Made by a program: the position numbers and the translations under genes. A DNA stretch of 64,000 nt from Synechococcus sp. AG-673-F03 (GTDB taxonomy: Bacteria > Cyanobacteriota > Cyanobacteriia > PCC-6307 > Cyanobiaceae): contig QCTJ01000003.1 in assembly GCA_003211205.1 (NCBI GenBank), forward strand, positions 1 to 64,000, read 5' to 3'. A model generated the notes under the pieces. It was given only the letters and a program-made list of their open reading frames with translations. It did no database searches and had not been told where the DNA came from. How positions within the stretch are numbered: position 1 is the first letter of the stretch; each line of letters begins with the position of its first letter. Below, in pieces: positions 1 through 64,000 of the stretch.

Positions 1-1
1 C

Positions 2-364
2 AAGCATGGATTTCGTCCTCTCTGGCAGCTCGATGGACGTCCGATGAGTGGTGATGTCGGAGCAGGCACGGCCCGTGCGGCACTGCGGCTCTGGCAGCAG
101 GTCCGGACCAGCGCTCCTCCGGGGCCGTTGCAGCTGGCGGGAGGCACAAATGGCGCGACAATTGGTTTGCTGGATGGTCTGGGGCTGCCGCGTTCCAGTG
201 GTCCTGCAGGCGTCGCCTTCGGTGGCATGGCCCGTTCGATCGTGCACCCTCTTCTGCAGGAGGCGGAATGCCGCCGGACCACCCTGCGTGACTGGCCCTT
301 CGGCTGGGAGCAGGCCCTGGCTCTCGCCCGTGATCTCGTCATCCCCTGGCTTTCTCGCCCCTGA
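2..364 (+). CDS. ldpA: LdpA-like circadian/redox protein, C-terminal part
   Basis: The reading frame is open from the window edge, so this is only the last ~120 residues of a longer protein. The segments LWQLDGRPMSGDVGAGTA, LQLAGGTNGATIGLL and GVAFGGMARSIVHPLL resemble the C-terminal domain of cyanobacterial LdpA (light-dependent period protein), as I recall that family. LdpA has N-terminal iron-sulfur motifs, lies outside this window for most of its length, and links redox state to the circadian clock. The next gene starts 70 nt downstream on the same strand. The family call rests on memory of sequence style, so it is moderate. Confidence 0.6.
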   Translation, partial: KHGFRPLWQLDGRPMSGDVGAGTARAALRLWQQVRTSAPPGPLQLAGGTNGATIGLLDGLGLPRSSGPAGVAFGGMARSIVHPLLQEAECRRTTLRDWPFGWEQALALARDLVIPWLSRP

Positions 365-433
365 TGGTCCCGATTGGGGACTCAGTCCTGCTAGAAGGCG
401 TTCAGGTCCTGATGAGCACTGGGAGCCTGGGCC

Positions 434-2068
434 ATGGGTACTGAGCGCATCACCGATGATCTGCAGCGACTGCTTGCGCTGTTGCCCACTGCGGTTCAGG
501 AAGCTCTTGCGCCCGCTGAACGCCGTGATCAGCTGCTTGAGGTCGTGCTCGATCTCGGTCGGATTCCGGAAGCGCGCTATCCAGGTCGCTCGGTTGAACT
601 TGGCGGCCGTTGTCTGGAGCGCCACGATCTTGTGGAGATGGTGAGCAGGATCGGCCAGTTCGGTGCTGATAATCGTGCGGGCATCGAGCGAACACTGCAT
701 CGCATCAGTGCCGTCCGTAACCGCAGCGGTGATGTCGTTGGCCTCACCTGTCGTGTTGGCCGCGCCGTTTTCGGAACAGTCGCCATCGTGCGTGATCTGC
801 TCGACAGTGGTGAGTCACTGCTGCTGATGGGACGCCCCGGTGTGGGCAAGACCACAGCTCTCAGGGAAATTGCCCGTGTCTTGGCCGATGATCTGCATAA
901 GCGGGTCGTTGTGATCGACACCAGCAATGAAATCGCTGGTGACGGAGACATTCCACATCCAGGGATCGGTCGTGCCAGGCGCATGCAGGTGACCAGGCCT
1001 GAACTTCAGCATCAGGTGATGATCGAGGCGGTTGAAAATCACATGCCCGAAGTCATCGTGATCGATGAGATCGGCACTGAGCTGGAAGCTCAGGCGGCAC
1101 GCACGATCGCCGAGAGGGGAGTGATGCTTGTGGCCACCGCCCACGGCAATGCCCTTGCCAATCTGATCAAGAATCCGACACTGTGCGATCTGGTGGGGGG
1201 GATTGAGTCCGTCACCCTTGGCGACGATGAGGCTCGCCGTCGCCGAACGCAGAAAACGGTTCTGGAGCGTGCTGCGGAACCCACCTTCCCGCTCGCTGTG
1301 GAGATGCACAGCCGCCATCGCTGGGCAGTTCACGACGATGTTGGGCGCACGGTCGATCTGTTGCTGCGTGGACAAAGCCCCAGGCCCCAGGAGCGCGAAC
1401 TGATGGCGGATGGCGGCGTCAGGCTTGTCGCCCCAGATCCTTCAACGCCACAGCCTCCCCAGCGACGGCCTGCCCTGGCCGTTGTTCCTTTGCCCGATCC
1501 CAGGCGTTCCGTTCTCAGGGACGATGCTCCCGAAACGTCCGCCGTTGTTGAGGCCCCGCGTGAGCTGAAGCTTCAGGTGGTCTGTTGTGGACTCAGGCAG
1601 CAGCGACTCGAAGAAGCTGTCCGCTGCCATGGTTGGCCTGTCAGTGCTGTTGACGATCTGGCCTGTGCTGATGTGTTGCTGAGCGTGCGTCGCGGGTTAG
1701 GACGCCAGCCCGAGCTTCGCCGACAGGCAAGAGAGGCCGGGGTGCCGATTCTTGTCATTAAGTCGGACTCTCTGGCTCAGGTAGAGCGAGCTCTTGAGCG
1801 ACTGCTCAACCGCCAGCCTCTGCCCAGAAAGGACCAGGAGGCTGAGAGGTCATTCGTTCATCCGGATCGAGGCGATGCCTTGGCTGCTCTTGAGGAATGC
1901 CGTCTTGCCGTGGAGCAGATTGTGATGCCGCAGGGGCGTCCGGTTGAACTTATACCGCGCAACGAGAACGTTCTTCAGATGCAGGCTGATCTAGTGGCGC
2001 GTTACAGCCTTCAGAGCGATGTCTATGGATCCAATGACCAACGCCGGCTCAGGGTTTTCCCACCATGA
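434..2068 (+). CDS. Ycf45-type AAA ATPase with C-terminal R3H domain
   Basis: A 544-residue P-loop ATPase of the Ycf45 family, conserved in cyanobacteria and some algal plastids. A Walker A motif GRPGVGKTTALRE lies near residue 133, followed by a Walker B-like stretch EVIVIDEIGTELEA. The C-terminal ~60 residues (PVELIPRNENVLQMQADLVA, then RRLRVFPP at the end) look like a single-strand nucleic-acid-binding R3H domain. The middle (about residues 330 to 380) is proline-rich and looks disordered. It resembles the stage III sporulation protein AA ATPase core. Its cellular role is unknown; nucleic-acid binding is inferred from the R3H domain. Confidence 0.85.
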   Translation: MGTERITDDLQRLLALLPTAVQEALAPAERRDQLLEVVLDLGRIPEARYPGRSVELGGRCLERHDLVEMVSRIGQFGADNRAGIERTLHRISAVRNRSGDVVGLTCRVGRAVFGTVAIVRDLLDSGESLLLMGRPGVGKTTALREIARVLADDLHKRVVVIDTSNEIAGDGDIPHPGIGRARRMQVTRPELQHQVMIEAVENHMPEVIVIDEIGTELEAQAARTIAERGVMLVATAHGNALANLIKNPTLCDLVGGIESVTLGDDEARRRRTQKTVLERAAEPTFPLAVEMHSRHRWAVHDDVGRTVDLLLRGQSPRPQERELMADGGVRLVAPDPSTPQPPQRRPALAVVPLPDPRRSVLRDDAPETSAVVEAPRELKLQVVCCGLRQQRLEEAVRCHGWPVSAVDDLACADVLLSVRRGLGRQPELRRQAREAGVPILVIKSDSLAQVERALERLLNRQPLPRKDQEAERSFVHPDRGDALAALEECRLAVEQIVMPQGRPVELIPRNENVLQMQADLVARYSLQSDVYGSNDQRRLRVFPP

Positions 2069-2173
2069 TCCCGCACCTGGATGCGCGGATGGATTGACGA
2101 AGGTCACTCCATTGTGAGTAACTATTCAAACCCCAGAGTTGACCTCCGTAGGGAGTTCCATCACTGGAGTCAA

Positions 2174-2245
2174 TGGGCCGTCGCCAAGTGGTAAGGCAGC
2201 GGGTTTTGGTCTCGCCATTCCTAGGTTCGAATCCTAGCGGCCCAG
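2174..2245 (+). tRNA. tRNA-Gln (anticodon TTG)
   Basis: A 72-nt cloverleaf. Acceptor arms TGGGCCG and CGGCCCA pair, with discriminator G. A TTCGAAT T-loop is present and the anticodon loop centres on TTG. No CCA is encoded. A run of T follows directly and could end transcription. Confidence 0.95.
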
Positions 2246-2261
2246 TTTTTCTCGATCCTCA

Positions 2262-3026
2262 GTGCTCTCACCCAGTCTGCTGGTCTTTGATTTTGACGGA
2301 GTGATTGTGGATGGGATGAACGAGTACTGGTGGAGTGCTCGTCGTGCCTGCCTGCAGCTCAATCCCGCTGTCGATCTTCCTGAGTCCACACCGCCACAGT
2401 TTCGACAGCTCAGGCCCTGGATTCATCACGGTTGGGAGATGGTGCTGAGCGCGGCATTGATTTCCGAGCAACGCGGTCCTCTTGAGCAGCTCGGGGTCCA
2501 GGCATTTGTGCACGACTACACGGCGCATTGCACAGCTGCCCTCGAGCGTTTCGGCTGGACTCCTGCCTTGCTGCAGCAGATACTGGAGGCAGTGCGGGCC
2601 GATGCCGTGCGGACCGATCGAGACGCCTGGCTGGCTCTGCATCAGCCCTATCCGGGCTTGCCTGAGCGTTTGATTGCTTTTTCGGAGGAGAACATTGCCT
2701 GGGCGGTGCTGACCACCAAGGCACGGGATTTCACCGCCGAGCTGCTCGCCTCAATGGGGCTCAAGCCACAACGGCTGGATGGGCATGAGTCGGGATCCAA
2801 GCCTGAGGTGCTACGCCGCTTGGCCTGCGACTGGACACTGAAGGGTTTTGTCGAGGACCGTCGCCCCACCTTGGAAGCCGTTCGAACCACCCCAAGCCTC
2901 GAAACCCTGCCCTGCTGGCTGGTCAGCTGGGGCTACCTGAGGCCTACGGACTTGGTGGATCTTTCCGAGGAAATTCATCTGCTGAGGCCTGAGCAGTTCG
3001 CAGCCCCCTTGGCGGACTGGCCCTGA
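2262..3026 (+). CDS. HAD-superfamily hydrolase
   Basis: A 254-residue protein starting with GTG 16 nt after the tRNA-Gln. The N-terminal motif FDFDGVIVDG (residues 9 to 18) is HAD motif I, with the nucleophile Asp and the acid/base Asp two residues later. Motif II is probably AVLTTKARD (around residue 150, Thr), the motif III Lys is in SGSKPEVLRR, and FVEDRRPT gives the acidic motif IV. The cap insertion is large and tryptophan-rich. This is a phosphatase- or phosphoglycolate-phosphatase-like enzyme; the substrate cannot be told from the sequence. Confidence 0.8.
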   Translation: MLSPSLLVFDFDGVIVDGMNEYWWSARRACLQLNPAVDLPESTPPQFRQLRPWIHHGWEMVLSAALISEQRGPLEQLGVQAFVHDYTAHCTAALERFGWTPALLQQILEAVRADAVRTDRDAWLALHQPYPGLPERLIAFSEENIAWAVLTTKARDFTAELLASMGLKPQRLDGHESGSKPEVLRRLACDWTLKGFVEDRRPTLEAVRTTPSLETLPCWLVSWGYLRPTDLVDLSEEIHLLRPEQFAAPLADWP

Positions 3027-3034
3027 TTCGATAA

Positions 3035-3048
3035 CGTACATCTGTACT
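3035..3048. promoter_or_regulatory. LexA-type SOS box upstream of recA
   Basis: The palindrome GTACATCTGTAC (3036 to 3047) fits the cyanobacterial LexA consensus RGTACNNNDGTWCB, except that the first purine is C. It lies about 130 nt before the recA start, just after the end of the HAD gene. It suggests DNA-damage control of recA. Binding is inferred, not shown. Confidence 0.65.
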
Positions 3049-3178
3049 ACGTGAGACGGATGGCCTGAGTCGGGGCGCTGGGCGATCTGTCCGGTCCCTG
3101 ATCCCACCGAGGCGTCGGTTCACTCGCCGTCCCGATCAGCTGCCTGCGGCGTTCTTTTGCTCTTTAACTGTTTCAGCC

Positions 3179-4321
3179 ATGCCAGCCGATGTGAAAGCCT
3201 CCCAGTCCTCCGGTGGAGATGTCCGCCCCGGTGAGCGCGATAAAGCGCTCAATCTCGTGCTCGGTCAGATCGAGCGCAACTTCGGCAAGGGTTCGATCAT
3301 GCGTCTTGGGGACGCTTCCAGGATGAGGGTGGAAACCATCTCCACAGGAGCACTCACTCTGGATCTCGCCCTCGGAGGTGGGTATCCCAAAGGACGTGTT
3401 GTGGAGGTTTATGGGCCCGAAAGTTCCGGTAAGACCACGCTGACCTTGCATGCCATCGCTGAGGTTCAGCGCAACGGAGGTGTTGCCGCCTTTGTGGATG
3501 CCGAGCATGCTCTCGATCCGGTTTATGCCGCATCGTTGGGAGTGGATGTGGAAAACCTGCTGGTCTCCCAGCCGGACACCGGCGAAATGGCGCTGGAAAT
3601 CGTGGACCAGTTGGTCCGCTCCGCGGCTGTCGACATCGTGGTGGTTGACTCTGTCGCCGCTCTCACGCCCCGTGCCGAGATTGAAGGTGAGATGGGCGAC
3701 ATTGCCGTGGGCAGTCAGGCCCGTCTGATGAGCCAGGCGATGCGCAAGATCACGGGCAATATTGGCAAGTCCGGTTGCACGGTGATTTTCCTCAACCAAC
3801 TGCGTCTCAAGATTGGCGTCACCTACGGCAACCCAGAAACCACCACCGGTGGTAACGCCCTCAAGTTTTATGCCTCGGTGCGTCTTGATATCCGCCGTAT
3901 TCAGACGCTCAAGCGTGGTACCGAGGAATACGGCATCCGCGCCAAGGTGAAGGTGGCCAAAAACAAAGTGGCTCCTCCCTTCCGCATCGCGGAATTCGAC
4001 ATCCTCTTTGGCCGTGGGATCAGCACGCTGGGTTGTCTGCTCGATCTGGCGGAGGAGACGGGTGTCGTCACTCGCAAGGGTGCCTGGTACAGCTATGAGG
4101 GCGACAACATCGGTCAGGGTCGTGACAACACCATTGGTTGGCTGGAGCAAAATCTGGAGGCCAAGGATGCCATTGAGGTTTTGGTACGTCAGAAGCTGAC
4201 GGAGGGTTCAGAAGTCACGTCCAACTCCATGCGTCCTCTTGCTGCTGCGGCTCGCTCGGCTGCTGCTAAGCCTCTTGCCAAGTCCGCTGAGGTTGCTGCG
4301 CCGTCGAAGGACGCAGCCTGA
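3179..4321 (+). CDS. recA: RecA recombinase
   Basis: A 380-residue RecA that forms filaments on single-stranded DNA for homologous recombination and stimulates LexA self-cleavage. Visible features are the Walker [15 protein letters not shown] (about residues 80 to 93), [15 protein letters not shown] (Walker B region), the L2 loop segment [20 protein letters not shown], and a low-complexity Ala/Lys tail. The start ATG has the usual short N-terminal extension. A LexA-like box lies upstream. Its TGA directly abuts the stop codon of the convergent DUF1815 gene with no base between. Confidence 0.98.
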
Positions 4322-4666
4322 TTAGCTTTGCTTGAGCTTTGAGGAGCTGCATTCGCTGCGGCTTCTCTGCAGGTTCCCTGCGATGCGTTGAAGTTCCTGA
4401 ATGGCTTCAGCGCCTTCGAATTTCACCAGTTCGCGCCCGTTGCGGGATTCGACCCAGCTGATGTCGAAGTCAGAGACCAGAAAGCGCACCAGATGTTGCT
4501 CGCCCAGCTCGGCCATAAATGAGGCCCCGCTTCCGTCCTGGCCGTCATCGCAGACGTAGCAGGTTGCTGTGAAGCCCTGTTTGCTGAGATTTGTCGCCAA
4601 AGCCTGAAGGCTCATGACCAGATCTTGGACGACTGAGCGGTACTGCTCGGAAAGTCGGAGGAACAC
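4322..4666 (-). CDS. DUF1815 family protein
   Basis: A 114-residue soluble protein with the cyanobacterial DUF1815 pattern: N-terminal MFLRLSEQYRSVVQDLVMSL, a CYVCDDG segment and a C-terminal FEGAEAIQELQRIA helix. Its function is unknown. It is convergent with recA, sharing a zero-length gap, which is a conserved neighbourhood in picocyanobacteria as far as I recall. Nothing in the sequence indicates an enzyme active site. Confidence 0.8.
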   Translation of the reverse strand: MFLRLSEQYRSVVQDLVMSLQALATNLSKQGFTATCYVCDDGQDGSGASFMAELGEQHLVRFLVSDFDISWVESRNGRELVKFEGAEAIQELQRIAGNLQRSRSECSSSKLKQS

Positions 4667-4741
4667 GCAGAAGACCGTCCAGGTGCATATGAGCCTAAAG
4701 GTTTTCTTTCGAATTCAGGGCTGAGGTGAGCTTTTGCGGTT

Positions 4742-4993
4742 TCATGGGCTGTCGGCAAGTGTCCAGAATCCGGCGGCAGGGCCGATGAAGCGCACCACCA
4801 CCCAGAACAGCACCAGGGCTGCGATGCCGATCCAGGCGCCTCGTGTGGTGATGGAGACGAATTGCGTGGCCTGGGCTCGAGTCAGCGGCAACCAGGCGAT
4901 AAATCGTTCAGCGTCCTTGGGGTCGGGTTTGCTCTGGCGAGGTGGCAGTCCCTGACTGGCGCGGCGTCGTGCTTCTCCCATCTCAGGCCTCAC
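4742..4993 (-). CDS. DUF2839 family small membrane protein
   Basis: An 83-residue protein. The N-terminal motif MGEARRRASQGLPPRQ is typical of DUF2839 in cyanobacteria. A central basic stretch is followed by one hydrophobic segment, AWIGIAALVLFWVVVRFIGP (about residues 51 to 70), predicted to cross the membrane. The function is unknown. An in-frame ATG 4 codons downstream (MGEAR) is an equally good start and matches the family better. Confidence 0.75.
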   Translation of the reverse strand: MRPEMGEARRRASQGLPPRQSKPDPKDAERFIAWLPLTRAQATQFVSITTRGAWIGIAALVLFWVVVRFIGPAAGFWTLADSP

Positions 4994-5021
4994 AAGCTGT
5001 TGGTCAGCCTAGAAGTGATTG

Positions 5022-6464
5022 TCAGTCTGGCCGAAGTCTCTGCAACGGGTCCCAGGGTTCAAGTGCGCGCAGAACCTGCTCTCCCCAGCTGCGTCCTCGG
5101 ACGCGTCCGTCGAGGATGGCCAGCCGACCTCCGCTGCGTCTGAGCGAGGCAATGGCAGGGATCAGCATGGCCAGTGCTTCCGGGAGCAGAAGCGCGCGAA
5201 ACCAATCACGCCCCTGGCGCTTCAGCGACTCCACACGGGCTGCGGTCAGAGGGTCCTCCAGGCTGGCGATCGGCAGCATTGCCGCAATCAACTGTTCCGG
5301 TTGTGGAAGCAGATGCTGATGGCTCAACCACCAGCTCCAGCTGCAGCAGATCACTCCGTTTGACTCCGGTGCTGTGCTTTCCAGCGTGACCCTGCTGCCG
5401 AACTCCGCTGCAAGCTCGCTGCAGAGGCGCTGACGCATGCAGGGCGCGTCCACCAGAACTGTGGTTAATCCAGTTCGGCCGAGGATCAGGCGTCGGCTCT
5501 GCTCCAGAAGATGGCCGGCGAAAATCTCAGTGTTTGGCAGTGGCTGACGCCTTGGCAGATAGATCGGCAGTGGCTCTCCACGCGGAGCATCACGAAGATC
5601 GATTCGCAGCTCAGCGCTGTCGATGCTCGGCTCTTCGCCATGACGTCGACAGCCTCCATCCGCGTGGATCAGTGTCCAGGGTTGCTGATGGAAGAGCGAT
5701 TCCAGCGTGATCAGCGGCTCAAGCGGTTGCAACTGCCAGCTCCACTGCAGGGTGTTCGAATTCACGCGAGCCCCGCTGGCCCAAGATTGTCGGTCCATGG
5801 ACATCAGCTGGCACCAGGGTTCTGGTGTTGAACCCAGCAGCTGCAGCAGATCGCGAACCAGGGTCAGAGCGCTCTCGGGCATGGCGACGTCGCGGTTCGT
5901 TCCGCCACCAAGGGTGACAAGCTGGCGGTTCAGGCGTTCATGCAGATCCAGCAAACCTTCTCCTGCGGAGGGAAATGCTGCTCGCAGCTCCTCCCAGTGA
6001 CAGGAGTCGATCTTCACGGTCATGGCCCGTCGCAGACGGTCTTGCAGCCACTCCGCCTCGGGAACAACCAGATGATCGTCAGGACGGAGCTGGCCGCAGC
6101 GATGGACATCCAGAAGCTGTTGGGGTGTCAACAGCCAGATCTGGTCTCCAGGCGGTGGATCAAAGCCTGTCCAGCATCCAAGCTTTAATCCGCTTTCCAG
6201 CAGACGCGGTCGTTCAACATGAAGCAACCGCTGGTGTTGAGTCGGGTCGAGAACCAGCACAGTGTGATGGCTGCGCAGGCTGAGCGGCACCAGCAGGGCT
6301 AGCCACCAACGATCGCTGCTGCCCGCAGACAGTTGGATTCTGGTTCGATCCTGGCGTCGCAGACTTCGGCCCACCAGGCGGCTCAGGGTCAGTTGGTGCT
6401 CCCATTGGCCCGCTTCTCCCCTGAGCAGGTGCTTGAGCTGCTGATGGGCCTGGACTTCAAGCAT
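5022..6464 (-). CDS. conserved picocyanobacterial protein, possibly helicase-related
   Basis: A 480-residue soluble protein that I do not recognise firmly. It is long, leucine- and tryptophan-rich, with segments such as LSAGSSDRWWLALLVP and LAILDGRVRGRSWG reminiscent of the layout of superfamily II helicases. There is no intact Walker A GKT/GKS motif. From memory, homologues at this locus (between recA and tyrA) are annotated as possible helicases. It is divergent from tyrA. It could equally be an inactive helicase-like scaffold. Confidence 0.45.
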   Translation of the reverse strand: MLEVQAHQQLKHLLRGEAGQWEHQLTLSRLVGRSLRRQDRTRIQLSAGSSDRWWLALLVPLSLRSHHTVLVLDPTQHQRLLHVERPRLLESGLKLGCWTGFDPPPGDQIWLLTPQQLLDVHRCGQLRPDDHLVVPEAEWLQDRLRRAMTVKIDSCHWEELRAAFPSAGEGLLDLHERLNRQLVTLGGGTNRDVAMPESALTLVRDLLQLLGSTPEPWCQLMSMDRQSWASGARVNSNTLQWSWQLQPLEPLITLESLFHQQPWTLIHADGGCRRHGEEPSIDSAELRIDLRDAPRGEPLPIYLPRRQPLPNTEIFAGHLLEQSRRLILGRTGLTTVLVDAPCMRQRLCSELAAEFGSRVTLESTAPESNGVICCSWSWWLSHQHLLPQPEQLIAAMLPIASLEDPLTAARVESLKRQGRDWFRALLLPEALAMLIPAIASLRRSGGRLAILDGRVRGRSWGEQVLRALEPWDPLQRLRPD

Positions 6465-6564
6465 TTGAGAAGCCTAAGAACCGCCGGGCCGCTCATCGGT
6501 TCAGGCTGAGCTGTTCCGATTCCTGCACGGGTCAAGCAACATGGTCTGGATGTGGATAGCAGTG

Positions 6565-7470
6565 ATGGATCAGGAGCAGACCGCAGAACTCGCTGGTGTC
6601 AGCAGGGTCGGTGTTGTGGGTCTTGGCCTGATCGGTGGCTCGATCGGGCTGGATCTGCGTGCTCTTGGGGTCAGCGTTCAGGGCCTCGTGCATCGCCACA
6701 GCACAGCGGAGCGTGCTCTTCAGCGCGGGCTTGTTGATGCTGTCAGTTGCGACCCTGCCTGCCTCGAGGGCTGTGATCTTGTCGTGTTGGCGTTGCCGCT
6801 CGATGCCTTGCTGCAGCCGCAAGATGCGCTGCTACAAGCTCTGCCGCCTGAGGCCGTGGTCACGGATGTGGGGTCGGTGAAGGGAGCCGTCCTTGATGTC
6901 TGGAGAGATTGCCATCCCCGCTTCGTGGCGTCTCACCCCATGGCAGGGACTGCCGAGTCGGGGGTGGACTCCGGTTGCTGTGGTTTGTTCAGAGGACGCG
7001 CCTGGGTTGGAACGCCGGAGGCTGAGACAGATCCCGAAGCTCTGATGCAGGTGAGAGCTTTGGCTTGCTCGCTTGGTGCGCACTGGATCAGTGCGGATCC
7101 GCTTATTCATGACCAGGCCGTTGCCCTGATCTCCCATCTGCCCGTGATGGTGAGCGCCGCATTGCTGCGCGTGCTCGGGGAGGAGCGAGACCCACGTGTG
7201 CGAGATCTTGCCCGTCAATTGGCGTCCAGTGGTTTCGCAGATACCACCCGGGTTGGTGGCGGCAATCCAGCGCTTGGGACGGCAATGGCTTGTCACAATA
7301 CCTCTGCACTGCTGAAGTCTCTTGCCGCCTATCGATGGAGTCTCGAACAGCTTGAAGAGGCAATCCTCAACGGCCATTGGGCTCAATTGGAGCAGGAGTT
7401 GGAAAAGACTCGCGCCTTGCGTCCAGGGTTTCTGGAGCCTCCGTCTGATCCATCTAAGCCGCAACCGTGA
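6565..7470 (+). CDS. tyrA: Prephenate/arogenate dehydrogenase
   Basis: A protein of about 300 residues of tyrosine biosynthesis that oxidatively decarboxylates prephenate or, more usually in cyanobacteria, arogenate with NADP. The Rossmann motif VGVVGLGLIGGSIGLDL lies at residues 13 to 29 and is followed by VVLALPLDALL, TDVGSVKG and SHPMAGTAESGVDS, the substrate-binding region. The start chosen is the ATG at 6565, which leaves a normal short N-terminus; an in-frame ATG at 6541 is possible. Its 3' end overlaps the convergent desaturase gene by 17 nt. Confidence 0.9.
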   Translation: MDQEQTAELAGVSRVGVVGLGLIGGSIGLDLRALGVSVQGLVHRHSTAERALQRGLVDAVSCDPACLEGCDLVVLALPLDALLQPQDALLQALPPEAVVTDVGSVKGAVLDVWRDCHPRFVASHPMAGTAESGVDSGCCGLFRGRAWVGTPEAETDPEALMQVRALACSLGAHWISADPLIHDQAVALISHLPVMVSAALLRVLGEERDPRVRDLARQLASSGFADTTRVGGGNPALGTAMACHNTSALLKSLAAYRWSLEQLEEAILNGHWAQLEQELEKTRALRPGFLEPPSDPSKPQP

Positions 7471-8968
7471 GGGTGAGATCTCGCGCAGCCATCAATTGCC
7501 TGCATGCCATCAGAGCGGACAGGCTGACCCCGGCGGTGCCCTCTCCGGGATGAATGGAATCACCGCAAAGCCACAGCTGGGGAATGGGCGGGCGGCTGGC
7601 CAGTCCGAAGGGCCCGAAGCGATCTGGGCTCTGCCCAAGACCACCCACCACGCCATCCGGACGACCGGTCCAGTGGGCGAATCCTCTCGGAGTTGCTAAC
7701 TCCTGATGCAGCCAGGCGTCATCCGGCAGTTTCAAAGCGGCGTTCACGTCTTGTCGAATGGAATCCCGAAGCTCCCGTTTGCGTTGCTGGTAGGCCTTCT
7801 CATCCATGTCGTGCCAGCCCTCCGGGGAGGTGAAGACGCTGGCGATCACGGTGGCCTTACCCGCCGGGGCTCGACCGTCACCGTCGTGGCTGATCGACAA
7901 AAAGAGTGAGCCGGGGGAGTGGCCGTCGCGTTGCAAGTGTCCAGGGCATTCGTCCGGCAGGTGATGCCGTTCCACAGCGCCGTAGAACACAATCGCTCCG
8001 CTCGGTGCTTTGAGGCTGTTCAGGTGCTTGCGGTACGTGTCGGGCATCTGTTCCCGATCCGGAATCAGCCCTGGCAGGCATTGCGGCGGAAGGCTGCAGA
8101 TGATCTCGCTGGCCTGTAGGCATCTCTGCGCTCTCCCAGGAGCTTCAACCGTGACCGACCATCCAGTTTGATCGCCATCGCGCTCCAGTTTCAGAGCACG
8201 ATGGCGCAGAAACACACGCCCACCATCGCGTTCCAGGGCTGTCGCCAGCTGGTCGCTCAGGCTCTGCATCGATCCGTGCAGATGCCACAGACCGAGTGGG
8301 GCCTGGCACATCTGCAAGACCGTGGCGCCATAGAGGGCTGCGGTGCGGTCACTCGGTTGCTGTGAATACAGCCGTAGCTGCAGGTCGAGGAAGCGTCGCA
8401 GTCGCTGGTCTCCAGCGCATCCGCTGAGAGTCAGTAGATCCGAGACCGTGAGCAGGCTGAGGGGGGCACAAGCCAGATTCCCGGGGGTCAGGGCAGCCAG
8501 GGTGCGTCGGAGATCCCAGCCAGTGCGCATTGGCAGTACGGGATCAGCAGCAGCAAACTGCCAGTTCTGACGATGAATCCAGCTGCACAGCTGCCAGAAG
8601 CGTTCGCTGCCAGGAAATTGTTGGCAGCGCTCCTGGCGCCAGCACTGAGGATCGTGCCAGAGATGCACCGGAGGTGACCCGTCATTGAGGTCCACCACAC
8701 ATCCAGGGTCCAGCCGTTCGGCTTCAGGAGGTTGGATGTCAAGGTGCTGGAAAAGCCGTGCATGACTCCCTCCAGGTTCCAGTCCCGCAACCTGAGTTGC
8801 GCCCACATCAAAGGTGAACGGACCCCGTCGGAACGTTCCAGCACAACCGCCCAGCTGGTGGTGTGCCTCCAGCAGGGTGACACTCAAACCTTCATGGGCC
8901 AGCAGGGCTGCGGCAGTGAGGCCGGCAATGCCGCCACCGATCACTATCACGTCCTGGTCGGGTTCCAT
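7454..8968 (-). CDS. crtD: CrtD-like carotenoid desaturase (FAD-dependent)
   Basis: A 504-residue FAD-dependent oxidoreductase of the phytoene desaturase/CrtD/CrtH superfamily. The N-terminal dinucleotide-binding motif VIVIGGGIAGLTAAALLA is followed by LLEAHHQLGGCAGTF. The C-terminal signature LWLCGDSIHPGEGTAGVSLS closes the FAD site. Length and neighbourhood beside tyrA fit the cyanobacterial C-3',4' desaturase CrtD of the myxoxanthophyll branch. The exact substrate (CrtD versus the isomerase CrtH) cannot be settled by eye. Confidence 0.6.
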   Translation of the reverse strand: MEPDQDVIVIGGGIAGLTAAALLAHEGLSVTLLEAHHQLGGCAGTFRRGPFTFDVGATQVAGLEPGGSHARLFQHLDIQPPEAERLDPGCVVDLNDGSPPVHLWHDPQCWRQERCQQFPGSERFWQLCSWIHRQNWQFAAADPVLPMRTGWDLRRTLAALTPGNLACAPLSLLTVSDLLTLSGCAGDQRLRRFLDLQLRLYSQQPSDRTAALYGATVLQMCQAPLGLWHLHGSMQSLSDQLATALERDGGRVFLRHRALKLERDGDQTGWSVTVEAPGRAQRCLQASEIICSLPPQCLPGLIPDREQMPDTYRKHLNSLKAPSGAIVFYGAVERHHLPDECPGHLQRDGHSPGSLFLSISHDGDGRAPAGKATVIASVFTSPEGWHDMDEKAYQQRKRELRDSIRQDVNAALKLPDDAWLHQELATPRGFAHWTGRPDGVVGGLGQSPDRFGPFGLASRPPIPQLWLCGDSIHPGEGTAGVSLSALMACRQLMAARDLTLTVAA

Positions 8969-9003
8969 CGCGGCATGCTGGCAGCAGAGTTGGATCAGTG
9001 TGG

Positions 9004-9885
9004 ATGCGTGATCAGCTGGGACAGGCTCTGGCGGCTGCCACTGAGTTGCTTGAGGGACGACAGGTCGTTGATGTGCTCAGTGTGGGCGGAAGCAGTGTGG
9101 GTTCCACGTGGCGGCTGAACCTGAACGATGGTGAGCAACTCTTTGTCAAGGTGGCACAAACGGCCAACTTGCTGGCGGAACAGTCCGGTTTGCAGGCATT
9201 GCGTCACTGGGCAGATCCAGCCTTGATCGAAGTGCCCCAGGTGCTCGGCTGCTTGCCAATGCTTGAGAATTCAGTCTTGGTGATGGCCTGGTGGAATGCC
9301 AGTAGCGGCGATCAGTTCTGTCTTGGCCGGGGACTTGCGCAGCTTCATCGTGCGTCGGCTGAGGCCGGACCGTGTTGTTTTGGCTGGGATCGCGATGGCT
9401 TCATCGGTCTTGGGCCCCAGCCCTGCGGATGGCGTGACAGCTGGGGCGATGCGTTCACCCAACTCAGACTTCAGCCCCAGCTGTGCCTGGCCTCTGAGTG
9501 GGGGCTAGCTGGGCAGGACTGGGAGCCTTTGCTTGAACCGATCGCTGCATGGCTCAATCGTCATGCCCCTGAACCCTGCCTGGTCCATGGCGATCTCTGG
9601 GCTGGCAATGCAGCAGTTCTGGCTGATGGCCGTGGTCTCTTGATTGATCCCGCCAGTTGGTGGGCTGATCGCGAGGTGGATCTGGCTATGACCCATCTAT
9701 TCGGTGGATTCTCTCGTCGCTTTATGGAGGGATATAGCCGTGAATGGCCACTGCCAGCGGGCGCAGAACAGAGAATTGAGGCTCTCAATCTCTATCACCT
9801 GATAAATCACGCCAACCTTTTTGGCGGTGGATACCAACAGCAAAGCCGCAGGATCCTCAAGGATCTGCGGCTCGCCTTGCTCTGA
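9004..9885 (+). CDS. Fructosamine kinase family protein
   Basis: A 293-residue kinase-like fold protein. The phosphotransferase loop LVHGDLWAGNAAV and the metal-binding segment IDPASWWADREVDLAM are the hallmarks of the fructosamine-3-kinase/aminoglycoside phosphotransferase superfamily. Near the N-terminus, STWRLNLNDGEQLFVK contains the ATP-contact Lys. It would phosphorylate glycated amines on proteins or small molecules. The start at 9004 (ATG) was preferred to the GTG at 8998. It is divergent from the desaturase gene with only about 35 nt between. Confidence 0.8.
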   Translation: MRDQLGQALAAATELLEGRQVVDVLSVGGSSVGSTWRLNLNDGEQLFVKVAQTANLLAEQSGLQALRHWADPALIEVPQVLGCLPMLENSVLVMAWWNASSGDQFCLGRGLAQLHRASAEAGPCCFGWDRDGFIGLGPQPCGWRDSWGDAFTQLRLQPQLCLASEWGLAGQDWEPLLEPIAAWLNRHAPEPCLVHGDLWAGNAAVLADGRGLLIDPASWWADREVDLAMTHLFGGFSRRFMEGYSREWPLPAGAEQRIEALNLYHLINHANLFGGGYQQQSRRILKDLRLALL

Positions 9886-9925
9886 AACGATCGTGAATGA
9901 ATCTGACGGCTCATTCCAGGTGGCT

Positions 9926-10282
9926 TCAGCCCAGGTACTCCTTGCGAAGCGTCTGGATTCGGGCCACGAGAGCATTTCGCTTGTCGCTTGTGGTGAGATT
10001 CTTCCAGCTCCATTGCCCGACAACCACAACGCCAAGCAGTTCCAGCAGGCCTGGGACAACCGGCAGCAGATTGATCGTGTCGAGAATGCCTTTGATCAGG
10101 ATCTGGGCAACGATCACAGCGGCGAAAATGCCAACAATCTTGCCGATGCGCCCTGCTTGGCTCCAGTCGACCTTGTCAAGAGTTTCGTTCACCTTGCCGA
10201 GGACGTCTTTGTAGCGCTCGGCGAAGGCGATGTTGTCGCCTGTGGCGCTTTCAGTCGACTGCGTAGTGGTTTCGTCGCTCAT
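9926..10282 (-). CDS. CAAD-domain thylakoid membrane protein (CurT-like)
   Basis: A 118-residue protein. The N-terminal third is acidic and Ser/Thr-rich. It is followed by an amphipathic stretch (LGKVNETLDKVDWSQAGRIG) and two hydrophobic segments around IVGIFAAVIVAQILIKGIL and VVPGLLELLGVVVVG. The C-terminus is charged. This is the CAAD layout found in CURT1/CurT thylakoid-curvature proteins and appended to some cyanobacterial aminoacyl-tRNA synthetases. It probably shapes or organises thylakoid membranes; this role is known for the family, not shown here. Confidence 0.8.
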   Translation of the reverse strand: MSDETTTQSTESATGDNIAFAERYKDVLGKVNETLDKVDWSQAGRIGKIVGIFAAVIVAQILIKGILDTINLLPVVPGLLELLGVVVVGQWSWKNLTTSDKRNALVARIQTLRKEYLG

Positions 10283-10335
10283 GACGCCTAGGCTGGCTAC
10301 TAATACTCCGCGACGATATCGGCAAGATCACTGGA

Positions 10336-10887
10336 ATGCCATGCCGGCTCCGTATCGATCTCGATTGTCTCATGGTTCTCAGGGCTTCACTTGGAGCCGT
10401 GTCACCGGAAGAGGGTTGCGCATTGCTGCTTGGCGAGTCAGCACCTGATCTCAATGTGCGCTTCGTGTGGCCCTGTTGCAATGTCTGGCGCCCTGGTTTT
10501 GGCGGATACAACGATGCGATCTCGGGAGACCGTGATCAAACGCTTGTTTCTGCTTCGCGCCGATCACGTTTCGCACTCGACCCTCGTGAGCAAATCGCTG
10601 CCCAGCGATGGTCTCGCCACAGAGGTTGGCGGGTTCTTGGCAGTGCGCATTCCCATCCAGAGGGCCAGCCTGTGCCCAGTGCACTGGACAGGCAATGGGC
10701 TGCCAGGGAGGGGGTCATGGTCATTGATGCCGGTGTCGCTGGCGTCCGTGCCTGGTGGTTGCAGGGGGCCGGGCCAGGGGGACCCGACAAGCCTGTCAGC
10801 GCTCTTTCGCTTGTTGTCCAAAGTCAGGTACCGGTGGGAGACACTGTGAAGTCGTGTCCCGATGGCGCCTCCCTGCCTCTGCAATGA
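10336..10887 (+). CDS. M67 (JAMM/Mov34) metallopeptidase
   Basis: A 183-residue protein with the JAMM zinc-peptidase signature: an upstream Glu in SPEEGCALLLGE (about residue 24), then GSAHSHPEGQPVPSALD with His-x-His, a Ser ten residues after the second His, and an Asp three residues after that Ser. Bacterial M67 enzymes of this type commonly remove C-terminal residues from ubiquitin-like sulfur carrier proteins. Its stop overlaps the start of moeB (ATGA), so the two are translationally coupled, which supports a joint role in sulfur-carrier activation. Confidence 0.85.
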   Translation: MPCRLRIDLDCLMVLRASLGAVSPEEGCALLLGESAPDLNVRFVWPCCNVWRPGFGGYNDAISGDRDQTLVSASRRSRFALDPREQIAAQRWSRHRGWRVLGSAHSHPEGQPVPSALDRQWAAREGVMVIDAGVAGVRAWWLQGAGPGGPDKPVSALSLVVQSQVPVGDTVKSCPDGASLPLQ

Positions 10888-12047
10888 CGGAACACCTTCC
10901 AGATCTCGATCTGAGTGCGCAGGAGCGTGGACGTTATGCCCGTCACCTCACACTTCCGGAGTTTGGGGTCATAGGTCAGCAGCGGTTGAAAACAGCATCG
11001 GTGTTGTGTGTTGGCGCCGGTGGGCTCGGCTCGCCCTTATTGATGTACCTGGCGGCGGCTGGTGTTGGTCGCATCGGCATCGTTGACGATGACCGTGTGG
11101 AGGTCTCCAACCTCCAGCGGCAGGTCATTCATGCCGAAAGTGGCCTTGGCCAGCTCAAGACGGATTCCGCTTGTCAGAGGATCGTCGGCCTGAATTCCCA
11201 TTGCCGGGTTGAGCAGCATGCCTGCCGGCTCACCAGCACGAATGCCATCGAGCTGGTCGAGGGCCATGACCTGGTGGTGGATGGGTCCGATAACTTTCCG
11301 ACGCGCTATCTGATCAACGACGTCTGTGCCTTGCTCAACAAGCCGTGGGTGTACGGCTCCGTTCAGCGTTTCGAAGGGCAGGTCAGTGTCTTCAACCAAG
11401 GCCCTCAGTCACCGGATTACCGCGATCTGGTTCCGGAGCCACCGCCCCCAGGCCTTGTTCCCTCCTGCGCCGATGGAGGTGTTGTTGGAGTGATGCCGGG
11501 ATTGATCGGGCTGCTTCAAGCCACCGAAACGATCAAGCTGCTGGCAGGGATTGGTGAATCTCTTGATGGGAGGCTGCTGCTTGTGGATGGCCTGACCATG
11601 CGTTTCCGTGAGCTGCGTCTGCAGCGCCGACCCCAGCGCCCTCCTATCACAGCTCTGATCGATTACGAAGCGTTCTGTAGCGTCGACGATTCTGGCCGTC
11701 TTGAGGGAGCGTCAAGCGTGAGAAGCATTTCCGTGAATGAGCTCAGCGCATTGTTGGACGACGGCGGTGAGCTGGTGCTGATTGATGTGCGCAATCCCTC
11801 GGAAGCAGACGTGGCCGTGATTCCACGATCGCAACTGATCCCGCTTGCACAAATCGAGAACGGAGAGAGGATCGACGAGATTCGCCGTCTTGCTGGTCAA
11901 CGTCCGATCTACGTGCATTGCAAGCTGGGAGGACGTTCTGCGCGAGCGGTCGAGCTGCTATCCCAGCATGGAATTGACGCAACCAATGTGGCGGGAGGGA
12001 TCGATGCCTGGTCTCAGCAGGTTGATCCTGGAGTTCCTCGTTACTGA
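10884..12047 (+). CDS. moeB: MoeB/ThiF-type adenylyltransferase with rhodanese domain
   Basis: A 387-residue fusion. The N-terminal ThiF/MoeB domain shows RYARHLTLPEFGVIGQQRL, the nucleotide-binding VLCVGAGGLGSPLLMYLA and VDGSDNFPTRYLINDVC. The C-terminal ~110 residues form a rhodanese domain with LVLIDVRNPSEADV and the active-site loop VHCKLGGRSARA (Cys). It adenylates, and probably sulfurates, the C-terminus of a ubiquitin-like sulfur carrier for molybdopterin or thiamine synthesis. The ATG at 10884 gives the ATGA overlap with the M67 gene. MoeZ is an alternative name for this fused form. Confidence 0.9.
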   Translation: MTEHLPDLDLSAQERGRYARHLTLPEFGVIGQQRLKTASVLCVGAGGLGSPLLMYLAAAGVGRIGIVDDDRVEVSNLQRQVIHAESGLGQLKTDSACQRIVGLNSHCRVEQHACRLTSTNAIELVEGHDLVVDGSDNFPTRYLINDVCALLNKPWVYGSVQRFEGQVSVFNQGPQSPDYRDLVPEPPPPGLVPSCADGGVVGVMPGLIGLLQATETIKLLAGIGESLDGRLLLVDGLTMRFRELRLQRRPQRPPITALIDYEAFCSVDDSGRLEGASSVRSISVNELSALLDDGGELVLIDVRNPSEADVAVIPRSQLIPLAQIENGERIDEIRRLAGQRPIYVHCKLGGRSARAVELLSQHGIDATNVAGGIDAWSQQVDPGVPRY

Positions 12048-12062
12048 GGCTGGATCAGGTCG

Positions 12063-13259
12063 TCAGTAGTCAACCCCACGCTTGAGGTCGACTCCCTGTT
12101 CGGCGTAGTGCTTGTGGCACACCATTTCAGAATGAACACTCGCCAGATCGAAGTAGGCCGGTGGGTGCTTGCAGCGGCCAGTGATAATCACTTCAGTTTC
12201 GGAGGGCTTGCGCACCAGGGCCTGAACGATGGGCTCGACCGGTAGCAGTTCCAGATCAACGGTGGGATTAAGTTCGTCCAGGATCACGGTCTTGTAAAGG
12301 CCGCTGGCGATTGCCGCTCGGGCAATTTCCCAGGCGCGTTCAGCCTCCACGTAGTCGATCGGTTCCTGTTGACCACGCCAGACGATCGCGTCGCGTCCGG
12401 AACGCAGGTGGTCGACCAGGTGCGGATAGCTCTCACGTAGAGCTGCAATCGCTGCATCCTCGGTGTAGCCGTTGCCTCCCTTCAGCCATTGCAGGATCAG
12501 CACGCGATGGCTCTTGTCCTGACTGATGCCTCGACCGATGGCCTGGAGACCCTTGCCCAGGGCGCTGGTGGACTTCCCTTTGCCTTCGCCGGTGTAGATC
12601 TCGATTCCACCCGGTGACGGGAATGGAAGCAGAGAGTCATCTACGGGCTCGATCCGCCTGTGGGCGCGCATCTCAGAGTGCAGATCGGCGATGTGAATCA
12701 ACGGTTGAGGGGCAGCGCGTCCGGTCACGATGATTTCCATGCCCTCCGGTCGGGCCGAGAGGGTCTTCACCACGTCGTTGATATCGAGCAGGCCGAGATC
12801 CAGCAGCGGGTTCAGTTCGTCCAGAACCACAACGGAATACAGAGCGCTGGCAATCGCACCTCGAGCGATGTCCCAGCCTCTCTGGGCTTCTTGTTGGTCG
12901 AATTTTGTGGCCTCGTCAGCGTTGAAATAGTCAGCGCGTCCTGTGCGGACTTGATCGATGAGGTGGGGAAAGCCCTGTTGCAATGCTTCGATAGCTGCAT
13001 CCTCGTCGTAGGCCCGTCCAGGTCCTTTGAGGAATCGCAGCAGCAGAACCCGGGTTCGCCGTTGTTCGCAGATGCCAAGACCAATCGTGCGCAGCACAAC
13101 ACCAAGCGCAGCCTGGCTTTTGCCCTTACCCTCTCCGTCGTAGACATGCAGCTGACCGAGACTGCGTTCACGGCTGTCGGCAGCTGTGACGATGCCGATA
13201 CCCGGCTTGCTGTTGCGTCTGGTTCCGCTCGAGCTATCGGATGACTGGACTGCGTCCAT
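12063..13259 (-). CDS. Tandem-duplicated CobO/BtuR-like ATP:corrinoid adenosyltransferase
   Basis: A 398-residue protein made of two copies of a CobO/BtuR-type P-loop domain. The first P-loop is YDGEGKGKSQAALG (about residues 40 to 53) and the second YTGEGKGKSTSALG (about residues 218 to 231). Each is followed by the same landmarks: LRFLKGPG/LQWLKGG, YDEDAAIEAL/YTEDAAIAAL and VVLDELNPLLDL/VILDELNPTVDL. A single domain is the usual size for the enzyme that adenosylates cob(I)yrinate a,c-diamide. The duplication seems to be a cyanobacterial form; whether both halves are active is unknown. Confidence 0.75.
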   Translation of the reverse strand: MDAVQSSDSSSGTRRNSKPGIGIVTAADSRERSLGQLHVYDGEGKGKSQAALGVVLRTIGLGICEQRRTRVLLLRFLKGPGRAYDEDAAIEALQQGFPHLIDQVRTGRADYFNADEATKFDQQEAQRGWDIARGAIASALYSVVVLDELNPLLDLGLLDINDVVKTLSARPEGMEIIVTGRAAPQPLIHIADLHSEMRAHRRIEPVDDSLLPFPSPGGIEIYTGEGKGKSTSALGKGLQAIGRGISQDKSHRVLILQWLKGGNGYTEDAAIAALRESYPHLVDHLRSGRDAIVWRGQQEPIDYVEAERAWEIARAAIASGLYKTVILDELNPTVDLELLPVEPIVQALVRKPSETEVIITGRCKHPPAYFDLASVHSEMVCHKHYAEQGVDLKRGVDY

Positions 13260-13319
13260 CGTCGATTCCTGGATGGAGCTTCTTACGATCGGAGCATAAC
13301 TACATTCCTGTTTTCAGCA

Positions 13320-14168
13320 GTGGCTTTCGAGACCTTGCGCCTGCTGGAATCTTTGTCGGTGGAGGATGCGCTTCGCCTCAAGCGCCTTCGCGAATGGATC
13401 CTGGGATTTGATCGCGTGTTCGTGGCCTACTCCGGTGGGGTGGACAGCACCTTGGTGGCTGCAATCGCACAGGAACAGCTTGGCGACTGCGCTTGTGCCA
13501 TCACTGGCGTGTCGCCTTCGCTGGCTCCTCACCTGCTGGCTGAAGCGCGTCAGCAGGCGCACTGGCTGGGAATCCGCCACCGTGAAGTGGAAACCAGGGA
13601 GCTCGAAGACCCCTCCTATAGCAGCAACCCCACGGATCGTTGCTATGCCTGCAAACGCGAGCTCCACAGTCATCTCGCCCCCATTGCTGAGGCTGCTGAA
13701 GGAGCGAGGGTGCTCGATGGTGTGAATCTCGATGACCTCGGCGATCATCGGCCTGGCCTTCAGGCGGCCAGTGAAGCCGGTGTGGGTTCGCCGCTGGCGG
13801 ATCTGCAGATCGATAAGTCCTGTGTGCGACGACTGTCCAAGGCGCTGGGATTCCCCTGGTGGGACAAGCCAGCTCAGCCTTGTCTGGCCTCACGCTTTCC
13901 CTATGGAGAAGCCATCAGCCATGACCGGCTCAGACAGGTTGGTCATGCGGAAGCCTGGCTGATCGAACGCGGTTTCTCTCGCGTGAGGGTTCGATCCCAG
14001 GGTCTTTCGGCCCGGATCGAGGTCCCTCAGGAGCGGCTTGCGGAACTGCTTGATCCTGAGCTCAGAGACTCATTGGTTCGGGCCATACTCGAACTCGGCT
14101 TCACCAGTGTGAGCCTCGATTTGGAAGGGTTGGTGAGTGGAAAACTCAACCGGGTCATCCCCGGCTGA
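13320..14168 (+). CDS. larE: LarE-type ATP-dependent sacrificial sulfur transferase
   Basis: A 282-residue protein of the PP-loop superfamily. The motif VAYSGGVDSTLVA (residues 36 to 48) binds ATP. NPTDRCYACKREL contains a CxxC pair, and PCLASRFPYG carries Cys188, which corresponds to the sacrificial sulfur-donor Cys of LarE. LarE makes the nickel-pincer nucleotide of lactate racemase by giving up a cysteine sulfur. No larB or larC is in the window, so the cofactor client here is unclear. The start is GTG at 13320. Confidence 0.8.
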   Translation: MAFETLRLLESLSVEDALRLKRLREWILGFDRVFVAYSGGVDSTLVAAIAQEQLGDCACAITGVSPSLAPHLLAEARQQAHWLGIRHREVETRELEDPSYSSNPTDRCYACKRELHSHLAPIAEAAEGARVLDGVNLDDLGDHRPGLQAASEAGVGSPLADLQIDKSCVRRLSKALGFPWWDKPAQPCLASRFPYGEAISHDRLRQVGHAEAWLIERGFSRVRVRSQGLSARIEVPQERLAELLDPELRDSLVRAILELGFTSVSLDLEGLVSGKLNRVIPG

Positions 14169-14176
14169 GGGCCGAT

Positions 14177-14659
14177 TTAGCCGGCCTGGACGCTCGGTGT
14201 CCGTTCCGCTTCAGCCACGGCCGAGGGTGTTTCACGCAGAAAGCTGCGCATGGCGTGGTGACCTGCGCCCAGCTCTTGCCTGAGGTGTTCACAGGCTGAT
14301 TCGGGCATGGTGTGATCGCCGCAGGTGAATACATCCACTGCTGCATAACTGTTTTCAGGCCAGGTGTGAATGGAGATGTGAGACTCGGCAAGGAGCGCCA
14401 GTCCGGTCACACCCTGAGGTTCGAATCGGTGGGTGATGAGGTTGAGAAGAGTGGCACCAGCACGTTTCGCTGCCATCGTGATGGTGGTCCTCAGAAAGGC
14501 TTCGTCGTTGAGCTTGCGCTGATCGCAGCCGTAGAGCTCAAGGATGCAATGTTTTCCCACCATGTTAGTCGCACTCGTCTGACTGGGGCTGGGGGCTGAG
14601 ATGGTCAAAGCGTCGTCCCATCCCGGGTTGGGATGCAGGCAGGACAGGGTCTGCTCCAT
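14177..14659 (-). CDS. speD: S-adenosylmethionine decarboxylase proenzyme
   Basis: About 160 residues, a prokaryotic-type SpeD. The sequence [14 protein letters not shown] contains the conserved Glu-Ser self-cleavage site that produces the pyruvoyl group. [12 protein letters not shown] near the N-terminus and [13 protein letters not shown] are also diagnostic. It supplies decarboxylated SAM for spermidine synthesis. The start at 14659 avoids overlapping recF; an internal ATG at 14563 (MVGKHC) would give a more standard 128-residue protein. Confidence 0.9.
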
Positions 14660-14688
14660 CAGGGCATCAAGCAAAAGGGCCCCAGACC

Positions 14689-15807
14689 CTAGCTTTTTCT
14701 CATCCCGTTTCTCAAGTGATCGGCGTTGAGAATCTGCGAACGCTGCCGCCATTGGCCTTCGAAGGCGTCCAGGTGCGTTGCGCTCACCAGGCATTGATGG
14801 GAATCACCCACGGCTTCCAGCAGGGTGAGCTGGCGACGTGGATCTAGTTCCGCCAGCACATCATCTAGGAGAAGCAGAGGGGGATGACCACACAGTTCAC
14901 CCACCAATTCCAGTTCGGCCAGCTTCAGTGCCAGCACCACGGTGCGCTGCTGCCCGGCAGATCCGAAGCGGCGAGCTGCAGTGCCATTGAGCATCAGATC
15001 GATTTCGTCGCGATGGGGTCCCACCCTGCAGCTGCCCAGCCTCTCCTCTTCTGGCCGCTGCCGCTGCAGTTGCTCTTCGATGGACAGCCGCCAGGCTTCC
15101 TCGGCCTCCTCCCCTTCCAGCACGCTCCCCGGCGAGTAGCGCAGTTCCAGTTGTTCATCGCCCTGGCTGAGACGTTGCTGCCAGGCTGCAGCGAGGGGCT
15201 CGAGTCGTGCCAAGGCACGGCGTCGGCGGCGGTGAATGCGAGTGCAGACCAGTGCCATCTGCGTGTCGAAGCTGTCCAGAAGCACGTCCCGTTCCAACGA
15301 CGTGCCGAGGCCACCTCGTCTCCAGAACTGACTGCGTTGTCGCAGCAGACGGTTGTAGCGACCAATCAGGTCGCCATAGACCGGTTCCAGCTGCAACACG
15401 ACCCGATCGAGCCACTGACGCCTCAGTGCCGGTTCTCCACGCACCAGATGGAGATCCAGTGCACTGAACCCGACACAGCGCAGGGGGCCGATCAGATCCA
15501 TTTGACGCTGCAGCACCTTGCCGTTGCGTCGTGCCTGTCGTCCTCCCCGTCGCCGCAGTTCGAGCTCGACCACATCCTCATCAAGGCAGGTGGCCTTGAG
15601 CAGAGCCCGGGAGGCATCCCAGTGGATCAGATCCCCATCCTGGCTGGATCGATGCGAGCGCAGGCTGCCAAGCAGCTCCACTGATTCGAGCAGGTTGGAT
15701 TTACCAACACCGTTGCTGCCGATCACCAGCAGACGCGGCGCATCAATCTCCAGCTGCAGATGGCAGTGGTTGCGGAACTCCTGCAGTTCGAGCCGGAGAA
15801 GCCGAAT
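14689..15807 (-). CDS. recF: RecF recombination mediator (non-canonical ATT start proposed)
   Basis: An SMC-like ATPase that loads RecA at gaps. The Walker A is [17 protein letters not shown], the signature region is [18 protein letters not shown] and the Walker B is [15 protein letters not shown]. The conserved first beta-strand of RecF ([14 protein letters not shown] here) is encoded upstream of the first canonical start, the GTG at 15726. That upstream frame has no ATG, GTG or TTG before an in-frame stop. I therefore place the start at the ATT at 15807, giving 372 residues, the family's normal length. A GTG start would remove the conserved strand. Confidence 0.85.
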
Positions 15808-15869
15808 CGGTCCGGGTGCGGTGTGTGGTTAAGGTAACTGGAGCGCGGTTGTTCTCCCAGCCGCCGCGT

Positions 15870-15943
15870 GGGCATGTAGCTCAGTTGGATAGAGCATCAG
15901 ATTCCGGTTCTGAGGGTCGGGGGTTCGAGTCCCTCCATGCTCG
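15870..15943 (+). tRNA. tRNA-Arg (anticodon CCG)
   Basis: A 74-nt cloverleaf. Acceptor arms GGGCATG and CATGCTC pair (with one wobble), followed by discriminator G. The anticodon stem TCAGA/TCTGA encloses loop TTCCGGT (anticodon CCG). The T-loop is GTTCGAG. No CCA is encoded. Confidence 0.95.
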
Positions 15944-15963
15944 TGTTCAGAAAGATCGACCGG

Positions 15964-16425
15964 TCATCGGAGCCGCAGGCCCATGGCTCTGATTCCGCCT
16001 GGATCAAGAATGAAGCCGCGAGATTTCAGTGCATCGAGCGCCTGGGCAGGTGCCGCGATCGAAATGCTGCATCCGGGTAAATCTCTACGCAGACAGGCCA
16101 GGGAACGGTGAACCAGCACCGCCAGCAATCTGGATTGATCAGGTCCTGCAGCGGCTGACAGGTTCCAGAGATTGGCATTCAGCGCCTGATCACTGGTGGC
16201 TCTGACAAAGCCCACAAGCCGCTGCTCTTCGCTGTCGAGGATGCTCAGGTGCCAGATGCTGCGTTGCAGTGCCAGCGGCCAGCGCTCCACCGGGTGGGGT
16301 TGATCGCCGCAGTCTTCCAGCAGGGCATTGATGCTGTTCCCATCGGGAACGAACTCCATGCTCACGCTGTAGCGCTCTGGGAGCCGAGGAACGGCGGCCT
16401 GTTGGCGAAAGGGAAGCAGTGCCAC
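15964..16425 (-). CDS. GNAT-family N-acetyltransferase
   Basis: A 153-residue protein with the GNAT layout: a central strand-loop RLVGFVRATSDQALNANLWNL, then LLAVLVHRSLACLRRDLPG in place of a canonical acetyl-CoA loop, and a C-terminal beta-hairpin ALDALKSRGFILDP. The substrate is unknown. It lies 6 nt downstream of ppc in the same orientation and may be co-transcribed with it. Confidence 0.6.
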   Translation of the reverse strand: MALLPFRQQAAVPRLPERYSVSMEFVPDGNSINALLEDCGDQPHPVERWPLALQRSIWHLSILDSEEQRLVGFVRATSDQALNANLWNLSAAAGPDQSRLLAVLVHRSLACLRRDLPGCSISIAAPAQALDALKSRGFILDPGGIRAMGLRLR

Positions 16426-16431
16426 CGCGAC

Positions 16432-19400
16432 TCAACCGGTGTTGCGCATGCCGGCGGCAATGCCGTTGATGGTGAGCAGGGCACCGCGCAGGAGCTCGCT
16501 GCGGCTGTAGGTCCGGCCGTCGCCGTCACTCGGAAATTCGCTCATGGGTGGCTGACGGTTCTGATCACGCAGGCGTTTGAGCAGGGCCACCTGCAAGAAC
16601 CCCAGCGGCACGATCGTGCGGTTGCGCAGGTTCACCGACAGCTGCAGTGCCGGGTCGGCATCCAGCAATCTTTCCTGTCTGGTGATGTCCAGAACCAGGC
16701 GTCGAGTGAGTGTGTATTCATCAGCGATCGTGGTGTAGATCCGCTCAAAGGCATCGTGATGGCTTGCACTGCCCAGGCTGGTCACGTAGTGACGGGCCAG
16801 ATCGAGATCGACTTTGGAGAGAGTCATCTCCACTTTGGAAATCAGCATCCGGAAGAAGGGCCAGCGCTGGTGCAGGGTGCGCAACAAGGTCATCTGCTCT
16901 GGATCAGCTTCGAGCTCTTCACTGAGAGCTGTGCCCACACCGAACCAGCTGGGCAGCAGGAATCGGCTCTGGGTCCAGCCAAACACCCAGGGAATCGCAC
17001 GGAGGCTGGACAGATCCCTGGCGCCGGATTTGCGCCGTGCCGGACGACTGGAGATCTGCAGTTTGCTGATCTCTTCAATCGGAGTCACCTGTTCGAAAAA
17101 GGCCACCAGATCGGGATTGTCATGCACAAGGGCCCGGTAGTGGCGGCGTGAGCATTTCGCCAGTCGAGCCATCAGCTCATTCCAGCTTGGGGTGGCATCC
17201 AGCTGATTGGTCACCAGGCTGTTCTGCACCACTGCTGTGGTGACCGTTTCAAGGTTGTAGAGAGCCAGTTCAGGCAGGCTGTATTTGGAAGCCAGCACTT
17301 CGCCCTGCTCGGTGATCTTGATGCGTCCTTGCAGCGTGCCGCTGGGTTGGGCCAGGATTGCCTGGTAAGCAGGGCCGCCGCCTCTGCCGACGGAGCCTCC
17401 ACGGCCGTGGAACAAACGCAGGGCCACGCCATTGCGTGCAGCCAGATCCTGCAGCGCAATCTGAGCCTTGTGAATTTCCCAGTTGCTGGAGAGGAATCCA
17501 GAGTCCTTGTTGCTGTCGGAATAACCGAGCATCAGTTCCTGTAGCGGCAGTCCCTGGCTGCCCACGCGAGGTAAGAGGTTTCTGTACAGCGTTGTCTGGA
17601 ACAGCTCTCCCATCACTTCGGGAGCGCGCTGAAGATCCTCCACCGTTTCGAACAGAGGAACCACCAGCAGATCGGCATGGCCAGCGGAGGGATCCACGAG
17701 GCCGGCCTCCTTGGCCAGCAGCAGCACCTCCAGCAAGTCGGAAACGCTGTGACTCATGGAAATCACGTAGGTGCGGCAGATGCGGCTGCCGAATTCGTCC
17801 TGAAGGCGATGCAGCATCCGGAACACATTCACCGTTTCCGCCGTGGTGGCTGACCAATCCACTGCCGGAGGTATCAGGGGGCGACGCGTCTGTAGCTCCT
17901 GCAGCAACCAGTTCACGCGCTCCTGCTCATTCAGGTCTCCATAGGCCTGATCTGGATTGAGATATCGGCTGAGTTCATCCAGCGCGTCACTGTGCCGCGT
18001 GCTCTCCTGACGGATATCGAGCCCCGCAAGTGAGAAGCCGTAGATGTGAACCTGAGTGAGCAAGGTGTCGAGGGGCTCACAGGTGAGATCAGTGCTGACC
18101 AGGCTTGTGCGGATCAGCTCAAGATCACTGCGGAATTCAGCGACCGACCCGTAATGAAGGGCTTCGCTCGGCTGACTCTCGGGAGCAAACGGCCGGGGGC
18201 TCTCAGCAGGAGCTCGCCAACCGGCGTCGGCCAGCTGATCGTTTCTCAACTTGGTGAGACGCAACCGTTCGAGCATGAAGCTCATCTTCAAGCGGTAAGG
18301 CTCGAGGCGGTAGCGCGTGGCTCGCTCCTCGTAGACCTCCGGGAAGCGAAACCGATCCATTTCTAGAGATTCGAGCAGCGAAGCACTTACCTGACTCCAC
18401 TGCATCGAGATGCTGAGCTGGTCGCGCAGGCTCTGGACGGCACTGATGTAGCGGTCAAGCATCAACTGACGCTGATAACAGGCTGTCCGCCAGGTGATGT
18501 CTGTGGTGACGGAAGGGTTGCCGTCGCGATCGGACCCCACCCAGGAGCCGAAGGTGCAGAAGGACGACGGGGGCAGCTGGACATCGGGGTAACTGCCGGA
18601 GAGTGCGGTGGTCAGGCGGCGACGCAGCTGCGGCATGGCGTCGAACAGAACCTGCTGGAAATAGTGCAGGGCGTAATCGACCTCATCGAGCACGGATGGC
18701 TTGAACTGGTGCAGTTCATCCGTACGCCACCACAGCCTGATTTCCTCTTCCAGTTGAAGACGGATGCCGTCGGCTTCGCGCGGACTGGTTTCGAAGGCGG
18801 TCTCCAGCTGTTGCAGGAGGCTGGCAACACGCCGCTGCTTGTGCCTCACCGTGTGACGCACGATTTCCGTGGGATGGGCTGTGAAGACCAGTCGGATGTC
18901 GAGTTCCTGAAGCAAGGTCTCCAGCTGTGCGGGAGGCACGTTCAGGCGCCGCAGGCGCTCAAACAGTTCACTGAAAGTGGCGGGTTCTGTCTGAGTTGCC
19001 AGGGGTGGAGTGAAGGGATCAACCTGCTCGGCCAGTTCCTGAGAGCGGACGATGCTTTCGAGGTAGTTGTCCTCCTCGATGCGCTGCTCGAGGATGTTCA
19101 CCAGCTGGAAATACAGCGAGAAGGCTCTGGCAGCTGCTATGGCTTCCGACAGGTCCATGTCTCGAATCAGCGAGACCACGGAATCCGAGCTGACGGCACT
19201 TGGTTCGGGTAAGGCCGGATCACTGAGCTGCTTCATGCGCAGCAGGCGTTCAGCCTGTTCCGCAGGGCATTCGCTGCGTAGCACGGTCTGCCATAGATCT
19301 TCCACCAGAGCCAGGCGCTGCTGCAGCAGATGGCCATTGCCAGATGTCTCCTGCACCGCAGCCCTGGGCTGATCGCTCGCAGGAATCATTGCGGGGGAGG

Positions 19401-19437
19401 AGGACATCGAAAGCGGGTCGGGATCTGGAGTCGTCAT
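16432..19437 (-). CDS. ppc: Phosphoenolpyruvate carboxylase
   Basis: A protein of about 1,000 residues that carboxylates PEP to oxaloacetate, the main anaplerotic route in cyanobacteria. The catalytic motifs [15 protein letters not shown] and [17 protein letters not shown] are intact. The C-terminus AAGMRNTG matches the required terminal QNTG-type signature. The start is the ATG at 19437, just past the stop of gshA; the frame stays open further upstream but would run into gshA. The order trpE-gshA-ppc is very tight, suggesting one operon. Confidence 0.97.
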
Positions 19438-19439
19438 GA

Positions 19440-20588
19440 TCATCCCAAAGAACGTTCGGCCGGTGTGCACACTCCACGCATCTCCTCCTCTCGCATGGCT
19501 GTGATGCTCTCGCGCAGCACCGATTCGATGCTTTCTCCGGAGTGGATGCCCTGCAGCCATCGCATGGCCTGATTGCCTTCTTTTAAGACGGCTGCAAGTG
19601 GATTGAGTTGTTGCTTCAATCCAAACTCTTCAGCCAGCGGCGTCACGCTGTCGATCAGCTGCTCCAGCCAGTTCCTGCAGGAGCGTTCGCGTCCGTCGCG
19701 CCAGTTGTGCAGGGTGGCCTCAAGACTGGAACGGGCCGCGGCGCGATCGTTGCTCATGCTGAGCTCCACCAGTTGGTGCAGATTGAGCGCACTGCTTTGG
19801 AGGGGGTCGTGCTGTTCGGGTTCTCGCAGTACCTGCTGCACCCGTAGTTCCAGAAGAACGGTCACTGCAATCAGCACCTCGGGGTCGCTGATCAGATCGC
19901 AGATCCGCAGCTCAAGACGATTCAGTTGGTGCGGACGGTCCGGTCCGTTCGGTCGCACGGAGGTCCAGAGGTGCCGGACGTTGTGCATGGAACCGGCCTC
20001 AATCTGCTGGTTGGTCCAGGAGATGAAGTGCTGGTGGTCAAGGAAGAGAGGAACGCGGGCTGGCGTCAGCGGGAACTGGAGCCACCGCTGGGAATGCGCT
20101 CCGGTGATGCGGCCGTTGAGAAACGGTGAACTGGCACTCAGAGACAACAACAGAGCCGCTTCACAGCGCACAAGACGCAGCGCAGCGAACAGTTCAGCTG
20201 GATTGTCGATCCCCAGGTTGATATGGATGCTTGCTGTCACCACTGCTGTGCCGTAGGTGGCTTCGATTAGTGAGTGATAAGGGTTGTCCGGGTCTGAACG
20301 CTCAAAACGGTCGGTGTCGCCCAGGCTGAGGGTGCTGCCTGGCAGCAGGGTGAGATCCTGGTCCATCAGCCAGCGACGCAGCTTGCGGCGAGGTGAGAGC
20401 AAGGCCTCTGCAATGCCATCGTAATCGGCCTGCGGATCGGTCACATATTCGAGATTGCGGTGATCCGGCTCCGTCACGAAGCCCTCGAGTTCCCGTTTGG
20501 CGCGGGCTGCGATGCCGACATTGCGGCCATCGGGTCGGCCGGTGAACAGCTCGACTTCAAAACCTTTGAGCAACCTGTTCCGGCTCAT
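19440..20588 (-). CDS. gshA: Glutamate-cysteine ligase, cyanobacterial type
   Basis: A 382-residue enzyme that makes gamma-glutamylcysteine, the first step of glutathione synthesis. It begins [17 protein letters not shown], typical of the cyanobacterial GshA class, and includes [18 protein letters not shown] (substrate-binding His/Asn region) and [12 protein letters not shown]. It overlaps the stop of trpE by 4 nt (ATGA), showing translational coupling. The length fits the family. Confidence 0.9.
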
Positions 20589-22117
20589 GTTCCGACGTCC
20601 TCGAGACAGGCCAGCGCTGTGAGCATCCCGCGCGCCTTGTTGAGTGTCTCCTGGAACTCCGCTTCAGGCTGGGAATCAGCCACGATCCCCGCTCCGGCCT
20701 GAACCTGCAGGGTCCATCCGCCGTCGGATCTTGGTTTCACCACCATGGTGCGGATGGTGATGGCGGTATTGAGTGCTCCGGCCAGGTCCACCGAGCCATA
20801 GACACCTGAATAGGGACCACGGGCGTCGGGTTCAAGCTCGTGGATCAGCTGCATTGCCCTGATCTTTGGAGCTCCGCTCACAGTTCCTGCCGGGAAGGAG
20901 GCCATCAACAGATCCCAGATGTCCTTTCCAGGGGCAAGACGACCCTCCACTTCACTCACGATGTGCATGACATGGGAATAACGCTCGATCACCATCAGTT
21001 CGCGCACGGAGACCGAACCGGGCGCGCAGACGCGGCCAAGGTCATTGCGGCCTAGGTCAACGAGCATCACATGCTCGGCGCGCTCTTTGGGATCAGCGAG
21101 TAGGTCGGCTTCGAAGTTCCGGTCTTCCACAGGATTACTGCCTCGGGGCCTTGTACCGGCAATCGGTCGCAGCACCGTGCGGATCCCACCCTGATCCGGT
21201 TCCGCTTTCACCATCACCTCAGGACTGGAGCCGATCAGCTGCCAGTCACCGAAGTCGAAAAACGCCATGTAAGGAGAGGGGTTGATCATCCGCAGACTGC
21301 GGTACAGATCCAGCGGTGGATGATCGACATCAGCGCTTAGCCGCTGACTCACCACCAGCTGGAAGGCATCACCAGCAGCAATGTGGTCACGCGCCTGGTC
21401 CACCGCCTGGTGGAAATCCTCTCGGGTTCGATTGCTACGGGTCTCTGGGGTCGCACCTCTGTCTGGCCTCCAGTTGAGAGGTCGCACGGGCGGTAAGGGG
21501 GCGGCCATGCGTTCGCGTAGTGCGGTGATCCGCGCCATCGCCCCGTTCCAGGCATCCTCAGGGCTTTTGGCTGCGTTGCGCTGTCCGCTGAGATCTCCAT
21601 AGGCGACAGCGGTAATCAGGCGTTTCACCTGGTCGAAGATCAGGATGCTGTCCATCAGCATCCACAGTCCATCGGGCGGACCATCGGCGCTCGCGGGATG
21701 GACAGGAACGCTGGGCTCGATCCAGCGGATCAGCTCGTATCCCCACATTCCATAGAGCTGGCCCAGCGGAGGCAGTCCCGGCAGCGTTGCAGGCCGGTAA
21801 GGCTCCAGAAAGCTTCTCAAGCAATCGAAGGGGTTCCCGCTGAAGGTCTCGCGGTGATTGTCTCGCCAGGTCCGCTCCAGCCCATCACGCGCTGCTGACA
21901 ACGTCCAGACAGGGTCACAAGCCACCACGCTCCAGCGACCGAGGGTTTCGCCACCTTCAACAGATTCAAGCAGCACACCAGGTGGTCGTTGATGCCCGAC
22001 CTTTAACCAGGTGGTCAGCGGGGTCTCGAGATCCGCAGGCCAGCTGCAGGCCACGGGGATCATCGTGGCGCCTGATTGAGCGGCTTCCAGAAAGGCTTTG
22101 CGGTCGGGACTGAGCAT
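20585..22117 (-). CDS. trpE: Anthranilate synthase component I
   Basis: A 510-residue chorismate-using enzyme. Diagnostic stretches are FHQAVDQARDHIAAGDAFQL, LRPIAGTRPRG, HVMLVDLGRNDLGRV and the catalytic FPAGTVSGAPKIRAM. The N-terminal half carries the TrpE regulatory domain (LLESVEGGETLGRWS is the tryptophan-binding LLES motif), which implies feedback inhibition. The amidotransferase subunit TrpG is not in the window. It heads the trpE-gshA-ppc series. Confidence 0.93.
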   Translation of the reverse strand: MLSPDRKAFLEAAQSGATMIPVACSWPADLETPLTTWLKVGHQRPPGVLLESVEGGETLGRWSVVACDPVWTLSAARDGLERTWRDNHRETFSGNPFDCLRSFLEPYRPATLPGLPPLGQLYGMWGYELIRWIEPSVPVHPASADGPPDGLWMLMDSILIFDQVKRLITAVAYGDLSGQRNAAKSPEDAWNGAMARITALRERMAAPLPPVRPLNWRPDRGATPETRSNRTREDFHQAVDQARDHIAAGDAFQLVVSQRLSADVDHPPLDLYRSLRMINPSPYMAFFDFGDWQLIGSSPEVMVKAEPDQGGIRTVLRPIAGTRPRGSNPVEDRNFEADLLADPKERAEHVMLVDLGRNDLGRVCAPGSVSVRELMVIERYSHVMHIVSEVEGRLAPGKDIWDLLMASFPAGTVSGAPKIRAMQLIHELEPDARGPYSGVYGSVDLAGALNTAITIRTMVVKPRSDGGWTLQVQAGAGIVADSQPEAEFQETLNKARGMLTALACLEDVGT

Positions 22118-22194
22118 GAAGAAGTCGTCGAAACCGACCGCCGACCATCATGCCGTTCAACAGAACGACGGGATGGATTTAAGCGAGGAGGGGA

Positions 22195-22626
22195 TCAGGT
22201 ATCGAACGTGTCGCGGCCGCTGAACTTGATCTTGGCAGGATTGGTGTTCTGGCCGATGCGGCGTGGGTTATGCCCCACCATTGCGCGACCCTCATTGACT
22301 TTCTCGGGGAAGACGCCGTCCTTGGGATGCAGGAATTCAGTGTCGCCACCGGGGTAGATCCGGTAAATCTTGTAGTCCTCGATCCGGGGCTTGAATTTGG
22401 TACGCAGCTGGGTTCCCAGCGCCAGGCACTGTTCCTTACGGGCGAAATACATTATGTTTTCGCCGGTGTTCATAACTGCAGCGCCGCCGGTTGGCAGCTC
22501 GAACACCTGATCGGTTTTGCTGCTCCAGGTGATTGCGTATTTCTCTTCTGTTAACGCGGAATTGAGCAGTCCACCGGTGCTTCCGATGTACTGGGGAAGC
22601 TTTCCTGTCAAAGGAGTTGATGTCAT
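22195..22626 (-). CDS. psaD: Photosystem I subunit II (ferredoxin-docking)
   Basis: A 143-residue stromal subunit of photosystem I. The N-terminal [16 protein letters not shown], the central [20 protein letters not shown] and the C-terminal [17 protein letters not shown] are all characteristic. It docks ferredoxin at the reducing side of PSI. It stands alone on the minus strand between trpE and a histidine kinase gene, with a promoter expected in the 90 nt upstream. Confidence 0.97.
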
Positions 22627-22719
22627 GGCTGTCCTGAGGAAATCCGCATGCCGATCTGTTTGGAAAGTAGCAAATGATTCGGCTCCGATTTGGTGATCCG
22701 ACCCGGACCTTCACACCCG

Positions 22720-24132
22720 TCAACAATGATCAGCGATCGGAAAGAACACCGTCAGCCCGCGGTCCCTGCGCTGGGTGAGGCGTCCGCCAAGTCGTTCAAG
22801 CAGTCGACGGGTTGCCGTCTGGCTCAGCTGCAGCCCACCCGTGCTGGTGTTCCAGCTGAGAACGGGACCAAGGTTTTCCTGCGACAAGTCGTTGGCGTCG
22901 GCTGCTGTGGTGGAGAGCTGATCAGGTGTTCTCGTGAGAATCTGCAGCTTCAGGCGCGCACCTGCAGGTTGAAGGGTCAATTCAAGGCTGCTTCCTGCCG
23001 GCAAGCTGCGGCTGCAGCGGTCAATCAGTCCGCCAAGCATGGGCTCCAGTCGACCTGGATCGCTCAGTACAGGGGGAAGCCCAATCTCCAGGTTCAGCTC
23101 GAGATGTAATCCCCGGCGTTGCAGCTGCTGTTCCCATCCCGGCGCCAGAAGATTCAGCATCGCTCCAAGGTCGGTGCGGGCCAGCGTGGATGAGCTATGG
23201 GGCTGCCGCTGCAGTTCGGCTGCCTGAAAAATCAGCCCGAACCGATCGATCTGCTCGCTGCATTCGGTGTCGATCTGCTGCAGGCGACCGAGCACCTGCT
23301 CTGGAAGGTCACGGCGGCGCAGCAGGGAACGGATCAAGGTGCGGATGGTGGCCAAGGGTGTCCGCACTTCATGCGTGATGGCCTCCAGCAGCGACAGCTC
23401 AGCATCCTCATCTCCGTTGTCGTTAGCAGGCTGTGGTGGAGGTGGTGTGGATTTGGGACCCTGCGCTGTCTGCAACATGACCGTGGGCGCCATTCCAGCG
23501 AGCCGCTCCGCCAGACGGGGCCAGAAGCGTGTGGCCAGATCGCTGCTGCTCTGCAAAGGACCGAGTTGCCGAACCGCCTGTTGCAGTTGGTCGGCTTGTA
23601 CAGGCGCATCCAGGCGCAGACGCTGTTCAACCAGTGTCAGGGCCTGGCCAAGGATGTCGGGTTCGCTGCGCATTAGCAGCTGCCGCTGTCCCTCTTCGCC
23701 ATGGAGGGCCAGGGCCACCTGGAGCCGGCTTGTGATCACGATCAGCAGCGGATCGTGACTGTCGGACTCTCTAAGGGGCAGGCGCTGGAAGTGCTCGTTG
23801 GACGTGGCCAATGCGACCTGGCTTTGTCTGGCATTGAGGCGATCCGGTGGGAGCAGGGTTGATCGCTCGGCGGCACTCAGGACATCCAGGGCCTCAGGTG
23901 CCCAAACCCAGCCCTGAAAACGCTGAAGCAGATCGGGGGCGTAAAGGGCTGGCAGCGGTGCCGCCAGCCAGATGCCTTCGGCAGTGTTGTCTTGAATCTC
24001 CAGCAGATCCTGCAGCACTTCCAAGCCGCCCCACCACAGCCGTCTGGCATTGGTGTCGCTAGCCTGGCCGGGAGGGACACCCGTCGCCATACAGGCCTGA
24101 ATTGACTGCAGCAGCGGTGTGGAGTCCTTCAA
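22720..24132 (-). CDS. Sensor histidine kinase, degenerate ATPase domain
   Basis: A 470-residue soluble kinase-like protein. The dimerisation/phosphoacceptor helix LLEAITHEVRTPLATIRTL carries His254. The C-terminal HATPase-like domain is recognisable (NLEIGLPPVLSDPGRLEPML, later LERLGGRLTQRRDRG), but the N-box reads LGGLIDRCSRSLPAG, where the usual ATP/Mg-binding Asn is replaced. The N-terminal ~230 residues resemble a DICT/GAF-like sensor, without transmembrane helices. It overlaps rodA by 4 nt. No response regulator is adjacent. Confidence 0.7.
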   Translation of the reverse strand: MKDSTPLLQSIQACMATGVPPGQASDTNARRLWWGGLEVLQDLLEIQDNTAEGIWLAAPLPALYAPDLLQRFQGWVWAPEALDVLSAAERSTLLPPDRLNARQSQVALATSNEHFQRLPLRESDSHDPLLIVITSRLQVALALHGEEGQRQLLMRSEPDILGQALTLVEQRLRLDAPVQADQLQQAVRQLGPLQSSSDLATRFWPRLAERLAGMAPTVMLQTAQGPKSTPPPPQPANDNGDEDAELSLLEAITHEVRTPLATIRTLIRSLLRRRDLPEQVLGRLQQIDTECSEQIDRFGLIFQAAELQRQPHSSSTLARTDLGAMLNLLAPGWEQQLQRRGLHLELNLEIGLPPVLSDPGRLEPMLGGLIDRCSRSLPAGSSLELTLQPAGARLKLQILTRTPDQLSTTAADANDLSQENLGPVLSWNTSTGGLQLSQTATRRLLERLGGRLTQRRDRGLTVFFPIADHC

Positions 24133-25403
24133 CGGATCAGAGCTCGCCTTGCACGCCTTGCCACGGATAGGCAGAGGCCAAGGGCGATGAAATTCACCAC
24201 CATGGCGCTGCGTCCGTAGCTCATGAAAGGCAGTGGAATTCCGGTGACGGGCCCAAGGCCGATGGTCATGAAGATGTTCACCACAACCTGGAACATCAGC
24301 ATCGTGGCGACGCCGATTACCACCAACGATTCGAAGTCGGTCCGAGCTTTTCCTGCCACCTGAAGCATGCGCCCCATCAGTAGTGCGAAGCCGACAACCA
24401 CCAGAATTGTGCCCACGAGTCCCAGCTCTTCACCCAGCGCACTGAAGATGAAATCGGTGTGCTGCTCGGGGATGAAGCGCAGCTTGGTGAGTTGTCCCTG
24501 CAGCAGGCCAGTGCCGAACAGTCCTCCAGAACCAATTCCCACAGTGCTCTGCAGGAGGTGATAGCCACCACCCAAGGGGTCCTTGGTGGGGTCGAGAAAC
24601 AGCACCAGTCGGTCGCGCTGATAATCCTGCAGGCCATTGGCCCACAGCCAGGGAGTCACCAGTGCAGCTGCACTTTGAACAGCCAGGACCAGAGCCAGCG
24701 CGACTTTTTTCCAGGGCAAAGACCGGTAGGTGATGCCCAGAGTGAATGGGATCCAGGCGGCGAGTCCCCAGGGGAACAGTCCTGCGAGCAGGGCCGTGAT
24801 CAGGGGGGAGAGCAGCAGAACCAGCCACTCGAAAGGCATTCCCGACCAGTAGAGCATCGTTAACAAAAGCGCCCCGAACACCAGCGATGTGCCCAGATCG
24901 GGCTGGATGAACACCAGCACCCAGGGGAGTGAAATCACACCTACTGGTCTGAGCAGATCCACCGGGCGTTCAACAGGGTGTCGATCCAATACCGCTGCCA
25001 GCAGCAGGATTGCTGCCAGCTTCGCGAATTCGGAGGGTTGCACATGCACGCCCCCGATGCTGATCCAGCGTTGTGCGCCCAGTGCTGTGGTGCCGATCAT
25101 TCGAACAGCGACCAGGCTGATCACGGTGAGTCCGTAAATGGGGATCAGCAGGGGGCGGAGTCGCAGCAGCGACAGCCTCGCCAGCAACAGTGCGATTCCC
25201 ACGCCGACACCGGCAGTGATCCAGTGGTGATACCAGTCGGCGTAATCAGCCTGACGCTGCGTGCTGGCGATCAGAAGTCCAGCCACGGCGACCATGGCCA
25301 GCGGCACTCCCCACAAAATCCAGTCCCGCTCGCGTCCGCGACCCCGCCGTTTGTCGGGCCTTCTGAACAGGGGTTGTCCACTGAGGCCGACTCCGGACAC
25401 CAT
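24129..25403 (-). CDS. rodA: RodA/FtsW-family SEDS peptidoglycan polymerase
   Basis: A 424-residue integral membrane protein with about ten hydrophobic segments. The SEDS signature is visible in RWISIGGVHVQPSEFAKLA, with FIFSALGEELGLVGTILV in the loop and GIPLPFMSYGRSAMVVNF near the C-terminus. It polymerises glycan strands for cell-wall elongation together with a class B PBP. The 4-nt ATGA overlap with the following kinase gene suggests co-translation. Confidence 0.93.
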   Translation of the reverse strand: MVSGVGLSGQPLFRRPDKRRGRGRERDWILWGVPLAMVAVAGLLIASTQRQADYADWYHHWITAGVGVGIALLLARLSLLRLRPLLIPIYGLTVISLVAVRMIGTTALGAQRWISIGGVHVQPSEFAKLAAILLLAAVLDRHPVERPVDLLRPVGVISLPWVLVFIQPDLGTSLVFGALLLTMLYWSGMPFEWLVLLLSPLITALLAGLFPWGLAAWIPFTLGITYRSLPWKKVALALVLAVQSAAALVTPWLWANGLQDYQRDRLVLFLDPTKDPLGGGYHLLQSTVGIGSGGLFGTGLLQGQLTKLRFIPEQHTDFIFSALGEELGLVGTILVVVGFALLMGRMLQVAGKARTDFESLVVIGVATMLMFQVVVNIFMTIGLGPVTGIPLPFMSYGRSAMVVNFIALGLCLSVARRARRALIR

Positions 25404-25405
25404 GA

Positions 25406-26482
25406 TCAGCCTTCGTTGGTCACCATGGGTGAGAGACTGTCTGCCAACGCCAGAAATGTCTTGGCGCTGACTGAGTCGGGCTTTGACAAGGTGATCGGTC
25501 TGCCCTGATCGCCGCCTTCCTGGACAGGCATCTCCATGGGGATTTGAGCCAGTAGCGGGACGTCGAAAGCATCGGCCAGCGTCTGGCCTCCGCCTGTGCC
25601 GAAGAGGGCATATCTGCGATCGGGCTGGTCTGGCGGAATGAACGCGCTCATGTTTTCGACCACACCCAGCACCGGGATGCTCATCTGGCGGAACATCGCC
25701 AATCCGCGTCGTGCATCCTGAAGGGCCACCTGCTGGGGTGTGGTCACGATCACCACGCCCGCCATCGGAACAGCCTGGGCTAACGACAATTGGGCATCGC
25801 CGGTGCCAGGCGGCAGGTCAACCACCAAGACATCGCGCTCTCCCCACTGGACTTGATACAGAAACTGGCGAATGATCCCATTGAGCATGGGGCCGCGCCA
25901 GATCACGGGCTGGTTCTCTTCGATCAGCAGACCCATCGACACCATGGCAACGCCGCAGGTCTCGATCGGCTGCATGCACTGGTTGTCTCCACTACCACTC
26001 ACCTCAGGCGTACGGTCAGCCACCCCGAGCATGGTTGGGGCGTTGGGGCCATAGATGTCGGCATCCAGAAGCCCCACCTTCAGACCGCGCACGGCCAAAG
26101 AACAGGCCAGATTCACCGCCACTGTGCTCTTGCCAACTCCACCCTTGCCGCTGCTGACCGCGATGACATGGCGGACACCGGGAATCGACTGTCGTTCGGC
26201 GACCTGGCCGTGGCCTGCTTGTCCGATTCCTCCCTGGGAGGGTGGTTGCCCGAGTTCGATCTGGACATCGTCGATGTCCTCCAGTTGCAGCAGTCGCTGC
26301 CTCGCACCGCTCACAATCTGATCACGCTGGTTCTGGGCGAATCCAGGCAGGTTCAACCGGATCACCGCCCGTGGAGGTGTGACCCGCACCTGGTCGAGCC
26401 AACCGAGGTCCAACAGAGAACGGTCACTTCCCGCATCGCGGAGGTCGCTGAGCGCCTGAGTGGCCTGTTCCGCAGTGGTCAT
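25406..26482 (-). CDS. Mrp/NBP35-type iron-sulfur carrier ATPase
   Basis: A 358-residue protein with an N-terminal DUF59/MIP18-like domain (QALSDLRDAGSDRSLLDLGW) followed by a P-loop ATPase domain. The deviant Walker A is VSSGKGGVGKSTVAVNLA, with DADIYGPNAPTMLG next and VVDLPPGTGDAQL as Walker B. Such proteins carry or insert iron-sulfur clusters. The ATG at 26482 gives the standard N-terminus; the frame is open further upstream. It ends 2 nt before the rodA start. Confidence 0.9.
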   Translation of the reverse strand: MTTAEQATQALSDLRDAGSDRSLLDLGWLDQVRVTPPRAVIRLNLPGFAQNQRDQIVSGARQRLLQLEDIDDVQIELGQPPSQGGIGQAGHGQVAERQSIPGVRHVIAVSSGKGGVGKSTVAVNLACSLAVRGLKVGLLDADIYGPNAPTMLGVADRTPEVSGSGDNQCMQPIETCGVAMVSMGLLIEENQPVIWRGPMLNGIIRQFLYQVQWGERDVLVVDLPPGTGDAQLSLAQAVPMAGVVIVTTPQQVALQDARRGLAMFRQMSIPVLGVVENMSAFIPPDQPDRRYALFGTGGGQTLADAFDVPLLAQIPMEMPVQEGGDQGRPITLSKPDSVSAKTFLALADSLSPMVTNEG

Positions 26483-26597
26483 GCGTCCCATTCGTTGGCT
26501 GGATCCTAGGGGCGCTTTTCCATGACAGTCCTTCACACGGACTTGTCGGAGACGGTGCTGGGCTGAAATGGTCAGGTGTTCACTGGCACTGTCGACC

Positions 26598-27698
26598 ATG
26601 GTCCGTTCCCTGCTTAAGCGTCTGAAGGGCCGGATGCTCGGGGCCGTGCCCTCGTCGTCTGCGGCTGTCTCGGGAGAGTGTCCCCCCGCCGACTCCCGCG
26701 AGCGTGCCCGCGCGCTGGTGATGGGCCTGCAAGATGAAATCTGTTCAGGCCTTGAAGAGATCGATGGCGTTGGCAAGTTTCAGGAAGAGAGCTGGGATCG
26801 CCCTGAAGGAGGCGGTGGGCGTTCCCGCGTGATGCGTGAAGGCCGCATCTTTGAACAGGGAGGCGTGAATTTCTCTGAAGTGCACGGCAAGGAACTGCCA
26901 CCTTCAATCCTCAAACAACGACCTGAAGCCAAAGGGCATCCATGGTTTGCCACCGGCACCTCCATGGTTCTGCATCCCAGAAATCCATTCGTTCCAACGG
27001 TGCATCTCAACTACCGCTATTTCGAGGCTGGACCGGTCTGGTGGTTCGGAGGTGGTGCTGATCTCACGCCTTACTACCCCTTTCTTGAGGATGCCCGCCA
27101 TTTTCATCGCACCCATCAGCAGGCTTGCGATTCAGTCGATGAGCGTCTTTATCAGGTGTTCAAGCCCTGGTGTGACGAGTACTTCTTCCTGAAGCATCGC
27201 CAGGAGACGAGGGGGATCGGCGGCATTTTCTACGACTACCAAGACGGGTCTGGGAGTCTTTACCGCGGCCAGGATCCCGAAGGCCCAGCTGCTCGCAAAG
27301 CGGCTGAGATCGGTTCAGTGAATCTCTCCTGGGAGCAGCTGCATGATCTGGCGAGGGCTAACGGAACGGCATTCCTTCCTGCCTACATGCCGATTATCGA
27401 CAACCGTAATGGCCTTGCTTATGGAGACCGCGAGCGTCAGTTCCAGTTGTATCGACGGGGCAGGTATGTGGAATTCAATCTGGTCTGGGATCGCGGAACC
27501 ATCTTCGGATTGCAGACCAATGGCCGCACTGAATCGATCCTGATGTCTCTGCCGCCTCTGGCTCGCTGGGAATATGGCTATCAAGCAGAGGAGGGGTCTC
27601 GTGAGGCCCTGCTCACGGATCTGTTCACCCGTCCACAACATTGGTTTGACGATCCATCGCTTGAGGAACGCTGTCGTCCGCATCAGGCGGTGAACTGA
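26598..27698 (+). CDS. hemF: Oxygen-dependent coproporphyrinogen III oxidase
   Basis: A 366-residue aerobic enzyme of heme and chlorophyll synthesis, converting coproporphyrinogen III to protoporphyrinogen IX. HemF landmarks are [55 protein letters not shown] and [20 protein letters not shown]. The start at 26598 ([11 protein letters not shown]) was preferred to an ATG at 26568. The 3' end overlaps the convergent amidase-like gene by about 74 nt. Confidence 0.96.
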
Positions 27699-28473
27699 AC
27701 CTCTGGGTTGCTGGGCCCGGGGCCTCCCCGATGCCCAGCTCAATCGCTTCAACGATGCGAAGGGCTAGCGCGGCAACCACTGCATTGCGACTCTGCGGAG
27801 CCCGCAAAGCCCGCTCCAGCTGTCCCTCCAGTTTGCCGATCTCTAGAATGCTGATGCCTAGTCTGGGTGCGCCAAGACCGCCTCGAAAGTTCAGGGGATA
27901 GCGCCCGAAATTGAGGGCCAGGCTCTCGTCAATCCTTGTCGCTGGACTGCGCAGGTTGGGGATCAGGCCAGAGCCGACGCCGTGGCGGCCGTAGGCATCG
28001 AAATGGATCTCCAGGGCGTAACCACCTGCGTCGTGGTGACGTCGCCCCACCGACCAGTTGGTGCGTGGATCCTCTTCATTCGCAATCGTGAGTTGATCCG
28101 GTTCATAGGAACGGATCTTGAGTCCGCGAGCCTGGCCTGTTTTCACCACGGCATCACGAACCCGCCGATTCCAGAACAGTTCATCGCGCATGCGCGCATC
28201 CATGGGGCGGGCTCCCCCACGGATAACAGCTGCGCCCGAGGTCCCGGCTCCCTCGATTCCCTGGGAGTCGGCATGGCCTGCCAGAACCAGAATCTCCATG
28301 GACTCTGAGGGTGTTGCTCGGCCCGTCCAGCTGGCAGGCAAGCCAACCCTGACTCCCGTGAGGGGGTCGTCGTCCTGGGGGTGTGGTGTTTTGGCGGCCG
28401 TTGCCATCACGGCTGACAGGATCAGTCCAGCGGTCATCAATGCCGCGGGCAGGACCAGCCGTCGCGGAGTCAC
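27625..28473 (-). CDS. N-acetylmuramoyl-L-alanine amidase-like exported protein
   Basis: A 282-residue protein with an N-terminal signal or anchor ([20 protein letters not shown]). The segments [27 protein letters not shown] and [19 protein letters not shown] match the order of zinc ligands and catalytic Glu in amidase_3 enzymes (GH..., IHFDA..., LEIG). This suggests a periplasmic peptidoglycan hydrolase. The GTG at 28473 lies 1 nt after the upstream stop; homologues in picocyanobacteria often carry vague names, so the call is by motif. Confidence 0.6.
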
Positions 28474-28474
28474 G

Positions 28475-29029
28475 TCAGATCGGTGATGACAGCAACGCGC
28501 CATCGCTGGCCAGTTCCAGCGGATCGGCAAGGGCGAGCTCAAGAGCGATGAGCTCATCGCGATGGGCACGCAGGCGAAGTGTGCTGCCTTCGCCTGCCTC
28601 AGACTCGATGAGCAGGATCTGAATCTCCTCCACGCGTCTTGCGCGGCAGGTGTAGATCCAACCGGCCAAGGGACCAAGCGTGGCAATCAGCAGAGGCCAC
28701 CAGTTCAAGGATGGGTTCATCTGTCGCACGACCAGTCCAAGGCTGCCAGCACCGACGGTTCCCAGCAGTGACAGCAGGATTGCCAGAGGGACACTGCTGT
28801 CGACCTGGCCTCTGTATTCCAGCAGGCAGCGATCGGCATCCCCGCCCTGCTGGCTCCAGCCCCGCTGCTTCAACCAGGCGTCGAGGCCATTCAGCACTTC
28901 CACTGGAGGCCGCGGTGATCGAACCTCCACAACAGTGGTTCGATCTTTGCTGGCAGCGCGCAGGAAGAAGACCAGTCCAATCCCCAGCAACGCTGTGAGC
29001 AGCAGAGTGGACGTCTGGGGGGATGGCAT
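28475..29029 (-). CDS. Cofactor assembly of complex C subunit B (CCB-like)
   Basis: A 184-residue membrane protein. One hydrophobic helix lies at the N-terminus (TLLLTALLGIGLVFFLRA) and a hydrophobic pair in the middle (LAILLSLLGTVGAGSLGLVV, LLIATLGPLAGWIYTC). The C-terminal soluble domain is rich in beta-strand. It resembles CCB2/CCB4-type factors that help attach heme c' to cytochrome b6 in the cytochrome b6f complex. It is directly upstream of the amidase-like gene. Confidence 0.65.
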   Translation of the reverse strand: MPSPQTSTLLLTALLGIGLVFFLRAASKDRTTVVEVRSPRPPVEVLNGLDAWLKQRGWSQQGGDADRCLLEYRGQVDSSVPLAILLSLLGTVGAGSLGLVVRQMNPSLNWWPLLIATLGPLAGWIYTCRARRVEEIQILLIESEAGEGSTLRLRAHRDELIALELALADPLELASDGALLSSPI

Positions 29030-29076
29030 CCGGCTAGCTGCTGCCCGAACAGAGGACTGTTCTACGTGGTCAATGG

Positions 29077-29460
29077 CTAGGTGGTCAGTGGATCGTGTTC
29101 ATGAAGCCAGCGGCTCCAGGGTTCCATCAGGCGTTCAGCCTGCCCTCTAGCGTCCTGATGCAGATGCAGCATGCGGCGGGGACGACCCCTGCTTGGACAA
29201 CGCTTGGTATAGGAATCAATCATTTCCTGCTGCTCGAGAAAATCGACCGCCTGATGCAGCACCGTTTCGGAGAGCCGCAGCTTGGGGTGTTCACTTTGTA
29301 GGCGCTGAAGCAGTCCGGAGGGGTAGGTGTCGTTCTGCAACAGGCAGTCCAGAACCCAGCAGACCGCCAGCTCGAGATCCAGGAAGAGCGGCGGGGGCTG
29401 CTGGAAATAGTGTTCGATGTCCGCCAGACAGGAGCGCGTTGGTTTGCGTTGGGTGAGCAT
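29077..29460 (-). CDS. PadR-type winged-helix protein, possibly Pex-like
   Basis: A 127-residue protein whose core looks like a winged helix: LELAVCWVLDCLLQNDTYPS, then LRLSETVLHQAVDFLEQQEMI (recognition helix region) and a basic wing KRCPSRGRPRRMLHL. The size and layout fit the PadR-domain protein Pex, a repressor of kaiA in Synechococcus elongatus, but other PadR-like proteins are equally possible. No kai genes lie in the window. Confidence 0.5.
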   Translation of the reverse strand: MLTQRKPTRSCLADIEHYFQQPPPLFLDLELAVCWVLDCLLQNDTYPSGLLQRLQSEHPKLRLSETVLHQAVDFLEQQEMIDSYTKRCPSRGRPRRMLHLHQDARGQAERLMEPWSRWLHEHDPLTT

Positions 29461-29586
29461 GAAAACAAGCTGTCTCGATTTTGTCTAACTCGGTCTCGTT
29501 CTGATTTTCAAGCGCTCAGTTAAAACTCGTTCGATCGCTTGCTGGGGCCAGAGTGGTGGTTGGTTGTTGTCCCTTGCTTTCCTTCC

Positions 29587-30231
29587 ATGGCTGAGATCCC
29601 CAATGAGCCCTGCGCATTCGCAGTCTTTGATGGAGACCTGGATCGTGACTGGTATGACCGCCTCGTCCAGGCAAAGGCCCTTGCGGTCGATACCGAAGCC
29701 ATGGGACTGATTCACGGACGTGACCGACTCTGTCTGGTGCAGATCTGCGACGACAGAGACCAGGTCGCCTGCATTCGCGTTGGTCTCGGCCAGACGGAGG
29801 CCCCGCGGCTGAAGTCACTGATGGAGGCTCCAGCCATTGAAAAGGTGTTTCATTTCGCCCGGTTTGACGTGGCAGCGCTGGCCACGGGGCTTTCGATCCG
29901 AGTCAATCCTGTGTTTTGCACCAAAGTTGGGAGTCGCCTGGCACGCACCTACACCCCGCGGCACGGCCTTAAGGATCTGGTGATGGAACTGGTCGGAGTT
30001 GAGCTGGATAAACAGGCCCAGAGCAGTGATTGGGGCAGGGTTGATGAGTTAAGCGACGTCCAGCTGGCCTACGCCGCCAACGATGCTCGTTATCTGCTGC
30101 CCGCGCGCCGTCAGTTGGAGGTGATGTTGCGGCGAGAGGGTCGCTGGGAGCTGGCGCAGCGTTGCTTCGCATGCGTTCCAGTGATGTCTGATCTGGATCG
30201 TTTCCGCTTCGTCAACACCTTCGAGCACTGA
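29587..30231 (+). CDS. Ribonuclease D-type 3'-5' exonuclease
   Basis: A 214-residue single-domain DEDDy exonuclease. The three Exo motifs are visible: VDTEAMGLIHGRD (Exo I, Asp and Glu), VFHFARFDVAALA (Exo II, Asp) and YAANDARYLLPARR (Exo III, Tyr and Asp). Only the catalytic domain is present; the HRDC domains of E. coli RNase D are absent, as in other small cyanobacterial forms. It probably trims structured RNA 3' ends. The start was set at the ATG at 29587. Confidence 0.88.
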   Translation: MAEIPNEPCAFAVFDGDLDRDWYDRLVQAKALAVDTEAMGLIHGRDRLCLVQICDDRDQVACIRVGLGQTEAPRLKSLMEAPAIEKVFHFARFDVAALATGLSIRVNPVFCTKVGSRLARTYTPRHGLKDLVMELVGVELDKQAQSSDWGRVDELSDVQLAYAANDARYLLPARRQLEVMLRREGRWELAQRCFACVPVMSDLDRFRFVNTFEH

Positions 30232-30237
30232 GCGGTT

Positions 30238-30501
30238 TCAGTCTTCGAGCATGAAGTGTTGATCCATGGGCTCAGCCTCCAGCAGCGTGTCCAGGTTGCT
30301 GCCCGCTGAGCCCTGGCTCTGTTCCGCTTTCGCTGCATCAAGCAGGCTTGTTGCCACGGCTTTTCGGGTTTCCAGATCCCGTGCACCGTCCTTGGCTGCT
30401 TGCTGGTCGACCCGCCTGCGGGCAGAGGCCTGGCTGATGCTGAGCAGACTCGCCAGTTCCGCGCAAAGCCTTAGATAGTCGCGTTCCTGAATGGCGGCCA
30501 T
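30238..30501 (-). CDS. conserved hypothetical protein (87 aa)
   Basis: A small, Ala-rich, highly helical protein, apparently conserved in picocyanobacteria. The pattern LRLCAELASLLSISQASARRRVD has a helix-turn-helix flavour at residues 11 to 33, and the C-terminus is acidic. No family is recognised. It is convergent with the RNase D gene, 6 nt apart. Confidence 0.55.
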   Translation of the reverse strand: MAAIQERDYLRLCAELASLLSISQASARRRVDQQAAKDGARDLETRKAVATSLLDAAKAEQSQGSAGSNLDTLLEAEPMDQHFMLED

Positions 30502-30544
30502 GGCGGTGGGAAGGAGATCCTTCGTTCTGAAGTGAAACCCAGTA

Positions 30545-31762
30545 TCAGCGGTCGGGTGCGAGCTGGCCGATCACCTCCCTGGCAATCGCTTCGCTGCCGC
30601 CGGCTGGGCCCATCCTCTGACGCCCCATGCGTCCCATCTCTTGTCGCAGCAAAGGGTCATTGAGAAGCTGGGCAAGACGGCGGCCCAGCTCCTGTTCCGA
30701 TTCACAGGTGCGGACGGCACCACCCAGAAGTCGGCTCTGCCTCTCGGCAAACCCACGGGTGAACTGTGGACCACGACCTGGCAAAGACAGGGCTGGGATT
30801 CCCAGTCCCACCATTTGTTCTGTGGCTGTGCCGGCGGTGGCAACACCTGCTTCCGCCCATGCCACCCACTGCTGGAATCGCCCTGGTCCAATAAGGAGAA
30901 GCACCGGCCCATGCACCCAGCATTCGGCGGCTTTGAGGGCGCTGCTTGGAGGAGGGCAGCTGCGGAATCCAAGGTTTTGCAGCAGTTCACCCAGCTCGTT
31001 CTGATGGGGGCTGGAGCCAAGGGCTGCCAGAACGGCCAGAGGCACGGGGCTTGGCATCTGCAGGAGTCCGCTGATCAGGCGGCGGAAGTTGTTCAGTGCC
31101 TCCGGCATCCGGCTGCCGCACAGCAGCAGGATGCGTCGGCATCGCTCCAGGCTGGCTGGGGGGTCTGATGGAGCAAGCCCATCCATCATTGGATTACCGG
31201 GGCTGGTCGCGTTGACGCCGTGGCGGCGCAGTCCCCTTGCGGTGAGACGGTCGCGCATGGCAACTAGGCGGCAGCCACGCCGTTTCATCACATGCCATTC
31301 CCAGGGATCCCACTCGCTGCCTTTCAGTGCGTGATAGAGATCACTCAGGGCTTTTCCTGGCCCGCTGCTCCAGATGTAGTCGCTCTTGGGCGTGCCGATG
31401 AACCCAAAGGGCCGACGGGTGCTCCAGGCCATCAGCAGCGGCAGCAGGTCTCCCACGGCCAGGATTGCAGCAGTGGACTTGCGCTCCTTCTGCAGGCAGA
31501 TCCATTGCTTCCAGGTGAGTAGCGGCAGACCGGCCATGAGATCCGAGAGGAGAGCGCCCAGGCTCTGATTGCTGAATCCTCCGCTGGGAAGTCGAGCTCC
31601 CGGACCGATCTTCTGCATCCAGCCTTTGTCAATCGCGCCCTGAAAGCAGCTGCCCTGGCCGACGAGAGGAAGCACCTTCACGGTCCAGGCCGGCTGCAGT
31701 CGGTGCAGCGCTTCGATGATTTTCAGTGCGATCAGATCCTCGCCGTGTCCATTGCTGATCAC
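30545..31762 (-). CDS. LpxB-related glycosyltransferase-like protein
   Basis: About 405 residues of a GT-B fold protein related to lipid-A-disaccharide synthase. It opens VISNGHGEDLIALKIIEAL, matching the LpxB-related family common in cyanobacteria. GIPALSLPGRGPQFTRGFAE and a C-terminal QLLNDPLLRQEMGRMG match the GT-B C-terminal lobe. The start is the GTG at 31762; the frame is open further upstream but would run through tRNA-Cys on the other strand. Its acceptor is unknown, and marine Synechococcus lipid A is unusual. Confidence 0.75.
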   Translation of the reverse strand: MISNGHGEDLIALKIIEALHRLQPAWTVKVLPLVGQGSCFQGAIDKGWMQKIGPGARLPSGGFSNQSLGALLSDLMAGLPLLTWKQWICLQKERKSTAAILAVGDLLPLLMAWSTRRPFGFIGTPKSDYIWSSGPGKALSDLYHALKGSEWDPWEWHVMKRRGCRLVAMRDRLTARGLRRHGVNATSPGNPMMDGLAPSDPPASLERCRRILLLCGSRMPEALNNFRRLISGLLQMPSPVPLAVLAALGSSPHQNELGELLQNLGFRSCPPPSSALKAAECWVHGPVLLLIGPGRFQQWVAWAEAGVATAGTATEQMVGLGIPALSLPGRGPQFTRGFAERQSRLLGGAVRTCESEQELGRRLAQLLNDPLLRQEMGRMGRQRMGPAGGSEAIAREVIGQLAPDR

Positions 31763-31822
31763 CAGCAGGGCAGGGGCGGTCTCGCTGATACGATCCGCCA
31801 GTGGAGCGGATTTGCTCCGAGC

Positions 31823-31893
31823 GGCGGCATGGCCAAGTGGTAAGGCAGAGGATTGCAAATCCTTTATCCCCAGTTCGAATCTGGGTGCCGCCT
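31823..31893 (+). tRNA. tRNA-Cys (anticodon GCA)
   Basis: A 71-nt cloverleaf. Acceptor arms GGCGGCA and TGCCGCC pair perfectly, with discriminator T. The anticodon loop TTGCAAA gives GCA, and the T-loop is GTTCGAA. No encoded CCA. Confidence 0.95.
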
Positions 31894-31919
31894 TCGTTCT
31901 CATCACATGGTCTGGATGA

Positions 31920-32435
31920 TCAGAGTTGTGCTTCAGCACTGACCTGTCCTCCTGCTGGTCTATCGGCACGACAGAGAATGCGTCCTGTACGGACGCTGCA
32001 GTTCCCCAGGCTCACAGCCCAGGCCTTCGGCAATCCTTCAGCCAGCCCATCGGCGTCGTAGTTCGCTTCGGATACACTGTTGATACTGCCTTGCCAGTTG
32101 GTCGTTTTCAGTTGGCAGTTGCCTCGGCTGCACTTCAAAACGGGCGTTGTTGACAACTCCGACACCACGAATGTGAGCCTCTGGCTGGAACCTGGCTGAT
32201 CGCCAGCTCCAACAAAGCGGATGCTGATGACCGCCGGCGTTCGGCCATCGATCTGAATGAAACGGCAACCACGCTTTTGTCCATTCATTGGCTGGAAGCG
32301 ACAGTGGCTGCTTTTGGTCTGATATCGACCTGAAAAGGATTCGAGTTGGGGTTGAGCAGCGAGGGGGGAGCTCAGACCCAGCACAAGAGCGCACCCGAGG
32401 GCAGTAGGGCGTTGGTGGATGTGCAGGACGCGCAT
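31920..32435 (-). CDS. exported hypothetical protein (171 aa)
   Basis: Begins MRVLHIHQRPTALGCALVLG followed by LSSPLAAQPQ, which looks like a signal peptide cleaved after AAA/AQ around residue 27. The mature part has five Cys (CRFQP, CRFIQ, CSRGNC pairs) suited to disulfides and several beta-strand-like segments. No family is recognised. The start at 32435 lies 4 nt after the stop of the small Cys-rich gene; the frame is open further upstream but lacks a signal there. Confidence 0.6.
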   Translation of the reverse strand: MRVLHIHQRPTALGCALVLGLSSPLAAQPQLESFSGRYQTKSSHCRFQPMNGQKRGCRFIQIDGRTPAVISIRFVGAGDQPGSSQRLTFVVSELSTTPVLKCSRGNCQLKTTNWQGSINSVSEANYDADGLAEGLPKAWAVSLGNCSVRTGRILCRADRPAGGQVSAEAQL

Positions 32436-32439
32436 CACT

Positions 32440-32607
32440 TCAGTAGTCGCTGTCGGCCACGCACATGCCGATGCAGCTGATGCCGTTGCTGGTGGTGCGA
32501 CCACAGTGAGAGCAGAGCACACGCTCATCTGCAGCACCGCTGGCTGAATCCTGCGCGGAGCCCTCGTCCCGCCAATTGCGAGCTGTTTCGGCAGCAGTGA
32601 GTGACAT
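32440..32607 (-). CDS. small CxxC protein (55 aa)
   Basis: A 55-residue protein beginning MSLTAAETARNWRDEGSAQ. The C-terminal half contains LCSHCGRTTSNGISCIGMC: a CxxC followed by a CxxxC, a layout able to bind one zinc. Small proteins with this ending occur in marine picocyanobacteria. It directly precedes the exported protein on the minus strand and starts head-to-head with the aldo/keto reductase. Confidence 0.6.
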   Translation of the reverse strand: MSLTAAETARNWRDEGSAQDSASGAADERVLCSHCGRTTSNGISCIGMCVADSDY

Positions 32608-32656
32608 CGCATGAACCGTATTGAAGCGATCATGGCGTGCAGCGATCCATGGCGTT

Positions 32657-33616
32657 GTGACAGGAATCGGATTCGGGACTTGGGCCTGGGGCAACCAACT
32701 GCTCTGGGGCTATCGCTCCGAAACAGACGATCCAGAACTGAAAGCAACGTTTGCAGCGGCCGTTGCTGCCGGATTGCAGCTCGTGGACACGGCGGACTCC
32801 TATGGCACTGGTCGATTGAATGGTCGAAGTGAAGAGCTGCTGGGTCAGTGTCTGGAGGGCCTTGAGCTCTCGTCCCGCAACAACCTCATCGTTGCTACCA
32901 AGCTGGCTCCATTCCCCTGGCGCCTTGGTCGTCGCGGCCTGGTGAAAGCATTTCAAGCCAGCCGGCAGCGTCTACGGGGTCATCTCGATCGGGTTCAGCT
33001 GCACTGGAGCACAGCCCGATACGCCCCATGGCAGGAACGACCCTTGCTAGATGGTCTCGCTGATCTGGTGGACCAGGGTGAAGTGCGTGAGCTTGGTGTG
33101 TCCAATGTCGGCCCCCAGCGTCTAAGGCTGCTTAACGATCATCTGGCGCGTCGTGGTGTACGGCTGGCCAGTGTGCAGGTGCAGCTGTCACTGCTTGCGC
33201 CAGAACCGATCAGACCTGGCGGCATCCTCGACGTGTGTCGCGACCTAGGTGTGGAGGTCCTGGCTTACAGCCCTCTTGCTCTTGGCGTTCTGGCGCGACA
33301 CCCTGGCTGGACACCCAGTGATGCAACGCTCTTGCGTTCGGGGCTGTTTCGGCGCCTGTTGCCGGGTTCTCTGCCTCTGCGTCAGGCGATGGCTGACATG
33401 GCGCAGGCAAGGGGGGTGAATCAGATTCAGGTGGCCCTGAACTGGTGCCGGGCTCACGCAACCTGCCCGATTCCTGGATTTCGCCGACCGGCTCAAGTCG
33501 AGGATGCCAAGCAGGCACTTGGCTGGACCCTCACCGAGCAAGAGCGCAGTCTGCTCGATCAGCTCAGTCTCGATTGTCCGGTGCGCATGCCGGACAATCC
33601 GTTTCAGAGCGCTTGA
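32657..33616 (+). CDS. Aldo/keto reductase
   Basis: A TIM-barrel NADPH-dependent reductase of about 320 residues. The catalytic tetrad is visible: Asp and Tyr in LVDTADSYGTG, Lys in LIVATKLAPFPWRLG and His in VQLHWSTARY. The start could be this GTG or an in-frame TTG at 32621; both leave the barrel intact. The substrate is unknown. Its end overlaps the convergent hypothetical gene by 13 nt. Confidence 0.85.
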   Translation: MTGIGFGTWAWGNQLLWGYRSETDDPELKATFAAAVAAGLQLVDTADSYGTGRLNGRSEELLGQCLEGLELSSRNNLIVATKLAPFPWRLGRRGLVKAFQASRQRLRGHLDRVQLHWSTARYAPWQERPLLDGLADLVDQGEVRELGVSNVGPQRLRLLNDHLARRGVRLASVQVQLSLLAPEPIRPGGILDVCRDLGVEVLAYSPLALGVLARHPGWTPSDATLLRSGLFRRLLPGSLPLRQAMADMAQARGVNQIQVALNWCRAHATCPIPGFRRPAQVEDAKQALGWTLTEQERSLLDQLSLDCPVRMPDNPFQSA

Positions 33617-34221
33617 TCGGTTGGTTCCGGATCTGGACTGACGACCACTGGCAGTGATGATGCCTGGGGTTGCAGGGAAACCACCTTGAGTGGTGGCTTG
33701 ATGGCAGGTGAAGGTTCTGCCGCCGACTGTTCGCAGGCTGAGAGTGCTTCCTGCAGCAAAGAATCAAACGTTGCGCCCGGAAGGCGGTGGCGTGCGATCT
33801 CCAGAAACGTTCGAGGCAGAGACTCTCCTGCAGCGCGGCGAACGGCGGGATTGTCCCGGCGCTGTTGTTGTTCCTCCTCGATTGCTCTCAGGAAACGATG
33901 GGTGACATCGCGCTTCGTGCAGGCTTTGATCAACGTGTCACGGTCACCCTGAACCTGCTCCAACTCGGTGATGCGACGCTCAAGGCTGAGGAGAACTTCC
34001 GCAGCTTCTTTACTGATGTTGGCCAGTTGCCCATCAGAGAGAAACGGCATGTCGGCAACGAAGACCTTGCCGTGATCATTCAGCGCCAGAAAAGTCGGTC
34101 TTGGTCCGCCCTGACGGTGAGCTCCGCTTTTGTCGTATCCAGAACTGACTGGGCGTCTTGGAGGTGTGGGACCTGCCGAAGAACGTCGTCGGGTCGTGCG
34201 CTGAGGTCTATCAAATGGCAT
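33604..34221 (-). CDS. conserved cyanobacterial hypothetical protein (205 aa)
   Basis: The N-terminal ~40 residues are basic and low-complexity (RTTRRRSSAGPTPPRRP). The middle has GGPRPTFLALNDHGKVFVAD, which resembles a conserved core, then a coiled-coil-like helix VLLSLERRITELEQVQGD. The C-terminus is proline-rich. No enzymatic motif or named family is seen. A nucleic-acid-binding or scaffold role is possible only as a guess. Confidence 0.6.
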   Translation of the reverse strand: MPFDRPQRTTRRRSSAGPTPPRRPVSSGYDKSGAHRQGGPRPTFLALNDHGKVFVADMPFLSDGQLANISKEAAEVLLSLERRITELEQVQGDRDTLIKACTKRDVTHRFLRAIEEEQQQRRDNPAVRRAAGESLPRTFLEIARHRLPGATFDSLLQEALSACEQSAAEPSPAIKPPLKVVSLQPQASSLPVVVSPDPEPTDQAL

Positions 34222-34354
34222 GGCTTACTAGGGCGTATGTCGCGACGCATTGATCGATGCAAGATCGATCTGTCTGCTGGGAGACTAACGGGGCTGGAAG
34301 GCCTCAGTGCGCTTTGTCCTCCAGCTGTTGGAGATTGTTGGATCCAGGTCTGGT

Positions 34355-35392
34355 TCAGGCGGGTAAGCCGAGCACTGGGGAGTCGTCATGGCCAGTAGTT
34401 GCCATGATCTCGCCGATGTCCCACGCCTTGAAGCCCTGTTGTTCACAGTGGTCGATTGCAGCTTCGACCGCTGCGCCAGGAAGCACCAGGCAATAACCAA
34501 TTCCCAGATTGAAGGTGTGCCAGAGATCACGCTCCTTGATCTCTCCGTGAGATTGCAGCCAGCTGAACAGTTCCGAGCGCGGCCAGCGTTCGGGGGCCAC
34601 CTTGGCGATCAAGCCGTCAGGCAGGCAGCGCGGCAGGTTCTCGGGAATGCCTCCGCCTGTGATGTGGGCCATGGCATGCAGAGGTGTGTCTGATTCGAGC
34701 AACCGCTTGACAAGTGCCCCGTACAGATGGGTTGGCTTCAAGAGCGCCTGAATCAGAGGTTGATCATCGGAGCCGAAGCGTGTTTCGGCCGATACGCCAT
34801 TGGTCTCGAGAATTTTGCGCACAAGGCTGAAGCCATTGCTGTGAACTCCGCTGCTGCTGACCCCAACGATGCGATCGCCGACTTGAACTTGGCTGCCGTC
34901 AATCACCGCATCCTCGTCAACGACGGCCACGCAGAAACCCGCCAGGTCGTAGCGGCCTGGTGGATAAAAGCCCGGCATCTCTGCTGTTTCACCGCCGAGC
35001 AGTGCGCAGCCGCTCTGGCGGCAGCCATCGGCAATGCCCTCGACCACCGTGGCCATGGCATCAGGGCTCAGGGCTCCTGTTGCCATGTAATCGAGGAAAA
35101 ACAGGGGTTCGGCGCCGCTGGTGATGACGTCGTTGACGCACATGGCGACCAAGTCGATGCCCACTTCGTAATGGTTGTGATGCTCCTGGGCGAGTTCAAG
35201 CTTGGTGCCAACGCCGTCGGTTCCCGACACCAGCAGTGGACGTTTCAGCCCTTGCGGCAGGCGGATCATGCCTCCAAAGCCGCCCAGCCCGCCGACCACC
35301 TCTTGACGATGCGTCGCTTCGACACCGGTTTTGATCCGCTGCACGAAAGCTCGCCCAGCTTCCACGTCCACACCGGCGGCTCGGTAGTCCAT
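34355..35392 (-). CDS. purM: Phosphoribosylformylglycinamidine cyclo-ligase
   Basis: A 345-residue enzyme of purine synthesis (AIR synthetase). It begins [20 protein letters not shown], then [51 protein letters not shown] and the C-terminal [12 protein letters not shown], all typical PurM landmarks. The start at 35392 matches the family; the frame is open further upstream. It is divergent from rlpA. Confidence 0.95.
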
Positions 35393-35738
35393 CAGCAGCA
35401 GTAGTTCTGCCCTGATCCTCTCCCCTCGTGAGCGGGGCGTTGTGTCGTGCTCTTGTGCCGCTGCGATCGCCGGTCCCCTGATCATCAGTGGGGCTTGTTG
35501 TTTGGATTGCCTGAGCTGATCAATGGCCCCTCGGTGCGTTGTGCTTGCAACCCAGTTGCTGCATCCTCTCCGGGCGGCTGATCAGCGTCTTGGCTTGCTC
35601 GGCGTGAGCCTTTCCCTGCCTGCAGGGTCGTCCAGACATTTTTACGTTCAAGCAACTTTCATGCGCTTCGGTCGCGGTTTTTCGGCCCTTAACGGCCGAA
35701 GCAACGGTCTTTCCCAGATCGCCGTGTGACCAACTCTT
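35393..35738. other. intergenic region between purM and rlpA
   Basis: A 346-nt gap between divergent genes, so it should hold both promoters. A short 68-codon plus-strand frame at 35523 to 35729 has no recognisable product and looks like chance coding in GC-rich DNA. No clear riboswitch or operator is seen by eye. Confidence 0.5.
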
Positions 35739-36296
35739 ATGGCTCGTTTTTTTCCTGCCATTGCTGCATTTGCCGGAGTTTCGCTCGCAGGCCTCGCTCT
35801 CTATCCGGTGCTGGCGAGAGATCTTGATGGCTTTGGGATCACTGACCCACTTGACCTGGTGCTGCCTTCCGAGCCTGTTTCCGCTCTCGAAGTCGCTGAA
35901 CCATCGACCGAAGCGCTACTGGATCCTTTGACTACTTATTCGGTGACAACTGATCCAGTCACAGCGATTGCCGAGCCTGAGCCATTGGTTGTTCCGCTTG
36001 TGATCTCCACGCATTCGGGCGAAGCCAGCTGGTATGGCCCTGGTTTTTATGGGAACCGCACCGCCAATGGCGAGGTGTTTCGCCCGGGAACAATGACTGC
36101 CGCTCACCGCACCTTGCCGTTCGGCACGCGTGTGCGTGTAACCAATCTCTGGAACGGTCGCAAAGCAGTGGTGCGCATCAATGATCGTGGACCATTCGCA
36201 GGGGACAGGGTGATTGATCTGGCGCATGGTGCTGCAAGCGAGCTGGGGTTGACGAGCAGTGGCATTGCCCAGGTTCGTCTTGAGGTGCTTCGCTGA
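35739..36296 (+). CDS. rlpA: RlpA-like lytic transglycosylase (double-psi beta-barrel)
   Basis: A 185-residue exported protein with an N-terminal hydrophobic signal (FFPAIAAFAGVSLAGLALYP). The C-terminal double-psi barrel shows HSGEASWYGPGFYGNRTANG, LPFGTRVRVTNLWNGR and VVRINDRGPFAGDRVIDL, the catalytic Glu/Asp region of RlpA. The SPOR domain seen in enterobacterial RlpA is missing. It cleaves naked glycan strands at septa. Its stop codon overlaps the proposed CTG start of panC-cmk. Confidence 0.88.
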   Translation: MARFFPAIAAFAGVSLAGLALYPVLARDLDGFGITDPLDLVLPSEPVSALEVAEPSTEALLDPLTTYSVTTDPVTAIAEPEPLVVPLVISTHSGEASWYGPGFYGNRTANGEVFRPGTMTAAHRTLPFGTRVRVTNLWNGRKAVVRINDRGPFAGDRVIDLAHGAASELGLTSSGIAQVRLEVLR

Positions 36297-37849
36297 GCCT
36301 TCGCGTCCTCCGAACTCGTTCTGAACTCACGGCCTGGCGTGCATCACGGCCTGGCCCGATTGATTTCGTTCCCACGATGGGGGGACTGCATCAAGGTCAC
36401 GCCCAGCTGATCCAGCGTGCGGTTGCTGGCTGCCCGGAGCCTGGATCCGTTTTGGTGAGTGTGTATGTCAATCCTCTGCAGTTCGGAGAGGGGGAAGACT
36501 TTGATCGCTACCCCCGCTCCTTCGAGGCTGACTGCCTTCTGGCACAGCAGGCCGGTGCATCAGCAATCTGGTGTCCGGATGAGCGCCAGATTTATCCACA
36601 AGGTGTCGCGTCGGGCTGGAGGCTGCAAGCGCCGTCAGCTTTGCAGTCGGGTTTGTGCGGTCCCTGGCGGCCAGGCCATTTCGATGGAGTTGCCACCGTG
36701 GTCAGCCGCCTGTTGGCCCTTGTCCAGCCAAGGCAGCTCTGGCTGGGTGAGAAGGATTGGCAGCAACTCACGATCGTGCGCCGGATGGTGATCGACCTGG
36801 GATTGTCGGTTCGGGTCAGGGGATGTGCCACCGTGCGGGATCCCGATGGTCTGGCTGCCAGTTCGCGCAATTTGTACCTGCTTCCAGAGCAGCGACGCAG
36901 CGCGGTTTCGATCGGAGCCGCTATCCGCAGTGCTGCTAAGGAACTTCAGAACAGGCTGGCTGGCCAGAGAGATGTTCTGATCCAGCTCAGACGGCAGCTC
37001 GAAACCGCAGGCCTTGAGGTGGAGTATGTAGAGGTCGTGGATCCATCCACGCTTCAGCCTGCTGCGGAAACGCAGTCCTTGCGCCTTTTGGCTGCGGCCG
37101 TCTGCTCAGGCTCCACGCGCCTGATCGATCACATTTTTGTCATGACCCGTTCTCCCATCGTTGCCATCGACGGCCCCGCCGGTGCTGGAAAGAGCACGGT
37201 CACCCGGGCCTTCGCTGAACGCATGGGTCTGCTGTATCTCGATACCGGCGCCATGTATCGGGCCGTGACCTTATGGGTCCAGGAGCATGGTGCTGATCCG
37301 GCCAACGCAGACGCCGTCGAGCGGCTTCTGAGCGGGTTGGAGGTGGATCTTTCGCCGTTGCGGAATGGAGTGCAGACCGTTTGTGTGAACGGCAGGGATG
37401 TCACCGATGCAATCCGTGATCCCAAGGTCACCGGTGCGGTGTCGTTGGTGGCTGCCCATGCTTGCGTACGGGCACTACTGACGCAGCAGCAGCAGCGACT
37501 CGGTGAGAAGGGCGGCCTTGTGGCTGAAGGCCGCGATATCGGTACAGCTGTGTTTCCGGATGCCGAGCTCAAGGTGTTCCTGACGGCGACTCCTGAAGAA
37601 CGGGCCCGTCGTCGTGCCAAAGATCTGGAGACGCGCGGTCATGCCGTGCCTGCGCTCAGTGAACTCGAAGCGCAGATTGTTGAGCGAGACCGACTCGACA
37701 GCACCAGAACAATTGCGCCGTTGGTGCAGGCGGATGACGCCACCGAGCTGATCACCGACGGGATGGGGATCGAAGCCGTGATTGACGCACTCGAGGACCT
37801 GTTCCGCGGGCGGGTTGCTGAAGAGGTCTGGCCCACTCCCGAGCGCTGA
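36293..37849 (+). CDS. panC/cmk: Bifunctional pantothenate synthetase / cytidylate kinase (CTG start proposed)
   Basis: A fusion of about 518 residues. The PanC half shows VPTMGGLHQGHAQLI, SVYVNPLQFGEGEDF and the ATP-site segment LGEKDWQQLTIVRRM. The CMP kinase half starts around residue 285 with IVAIDGPAGAGKSTVTRAFA and has YLDTGAMYRAVTLW and GRDIGTAVFPDAELKVFLTA. The conserved PanC start (LRVLRTRSELTAW) lies upstream of the first ATG (36377), and that frame has no ATG, GTG or TTG. The best start is CTG at 36293, overlapping the rlpA stop, behind a GAGG ribosome site. Confidence 0.88.
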   Translation: MSLRVLRTRSELTAWRASRPGPIDFVPTMGGLHQGHAQLIQRAVAGCPEPGSVLVSVYVNPLQFGEGEDFDRYPRSFEADCLLAQQAGASAIWCPDERQIYPQGVASGWRLQAPSALQSGLCGPWRPGHFDGVATVVSRLLALVQPRQLWLGEKDWQQLTIVRRMVIDLGLSVRVRGCATVRDPDGLAASSRNLYLLPEQRRSAVSIGAAIRSAAKELQNRLAGQRDVLIQLRRQLETAGLEVEYVEVVDPSTLQPAAETQSLRLLAAAVCSGSTRLIDHIFVMTRSPIVAIDGPAGAGKSTVTRAFAERMGLLYLDTGAMYRAVTLWVQEHGADPANADAVERLLSGLEVDLSPLRNGVQTVCVNGRDVTDAIRDPKVTGAVSLVAAHACVRALLTQQQQRLGEKGGLVAEGRDIGTAVFPDAELKVFLTATPEERARRRAKDLETRGHAVPALSELEAQIVERDRLDSTRTIAPLVQADDATELITDGMGIEAVIDALEDLFRGRVAEEVWPTPER

Positions 37850-37877
37850 TCGTTGTTTAGGGCTGGATGGTTGCTTT

Positions 37878-38351
37878 TTAATCTTCTGCGCTTAGTTCAT
37901 CGAGCATCGCTGCGCAGGCATCTTCCAGTAGATCCAGCACATGATCGAAGCCGGCATCCCCTCCGTAATAAGGGTCAGGAACTTCGCTTCCGCTGTAGCG
38001 CTCTCCGTAGCTGAGCATCGGCCGGATCTGGGCGGTGGCGCTGGCCCCCGCTTCTCGGGCTAGGCCGCTGACAGCCCCGAAATTGTCGTTGTCCATCGTC
38101 AGTACCAGGTCGAACTCTTCCAGGTCATTGAGTTCGATCTGACGGGCCCGGCTTGGCAGATGAATGCCACGCCGCTTGGCCGCGGCCTGCATCCGACGGT
38201 CCGCGGGATTTCCCACATGCCAGCTGCCGGTACCGGCGGAGTCCACCACGAAGCGGTCATTGAATCCTCGTTCGTTCAGAAGATGCAGGAACACCCCCTC
38301 CGCAGCGGGAGATCGGCAGATGTTGCCGAGACAGACGAAAAGTATTTTCAT
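37878..38351 (-). CDS. Low-molecular-weight protein-tyrosine phosphatase
   Basis: A 157-residue enzyme. The P-loop VCLGNICRSPAAEGVFL (CX5R, Cys6) is at the N-terminus, and the general-acid Asp is in VPDPYYGGDAGFDHVLDL. It sits at the left border of the phycobilisome rod region, a position I recall from other marine Synechococcus. Its substrate is unknown; it may act on tyrosine kinases of polysaccharide export. Confidence 0.9.
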   Translation of the reverse strand: MKILFVCLGNICRSPAAEGVFLHLLNERGFNDRFVVDSAGTGSWHVGNPADRRMQAAAKRRGIHLPSRARQIELNDLEEFDLVLTMDNDNFGAVSGLAREAGASATAQIRPMLSYGERYSGSEVPDPYYGGDAGFDHVLDLLEDACAAMLDELSAED

Positions 38352-38429
38352 GGTTTTTAAGTAGTCGTTTTCAGAATATTTCTACCTTTAGGTTGAGGTG
38401 TAAAAAGTGGCTTCGTAGGTTTCAAAGAT

Positions 38430-39806
38430 TTAAAAAATATTGTCTGAGCTTATTTCAGATAAAGCGATGTCGATGCGTTTCGAAATCACCGGGTCACCTT
38501 CTTTTGTCTTTGATTCAAGCAGAAGGTCTCTGGCTCTGCTGTTTCCGATGCTTCCTAATGCGATGCAAGCGCTGTAGCGCAATCCCCAGTCGTCAGGGTA
38601 TTGCAACGTCCAACTCAGTTGATCCATTGTGATGGTCAGTGATTGGCAATCAGCTTGCTGAATCCAGTCAATGTCTCCAAGCGCGCATGCTGCCACGCGT
38701 CGGATGTTGCCCTGGCAGTGATTACCAATTTCGACCCCAACAGCATCGATCAATGCTGGTACATAGTCACTGTGTTTTAGCTTTGCCATGGCTTTGACAA
38801 GGCCCATTTTAATGTCTTGATCTGATTCTAAAAAGTACAGGTTGTGTAGATCTTCTTTGATGCTTTCAGGGCTTTCGGCAACCAGCCTAATGCCTTCCTC
38901 GCGTTCCATGAATGACGGCGATCCGAGCTTCTTGAAGGCAGCGGAGAGTATGTCTGCTGTTGATCTGAGTGGTTGCTCGGTGTTAGTAGATTTTTGGATG
39001 TCTTGATTGATCAGCAAATTGCCTGCAAAGTTTTCTCTGGTTAATTCATCAAGTGTTTTGAAGAGAGAATCATGCTCCTCTTGATTCTGCGCCCCTCGGT
39101 CGTTTCCTGCCTTGGCTGGTTTGAGCAGCGAATCGCTCAGGATTGCCTTGATGGCATACATTTTGACGTTGTTAGGGATTGGGGCTGCCAAGAGGGGTTC
39201 GGCTGCTGAGATCGTTCCGATTCGGGCAAGATCGAAAGCCGCTGATTGCCTCACAAAACGATTCTCGTGATTCAGGAGTGCAATCACTTGATCGAGATAG
39301 CTATTGTCGCCAGTGCTTTCATAGAAGAATGCTGCTGCTGAGCTCACCACTCTCTCGGAGTCTGATTGAAGAAAGGGCTTGATTTTCTCAGCAACCTGCC
39401 AAACTTGATGTGAAGCCAGTGCTTCAATAAGAGCTTCTATTGGTTTGTTGTCAATATCTTTGTTGAGGTAGCTGATGAGTGAATGAGAGCATTGATCGTT
39501 TTTGATTTCGATCAATGCTCTCAATGTTGCTTCATGGAGTTGAACGTCATTGGTATTCAGTGTTTCAAGCAGTGAGTGAATGCAACTTGCATCTTTGATC
39601 ATCCCCAGCGATCGCGCTGCTTGCCTTCGCAGTGGGTAGCCACCGGTCGAGGTCACCTCTCGCTCATCCTTCAGGCAGTCGACCAGCTTGGGGATCGCTT
39701 CGATCACTCGGTGTTTGCCCAGCCACCAGGCGCCGTGGTAGCGAACACCAGCATCTTCATGATCTAGGGCTTCAAGGGCTGATTGTGTTGAGTTGATTGG
39801 GATCAA
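38430..39806 (-). CDS. rpcG: RpcG: fused phycocyanin alpha-84 phycourobilin lyase-isomerase
   Basis: A 458-residue HEAT-repeat lyase, a fusion of CpcE-like (AGVRYHGAWWLGKH, then TSTGGYPLRRQAARSLG) and CpcF-like halves (NIRRVAACALGDIDW). The motif NHCQGN at residues 362 to 367 is the isomerase motif of PecF. It should attach phycoerythrobilin to Cys84 of RpcA and convert it to phycourobilin, as reported for RpcG of WH8102. Separate rpcE/rpcF genes are absent. It lies downstream of rpcT on the same strand. Confidence 0.85.
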   Translation of the reverse strand: MIPINSTQSALEALDHEDAGVRYHGAWWLGKHRVIEAIPKLVDCLKDEREVTSTGGYPLRRQAARSLGMIKDASCIHSLLETLNTNDVQLHEATLRALIEIKNDQCSHSLISYLNKDIDNKPIEALIEALASHQVWQVAEKIKPFLQSDSERVVSSAAAFFYESTGDNSYLDQVIALLNHENRFVRQSAAFDLARIGTISAAEPLLAAPIPNNVKMYAIKAILSDSLLKPAKAGNDRGAQNQEEHDSLFKTLDELTRENFAGNLLINQDIQKSTNTEQPLRSTADILSAAFKKLGSPSFMEREEGIRLVAESPESIKEDLHNLYFLESDQDIKMGLVKAMAKLKHSDYVPALIDAVGVEIGNHCQGNIRRVAACALGDIDWIQQADCQSLTITMDQLSWTLQYPDDWGLRYSACIALGSIGNSRARDLLLESKTKEGDPVISKRIDIALSEISSDNIF

Positions 39807-39885
39807 GTCTCTATTCTGCAGCGGCAGCTCTTCGGCTTTATTTTAAAAGGCAGTATCCCTATGATGTTTCTTTGAGAAGTCCGCA

Positions 39886-40491
39886 TCATGCTTGGGTTCT
39901 TTTTTCGGAGGGTTTACACCACTTTGCTTCCCATGATGCAGTCTTTTTGAAGCGAAATTCACCTGCGATTGATCCCCAGCATCGCTCTTTGGTCACGGGG
40001 TCTTGGCCACGATCGAGCGTTGACAGACTGTTTCGATCCAGGTGGAATGAGCTCACGAGAATGGTGTCTTTGCCATTTCGTTTGACAATGCAGCAAGAGC
40101 CTGGCTCTAGTTCTCCATGATATCCATCATTTCTTTCGGTGACTTGGTAGTGGCAATTGTTCAATGCTATGAAGTCTGATTCTCTGATCTTATTTCGTAG
40201 AGTGATGTCTGTTGTTGCTTTTGAGAATTGATCGGGTTCTTTAAAAATATGGTTCCAGAGTTTAATAATTCCATTCTCAATTTCTTCTGCTCGTATCATC
40301 CGTAATCGGTATGGGTTTTTCGGGTCCACAGCATAAGTTTGATCCAGAAGAATTGAGCCTTGCTGAAGATGCTCTATCGGTCGATATTTGAGAAAGATAT
40401 GAGCAAACAACGGAGGGTTGTCCAAGGCTTGCTGTTGATTGCTGTACTCTCCGCATAGAAGGTCTAGAAATCGTTGCAGAGATGTTTTCAT
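39886..40491 (-). CDS. rpcT: CpcT-type bilin lyase for phycocyanin beta
   Basis: A 201-residue protein of the CpcT/CpeT fold. Diagnostic stretches are LRMIRAEEIENGIIKLWN (the CpcT yrlR-type segment) and GSCCIVKRNGKDTILVSS, then LDRGQDPVTKERCWGS. By family, it attaches bilin to the beta-subunit Cys153 of R-phycocyanin. It follows rpcA on the minus strand beyond a terminator-like hairpin. Confidence 0.85.
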   Translation of the reverse strand: MKTSLQRFLDLLCGEYSNQQQALDNPPLFAHIFLKYRPIEHLQQGSILLDQTYAVDPKNPYRLRMIRAEEIENGIIKLWNHIFKEPDQFSKATTDITLRNKIRESDFIALNNCHYQVTERNDGYHGELEPGSCCIVKRNGKDTILVSSFHLDRNSLSTLDRGQDPVTKERCWGSIAGEFRFKKTASWEAKWCKPSEKRTQA

Positions 40492-40504
40492 CAGTGAGTG
40501 ACTG

Positions 40505-40530
40505 AAAAAAAAGCCCCCAGATGGAGGCTT
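40505..40530 (-). terminator. Rho-independent terminator after rpcBA
   Basis: On the minus strand, AGCCTCCA and TGGGGGCT form a stem followed by a run of eight T. It lies 27 nt after the rpcA stop and 12 nt before the rpcT start, so rpcT may be expressed by read-through. Confidence 0.75.
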
Positions 40531-40556
40531 ATGGGAAGTCTAAACAACGATTTTGT

Positions 40557-41045
40557 TCAGATCAGAGCATTGATTGCGTAGTCGAGATAGCTGTTGGCTT
40601 CTGTAGCCGCATCTCCAGAAAGACCGTGGTTGGCCTTGATGTGCTTCAGAGCTTCAACGTACCAGGTTGGTGAGAGCTCAAAAGTGCGGTTGATTTCAGC
40701 GAGGCCAGCAATCAGGTAGTCATCCATAGGGCCTGTACCACCAGCGACGAGGCAATAGGTGACCATGCGCAGGTAGTAGCCGATGTCCCTGGAACACTTG
40801 GCTTTGCCTTCAGTGGTTGAGGCGTAGTTCGAGCCTTCCATCTGGGTGGTGAAAGGGAACTTGGTGTAAACAGCCTGTGCAGCTCCGTTGACCAGGGCAT
40901 CACCCTTGGCAGTGAGAGCCTTGGCAGCCTCCAGGCTTGCTTTGGCGCGAGTGAAACGGCCGGAAGCAGCTTGCACTTCGGCCGTGGTGAGGAAGCGACC
41001 CTGAGAATCTGCTGCCGCGACGGCTTCGGTGAGGGGGGTTTTCAT
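40557..41045 (-). CDS. rpcA: R-phycocyanin alpha subunit
   Basis: A 162-residue globin-like phycobiliprotein. The bilin-binding Cys is C84, in [17 protein letters not shown]. The N-terminus [19 protein letters not shown] and the C-terminus LDYAINAL are characteristic of phycocyanin alpha. C84 is the only usual bilin site and here would carry phycourobilin if RpcG acts as predicted. It lies 39 nt downstream of rpcB and is co-transcribed with it. Confidence 0.97.
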
Positions 41046-41084
41046 GATGGAGAAGGATTTAAACGGAAAAAGGGGCTATCGATA

Positions 41085-41603
41085 TCAAGCGACAGAGGCT
41101 GCTGCGCGATCGAAATAAGTTCCGATCTCGCTGTTGAGAGAGGCGCAATCACCTGAGGTGATGCCGTCTTTGTCGTTGACGATGGCCAGTGCGGCTTCTT
41201 TCATGAGGTTGACGCCAGCGGCTACAGATGCGCCGGGTGTGCCCAGTGCCAGGTAGGTCTCACGCAGACCATTCAGGCAGCGATCTTCCATCACAGATGC
41301 GTCACCGGTGAAGACCGAGTAGGTGACGTAGCGCAGGATGATCTCCATGTCGCGCAGGCAGGCAGCCATGCGACGAGAGGTGTAGGCGTTGCCTCCGGGG
41401 GCAATCAGTGCAGGCTGCTGAGCAAACAGAGCGCGTGCAGCATTCGCAACGATTGTTGAGGCGTTGCTGGAAATGCGGTTCACGGCGTCCAGACGCTTAT
41501 TGCTGTCAGAGACGACGGCGGCGAGAGCATCAATCTCGCTGGTGTTGATGAACTGTCCCCGGGCGTCGGCCTGGGCGACAACCTTGGTGAAGGCGTCGAA
41601 CAT
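41085..41603 (-). CDS. rpcB: R-phycocyanin beta subunit
   Basis: A 172-residue phycobiliprotein. Bilin cysteines are C82 ([15 protein letters not shown]) and C153 (TSGDCASL); C109 is the conserved unmodified Cys. [14 protein letters not shown] segment [16 protein letters not shown] includes the Asn normally methylated at residue 72 further on. It forms the core-proximal rod disc with RpcA. Confidence 0.97.
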
Positions 41604-41784
41604 TTGGAACTCCTCTTGGCAGCGTCTAAATGGGTGTCACAGACACCGGAGGGACATCGTAAAAGTCCCGTCGGGGTCGAAAGCAATTCTCTCTAAGTGG
41701 TCGAAGCACACCCGACTGCTGTTCATAATGCTTAATCCCCTGTCAAAGCAGGGCTTTGCCCAGGTCAGAGCATCACGCCAACAA

Positions 41785-43265
<1,481 letters not shown>

Positions 43266-43883
43266 TCAGCTCTCCTGGGTTGGAGGATTGTTGTCAGCTC
43301 TCTCTCTGGTGTCTGACGACAGTGCAGCAATGTCAGCGTTACTGGGGCAGCGAAATTCAGTGCAGTACGTGGTCATGGCGACACCGTTCAGAAATTGCAC
43401 CGAGCTCACCCGCATTCTGATCTGATCATTCACAAACCAGCATCGTTCGATACCTGTGTTGGTGTCATATCGGGTTTTGATTGTCAAGACGCCATCGTCA
43501 GCAAAGGAGTAGGTGCTGACAACAGATTTTTTTTCTACATAACCGACATCTCTCAACAGAAAGCCTTGACGGGGGTCTTCTGGATTAGGGGCATCGACAA
43601 CCACTGCGGCGTAGTCGTTATTGCGAGTGTCTTCCATCAGGTTGCTCTCCCACCAAAATCTGGCTCCACCACTGGTATCGCTGATCTTCACATTCAGTGC
43701 CGAACACACTTTTTCAACAACTGGGTCGTTGGTGTCAAACGGTTCGATGATTAGATTTGAATCCGCAGCTTCATCGTCTTGGCAATCCAGGTGATGGACG
43801 ACCCGGCGATTCAGCCAAGTACCCCGACTTGATTCAAAAAAGCTAGCCATCGTCATCGGGGTGATCCCCTCTGGTCTCATCAT
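43266..43883 (-). CDS. CpeS/CpcS-CpeU-type bilin lyase
   Basis: A 205-residue lipocalin-like protein of the S/U lyase clan. MASFFESSRGTWLNRRVVHH matches the FxxxxxGxWxxxR start of the family, with GFLLRDVGYVEKK and IERCWFVNDQIRMRVS further on. It likely serves the central Cys82/84 sites of a phycobiliprotein. It is clearly different from the CpeS at 55.9 kb; cpeU and cpcS are the alternatives. The start ATG overlaps the upstream stop (ATGA). Confidence 0.65.
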   Translation of the reverse strand: MMRPEGITPMTMASFFESSRGTWLNRRVVHHLDCQDDEAADSNLIIEPFDTNDPVVEKVCSALNVKISDTSGGARFWWESNLMEDTRNNDYAAVVVDAPNPEDPRQGFLLRDVGYVEKKSVVSTYSFADDGVLTIKTRYDTNTGIERCWFVNDQIRMRVSSVQFLNGVAMTTYCTEFRCPSNADIAALSSDTRERADNNPPTQES

Positions 43884-44113
43884 TGGCCGCTCTGAGCATT
43901 TCTTTGCGCCTTAAGTTGATCCAACACCTCATCGATTCGTGTGAGCTCAGGGTGTTCGCTGAGCGTGGCGTCAATTTTCTTTTGGGATAAACGAAGTTTT
44001 TTACCCAGCCCTAGAACGTCGTTATAAAGTCGTTCCCGATAGGTGGATAGTTCATCAATCGATTCCTGCAATTCTTCAATGCTTGGTGCTTGCTGAGGAG
44101 GTTGATCCGCCAT
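43880..44113 (-). CDS. small coiled-coil protein of the rod region
   Basis: A 77-residue, strongly helical, charged protein (EELQESIDELSTYRERL, then LRLSQKKIDATLSEHPELTR). It looks like a coiled coil and has no named family I recognise. It heads the minus-strand series leading through the S/U lyase, pebA and pebB, with a translational-coupling overlap. An ATG three codons upstream (44122) is an alternative start. Confidence 0.6.
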   Translation of the reverse strand: MADQPPQQAPSIEELQESIDELSTYRERLYNDVLGLGKKLRLSQKKIDATLSEHPELTRIDEVLDQLKAQRNAQSGQ

Positions 44114-45042
<929 letters not shown>

Positions 45043-45081
45043 ACGGCTTCTCGCTTTCTTTTCAGACACTCTCCCTCTTAA

Positions 45082-45588
<507 letters not shown>

Positions 45589-45614
45589 GTTTGGTTCATA
45601 GCAACTAGCTGATT

Positions 45615-45642
45615 CGGGGGGTGCACAGGCATCCCCCTTTTT
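45615..45642 (+). terminator. Rho-independent terminator after cpeBA
   Basis: GGGGGGTGC and GCATCCCCC pair across an ACAG loop, then TTTTT. It ends 53 nt past the cpeA stop and 15 nt before the convergent lyase gene. Confidence 0.85.
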
Positions 45643-45656
45643 CATGATTAGTTTTC

Positions 45657-46529
45657 TCAGGATTGTTGGAGTCGATCAATCGCAAGCTGTAAAACGTTGC
45701 GGACAACTGGGTCAGATTCGCTTTCGAGTTGTGTTTGAAGATTAGGAATACTTGAACTGCAGCCGAGCTTCATCAGTGATAAGGCAGTGTTTTTTCTGAC
45801 CAAACTCTCCTGATCTGAGAGAGCAGAGGAGAGTAAAGGTAATGTCCATTCTGAATCCTCAAGATTGCCAAGCAGGATGACCGCTTCAGAACGAATTTCA
45901 GCACACGAATCCAGAAGAGACTTTTGAAGCAGGTCTCGATCCTCTTGGGAGTTCAGGGATTGAATCTGACTGGCAAGAGCCGATATTGCTGCTTTTCGGA
46001 CTCTGGCATTGTTTGAGGTCAATGCACCTTTGAGGGTTTCTGGAGCACGATCACCAATGATCGTGAGTGCCCAATTCGCTAGGCCAATTTGCATTTCTGT
46101 GCTGTCGACATTTTCAACGATGCTCAGAATTGCTCCGATCGATTCTTTGCCCATGGATGCCATCGCTCCCATGGTTGAGCCTTGCACCACTGAATCTGTA
46201 TCGGTCAGAAAAGTCGTCAGTAGATCTGGCAGGCTATTTCGGTCAGCAATCAAAGTCAGAGTTTTAGCAGCTGCTCTTCTCACTGTGACCTGATCACTGC
46301 GTCGCATGGCCTGGCACAAAGCAGGAACAGCTGCTTTCCCAATCGATCCCAAGCCCTCGGAAATTTGACGGCGAAGCAGCCCTCGAGGATCCCCAAGCCC
46401 GGCTACCATAATTGAGATGGAGTCTGGATCAGCGTCAATCGGCAATCCTGCGCTCAATTTTTCTTTGAGATGATTGGCAAGATCGAAGGCTTCTTCTTGG
46501 CTCAACTGTGTTTCAGCGAAGTCATTCAT
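45657..46529 (-). CDS. MpeV/CpeF-like HEAT-repeat bilin lyase
   Basis: A 290-residue HEAT-repeat protein. MVAGLGDPRGLLRRQISEGLG, VRRAAAKTLTLIADRNSLPD and DSVVQGSTMGAMASMGKESI match the MpeU/MpeV/CpeF clan, and the second such protein lies at 49.5 kb. The clan attaches, and in MpeV isomerises, the doubly linked bilin at beta Cys50/Cys61 of phycoerythrin. The position next to cpeBA favours MpeV, but the choice between MpeV and CpeF rests on phylogeny. Confidence 0.65.
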   Translation of the reverse strand: MNDFAETQLSQEEAFDLANHLKEKLSAGLPIDADPDSISIMVAGLGDPRGLLRRQISEGLGSIGKAAVPALCQAMRRSDQVTVRRAAAKTLTLIADRNSLPDLLTTFLTDTDSVVQGSTMGAMASMGKESIGAILSIVENVDSTEMQIGLANWALTIIGDRAPETLKGALTSNNARVRKAAISALASQIQSLNSQEDRDLLQKSLLDSCAEIRSEAVILLGNLEDSEWTLPLLSSALSDQESLVRKNTALSLMKLGCSSSIPNLQTQLESESDPVVRNVLQLAIDRLQQS

Positions 46530-46571
46530 TGAGCCCCTTCATCACACTTGACTTTGACCATAGCTCAAACC

Positions 46572-46997
46572 ATGACCGTTTTTATTGTCTCTCATAATCT
46601 TCAGATCACATCAGATAGTGTTCCTGCAATATCTCCTCAAGCGTTAGCTGATGGATTGAAGGGGCAATCAAATGCTTTTGATCATGCCGAAGCTTTAAAT
46701 CATCCGCATTGGCTCATTCGTTTAGAGTCTTCTTTATCACCTGAAGAAATGGCCGAAGAGCTCGTTCAAGCATGGAAAAAATTTCGAATTTCTTCTTCTC
46801 ATAGCTCCGAGCATCATTGGCTTGCTCTTGGAGGTCGCAAAGATGCTCCGGGATCAGCTGGTTCCCCACTGCAAGATGGATCTTGGGGAGTTGATGTCGT
46901 TGAATGTACAAATCCTGATCAATTTCTGCTTGGCATCAACTGGGACGCACTGAAAAGTGGACGACCCAGCGATGCAGTCTTTGAAATCAAGGTCTAA
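46572..46997 (+). CDS. conserved phycobilisome-region protein of unknown function
   Basis: A 141-residue protein starting MTVFIVSHNLQITSDSVPAI. It has a helical SPEEMAEELVQAWKKFR segment and a Gly/Ser-rich loop RKDAPGSAGSPLQDGSW, and it ends in beta-like VFEIKV. No transmembrane helix or signal is seen and no family is recognised. It is divergent from the MpeV-like gene and convergent with the CpcD-like gene. Confidence 0.6.
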   Translation: MTVFIVSHNLQITSDSVPAISPQALADGLKGQSNAFDHAEALNHPHWLIRLESSLSPEEMAEELVQAWKKFRISSSHSSEHHWLALGGRKDAPGSAGSPLQDGSWGVDVVECTNPDQFLLGINWDALKSGRPSDAVFEIKV

Positions 46998-47018
46998 GTC
47001 GAGTTAGTCAGAATTGTT

Positions 47019-47378
47019 TTATATGCGTCTTTGACGACGATTCCTTTGGCTTGACTTTTTATCCGCTTTAGTGCTTTCAGCTTTATTCTCTGATCTCAGC
47101 TCCGTGTCCTTGGGGCTGGACGATTTTGCTGGCGATAGTTCTACACTCTTCTCTTTCAAGTTGCTCTTGCTAGTAGTTGCTTGACCTTGAGGCTTGCTTT
47201 TTGCGTAATCTTTATTCAGCGCAGTCACGCTAAAGCCAGCTCGATGCATCACTTGCATCCCCTGACATAGACCATTGAATGGAATGTTGAAATGTACGGA
47301 CATCGACGGCCTTGAACGATTCATGGTCGTTGTTTGTACGATGAATCGCTTCCCAGAAAAAGGTCCCACAATGTTCAA
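47019..47378 (-). CDS. free-standing CpcD-like domain protein with basic tail
   Basis: A 119-residue protein. The N-terminal ~60 residues (GKRFIVQTTTM, then VHFNIPFNGLCQGMQVMHRA) fit the CpcD linker domain pattern in which a strand, PFxxL and a final hydrophobic helix-strand occur; compare MKYIHARGGKIVSI in the mpeD product. The remaining ~55 residues are Lys/Ser/Arg-rich and look disordered (KSSQRNRRQRRI at the end). It could be a small rod-end cap or linker like CpcD. The assignment is by pattern only. Confidence 0.5.
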   Translation of the reverse strand: MNIVGPFSGKRFIVQTTTMNRSRPSMSVHFNIPFNGLCQGMQVMHRAGFSVTALNKDYAKSKPQGQATTSKSNLKEKSVELSPAKSSSPKDTELRSENKAESTKADKKSSQRNRRQRRI

Positions 47379-47504
47379 GCAACTGATGCAACTCTATGCT
47401 GTTTTCGCTTTTCAATGCATCGAGTTAGTTTTTTTTGACTTGTTTGAGTTTAGTGAAGACATCTTGCTTGATTTTAAGGTACAATTTATACGCTATTTAA
47501 TCCC

Positions 47505-48842
47505 TTGATGACAGGTCGTTTTGACAATATTCATCCCGAGCTGACATGTGAGCATGCACGCCGGATTCTTCTTCAGCCCATCAATGAGTTGGAGTCGCAA
47601 AGCGATTACTATATGGCCGCGTCTCATTTGATCAATTGCCCGGGACCAGAGACTGAACAAGCTTTAGTGAATTTGTTAGATAATCCTCTCAATGAACAAG
47701 CTGTTAATATTGCTAAGAGAAAGGCTGTCGAAGTTCTTGGAAGGTTAGGTGCTGTATCGTCGATCTCTAAAATTGGGCAATGCCTTTGGTCTGAAGACCG
47801 TTATTTGGTCGAAAACACTATATTTGCTCTTCAGCAATTGAAATGCAATAATCCCCGACTAACTGCAAAGATGATTGATCTGTTGGAAGATAATCGATGT
47901 AATCAGCGTGTTTTAATTCAATGCTTGGCAAGTCTGTCTGTGCAAGAATGCCTCGCCGCAATTCAGGCTTTAAAGAATTCTGAATCTCATGGAATCAGAG
48001 GAGCCGCAATTGCTGCAGATGCTCAACTCTCCGGTAGTAGAAAGCAGCTTTCTGTTGTGGCTGAGCATCTTTTGCTCCCAAACCAGATGGACCGTCAATG
48101 CGCAATCCAGGACTTAATTGATGCGCAAGCCGTTGAGTATCTGCCTTCAATTGTGGCGTCGCCAGTTTCCCCAGCTTTTCGAATGCGTGCTTGTAGGCTT
48201 CTGCTTAACTTTCAAGATCAGCATCCAGCCTTGAGGGAATCAATTCATCTTATTGACGCTGTTCTCATCGATGAACCGGGTGATCTTACGCTTGTTCATG
48301 AGTATGATGCCACTCCTAATTCCGATTTTTTAGTGCGGGATCTCTTTAATACGGATTTCAGCCGCTGTTACCTTGCCTTGAAGACGCTGAGATGTATCCC
48401 TTCCGATGTTCTCTGGCCAGTCATCTCAAAACAATGGGATGAAGAAGCACATAATGACTATGGTGCCCATTATTTCTTTATGCGCTTGATTGGTTCGCGG
48501 GGTGATTGGCCGCAGCAAGCTTTAAGTTGTATTGACGAAATCTTGACGTCATCTGCAATCAATCTGCGGCCTCAGTTTCAAAAAAGCCGTGCTGCAGCGA
48601 TCTACTCTATCGCTCAACTAAATCCATCACGCTTTCTTCAGCTGATCCCCATGTTTTTGTCCGATCAATACATGCCTCCTTGGGATTGTCGTTACGCGGT
48701 GATCCTGGCGTTGGAATCAATTTCTAATCGGGTCAATCAACTTGATGCTGATTATTGTTTGAAACAACTTGCTGGTGATGGTGATTGTTTTGTTCAGGCC
48801 AAGCTGGCATCGATGCAATTGGCTTGCTTCAACAAGCCGTAA
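47505..48842 (+). CDS. cpeY: CpeY-type HEAT-repeat phycoerythrobilin lyase
   Basis: A 445-residue HEAT-repeat lyase. YYMAASHLINCPGPETEQAL and KRKAVEVLGRLGAVSSISKI match the CpeY/MpeY clan start. C-terminal DCRYAVILALESISN continues the repeats. By family it attaches PEB at Cys82 of CpeA, with CpeZ as helper. The immediate downstream cpeZ-like gene favours CpeY over the paralogues MpeY, MpeQ and MpeZ. It is divergent from the CpcD-like gene. Confidence 0.75.
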   Translation: MMTGRFDNIHPELTCEHARRILLQPINELESQSDYYMAASHLINCPGPETEQALVNLLDNPLNEQAVNIAKRKAVEVLGRLGAVSSISKIGQCLWSEDRYLVENTIFALQQLKCNNPRLTAKMIDLLEDNRCNQRVLIQCLASLSVQECLAAIQALKNSESHGIRGAAIAADAQLSGSRKQLSVVAEHLLLPNQMDRQCAIQDLIDAQAVEYLPSIVASPVSPAFRMRACRLLLNFQDQHPALRESIHLIDAVLIDEPGDLTLVHEYDATPNSDFLVRDLFNTDFSRCYLALKTLRCIPSDVLWPVISKQWDEEAHNDYGAHYFFMRLIGSRGDWPQQALSCIDEILTSSAINLRPQFQKSRAAAIYSIAQLNPSRFLQLIPMFLSDQYMPPWDCRYAVILALESISNRVNQLDADYCLKQLAGDGDCFVQAKLASMQLACFNKP

Positions 48843-48891
48843 TGTCCTCTTGGCGGTAGTGTAGAGTCCCTTCATATTTGCAGGTATTGAT

Positions 48892-49521
48892 ATGGACATC
48901 TCCAGTAACTCCATTGATTCTTTATTTGCTGATTTGGCCCATCCGAATCCTAATATTCGCTTGACTGCTTGTTCACTTCTGGCGGAGAAATTTCCAGAAG
49001 AGGCAATGCCTCGACTCTTTGAGTTGATGCACGATCCCGATCCAGGTGTTTATCGCACTGCTGTCAAAGCGTTAGGGATGATTGGCCATATGAGTGTCCC
49101 TGATCTGATTCAACTGTTCAACGCATCCGATAATGGAACCATTAGAGCGTGTTGTATTAAGGCAATTATCCAAGTGTCAGTGTGTTTTCCTGACCAGGTT
49201 TTTTCTCTCGACACGTTAGTGATGCTGGAAAAGGCTTTAGAGGATGCCAGTCCAGTGGTCGCTCAGTCCGCTCTGATGACTCTTGGTCACCTTTCCAAAC
49301 AAGCTTCAGAAGAATTTCGTGTCATTCCTCTTTTGATTAAAGCTTGCGAAAGCAGCAATATTGCGCACGTTCAAGGTGCGGCTATGTCGCTAGCTGAATT
49401 AGATTCTCCTTCGGTGAACCAGTGTCTGCAAGGGCTGGCTCAAGATGAGAGCAAAGACGACTTAATTCGAGAGGTTGCTCAAGCAAGCCTTGAGAGGCGC
49501 CAAAGCTTGGGTTTTGACTGA
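48892..49521 (+). CDS. cpeZ: CpeZ-like chaperone-type lyase subunit
   Basis: A 209-residue HEAT-repeat protein, the usual CpeZ length. Repeats are clear: HPNPNIRLTACSLLAEKFPE, DPDPGVYRTAVKALGMIGHM, SPVVAQSALMTLGHLSKQ. CpeZ stabilises phycoerythrin subunits and helps CpeY. It follows cpeY on the same strand after 49 nt and ends 8 nt from the convergent MpeU-like gene. Confidence 0.8.
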   Translation: MDISSNSIDSLFADLAHPNPNIRLTACSLLAEKFPEEAMPRLFELMHDPDPGVYRTAVKALGMIGHMSVPDLIQLFNASDNGTIRACCIKAIIQVSVCFPDQVFSLDTLVMLEKALEDASPVVAQSALMTLGHLSKQASEEFRVIPLLIKACESSNIAHVQGAAMSLAELDSPSVNQCLQGLAQDESKDDLIREVAQASLERRQSLGFD

Positions 49522-49529
49522 TAGATTTC

Positions 49530-50423
49530 CTAGCTTTTCTTAAGTACATTAACGGCCACTTTCATTACAGACTTAACCTGCTCGTCTTTTTCAGCTTTTA
49601 TTGCATCTTGAATCTTCCCAATTGCGTCTTTCGCTTCCATTTTCATTAAAGCAAGTGATGTGTTTTTTCTAACCTGATCCGATTCGTCTTTGAGCATTTT
49701 GCATAAATGATTGCAGGCCTCTTCGGGTTCTAGTGTTTTCCCGGCCATTGTGGCTGCTTCAGCTCTAACCTCGCTTGCCTGATCAGAAAATGCTTTGATC
49801 AGTGTGTTTTTTGCTGACTTGTTCGTTTGTGACTGAATCTGTTCCGCAAGCACAGTGATTGCCGCGATTCGGATCTCCACATTGTCTGATTGGGTCGCTT
49901 TATCAAATGCGTCGGGTGCTTTTGATCCAATAAAGCTGAGTGCAAGATTGATGAGTCCAACTTGAAAAGCTGTACAACTTGGTTCCACTAAAATCTGAAG
50001 CAGATGATCGATTGCAGGTTCGCCAATCGTTGCCATCGCTCCTGCTGATGATCCTTGAACTACTGGATCAGAATCCGTTCTGAATGCTTCAACCAGATTT
50101 GGCAGTGCTTTCTTGCTGCCAATCAGATTGAGTGTTTTGGCCGATGCGCGTCGAATGATCACATTTGGGTTGTTCTTCATTGCGTCGCATAAATATGGAA
50201 TTGCTGCTTCTCCCACATTCCCAAGACTTTGTGCAAATGTCAGTCGTAAAGCACCACGCTGATCTCCCAATCCAGCAACCATTCGCTCGATCGAAGTCTG
50301 ATCAGAGCTTGGTGTCTCTTGATCGGCAAGTTTTTGCTTCAGGACTTCAGCCAACTTGAATGCTTCCTGCTCGGTAAGACTTTCAAGTTCGTTGATTTGC
50401 TGATGAGATTTTGCCTCACTCAT
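49530..50423 (-). CDS. MpeU-like HEAT-repeat bilin lyase-isomerase
   Basis: A 297-residue paralogue of the 45.7-kb lyase, with the same landmarks: MVAGLGDQRGALRLTFAQSL, IIRRASAKTLNLIGSKKALP, DPVVQGSSAGAMATIGEPAI. The size matches MpeU, reported as a phycourobilin-forming lyase for phycoerythrin in RS9916. It follows mpeC on the minus strand, separated by a strong terminator, so it probably has its own promoter. The target Cys cannot be read from sequence. Confidence 0.65.
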   Translation of the reverse strand: MSEAKSHQQINELESLTEQEAFKLAEVLKQKLADQETPSSDQTSIERMVAGLGDQRGALRLTFAQSLGNVGEAAIPYLCDAMKNNPNVIIRRASAKTLNLIGSKKALPNLVEAFRTDSDPVVQGSSAGAMATIGEPAIDHLLQILVEPSCTAFQVGLINLALSFIGSKAPDAFDKATQSDNVEIRIAAITVLAEQIQSQTNKSAKNTLIKAFSDQASEVRAEAATMAGKTLEPEEACNHLCKMLKDESDQVRKNTSLALMKMEAKDAIGKIQDAIKAEKDEQVKSVMKVAVNVLKKS

Positions 50424-50504
50424 GGTCGATCACATTGCTTGATTGGAATCTAATTGACGGTCTTCAACTCTTGTGTTCTGGAGTCAGCCTGTCGATCGAT
50501 AGTC

Positions 50505-50533
50505 AAAAAAAAGCCCCATCAAAAGATGGGGCT
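50505..50533 (-). terminator. Rho-independent terminator after mpeC
   Basis: On the minus strand AGCCCCATC and GATGGGGCT pair around a TTTT loop, followed by seven T. It lies 28 nt after the mpeC stop and separates it from the MpeU-like gene. Confidence 0.9.
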
Positions 50534-50560
50534 TTGCATTCGATCAATAATTTGAATTGA

Positions 50561-51442
50561 TCAGAAGTGAACGCCGAAAGGACGGAATGCCACGTAATCG
50601 GTCATTTTGGGAGTCTGATGTCCGCTGTACTGCTGTTGGGGCAGTTTGACAGGAGTCTTCTGAACCGCATTGTAGCTGAATGCTTGGGGTTTGAATTCTT
50701 CCCTTGATGCAATCGCCAGTGGATTGATCGTACGGCTGTTGCGACCTTGGGCATTGTCGCTGACGGCAACTTTCATGCCACCCAGTTCACGCATCAGGTT
50801 GAAGGAACGGTTGAACATCCCTGCATAGGAATCGTGGCTTCTTTCGTAAGGAACGACATCTGAACCAAATACCTCAGTGTATTCAGCCGAGTCAGTTAGC
50901 TTGTCGATCAGTGCGTTAAAACCGTCTTCCGCTTGCAGTTTGATGTGGTTTTGCACTTCTGACTGGTTCAGAGGAGCTCTCCCAAGCAGATGCTTGAAAT
51001 TCAGCTCGATTCCGCGTTGTGCGCCAACGCTATGGAAAAAGTTTGACTTGTAGAAATCTGATTTGGCTAAACCGTTAACGAAATCACGGACGGTGATTTC
51101 ACCATTCATTAGCCTCACCTCCAGTGAGGTCTCTCTCTGACTCTCTCTGGGATGAAGGTTTCCGAAAACCTGTCGATAAGCGCCAGCAATAACTCGCTCA
51201 AGAGCTGCAGTGTTGTCGGGATTGTACTGATCGAAAATAGCTCCAAAAGGGCACTCGGCGTGAAGTCGAGGACCGATCCCAATTCCCATTGAGGCACAGT
51301 GTTGCCTCCTGTACTCGGCGCGTGCACCCGCGAACGTGCGGTGGCTAGTGTTCTTGCCTGCTTTGCTGGGAGTGGAATAAGCTGCAGGACCGGTTCGGGT
51401 CGCTGATGTGTTGGATTTCAGACTGGTTTCTGGGCCGAGCAT
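50561..51442 (-). CDS. mpeC: MpeC: phycoerythrin II linker / gamma subunit with phycourobilin site
   Basis: 293 residues, exactly the length of MpeC. Cys49 lies in RRQHCASMGIGIGPR, the known phycourobilin attachment site of the PE-II gamma subunit. A single pfam00427-type linker domain follows (YRQVFGNLHPRESQRE, VRDFVNGLAKSDFYK, RGIELNFKHLLGRAPLNQ). The C-terminal ~80 residues are low in repeats. It is downstream of mpeBA, beyond a terminator. Confidence 0.93.
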   Translation of the reverse strand: MLGPETSLKSNTSATRTGPAAYSTPSKAGKNTSHRTFAGARAEYRRQHCASMGIGIGPRLHAECPFGAIFDQYNPDNTAALERVIAGAYRQVFGNLHPRESQRETSLEVRLMNGEITVRDFVNGLAKSDFYKSNFFHSVGAQRGIELNFKHLLGRAPLNQSEVQNHIKLQAEDGFNALIDKLTDSAEYTEVFGSDVVPYERSHDSYAGMFNRSFNLMRELGGMKVAVSDNAQGRNSRTINPLAIASREEFKPQAFSYNAVQKTPVKLPQQQYSGHQTPKMTDYVAFRPFGVHF

Positions 51443-51763
51443 GATGTGAATTGGGGATAGGTTTGGCTATTTGTCTGGAATTACCCCTGATAGTTGCTTT
51501 CGAAACTGAAGCTCAAGAGCAATCGTTTGCAAACTTAGAGATGTCAAGAAGACTGTTTGTTGGTGCCTTCTTGTTGCATTCGAGATTGGCGCAAATTTTA
51601 TTTCTTTGGCCAATTCTGTGGCCAAATAAAATGTCCCATTGGTGCAGCAACTTCACGACATAGGCGTGGAGAACAGCTTGAGGCTGAAGCTATTAAAAAA
51701 GGGTGGGCAGAAATGCCCACCCCAGTCACATTGCTGAATTATTCAACAGTTTGAACTGACGAA
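51443..51763. other. mpeA-mpeC intergenic region
   Basis: A 321-nt gap within the mpeBA-mpeC series. It holds the terminator downstream of mpeA and an A+T-rich leader before mpeC that may carry a separate mpeC promoter. No coding frame is supported. Confidence 0.6.
51694..51724 (-). terminator. terminator or attenuator between mpeA and mpeC
   Basis: On the minus strand GGGTGGGCA and TGCCCACCC pair around TTTC, followed by six T. It is 40 nt after the mpeA stop and about 250 nt before mpeC. Partial read-through would set a low linker-to-subunit ratio. Confidence 0.88.
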
Positions 51764-52261
51764 TCAGCCCAGGGAGTTGATGACGTAATCGAGCAGGTTG
51801 TTATAAGCGGTCAGAGCCTGGGGGCTCATGTCGCGGGGTGCACAACCGTCGTTACGCATCTGGGAGAAACCAGCCACGTAGGTGCCAGCGTCGATGCTGA
51901 GGGCCTTGTAGACCTCTTTCTGACCGTTGATAGCCAGCTCGTCCAGGGGGCCGGTGCCGCCGGTGACCAGGCAGTAGTTGATCAGACGCAGGTAGTGAAC
52001 GAAGTCACGCTTGCACTTCTCTTTGCCTTCGGTAGCACATGCGCGGGGCTGACGGCCAGTTGCACCGTTGGGGTACTGGGCGTAGACAGCGTCAACTGCA
52101 CGCTGAGCGATGGCGTCGTAACCGGAAGCCAGCTTTTCAGCAGCTTCCAGACGTGCAGCTGCACGCTGGATAGAACCCTGAACGGATTCCATGTCGGAAG
52201 CAGAGGGGAAGCGGGAAGCGCTATCGGCTGCACCGACAACAGTGGTGATGACGGACTTCAT
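51764..52261 (-). CDS. mpeA: Phycoerythrin II alpha subunit
   Basis: 165 residues with three bilin cysteines: C75 ([10 protein letters not shown]), C83 ([14 protein letters not shown]) and C140 ([10 protein letters not shown]). The extra C75 distinguishes MpeA of PE-II from the two-bilin CpeA at 45.1 kb. [18 protein letters not shown] at the N-terminus and [10 protein letters not shown] at the end are typical. It follows mpeB after 43 nt. Confidence 0.96.
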
Positions 52262-52304
52262 GATGAAGGATGTTTGTTGTTTTGAACGATCAAGCAGATA
52301 GGGC

Positions 52305-54069
<1,765 letters not shown>

Positions 54070-54450
54070 ATGAACCTGTTCAGGGAATTCATTCCTTCTG
54101 TTATCATCGCAAGACTTTCTGATAGTCGAATGCCAGTCTCTGCTGAAGCGGAAAAAGCTATGCCACGTCTTGTGGAATCATTGAAAAATAATCAGAATTT
54201 TCAGGATCAATTGCATCAGGTCGCTGATATTGAATCTCTTCGACAGGTCGTTCAATCTGTCGACCCTTCTCTCACAGGTGCCGCTTTGATTCCACTTGAT
54301 CAAGCCACGCGTCCTCCGAAGATCCTTGTGGATTCCGGAGTGATCGATCCGTCTCTTCCCTGGAGACTTCTTCGTTGCACTGGAGGACCACTTGTTTTGC
54401 AACTGATCTGCAGCAAAGCTAATTTCGCAATCTGGATCGAGAGTTGCTGA
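54070..54450 (+). CDS. small rod-region protein, possibly Nif11-related (126 aa)
   Basis: Residues 30 to 60 (LVESLKNNQNFQDQLHQVAD, IESLRQVVQSVDP) recall the helical Nif11 pattern (short helix, loop, helix), though less clearly than its neighbour at 54.8 kb. The C-terminus is more hydrophobic (LRCTGGPLVLQLICSKANFA). No signal peptide. It overlaps the next gene by 7 nt, so the three plus-strand genes look like one unit. Confidence 0.5.
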   Translation: MNLFREFIPSVIIARLSDSRMPVSAEAEKAMPRLVESLKNNQNFQDQLHQVADIESLRQVVQSVDPSLTGAALIPLDQATRPPKILVDSGVIDPSLPWRLLRCTGGPLVLQLICSKANFAIWIESC

Positions 54451-54746
54451 TGAATTCCCCAGAACTGCCCCGTTTTGTCAATGAGGTGATTCGCTCTCAT
54501 GAGCTTGCGACTGGGTTGAAAACTCTCGTCTCTCACGAGCAGATTGTTGCTTATGCTCAAAGTCAAGGATTTGATTTTAATCAGAATGAGTGGAATTCCT
54601 ACTTTGAAACCGACTTCGCAAAGTTGTCTGAGTCCACACAGCAAAAAGTGTTAGCTGCCCAGAGCAGTCATTGGTCGTGGGCTTTCCGTCAGATTACTGC
54701 GTGGAGAGCTATGCTGATGGAGGGCGCGGATACGAGTCATTCCTGA
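54444..54746 (+). CDS. small Nif11-like protein (100 aa)
   Basis: SHEQIVAYAQSQGFDFNQNE matches the second half of the Nif11 domain, where a helix is followed by GFxF. The protein is otherwise soluble with Trp-rich SSHWSWAFRQITAW near the end. No double-Gly leader site follows, so it is not an obvious peptide precursor. An ATG two codons on (54450) is an alternative start. Confidence 0.6.
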   Translation: MLMNSPELPRFVNEVIRSHELATGLKTLVSHEQIVAYAQSQGFDFNQNEWNSYFETDFAKLSESTQQKVLAAQSSHWSWAFRQITAWRAMLMEGADTSHS

Positions 54747-54778
54747 TCCATGCTCAAATTACGATATTGTGAGCTGTA

Positions 54779-55003
54779 ATGATGTCTGATGCCGAACAGG
54801 ATCAGGTTCTTGAACAATTTATTGCCTTGGCAAATGCTGATCAAGGGCTCCAAGATGAAATAAAGTCGGCACTCAATCAAGACCAAGTGATTGCTATTGC
54901 TGCACAACGCGGTTTCGTTGTCGATCCATTAGCTATCTTGAGGAAGTGGAGTCAGCACACAGACTTCTCAAAACCAACTTGGATGGGTTGGTTTTCGGAG
55001 TGA
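54779..55003 (+). CDS. Nif11-domain protein (74 aa)
   Basis: Clear Nif11 layout: VLEQFIALANADQGLQDEIK, then DQVIAIAAQRGFVVDPLAIL. It ends WMGWFSE. It is convergent with cpeR, stop codons 2 nt apart. Nif11 domains occur in nitrogen-fixation loci, peptide-leader families and many cyanobacteria; a link to phycobilisomes is suggested only by position. Confidence 0.65.
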   Translation: MMSDAEQDQVLEQFIALANADQGLQDEIKSALNQDQVIAIAAQRGFVVDPLAILRKWSQHTDFSKPTWMGWFSE

Positions 55004-55005
55004 TT

Positions 55006-55311
55006 TCAAGTATTGATATCTGAATAACGTGTTTGCTTGCCTCCTCGTTTAGCCCAATATGTCACAAGGCTTTCGCCTCCTGGTCTGGGTACGCTTGCAA
55101 TCGCCCGTAAAATTTTAAATGAACGATTCGGTCCCATAGGCCAGTTGCCAACAGCCTTAATTTGTCTTACTTTACCTCCAATTTCAACCATACACTTTTC
55201 AAATTTTTCGAGCTGTGTTTGATCAACCGTTTCAAATATAAAGTCAGTTCCTTCGCAGATCAGATGTTGTGAACGGATCCAACCTTTAAGCTGTTTTTCG
55301 CTACTTTCCAT
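55006..55311 (-). CDS. cpeR: CpeR phycoerythrin gene activator
   Basis: A 101-residue protein. KGWIRSQHLICEGTDFIFET, LEKFEKCMVEIGGKVRQI and a C-terminal GGESLVTYWAKRGGKQ match the CpeR pattern from Fremyella, where it is needed for cpeBA expression. It is the last gene of the minus-strand series, 3 nt after cpeT. A DNA-binding motif is not obvious by eye. Confidence 0.85.
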   Translation of the reverse strand: MESSEKQLKGWIRSQHLICEGTDFIFETVDQTQLEKFEKCMVEIGGKVRQIKAVGNWPMGPNRSFKILRAIASVPRPGGESLVTYWAKRGGKQTRYSDINT

Positions 55312-55314
55312 TCA

Positions 55315-55926
55315 CTATTTTTCTTCTTCAATCCATGTCGAACTAACTATATCAGAGATGTCTTCAATTCTTTTGAATTTGAGGGGTCCATGCTCTGAGC
55401 CCCATTTCACCTCATCGGTCTCTGGGTCAAATCCTCTGTCTCGACTAACCCAAGTGTGTTGATTCAACTCAACTTCGCTAACTAAGTAGGTGAGTTTTCC
55501 GTCTCGAGGCACCAAACATTCTTTTCCTGGTTCAACATGGCCAACGTAATGATTGGCTGTTGTTTCTTTGAAATGCATTGAACAGCCGCAACGTTTTTTG
55601 AGGCCATCTCTATCGAGTGAAGCAAGTAATTCTGGATTTCTACCTGATCCGGCTAGCCGTTCCTTATTGTTAAAATCAAAGTTTTCAATCACAAAAACAT
55701 CGTCTTGGCAGACGAGGCGATGGACTCCTTGCCTGTAGGGATTCCACGGTGAATAATCGTAGTACTGCTCCGAATAAAAACCAGGACCTTTGAAAATAGT
55801 CCAAGGCAACGGCCGGAAGACGATGTTGATCCGTGCGAAATCTTTGGGTCTTTCTTGTGATTGTGCGAAATTATCGTAGATGCCTGACAATGTTTTTGCA
55901 AATCTGATCTTATCTGGATAATCCAT
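55315..55926 (-). CDS. cpeT: CpeT bilin lyase
   Basis: A 203-residue CpcT/CpeT-fold lyase. NPYRQGVHRLVCQDDVFVIE and PGKECLVPRDGKLTYLVSEV, then WVSRDRGFDPETDEVKWGS, match CpeT. By family it attaches PEB at beta Cys165 (or 159 in MpeB). It lies between cpeS (11 nt upstream) and cpeR. Confidence 0.9.
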   Translation of the reverse strand: MDYPDKIRFAKTLSGIYDNFAQSQERPKDFARINIVFRPLPWTIFKGPGFYSEQYYDYSPWNPYRQGVHRLVCQDDVFVIENFDFNNKERLAGSGRNPELLASLDRDGLKKRCGCSMHFKETTANHYVGHVEPGKECLVPRDGKLTYLVSEVELNQHTWVSRDRGFDPETDEVKWGSEHGPLKFKRIEDISDIVSSTWIEEEK

Positions 55927-55937
55927 GGCTGAGATTT

Positions 55938-56477
55938 TTAGGCTGAAATTTTTCGGACTTCAGAGGCAAAAGAGGCTTGAAGGATTCCAGATCCAGCCGA
56001 TGTCTTTAAGACTGAAGATCGACAGCGAACGTGCTCTGATATAAACCAGATGCGCTCCTCTGCAATCGACTGATCATAGTGAGTCTTAAGAATAAACGTG
56101 CCGTCGTCAAGAAATCGGTAGTCTGATTCTGCTGCTATAGCTTCTGCGTAACCCACGCTTCTTAGAAGTTTTCCCGATGATTCGTCCGATGGGATCGGTA
56201 CGATCAGGCAAGATCCACTTGAGACCTCACTTGGATCGTCGGGTTCCCAGTCACTTTCAGCATTCCACTCCATCCAGAAGGGTGATCGATACTTGCTATT
56301 AGAAGGTTGAGATGATGCTTTGACCAGCTCTGAAATTTTGTTTTGATCATCGTTGAATGCTTTGATTGATATTTCACTGAGTACGTCTTCGAATTGTTGA
56401 AATGCAAGGGAGTGGCCGCTTCTCATTGAGCGCCATTCTCCAATGCTTTGAGCAACAAACTGCTCAATATTCATCAT
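55938..56477 (-). CDS. cpeS: CpeS bilin lyase
   Basis: A 179-residue lipocalin-fold lyase. NIEQFVAQSIGEWRSMRSGH is the classical CpeS start, with GSCLIVPIPSDESSGKLLRS and ERIWFISEHVRCRSSV later. It attaches PEB at beta Cys82 of phycoerythrin. Its start overlaps the end of the preceding small gene by 14 nt. A second ATG at residue 2 is possible. Confidence 0.92.
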   Translation of the reverse strand: MMNIEQFVAQSIGEWRSMRSGHSLAFQQFEDVLSEISIKAFNDDQNKISELVKASSQPSNSKYRSPFWMEWNAESDWEPDDPSEVSSGSCLIVPIPSDESSGKLLRSVGYAEAIAAESDYRFLDDGTFILKTHYDQSIAEERIWFISEHVRCRSSVLKTSAGSGILQASFASEVRKISA

Positions 56478-56649
56478 TAATTTTGCCTTGACTGTCGAAA
56501 CCTTCGGTGTTTTTAGGTAAATTAGCTTGCATCATGTTGACCATAGAGTCAACCATCATTGACATGGCCATCGGGACCGATGACACAGATTTATTGAAAG
56601 CGTCTGTTTGATTGGGGTCGGACCTGGTGGTGTCTCTAAGAATTGGCAT
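56464..56649 (-). CDS. small Met-rich rod-region protein (61 aa)
   Basis: Sequence centre VPMAMSMMVDSMVNMMQANL contains eight Met in twenty residues. The N-terminus is polar. The gene overlaps cpeS by 14 nt on the same strand and follows cpeE, so it sits inside the series. No family is recognised. A chance frame cannot be excluded. Confidence 0.5.
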   Translation of the reverse strand: MPILRDTTRSDPNQTDAFNKSVSSVPMAMSMMVDSMVNMMQANLPKNTEGFDSQGKINDEY

Positions 56650-56776
56650 TTCAGGGTGTGTCGACGAGAAAAATAGGAGTCTGTCCGGTTGATTAATGGA
56701 ATTGGATTGGTTGTCGCTGAAACTAATCCAATTATCTCTGATTCAATCAAGAATCAGAGCTCAACTCCTCGAAGGT

Positions 56777-57511
56777 TTAAGCCTTCGAAATAGAAACGAT
56801 CCGACCGCCTTGGGCTTGGATGCTCCGAAGCGTTGCAGACATGGAGCTTTGGCTGACAACTGACTTCTGCATCACACGGCGATTAGCGCTGACCTGACGA
56901 CGGGTTGTCCAAAAGATTGAGATTCCCTTGGCGTTGCCAACGCTCTTGCGATCGACAATCGCAGGTGCATTCCCAGTGGAGAGGCTGTTCAGCAGTTTTG
57001 ATCCATTGCTGGCCGCGTCGTAGCCTGCGAAGCCCGCATCAACTGCTATTCCACGTGTGTAATTAATGGTTCGTCCGCCACTCATTGATTCGCTTGAGCG
57101 ATTGTGGGGTACTTGGTCGATCCCAAAGGCAGCCAGATATTCTTCGCTATAGGTGTAACTTGAAATTTCTGCCTCATACCCTTCAGTGTTCATGAGGGTG
57201 ACATGCTCCATCAGTTCTTGTTGGTCATGAGGAGGTCGTCCCAGTAAATGTTTAAAATTGAGCTCTACAAATTGATAGGGACTCTTGTCTTCGAGAAAAA
57301 GTTTCTTATAGGTATCAGATTGTGCAAGTGCTGTGACGAAACCCTGAACCGTAAGATCGCCATTCATAAACAAGGCTTCTAGAGACTTGTTGACGTCCAG
57401 CTCCATGAGGTGACGGTTGCCGAAAACCTGCTTGTAAATGCTTTGAATGACTTCATTAGCATGACCCAGATCAGAATTGGCCTGGGTCGCCAGTGTGGTG
57501 GTTTCCGTCAT
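56777..57511 (-). CDS. cpeE: CpeE phycoerythrin I linker
   Basis: A 244-residue rod linker. One pfam00427 domain (YKQVFGNRHLMELDVNKSLE, VQGFVTALAQSDTYK, VELNFKHLLGRPPHD) precedes a C-terminal CpcD-like domain (MQKSVVSQSSMSATLRSIQA, ending GGRIVSISKA). The N-terminus MTETTTLATQANSD is short, and no gamma-type chromophore Cys is present. CpeD is an alternative name. Confidence 0.85.
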   Translation of the reverse strand: MTETTTLATQANSDLGHANEVIQSIYKQVFGNRHLMELDVNKSLEALFMNGDLTVQGFVTALAQSDTYKKLFLEDKSPYQFVELNFKHLLGRPPHDQQELMEHVTLMNTEGYEAEISSYTYSEEYLAAFGIDQVPHNRSSESMSGGRTINYTRGIAVDAGFAGYDAASNGSKLLNSLSTGNAPAIVDRKSVGNAKGISIFWTTRRQVSANRRVMQKSVVSQSSMSATLRSIQAQGGRIVSISKA

Positions 57512-57542
57512 GTCTCAGGTGATTAGGTGATAGGTCAATTTT

Positions 57543-57569
57543 TAGGCCCTTTGATGATCAAAAGGCCTA
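57543..57569. other. hairpin in the mpeD-cpeE gap
   Basis: TAGGCC pairs with GGCCTA and, after one mismatch, TTTGA pairs with TCAAA around a 3-nt loop. No T-run follows on the minus strand, so it may stabilise or mark processing of the transcript rather than end it. Confidence 0.5.
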
Positions 57570-57596
57570 TTCAACAAGTCGTTGAAAGAAATTTGT

Positions 57597-59243
57597 TTAC
57601 ATCACTTCGGTGATGGAGACGATTTTTCCACCTCTTGCATGGATGTACTTCATCTGGCTAGACATGTCTTTGCCAGATACCAAGTAGGTGCTGCCTGCAG
57701 TGCGTTGCCTGGTGCGCGCAGCTTGTGCCGCAACAACAATCCGGAAGCGCTTTTTGGTGGGATCTGGTGCACCAGATTGGGTGCCAGTTCTGTTGATCCT
57801 GGTTGTGGTCGAGCTCCATCCTCCCGGAACCATTCCTGTTGCCACTGAAGTGACCAACGAAGAACTGGTCAGAACTGTGTCGCTTGCCGCGAAACCTTCG
57901 GCCAGCTTGAGATGACGGTTGAAGGCCACCTGTGAGCGGCCATTTTCGGAGAGAATTCGTGCGAATGGCACGGTGTCTTCACCGAACGTGCTCTGGTATT
58001 CCTCGCAGTCAACATAACTACAAATTTCTGCGTCATATCCACCTTCAGCAAGAATTCGTGTGTGCTCACTGATTTCTGCTTGGGATTTTGGTGCACGTCC
58101 GAGGAAATGCTTGAAGTTCAGTTCGATGAACCGATAGGGCGCATTAGTTTCGAAGAAACGCTTCTTGTATTCGGCGGAAAGACCAATCGCCCGCACAAAT
58201 TCGCGAGTGCTCAGATAGCCGTCGATGAATTTGCTTTCTGCTGACACGGATCGTTCGAATTCCATGAGATGAGGGTTGCCCATCACCTGCTTGTATGAGG
58301 CCCGAATCAGTGCATTCAGTTGATCGGCACTATCGCCTGGGCAACGTTGGAACGTTTCCTGTTCCCTTTGCCCCAAACCAAAGAACACGTAGGAGTCACC
58401 GCGCATCGGAGCGCTGTCGCTGCCGCTGGTGATTCCAGGAGCTTTGCTTGGGATCTGGCCAAGCGAGAATGCTGTGGAGGGGCGGACTCCAATGGTTTCA
58501 GAAGGACTGCTGATCCGAGGAGCAATGCCTGAAGCCATGCTGCTTGTCAGTGCACTGCTGCCACCGCGTGCGCTGTCACTTCCAGCAAAGCTCTTTTGCA
58601 GTGCTGCCAGCATTGAGAATGCTGAGGTGGCTAGATCTGCAGGTGAGCTCCAAGCACGGGCGTAGGGAACAATGTCACTGCCGAACACCTCCAGATATTC
58701 CGCCGAGTCGATGATGCTGTCGATCAGTGCAGCGTGGCCGCTTGCGGCCTGCAAGCAGATTTTTTGAGACACCTCAGCCTGAGAATGGGGCGCGCGACCG
58801 AGCAGATGCTTGAAGTTCAGTTCGATTCCACGTTGTGGGGCAACAGAAGAGAAGAAACGAGACTTGTAAAAGCTTGACTGCGCCAGCCCTCTGATGAAGT
58901 TCCTAACTGTGAGCCTGCCGTCTCTCAGTTGTGCCTCCAGTTCAGTGCAGCGTTCAAAATCCATGACGTGCGCGTTGCCGAACACTTGTCGGTAACTGGC
59001 AGCAATCACTTCATCCAGAGATGACTGGTCGTCGGGGCCATAGCACTCCGCTGTGACGCGGTGCGGACAATCCTCATGGCTACGAGGACCCACACCGATC
59101 GCCATCTGATCGCATGACTGTTTGAGGAATTCGCCAATGGTCAGTGCAGGCTTCTGAGCGTTTTGTCCTTTCCTCTGGAAGCTGACAGGTCTATTCCACT
59201 TGGTTTCAGCGCCGAATCCGTTTGAGGTTTGGTTGGTTGCCAT
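57597..59243 (-). CDS. mpeD: MpeD: 548-residue fused phycoerythrin II linker
   Basis: 548 residues, matching the reported length of MpeD in WH8102. The N-terminal half is MpeC-like with a candidate chromophore Cys44 in KQSCDQMAIGVGPR and a first linker domain (YRQVFGNAHVMDFERC, GIELNFKHLLGRAPHSQ). The second half is a CpeD-like linker domain (YKQVMGNPHLMEFERSV, FIELNFKHFLGRAPKSQ) and a terminal CpcD domain (MKYIHARGGKIVSI). It should bridge PE-I and PE-II discs and carry a phycourobilin. Confidence 0.92.
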   Translation of the reverse strand: MATNQTSNGFGAETKWNRPVSFQRKGQNAQKPALTIGEFLKQSCDQMAIGVGPRSHEDCPHRVTAECYGPDDQSSLDEVIAASYRQVFGNAHVMDFERCTELEAQLRDGRLTVRNFIRGLAQSSFYKSRFFSSVAPQRGIELNFKHLLGRAPHSQAEVSQKICLQAASGHAALIDSIIDSAEYLEVFGSDIVPYARAWSSPADLATSAFSMLAALQKSFAGSDSARGGSSALTSSMASGIAPRISSPSETIGVRPSTAFSLGQIPSKAPGITSGSDSAPMRGDSYVFFGLGQREQETFQRCPGDSADQLNALIRASYKQVMGNPHLMEFERSVSAESKFIDGYLSTREFVRAIGLSAEYKKRFFETNAPYRFIELNFKHFLGRAPKSQAEISEHTRILAEGGYDAEICSYVDCEEYQSTFGEDTVPFARILSENGRSQVAFNRHLKLAEGFAASDTVLTSSSLVTSVATGMVPGGWSSTTTRINRTGTQSGAPDPTKKRFRIVVAAQAARTRQRTAGSTYLVSGKDMSSQMKYIHARGGKIVSITEVM

Positions 59244-59297
59244 GGTTCAGATCTAATGAAAGGTTGTTGGGTTGGTCGAATGCTTGTACAGATGCGA

Positions 59298-60182
59298 TCA
59301 GGTCACCGGAGTGATGCTTGCGATCTTTCCGCCTTCTCGGTGAATCCTTTTGAATTGCTCGGAAAGCTTGTCGAACGGAACGTAGAAGACCCTGTTACTG
59401 CGGGTATAGCGAGAGATGCGCCGCAGATTGTTGGCGCTGTAGCCCGTGACTTCAACGCGGTAGGTCACGCCCTCCTCGCCGGCACCAGCACCCAGCCGGG
59501 TAGGTGCATCCTGCAAATTGGTGGAAGGGCGGAAACTCCAGCCTGTGGCCTGAGTGGATGACGGAGGAACCACGGGAAGTGGCAGGTTCTGATATGCCGC
59601 ACCTCCAAGCTTGCTGCGGTTCCCGGCCAGATCACCCTTCAGGCTGCTGCTGCTGTTCCCGCGCAACAACTGGAAGCTCCAGGTGAATTCCTGGAGAGTC
59701 GTGCAACATTCGGTTTTCCAACCGCGTTGATAGGGGACGGTCCACTCACCGAATGCATTCTGGTAATCGTCTGAATCCAGAAAACTGTCGATATCTGCTT
59801 CATATCCCTTGCTGTCGAGGCGCTCGGCATGGGTGCGCATTTCCTGGAAGTCTGCAGGAGCCCTCCCAAGAAAGTGGCGGAAGGCAAGCTCGATGTAGCG
59901 GTAGCGCGCGCAGGTGTCGAAGAAGCGTGTGCGATAGAGATCGCTTTTGGCGATGCGTCGCACCAGCTCTCGCACGCTGATCTCACCGAGCTTGAATTGC
60001 GATTCAGCAACGATTTGGCGCTCGCTTTCCATGACGTAAGCGTTGCCAAGCACCTGCTGATACACCTTGCGGATGATCTGCTCCTTCTTGGCATTGTCGT
60101 CGCCAGGGAGCAGTTCGAGGGGTGCTTCACTCTCGTCCGAGAAGCGCTCGACCCCCAAAAGCGAGGCAGGACCGAAGGGCAT
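59298..60182 (-). CDS. cpeC: CpeC phycoerythrin I linker
   Basis: A 294-residue rod linker starting MPFGPASLLGVERFS, the CpeC signature. The linker domain shows YQQVLGNAYVMESERQIVAE, VRELVRRIAKSDLYRTRFFD and YIELAFRHFLGRAPADFQ. A Ser/Pro-rich hinge leads to a C-terminal CpcD-like domain ending FKRIHREGGKIASITPVT. It joins PE-I discs, likely next to the phycocyanin disc. The ATG at 60182 is preferred over one four codons upstream. Confidence 0.9.
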   Translation of the reverse strand: MPFGPASLLGVERFSDESEAPLELLPGDDNAKKEQIIRKVYQQVLGNAYVMESERQIVAESQFKLGEISVRELVRRIAKSDLYRTRFFDTCARYRYIELAFRHFLGRAPADFQEMRTHAERLDSKGYEADIDSFLDSDDYQNAFGEWTVPYQRGWKTECCTTLQEFTWSFQLLRGNSSSSLKGDLAGNRSKLGGAAYQNLPLPVVPPSSTQATGWSFRPSTNLQDAPTRLGAGAGEEGVTYRVEVTGYSANNLRRISRYTRSNRVFYVPFDKLSEQFKRIHREGGKIASITPVT

Positions 60183-60325
60183 GAAGGTTCTCACGATATT
60201 CGCCGGACCTATCGTCAGTCAGAACAGCCGTGCGCGAGCGCCTTCTTTATAAAGCTCAATCAAGTGTGTCTAAATATTGCGTGACATGACAATTCGGTGC
60301 TCCTGGAAGGGGTCTGAAGCAGGCA

Positions 60326-61042
60326 TCAGTTTTGGTTTTCTGAATCATTTTTCGCTTTCAGCGATTCCAGACTTGTCCTTGTTGAGCTGCGTGTTAACGG
60401 GTTCCATTGATCCAGTTCAAGCGCTTCACGGTTCAACAATGCCTCCAGTTGCTGGTCAAGACCTCGGCAAAAACTGAAGTCAGCGCCCCGAATCGATTCG
60501 ACGCAGTCAAGCGCTGCAGCTTCCAGGTCTGCACCTCGGAAATCGGCCATGTCCAGCTGGCTGGTTCCAAAGCGTGTGCCTCTGCACATCGCACCTCGCA
60601 AGTTGGCGTGTCGAAGATCTGCCCCAGCCATCGCCGTGCCATCGAGAATTGCTCCGCTGAGATCGGTCCCGCTGAGATAGGCACCCATCAAGACCGCTTT
60701 GCGCAGGTCAACTCCTCTTAAATCGGCGTTATTCAGAAAGGCACCATTGAGCTTTGCTCCTGGACCAACGGCACCGCTGTTTTGATGATCGAAATCCTCG
60801 GGAAACTTGGTGCTCGAGTCGTATACCGCCAGACGTAGATCTGCGCTTTGAAGTTTGCATTGGCTTAAATCACTGCCACGCAGGTTGCAACGGCAGAGCA
60901 AGGCGCCGCTCAGATCACGTTGACCCAAATCCTGTTGGCTCCAGTCCGAACCACGAGCATCAACAGCTGCACCTTGAGCATCTTCAGGCGTTTGCGTCTC
61001 GGGGGCCGTCCAGTTGCGAAGGTCGATGAATTGAGACGTCAG
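60326..61042 (-). CDS. pentapeptide-repeat protein (CTG start proposed)
   Basis: About 238 residues. Pentapeptide repeats (A/S-D/N-L-x-x: GADLRHANLRGA, ADLRGVDLRKAVLMGAYLSG) build a right-handed beta-helix in the middle. The first canonical start (TTG at 60928) would cut into the first repeat. Upstream the frame continues (MTSQFIDLRNWTAPETQ if CTG at 61042 is used), with an AAGGAGG ribosome site 8 nt before that CTG. The gene lies between cpeC and mpeE; function is unknown. Confidence 0.7.
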   Translation of the reverse strand: MTSQFIDLRNWTAPETQTPEDAQGAAVDARGSDWSQQDLGQRDLSGALLCRCNLRGSDLSQCKLQSADLRLAVYDSSTKFPEDFDHQNSGAVGPGAKLNGAFLNNADLRGVDLRKAVLMGAYLSGTDLSGAILDGTAMAGADLRHANLRGAMCRGTRFGTSQLDMADFRGADLEAAALDCVESIRGADFSFCRGLDQQLEALLNREALELDQWNPLTRSSTRTSLESLKAKNDSENQN

Positions 61043-61235
61043 AGCTCGAGCCTCCTTAATTGCATTGCTTCGAGGCTACCTCTCCCCCACCTGAATGATC
61101 TCACTCAATCAGTGTTCAAGGGTGATGGTTGTTGAGATCAAGTTTCTTCTTGTTCGCCTTGTGTAGGCCCCATGAATCGAAAATCCCATGATGGATTACC
61201 GAATTGCGCTTTCTGGGGACTGGAATGATGTCATC

Positions 61236-61266
61236 AAAAAAGCACCGATTGATCCAGTCGGTGCTT
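61236..61266 (-). terminator. Rho-independent terminator after mpeE
   Basis: On the minus strand AAGCACCGA pairs with TCGGTGCTT around a 9-nt loop, then T-run. It is 53 nt past the mpeE stop and would end that transcript before the pentapeptide gene. Confidence 0.85.
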
Positions 61267-61318
61267 CGATGTTCAACTCTTTGTTGGGATTGGTGCGCCG
61301 AGGCTTAGGACTTTTGTC

Positions 61319-62218
61319 TTATGCCCAGGTTTTTGCATTTTTAGACTGATACATGCGTTGGAATGAACCGCTGTAAGGGTCTCTGACGGCCTTGGAGTAA
61401 ACAAATCCACTCACGTCGTATCCGGCTGGTTGAGAAATCTGTCGAGCGTTGCTGAATTCCATCACCAGTTGGCTGCGCGCTTCGATCGTTGTATCTGAAG
61501 CGGCGTTGGCTGGAGTAACTCTGGCGAGATTGGTGAAAGTGGAACAATAAGCACCAGCTGCTGAAGTCCAGGCGCGTGGATAAGGAACAGTGTCTGTTCC
61601 AAACACCTCCAGATACTCACCAGAATGGGTGATTTTGTAGATCAATGCATCAAATCCAGATTCGGCAATGAGCGTGATTGCTGCACTCACTTCCGCTTGG
61701 TTGATGGGAGTACGTCCAAGCAAATGCTTGTAGTTCAATTCGATGCCGCGAATAGGCGAAACACGACGGAAATACGTCTCTTTGTAGAGGTCTGACTTGG
61801 CGAGTCCTGCCACAAAATCTCTTACGCTGATTTCGCCGGTGCTGAGTTGCGACTCCAGCTCAGTGCAGCGTTGGCTGCCCATAGGACCCAGGTTGCCGAA
61901 AACCTGCTTGTAGCTTGCTGCGATCGCTGTCTCTAGCGCTTCGGTTCCGTTGGCTGCGTAAACCTCGTTGACACTGCTGAAAGGGCATTCGCTGTGAAGC
62001 CTTGGCCCAATGCCGATGCCCATGGCGGAGCAAAGGTTTGCTTTGTAGTCCTCAGGCGTTGACGCTGCGAGGCCTTTGCGCGGAATCAAGTTGCCTTTCT
62101 CGCTTTCCTGGCGGTAGAGATTGGTCGCCGTGTTTTGAAGTGTTTTGGTGGAATTCCCTGCGGCGTAGGAGACGCGGTTCAGGTTCGTGAAATCCCGTGT
62201 CGGCTTGATGGCGACCAT
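61319..62218 (-). CDS. mpeE: MpeE: phycoerythrin II linker, MpeC paralogue
   Basis: 299 residues. The candidate phycourobilin Cys63 lies in KANLCSAMGIGIGPR, matching the MpeC motif around Cys49. The linker domain follows (YKQVFGNLGPMGSQRC, VRDFVAGLAKSDLYK, GIELNYKHLLGRTPINQ). The start chosen is the ATG at 62218; a TTG four codons upstream is less likely. MpeE of WH8102 is also chromophorylated and about 300 residues. Confidence 0.9.
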   Translation of the reverse strand: MVAIKPTRDFTNLNRVSYAAGNSTKTLQNTATNLYRQESEKGNLIPRKGLAASTPEDYKANLCSAMGIGIGPRLHSECPFSSVNEVYAANGTEALETAIAASYKQVFGNLGPMGSQRCTELESQLSTGEISVRDFVAGLAKSDLYKETYFRRVSPIRGIELNYKHLLGRTPINQAEVSAAITLIAESGFDALIYKITHSGEYLEVFGTDTVPYPRAWTSAAGAYCSTFTNLARVTPANAASDTTIEARSQLVMEFSNARQISQPAGYDVSGFVYSKAVRDPYSGSFQRMYQSKNAKTWA

Positions 62219-62537
62219 TACTGATCTCAAAGGGGTACTTGTGACCAGACAGTAATCGCGTTTTCGGATGAACTCCCCAGAGCCAGGAGGCTTGCAACAA
62301 AATGTTTTCTCGCGATTCTTTGATTTTCTTAATGATCAGCGAATGGATGCTTGATGTTTCTTGATCACTGGTATTTTGTGGTTTATTGGTTGTCATCAAA
62401 TGACGCTGTTTCTCGGTTCGAGTGGTTCTTTCACGGCAAACCCTCTAGTTATCTTGTGAATTCAATATGAGAATGGACTTTCTGCGTCATTAGTTGTGGC
62501 TTGAATTAAATCCTAGATTCGTTTCATCACTCTTCGA
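62219..62537. other. intergenic region upstream of mpeE
   Basis: A 319-nt A+T-rich gap between the CpcL-type gene and mpeE on the same strand. It should hold the mpeE promoter. No gene or strong hairpin is seen. Confidence 0.5.
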
Positions 62538-63260
62538 TTAGCGAGTGCCATACATTTCTCCGGCAACAATAAGAAGAACTCTGATGATTTCAAAGGCTCC
62601 TATAGCAGCCAAACCAAGCCATGCCTTTTTAGCCCATTCAGGCGTTTTGATGTAGGCAGGGACAAGGATCTCAATTTCAATTCGGGCTTGAAGTTTCTGA
62701 TCCCATTGTCGATCTCTCCAGTCGCTTCCGTAGCGAGGATATTGCTGGTAGATCGGCATCACTCCGGTTGAGGCCCCCGGAATCACCCGCGAGCGCTGAT
62801 TTGGCACATCGTCATAGCCAAACGAATCCAGATATTCGCTGCTGTCGAGTACGGCATCAACAAAGCTGCTGAAGCCTTTCTCTGCAATCAGTATTGACCA
62901 ACTGATTCGCTCACTTTGACCATGCACTTCTCGACCGAGAACGCGTCCGACGACCTGGTCGACCAGCCTGTAATTCGTACTGCAGGCCACATAGCCTTCC
63001 TGGAAGCGTCTTGACAGCAGTAATCCGCGAATGAAGTCTCTGGTTGTGATGCTTCCGTCACGAAACTGGGATTCAAGGTTCACGTCACGATCGCATTTCA
63101 TGGCGTGAAAGAAGATCTGCCGATAGGCCTGCTCGATCTGGAAGCCCCGGTCTTCACGGCTTGGGTATGTCGCGCGATTCAGCTCAGACTTCAGGCCACC
63201 CTGGTCGCCGACACGGTTGTTCTGGCTGGTCAGCGGGTAGTCGAGCAGCTGAAGCGCCAT
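62538..63260 (-). CDS. CpcG/CpcL-type rod linker with hydrophobic C-terminus
   Basis: A 240-residue rod-core linker. MALQLLDYPLTSQNNRV is the CpcG-type start, and the pfam00427 domain follows (YRQIFFHAMKCDRDVNLESQ, FIRGLLLSRRF, VVGRVLGREVHGQSERISW, SSEYLDSFGYDDVPNQR). The C-terminal ~28 residues (AWLGLAAIGAFEIIRVLLIV) are hydrophobic, as in CpcL (CpcG2), which anchors core-less rods near PSI. Charged residues inside the helix leave some doubt about true insertion. Confidence 0.82.
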   Translation of the reverse strand: MALQLLDYPLTSQNNRVGDQGGLKSELNRATYPSREDRGFQIEQAYRQIFFHAMKCDRDVNLESQFRDGSITTRDFIRGLLLSRRFQEGYVACSTNYRLVDQVVGRVLGREVHGQSERISWSILIAEKGFSSFVDAVLDSSEYLDSFGYDDVPNQRSRVIPGASTGVMPIYQQYPRYGSDWRDRQWDQKLQARIEIEILVPAYIKTPEWAKKAWLGLAAIGAFEIIRVLLIVAGEMYGTR

Positions 63261-63286
63261 CCGTAGAAATGCTCGTTCAATGCTGC

Positions 63287-64000
63287 TTATTTTATCTCTG
63301 CTTCACTGCTTCCCTGCCGAGACCCGTCGTGTCTCTTCATCTCCTTGCGAATCATGTTGCCGAGGTGAGATAACGCATCACTCAGTGTTTTGGCATCCAC
63401 TGCCGCTCCCAGTTTGCTGTAGCTGTCCACTGAGTGCAGGCGCAGGCGATTCAGGGCCAGAAGTAATCCAGGTACTGGTACATCGAGTAGTGCATAAAGC
63501 TCTGCCAGGCATTGCATGCCGTCGCTGTCCGTGACGTCGCTTTTGCCTAAGGCGGTGCCGTAGATGCTGACGCGCAGAAAATGAAAGCAGTCGCGCCAGC
63601 AGGCGTCGGCCCGATCCTGCGGGTACAACTTGCCGCCTGGTTGCACCAGCTGCGGCTGCTCACTCAGAAGATCCGCACGCGCCTGGTCAACAAGATCCGA
63701 AACCTGTCGTTGAAGTGCCGTCAGTGGAGCGGCTTCAAGACCTGACCAGTCACAACACTCTTGAATCTCTTCATCGCTGAGTAAGCGTTTGCTCTGATCG
63801 GCCTCACGAATCAGATCACGCAGGTTCTCTGGAAGGCTGGGATCTCCACTGAGTCCACACACCTTCGACTCCCGTGCGAGTTGTTTGATGCGTTCTGCTG
63901 AAGCGGAGCTCACGGATGAACGGCCTTGTTTCTCGAAGTCCTGGGAAGAATCGGGCACGCGGTCAGCCAGCCGTGGCGTTCCAGATAGAACGCCCACGCA
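63287..64000 (-). CDS. phycobiliprotein-like protein, 5' end at window edge
   Basis: At least 236 residues, possibly continuing beyond the window. The C-terminal half resembles a phycobiliprotein globin: PQLVQPGGKLYPQDRADACW, RDCFHFLRVSIYGTALGKSD, MQCLAELYALLDVP. The Cys in DACWRD aligns with the central bilin Cys (AACLRD) of the beta subunits. The N-terminal ~100 residues are unlike standard subunits. It lies 26 nt upstream of the CpcL-type gene. No stable subunit identity can be given. Confidence 0.6.
   Translation of the reverse strand, partial: CVGVLSGTPRLADRVPDSSQDFEKQGRSSVSSASAERIKQLARESKVCGLSGDPSLPENLRDLIREADQSKRLLSDEEIQECCDWSGLEAAPLTALQRQVSDLVDQARADLLSEQPQLVQPGGKLYPQDRADACWRDCFHFLRVSIYGTALGKSDVTDSDGMQCLAELYALLDVPVPGLLLALNRLRLHSVDSYSKLGAAVDAKTLSDALSHLGNMIRKEMKRHDGSRQGSSEAEIK

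Follow-up and report, generated by a model that had tools for sequence, protein, structure and literature searches.

The phycobiliprotein-like gene at the edge of the stretch of DNA analyzed here (positions 1 to 64,000 of contig QCTJ01000003.1 of Synechococcus sp. AG-673-F03, assembly GCA_003211205.1; hereafter the window, 64,000 nucleotides long) is aplA of marine Synechococcus. Within its host family, aplA tracks phycoerythrin genes rather than CpcL, the type of rod linker encoded beside it, and its tie to phycoerythrin genes also holds outside the family, across cyanobacteria. We tentatively regard its product as a biliprotein that harvests no light itself and has an accessory part in phycoerythrin production; to this reading we give slightly less than an even chance. 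Both the gene and the order unk4-aplA-cpcGII were already described in 2007 (Six et al., 2007; PMC2246261). AplA is a named yet unexplained phycobiliprotein and not a new kind of protein; the class-wide phycoerythrin tie, the conservation of the bilin cysteine and the placement in a separate clade are added here, and an old open question is now more testable.

According to the sections of Six et al. (2007; PMC2246261) that deal with this region, an aplA orthologue lies upstream of cpcGII in all phycoerythrin-II strains, unk4 lies upstream of aplA, unk5 encodes pentapeptide repeats and strain WH7805 is without aplA. CpcGII is described there as undetected in phycobilisome fractions by mass spectrometry, yet seen earlier in WH8102. 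The same sections treat marine AplA as the orthologue of AplA from Fremyella diplosiphon, which is cited as a new class of photosensors (Montgomery et al., 2004). Passages of further papers name aplA in gene-cluster comparisons, and in the literature searched we recognized no functional study of, or bench evidence for, aplA. From marine Synechococcus AplA, a phycobiliprotein homologue in phycoerythrin-II strains with the same gene order, the gene studied here differs in nothing essential.

Gene extent, fold and lineage of AplA

The open frame at positions 63287-64000 (minus strand, 236-237 residues) stays open up to the window edge, and its first codons fall within the upstream gene unk4. The TGA stop codon of unk4 shares bases with a GTG at 63913 (GTGA); translation from this GTG would yield a protein of 208 aa, which is the modal length among 85 database relatives listed (24/85). 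Consequently, we place aplA at 63287-63913 with GTG 63913 as its likely start, so that the longer frame would represent aplA plus the upstream frame. If this start is correct, aplA probably lies entirely within the window. The original prediction had called for reading the gene past the window edge; the contig does continue there, but aplA is probably complete inside the window and it is unk4 that extends beyond. The unusual length claimed for the protein would disappear with the shorter form as well. The phycobiliprotein domain PF00502 was matched with an E-value of 5.2e-28 and 98.4 bits (curated cut-off 22.2), covering residues 63-197 of the 237-residue frame and profile positions 2-139 of 155. 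In the 208-aa form this corresponds to residues 34-168 (positions 63410-63814, minus strand), and the N-terminal part of about 100 residues said to be unlike any rod or core subunit therefore shrinks to an extension of only 33 residues. Among the 11 single-domain PF00502 matches of its own genome AplA is the weakest; two more matches both lie within one long protein.

The structure model is confident and has the globin fold of phycobiliproteins, a test that had been set beforehand, with an N-terminal helix of its own. Whole-chain Foldseek fits were loose (rmsd about 8) and came to 2.0-3.9 on second look. The bilin cysteine, as had been proposed, is present in the motif ACWRD (Cys105 in the numbering of the 208-aa form, encoded at 63599-63601, minus strand). 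It is retained in 82/83 fetched aplA genes, and since these were obtained as whole-profile matches, this is a fair count. Loss of the cysteine from orthologues had been named beforehand, like the lack of a globin fold, as a result that would refute the prediction, and it is not what was observed. The motif ACW[RT]D occurs in 85/85 listed database relatives and the ACW.D columns are invariant across 48 aligned AplA rows, where both counts lean on searches whose terms lay close to the motif itself. In addition, the Cys/Arg/Asp bilin set (CxRD) is conserved in the AplA alignment. AplA would carry one bilin, on Cys105.

Phylogenetically, all 48 AplA-type rows fall on one side of a branch of length 1.41 (support 100/100) against 38 canonical rows, whose subunit names were assigned from sequence features and gene order. 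AplA stands outside both the alpha and beta clades of rod and core subunits. ApcD (allophycocyanin B, the core terminal emitter) is its closest subunit in the same genome (34.6% identity) and shares the fold and the CxRD motif. However, ApcD and ApcA rows each form their own clade, with neither of which AplA merges: it does not group with ApcD and differs from it in a Trp after the Cys and in altered neighboring positions. Filamentous relatives lie inside the AplA clade, for example a protein of Tolypothrix tenuis PCC 7101 (34.0% identity to the AplA studied here); F. diplosiphon AplA is known here via citations. Among the best 80 of 192 matches, named AplA loci include Synechococcus, Cyanobium, Crocosphaera, Nostoc, Calothrix and Leptolyngbya. 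When this genome is compared with strain RCC307, AplA is 50.5% identical, in contrast to 73.2-98.8% for nine phycobiliprotein subunits; CpeC, the CpcL-type linker and Unk4 reach 84.2, 59.7 and 41.7%, respectively. By these identities, AplA changes fast, unlike antenna subunits. The bilin-binding globins termed BBAG resemble AplA as phycobiliprotein relatives outside light harvesting, some with CXRD. However, the passages describing them place their genes beside pre-PcyA, V4R and iron-sulfur genes and not beside phycoerythrin genes, and by this description they are set apart from AplA (PMC10151467).

Co-occurrence of aplA with phycoerythrin genes

The host family comprised 121 genomes, 88 with and 33 without a phycobiliprotein match. 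Genes were counted as aplA at E-values up to 1.1e-38 (next match 6.6e-22) and as cpeC up to 2.8e-103 (next match 1.3e-76), which gave 48 genomes for each. Both genes were found together in 46 of the 88 genomes, aplA alone in two, cpeC alone in two and neither in 38. In the two genomes with aplA but without cpeC (G118 and G064), the contig stops beside unk5, the expected neighbor of cpeC. Of the two with cpeC but without aplA, G051 retains unk4 and cpcL, and G052 retains unk4 and unk5. By comparison, CpcL-type matches reaching the profile end were present in at least 86 of the 88 phycobilisome genomes; the 40 genomes without aplA contribute at least 38 of these. The figures are lower bounds among the matches listed and are based on the profile end being reached, not on hydropathy of each match. 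None of the 33 family genomes without a phycobiliprotein match, which we take to be Prochlorococcus-like, contains aplA, and on this count we rejected a photoreceptor that is kept without phycobilisomes.

For the class we sampled 146 genomes. A cut at E up to 2.6e-41 gave 41 genomes with aplA; 48 were listed at E up to 1e-28, from which seven weaker candidates were dropped. In G162 and G192 the fetched genes proved to be ApcD-like, and G126, G149, G183 and G202 (of the same family as these two) and G220 were left out as well. A CpeB cut at E 2.5e-58, placed between two identity groups, also gave 41 genomes, and 35 of the 146 carry both genes. Among the 130 class genomes outside the host family, 30 have aplA and a CpeB-type gene, six aplA only, two CpeB only and 92 neither. 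Two of the six (G185 and G198) look like assembly gaps, because phycoerythrin-type genes flank their aplA, while G133, G151, G195 and G226 show no sign of such a gap. The aplA copies of G151 and G133 (loci L151 and L152) have the motif SCWRD and an adjoining CpeT-like gene. Conversely, four phycobilisome-poor genomes of the host family (G006, G015, G022 and G032) possess a CpeB-type gene without aplA. Since the CpcL profile also matches CpcG, CpcL was judged at class level from hydropathy-checked neighbors only. At E 1e-45, five aplA genomes (G135, G153, G165, G186 and G195) gave no CpcG/CpcL-type match.

Gene neighborhoods of aplA

In the window the gene order is unk4-aplA-cpcGII, and 26 nt separate the stop codon of aplA from the ATG of cpcGII (62538-63260, minus strand). 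The CpcL-type linker predicted at this distance is borne out: the cpcGII product combines PF00427 with a C-terminal hydrophobic helix, a predicted membrane helix at residues 215-233 (62562-62618, minus strand) with a hydropathy peak of 2.25 over 19 residues. It resembles a CpcL-type rod linker in both respects and is thus assigned to that type by sequence features; its attachment to photosystem I (PSI) is putative. Further along the minus strand lie a pentapeptide-repeat gene in place of unk5 (60326-60928) and a phycoerythrin linker in place of cpeC (59298-60194), which contains PF00427 and a CpcD domain and was used as phycoerythrin marker. Of unk4 the last 91 bases fall within the window (63910-64000, minus strand), and the full gene (L009:3910-4356) encodes 148 aa; unk4 and unk5 are named after Six et al. 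(2007; PMC2246261). The model of Unk4 is confident and alpha/beta (pLDDT 88.6), and the protein gave no Pfam or NCBIfam family and no PDB match by Foldseek. This small protein is conserved among phycoerythrin strains, and its fold is possibly an unlisted one. In a Synechococcus MAG, unk4 and aplA share a single open frame of 405 codons (L028:7377-8591), so that the two genes are either truly fused there or were joined by faulty assembly.

Of the 47 family loci, 37 have unk4 directly beside aplA and 38 contain unk5. A CpcL gene confirmed by hydropathy was located in the 4 kb fetched around aplA at 29 loci, at 26 of them no more than 700 bp away. Five freshwater-type loci (L186-L190) show the order cpcBA-cpcL-unk4-aplA-unk5, and in seven genomes of one genus (g5) aplA is found near cpeBA, with no CpcL within the stretch. 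Outside the family, up to 8 kb were fetched on each side, and peb, cpeBA, cpeC and cpeR served as strict phycoerythrin markers. Such markers accompany aplA in 22 of 36 class loci and in 25 of 45 named loci outside picocyanobacteria, numbers which are lower bounds since many stretches stop at contig ends (8/36 and 20/45 are shorter than 15 kb). CpcL is found in 3/36 and 4/45 of them. If cpeF- or cpeY-like HEAT proteins are admitted as markers too, the counts rise to 23/36 and 31/45. For example, locus L130 carries consecutively, on both strands, pebB, pebA, a CpeS-like gene, unk5, a HEAT protein, aplA, cpeC, cpeS, cpeT and cpeR. On a Crocosphaera contig (L087), two peb genes and cpcL are followed after 38 nt by aplA on the same strand. 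This pair is independent of the marine one and reversed in order. In Leptolyngbya (L067), cpcL and aplA are divergent with 323 bp between them.

Possible roles of AplA

The original prediction had suggested a joint role of both proteins in PSI-associated rods. The proximity of the genes stands, given the 29 of 47 family loci and the Crocosphaera pair; the joint role is not supported, since CpcL-type linkers are so frequent without aplA, since aplA and cpeC go together in 46 of the 50 family genomes having either, and since phycoerythrin genes accompany aplA outside the family far more often than CpcL does. Instead, we favor the accessory role in phycoerythrin production. This reading is based on the domain and fold, the retained Cys/Arg/Asp set, the clade of its own, the phycoerythrin co-occurrence and loci and the fast change. 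A CpeS-type lyase from the same gene region may attach the bilin to Cys105, and AplA would have no place as a subunit in the antenna lattice. It might hold or report the supply of bilin or subunits during phycoerythrin pigmentation and assembly, and CpcL would adjoin it through a shared rod gene region and not through one complex. Several observations speak against such an accessory role. The co-occurrence may be just that of one gene block that is co-inherited, two phycoerythrin genomes (G051 and G052) and the four phycobilisome-poor CpeB-type genomes lack aplA, four CpeB-less genomes have it, and 14 of the 36 class loci show no strict phycoerythrin marker in the fetched stretch. Furthermore, the sections of Six et al. 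(2007; PMC2246261) on aplA label it a photosensor, following earlier work.

Such a light sensor, in which the bilin reports color or intensity to some partner as cited for F. diplosiphon, ranks second, and we consider it possible though rather unlikely. The stand-alone gene, the fast change and the position outside the rod and core clades fit a sensor, as does that cited passage. However, the profile search revealed no output domain in AplA, and one would not necessarily expect a general light sensor to be missing, as aplA is, from every one of the 33 family genomes that gave no phycobiliprotein match. Some filamentous copies repeatedly have a histidine-kinase gene in their vicinity, yet none is listed near picocyanobacterial ones. 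The 2004 paper on the F. diplosiphon protein reportedly, by its title, assigns it no role in light harvesting. In third place, a role for AplA in CpcL rods feeding photosystem I, be it as terminal emitter, as dock or as assembly factor, appears improbable. The gene positions in the window, in the 26 family loci with cpcL within 700 bp, in Crocosphaera and in Leptolyngbya argue for it, as does the similarity to ApcD, and the independent Crocosphaera pairing in particular keeps the idea alive. Against it count the linkers of genomes without aplA, the retention of unk4 and cpcL in G051, the five aplA genomes without CpcG/CpcL-type match and the tree, in which AplA and ApcD part. Moreover, in the passages seen on Synechocystis CpcL rods the red emitter is a phycocyanin bilin and no AplA-like subunit is mentioned (PMC10322944), so that an extra emitter would generally be unneeded. 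A shade less probable still is a more specific version, in which CpcL of phycoerythrin-rich cyanobacteria has AplA as its pigment-bearing partner: a biliprotein close to the membrane that passes energy collected by phycoerythrin on to photosystem I, or attaches the rods to it. Marine Synechococcus would then have kept the gene pair, and a Crocosphaera would have kept it independently and with the order reversed. If true, common marine phototrophs would possess a dedicated pigment protein for their PSI antennae.

AplA could also be a low-abundance component of rods or cores whose partner is a usual alpha or beta chain. Equivalents of D13, R17, R93 and Y97, which we take to be subunit-contact residues, are retained in most or all AplA rows; the passages of Six et al. 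(2007; PMC2246261) on AplA imply that it has lost contacts of this kind. The fast change, the long separate branch, the N-terminal helix and the lack of a partner gene alongside make this pairing doubtful, slightly more so than either version of the CpcL reading. Least probable of all, and in our view very unlikely, is a bilin-free relic or purely structural protein; aplA has disappeared from two genomes with phycoerythrin and is disrupted in another, but the cysteine persists in all but one of the fetched genes and the ACW.D columns do not vary. With the phycoerythrin tie, the near-invariant cysteine and two genomes (G051 and G052) that lack only aplA, the label photosensor turns into testable choices between phycoerythrin production, sensing and PSI rods.

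Two further observations concern the surroundings of aplA outside picocyanobacteria. A HEAT-repeat protein with weak similarity to NblB (L064:6228-6890 and relatives) lies close to aplA in 30 of the 45 loci, mostly on the opposite strand, and might be a lyase or chaperone for AplA. In Calothrix sp. NIES-3974 (L070), a group of ApcE-, ApcB- and ApcD-like genes, taken for a far-red light cluster, is located within about 20 kb of aplA.
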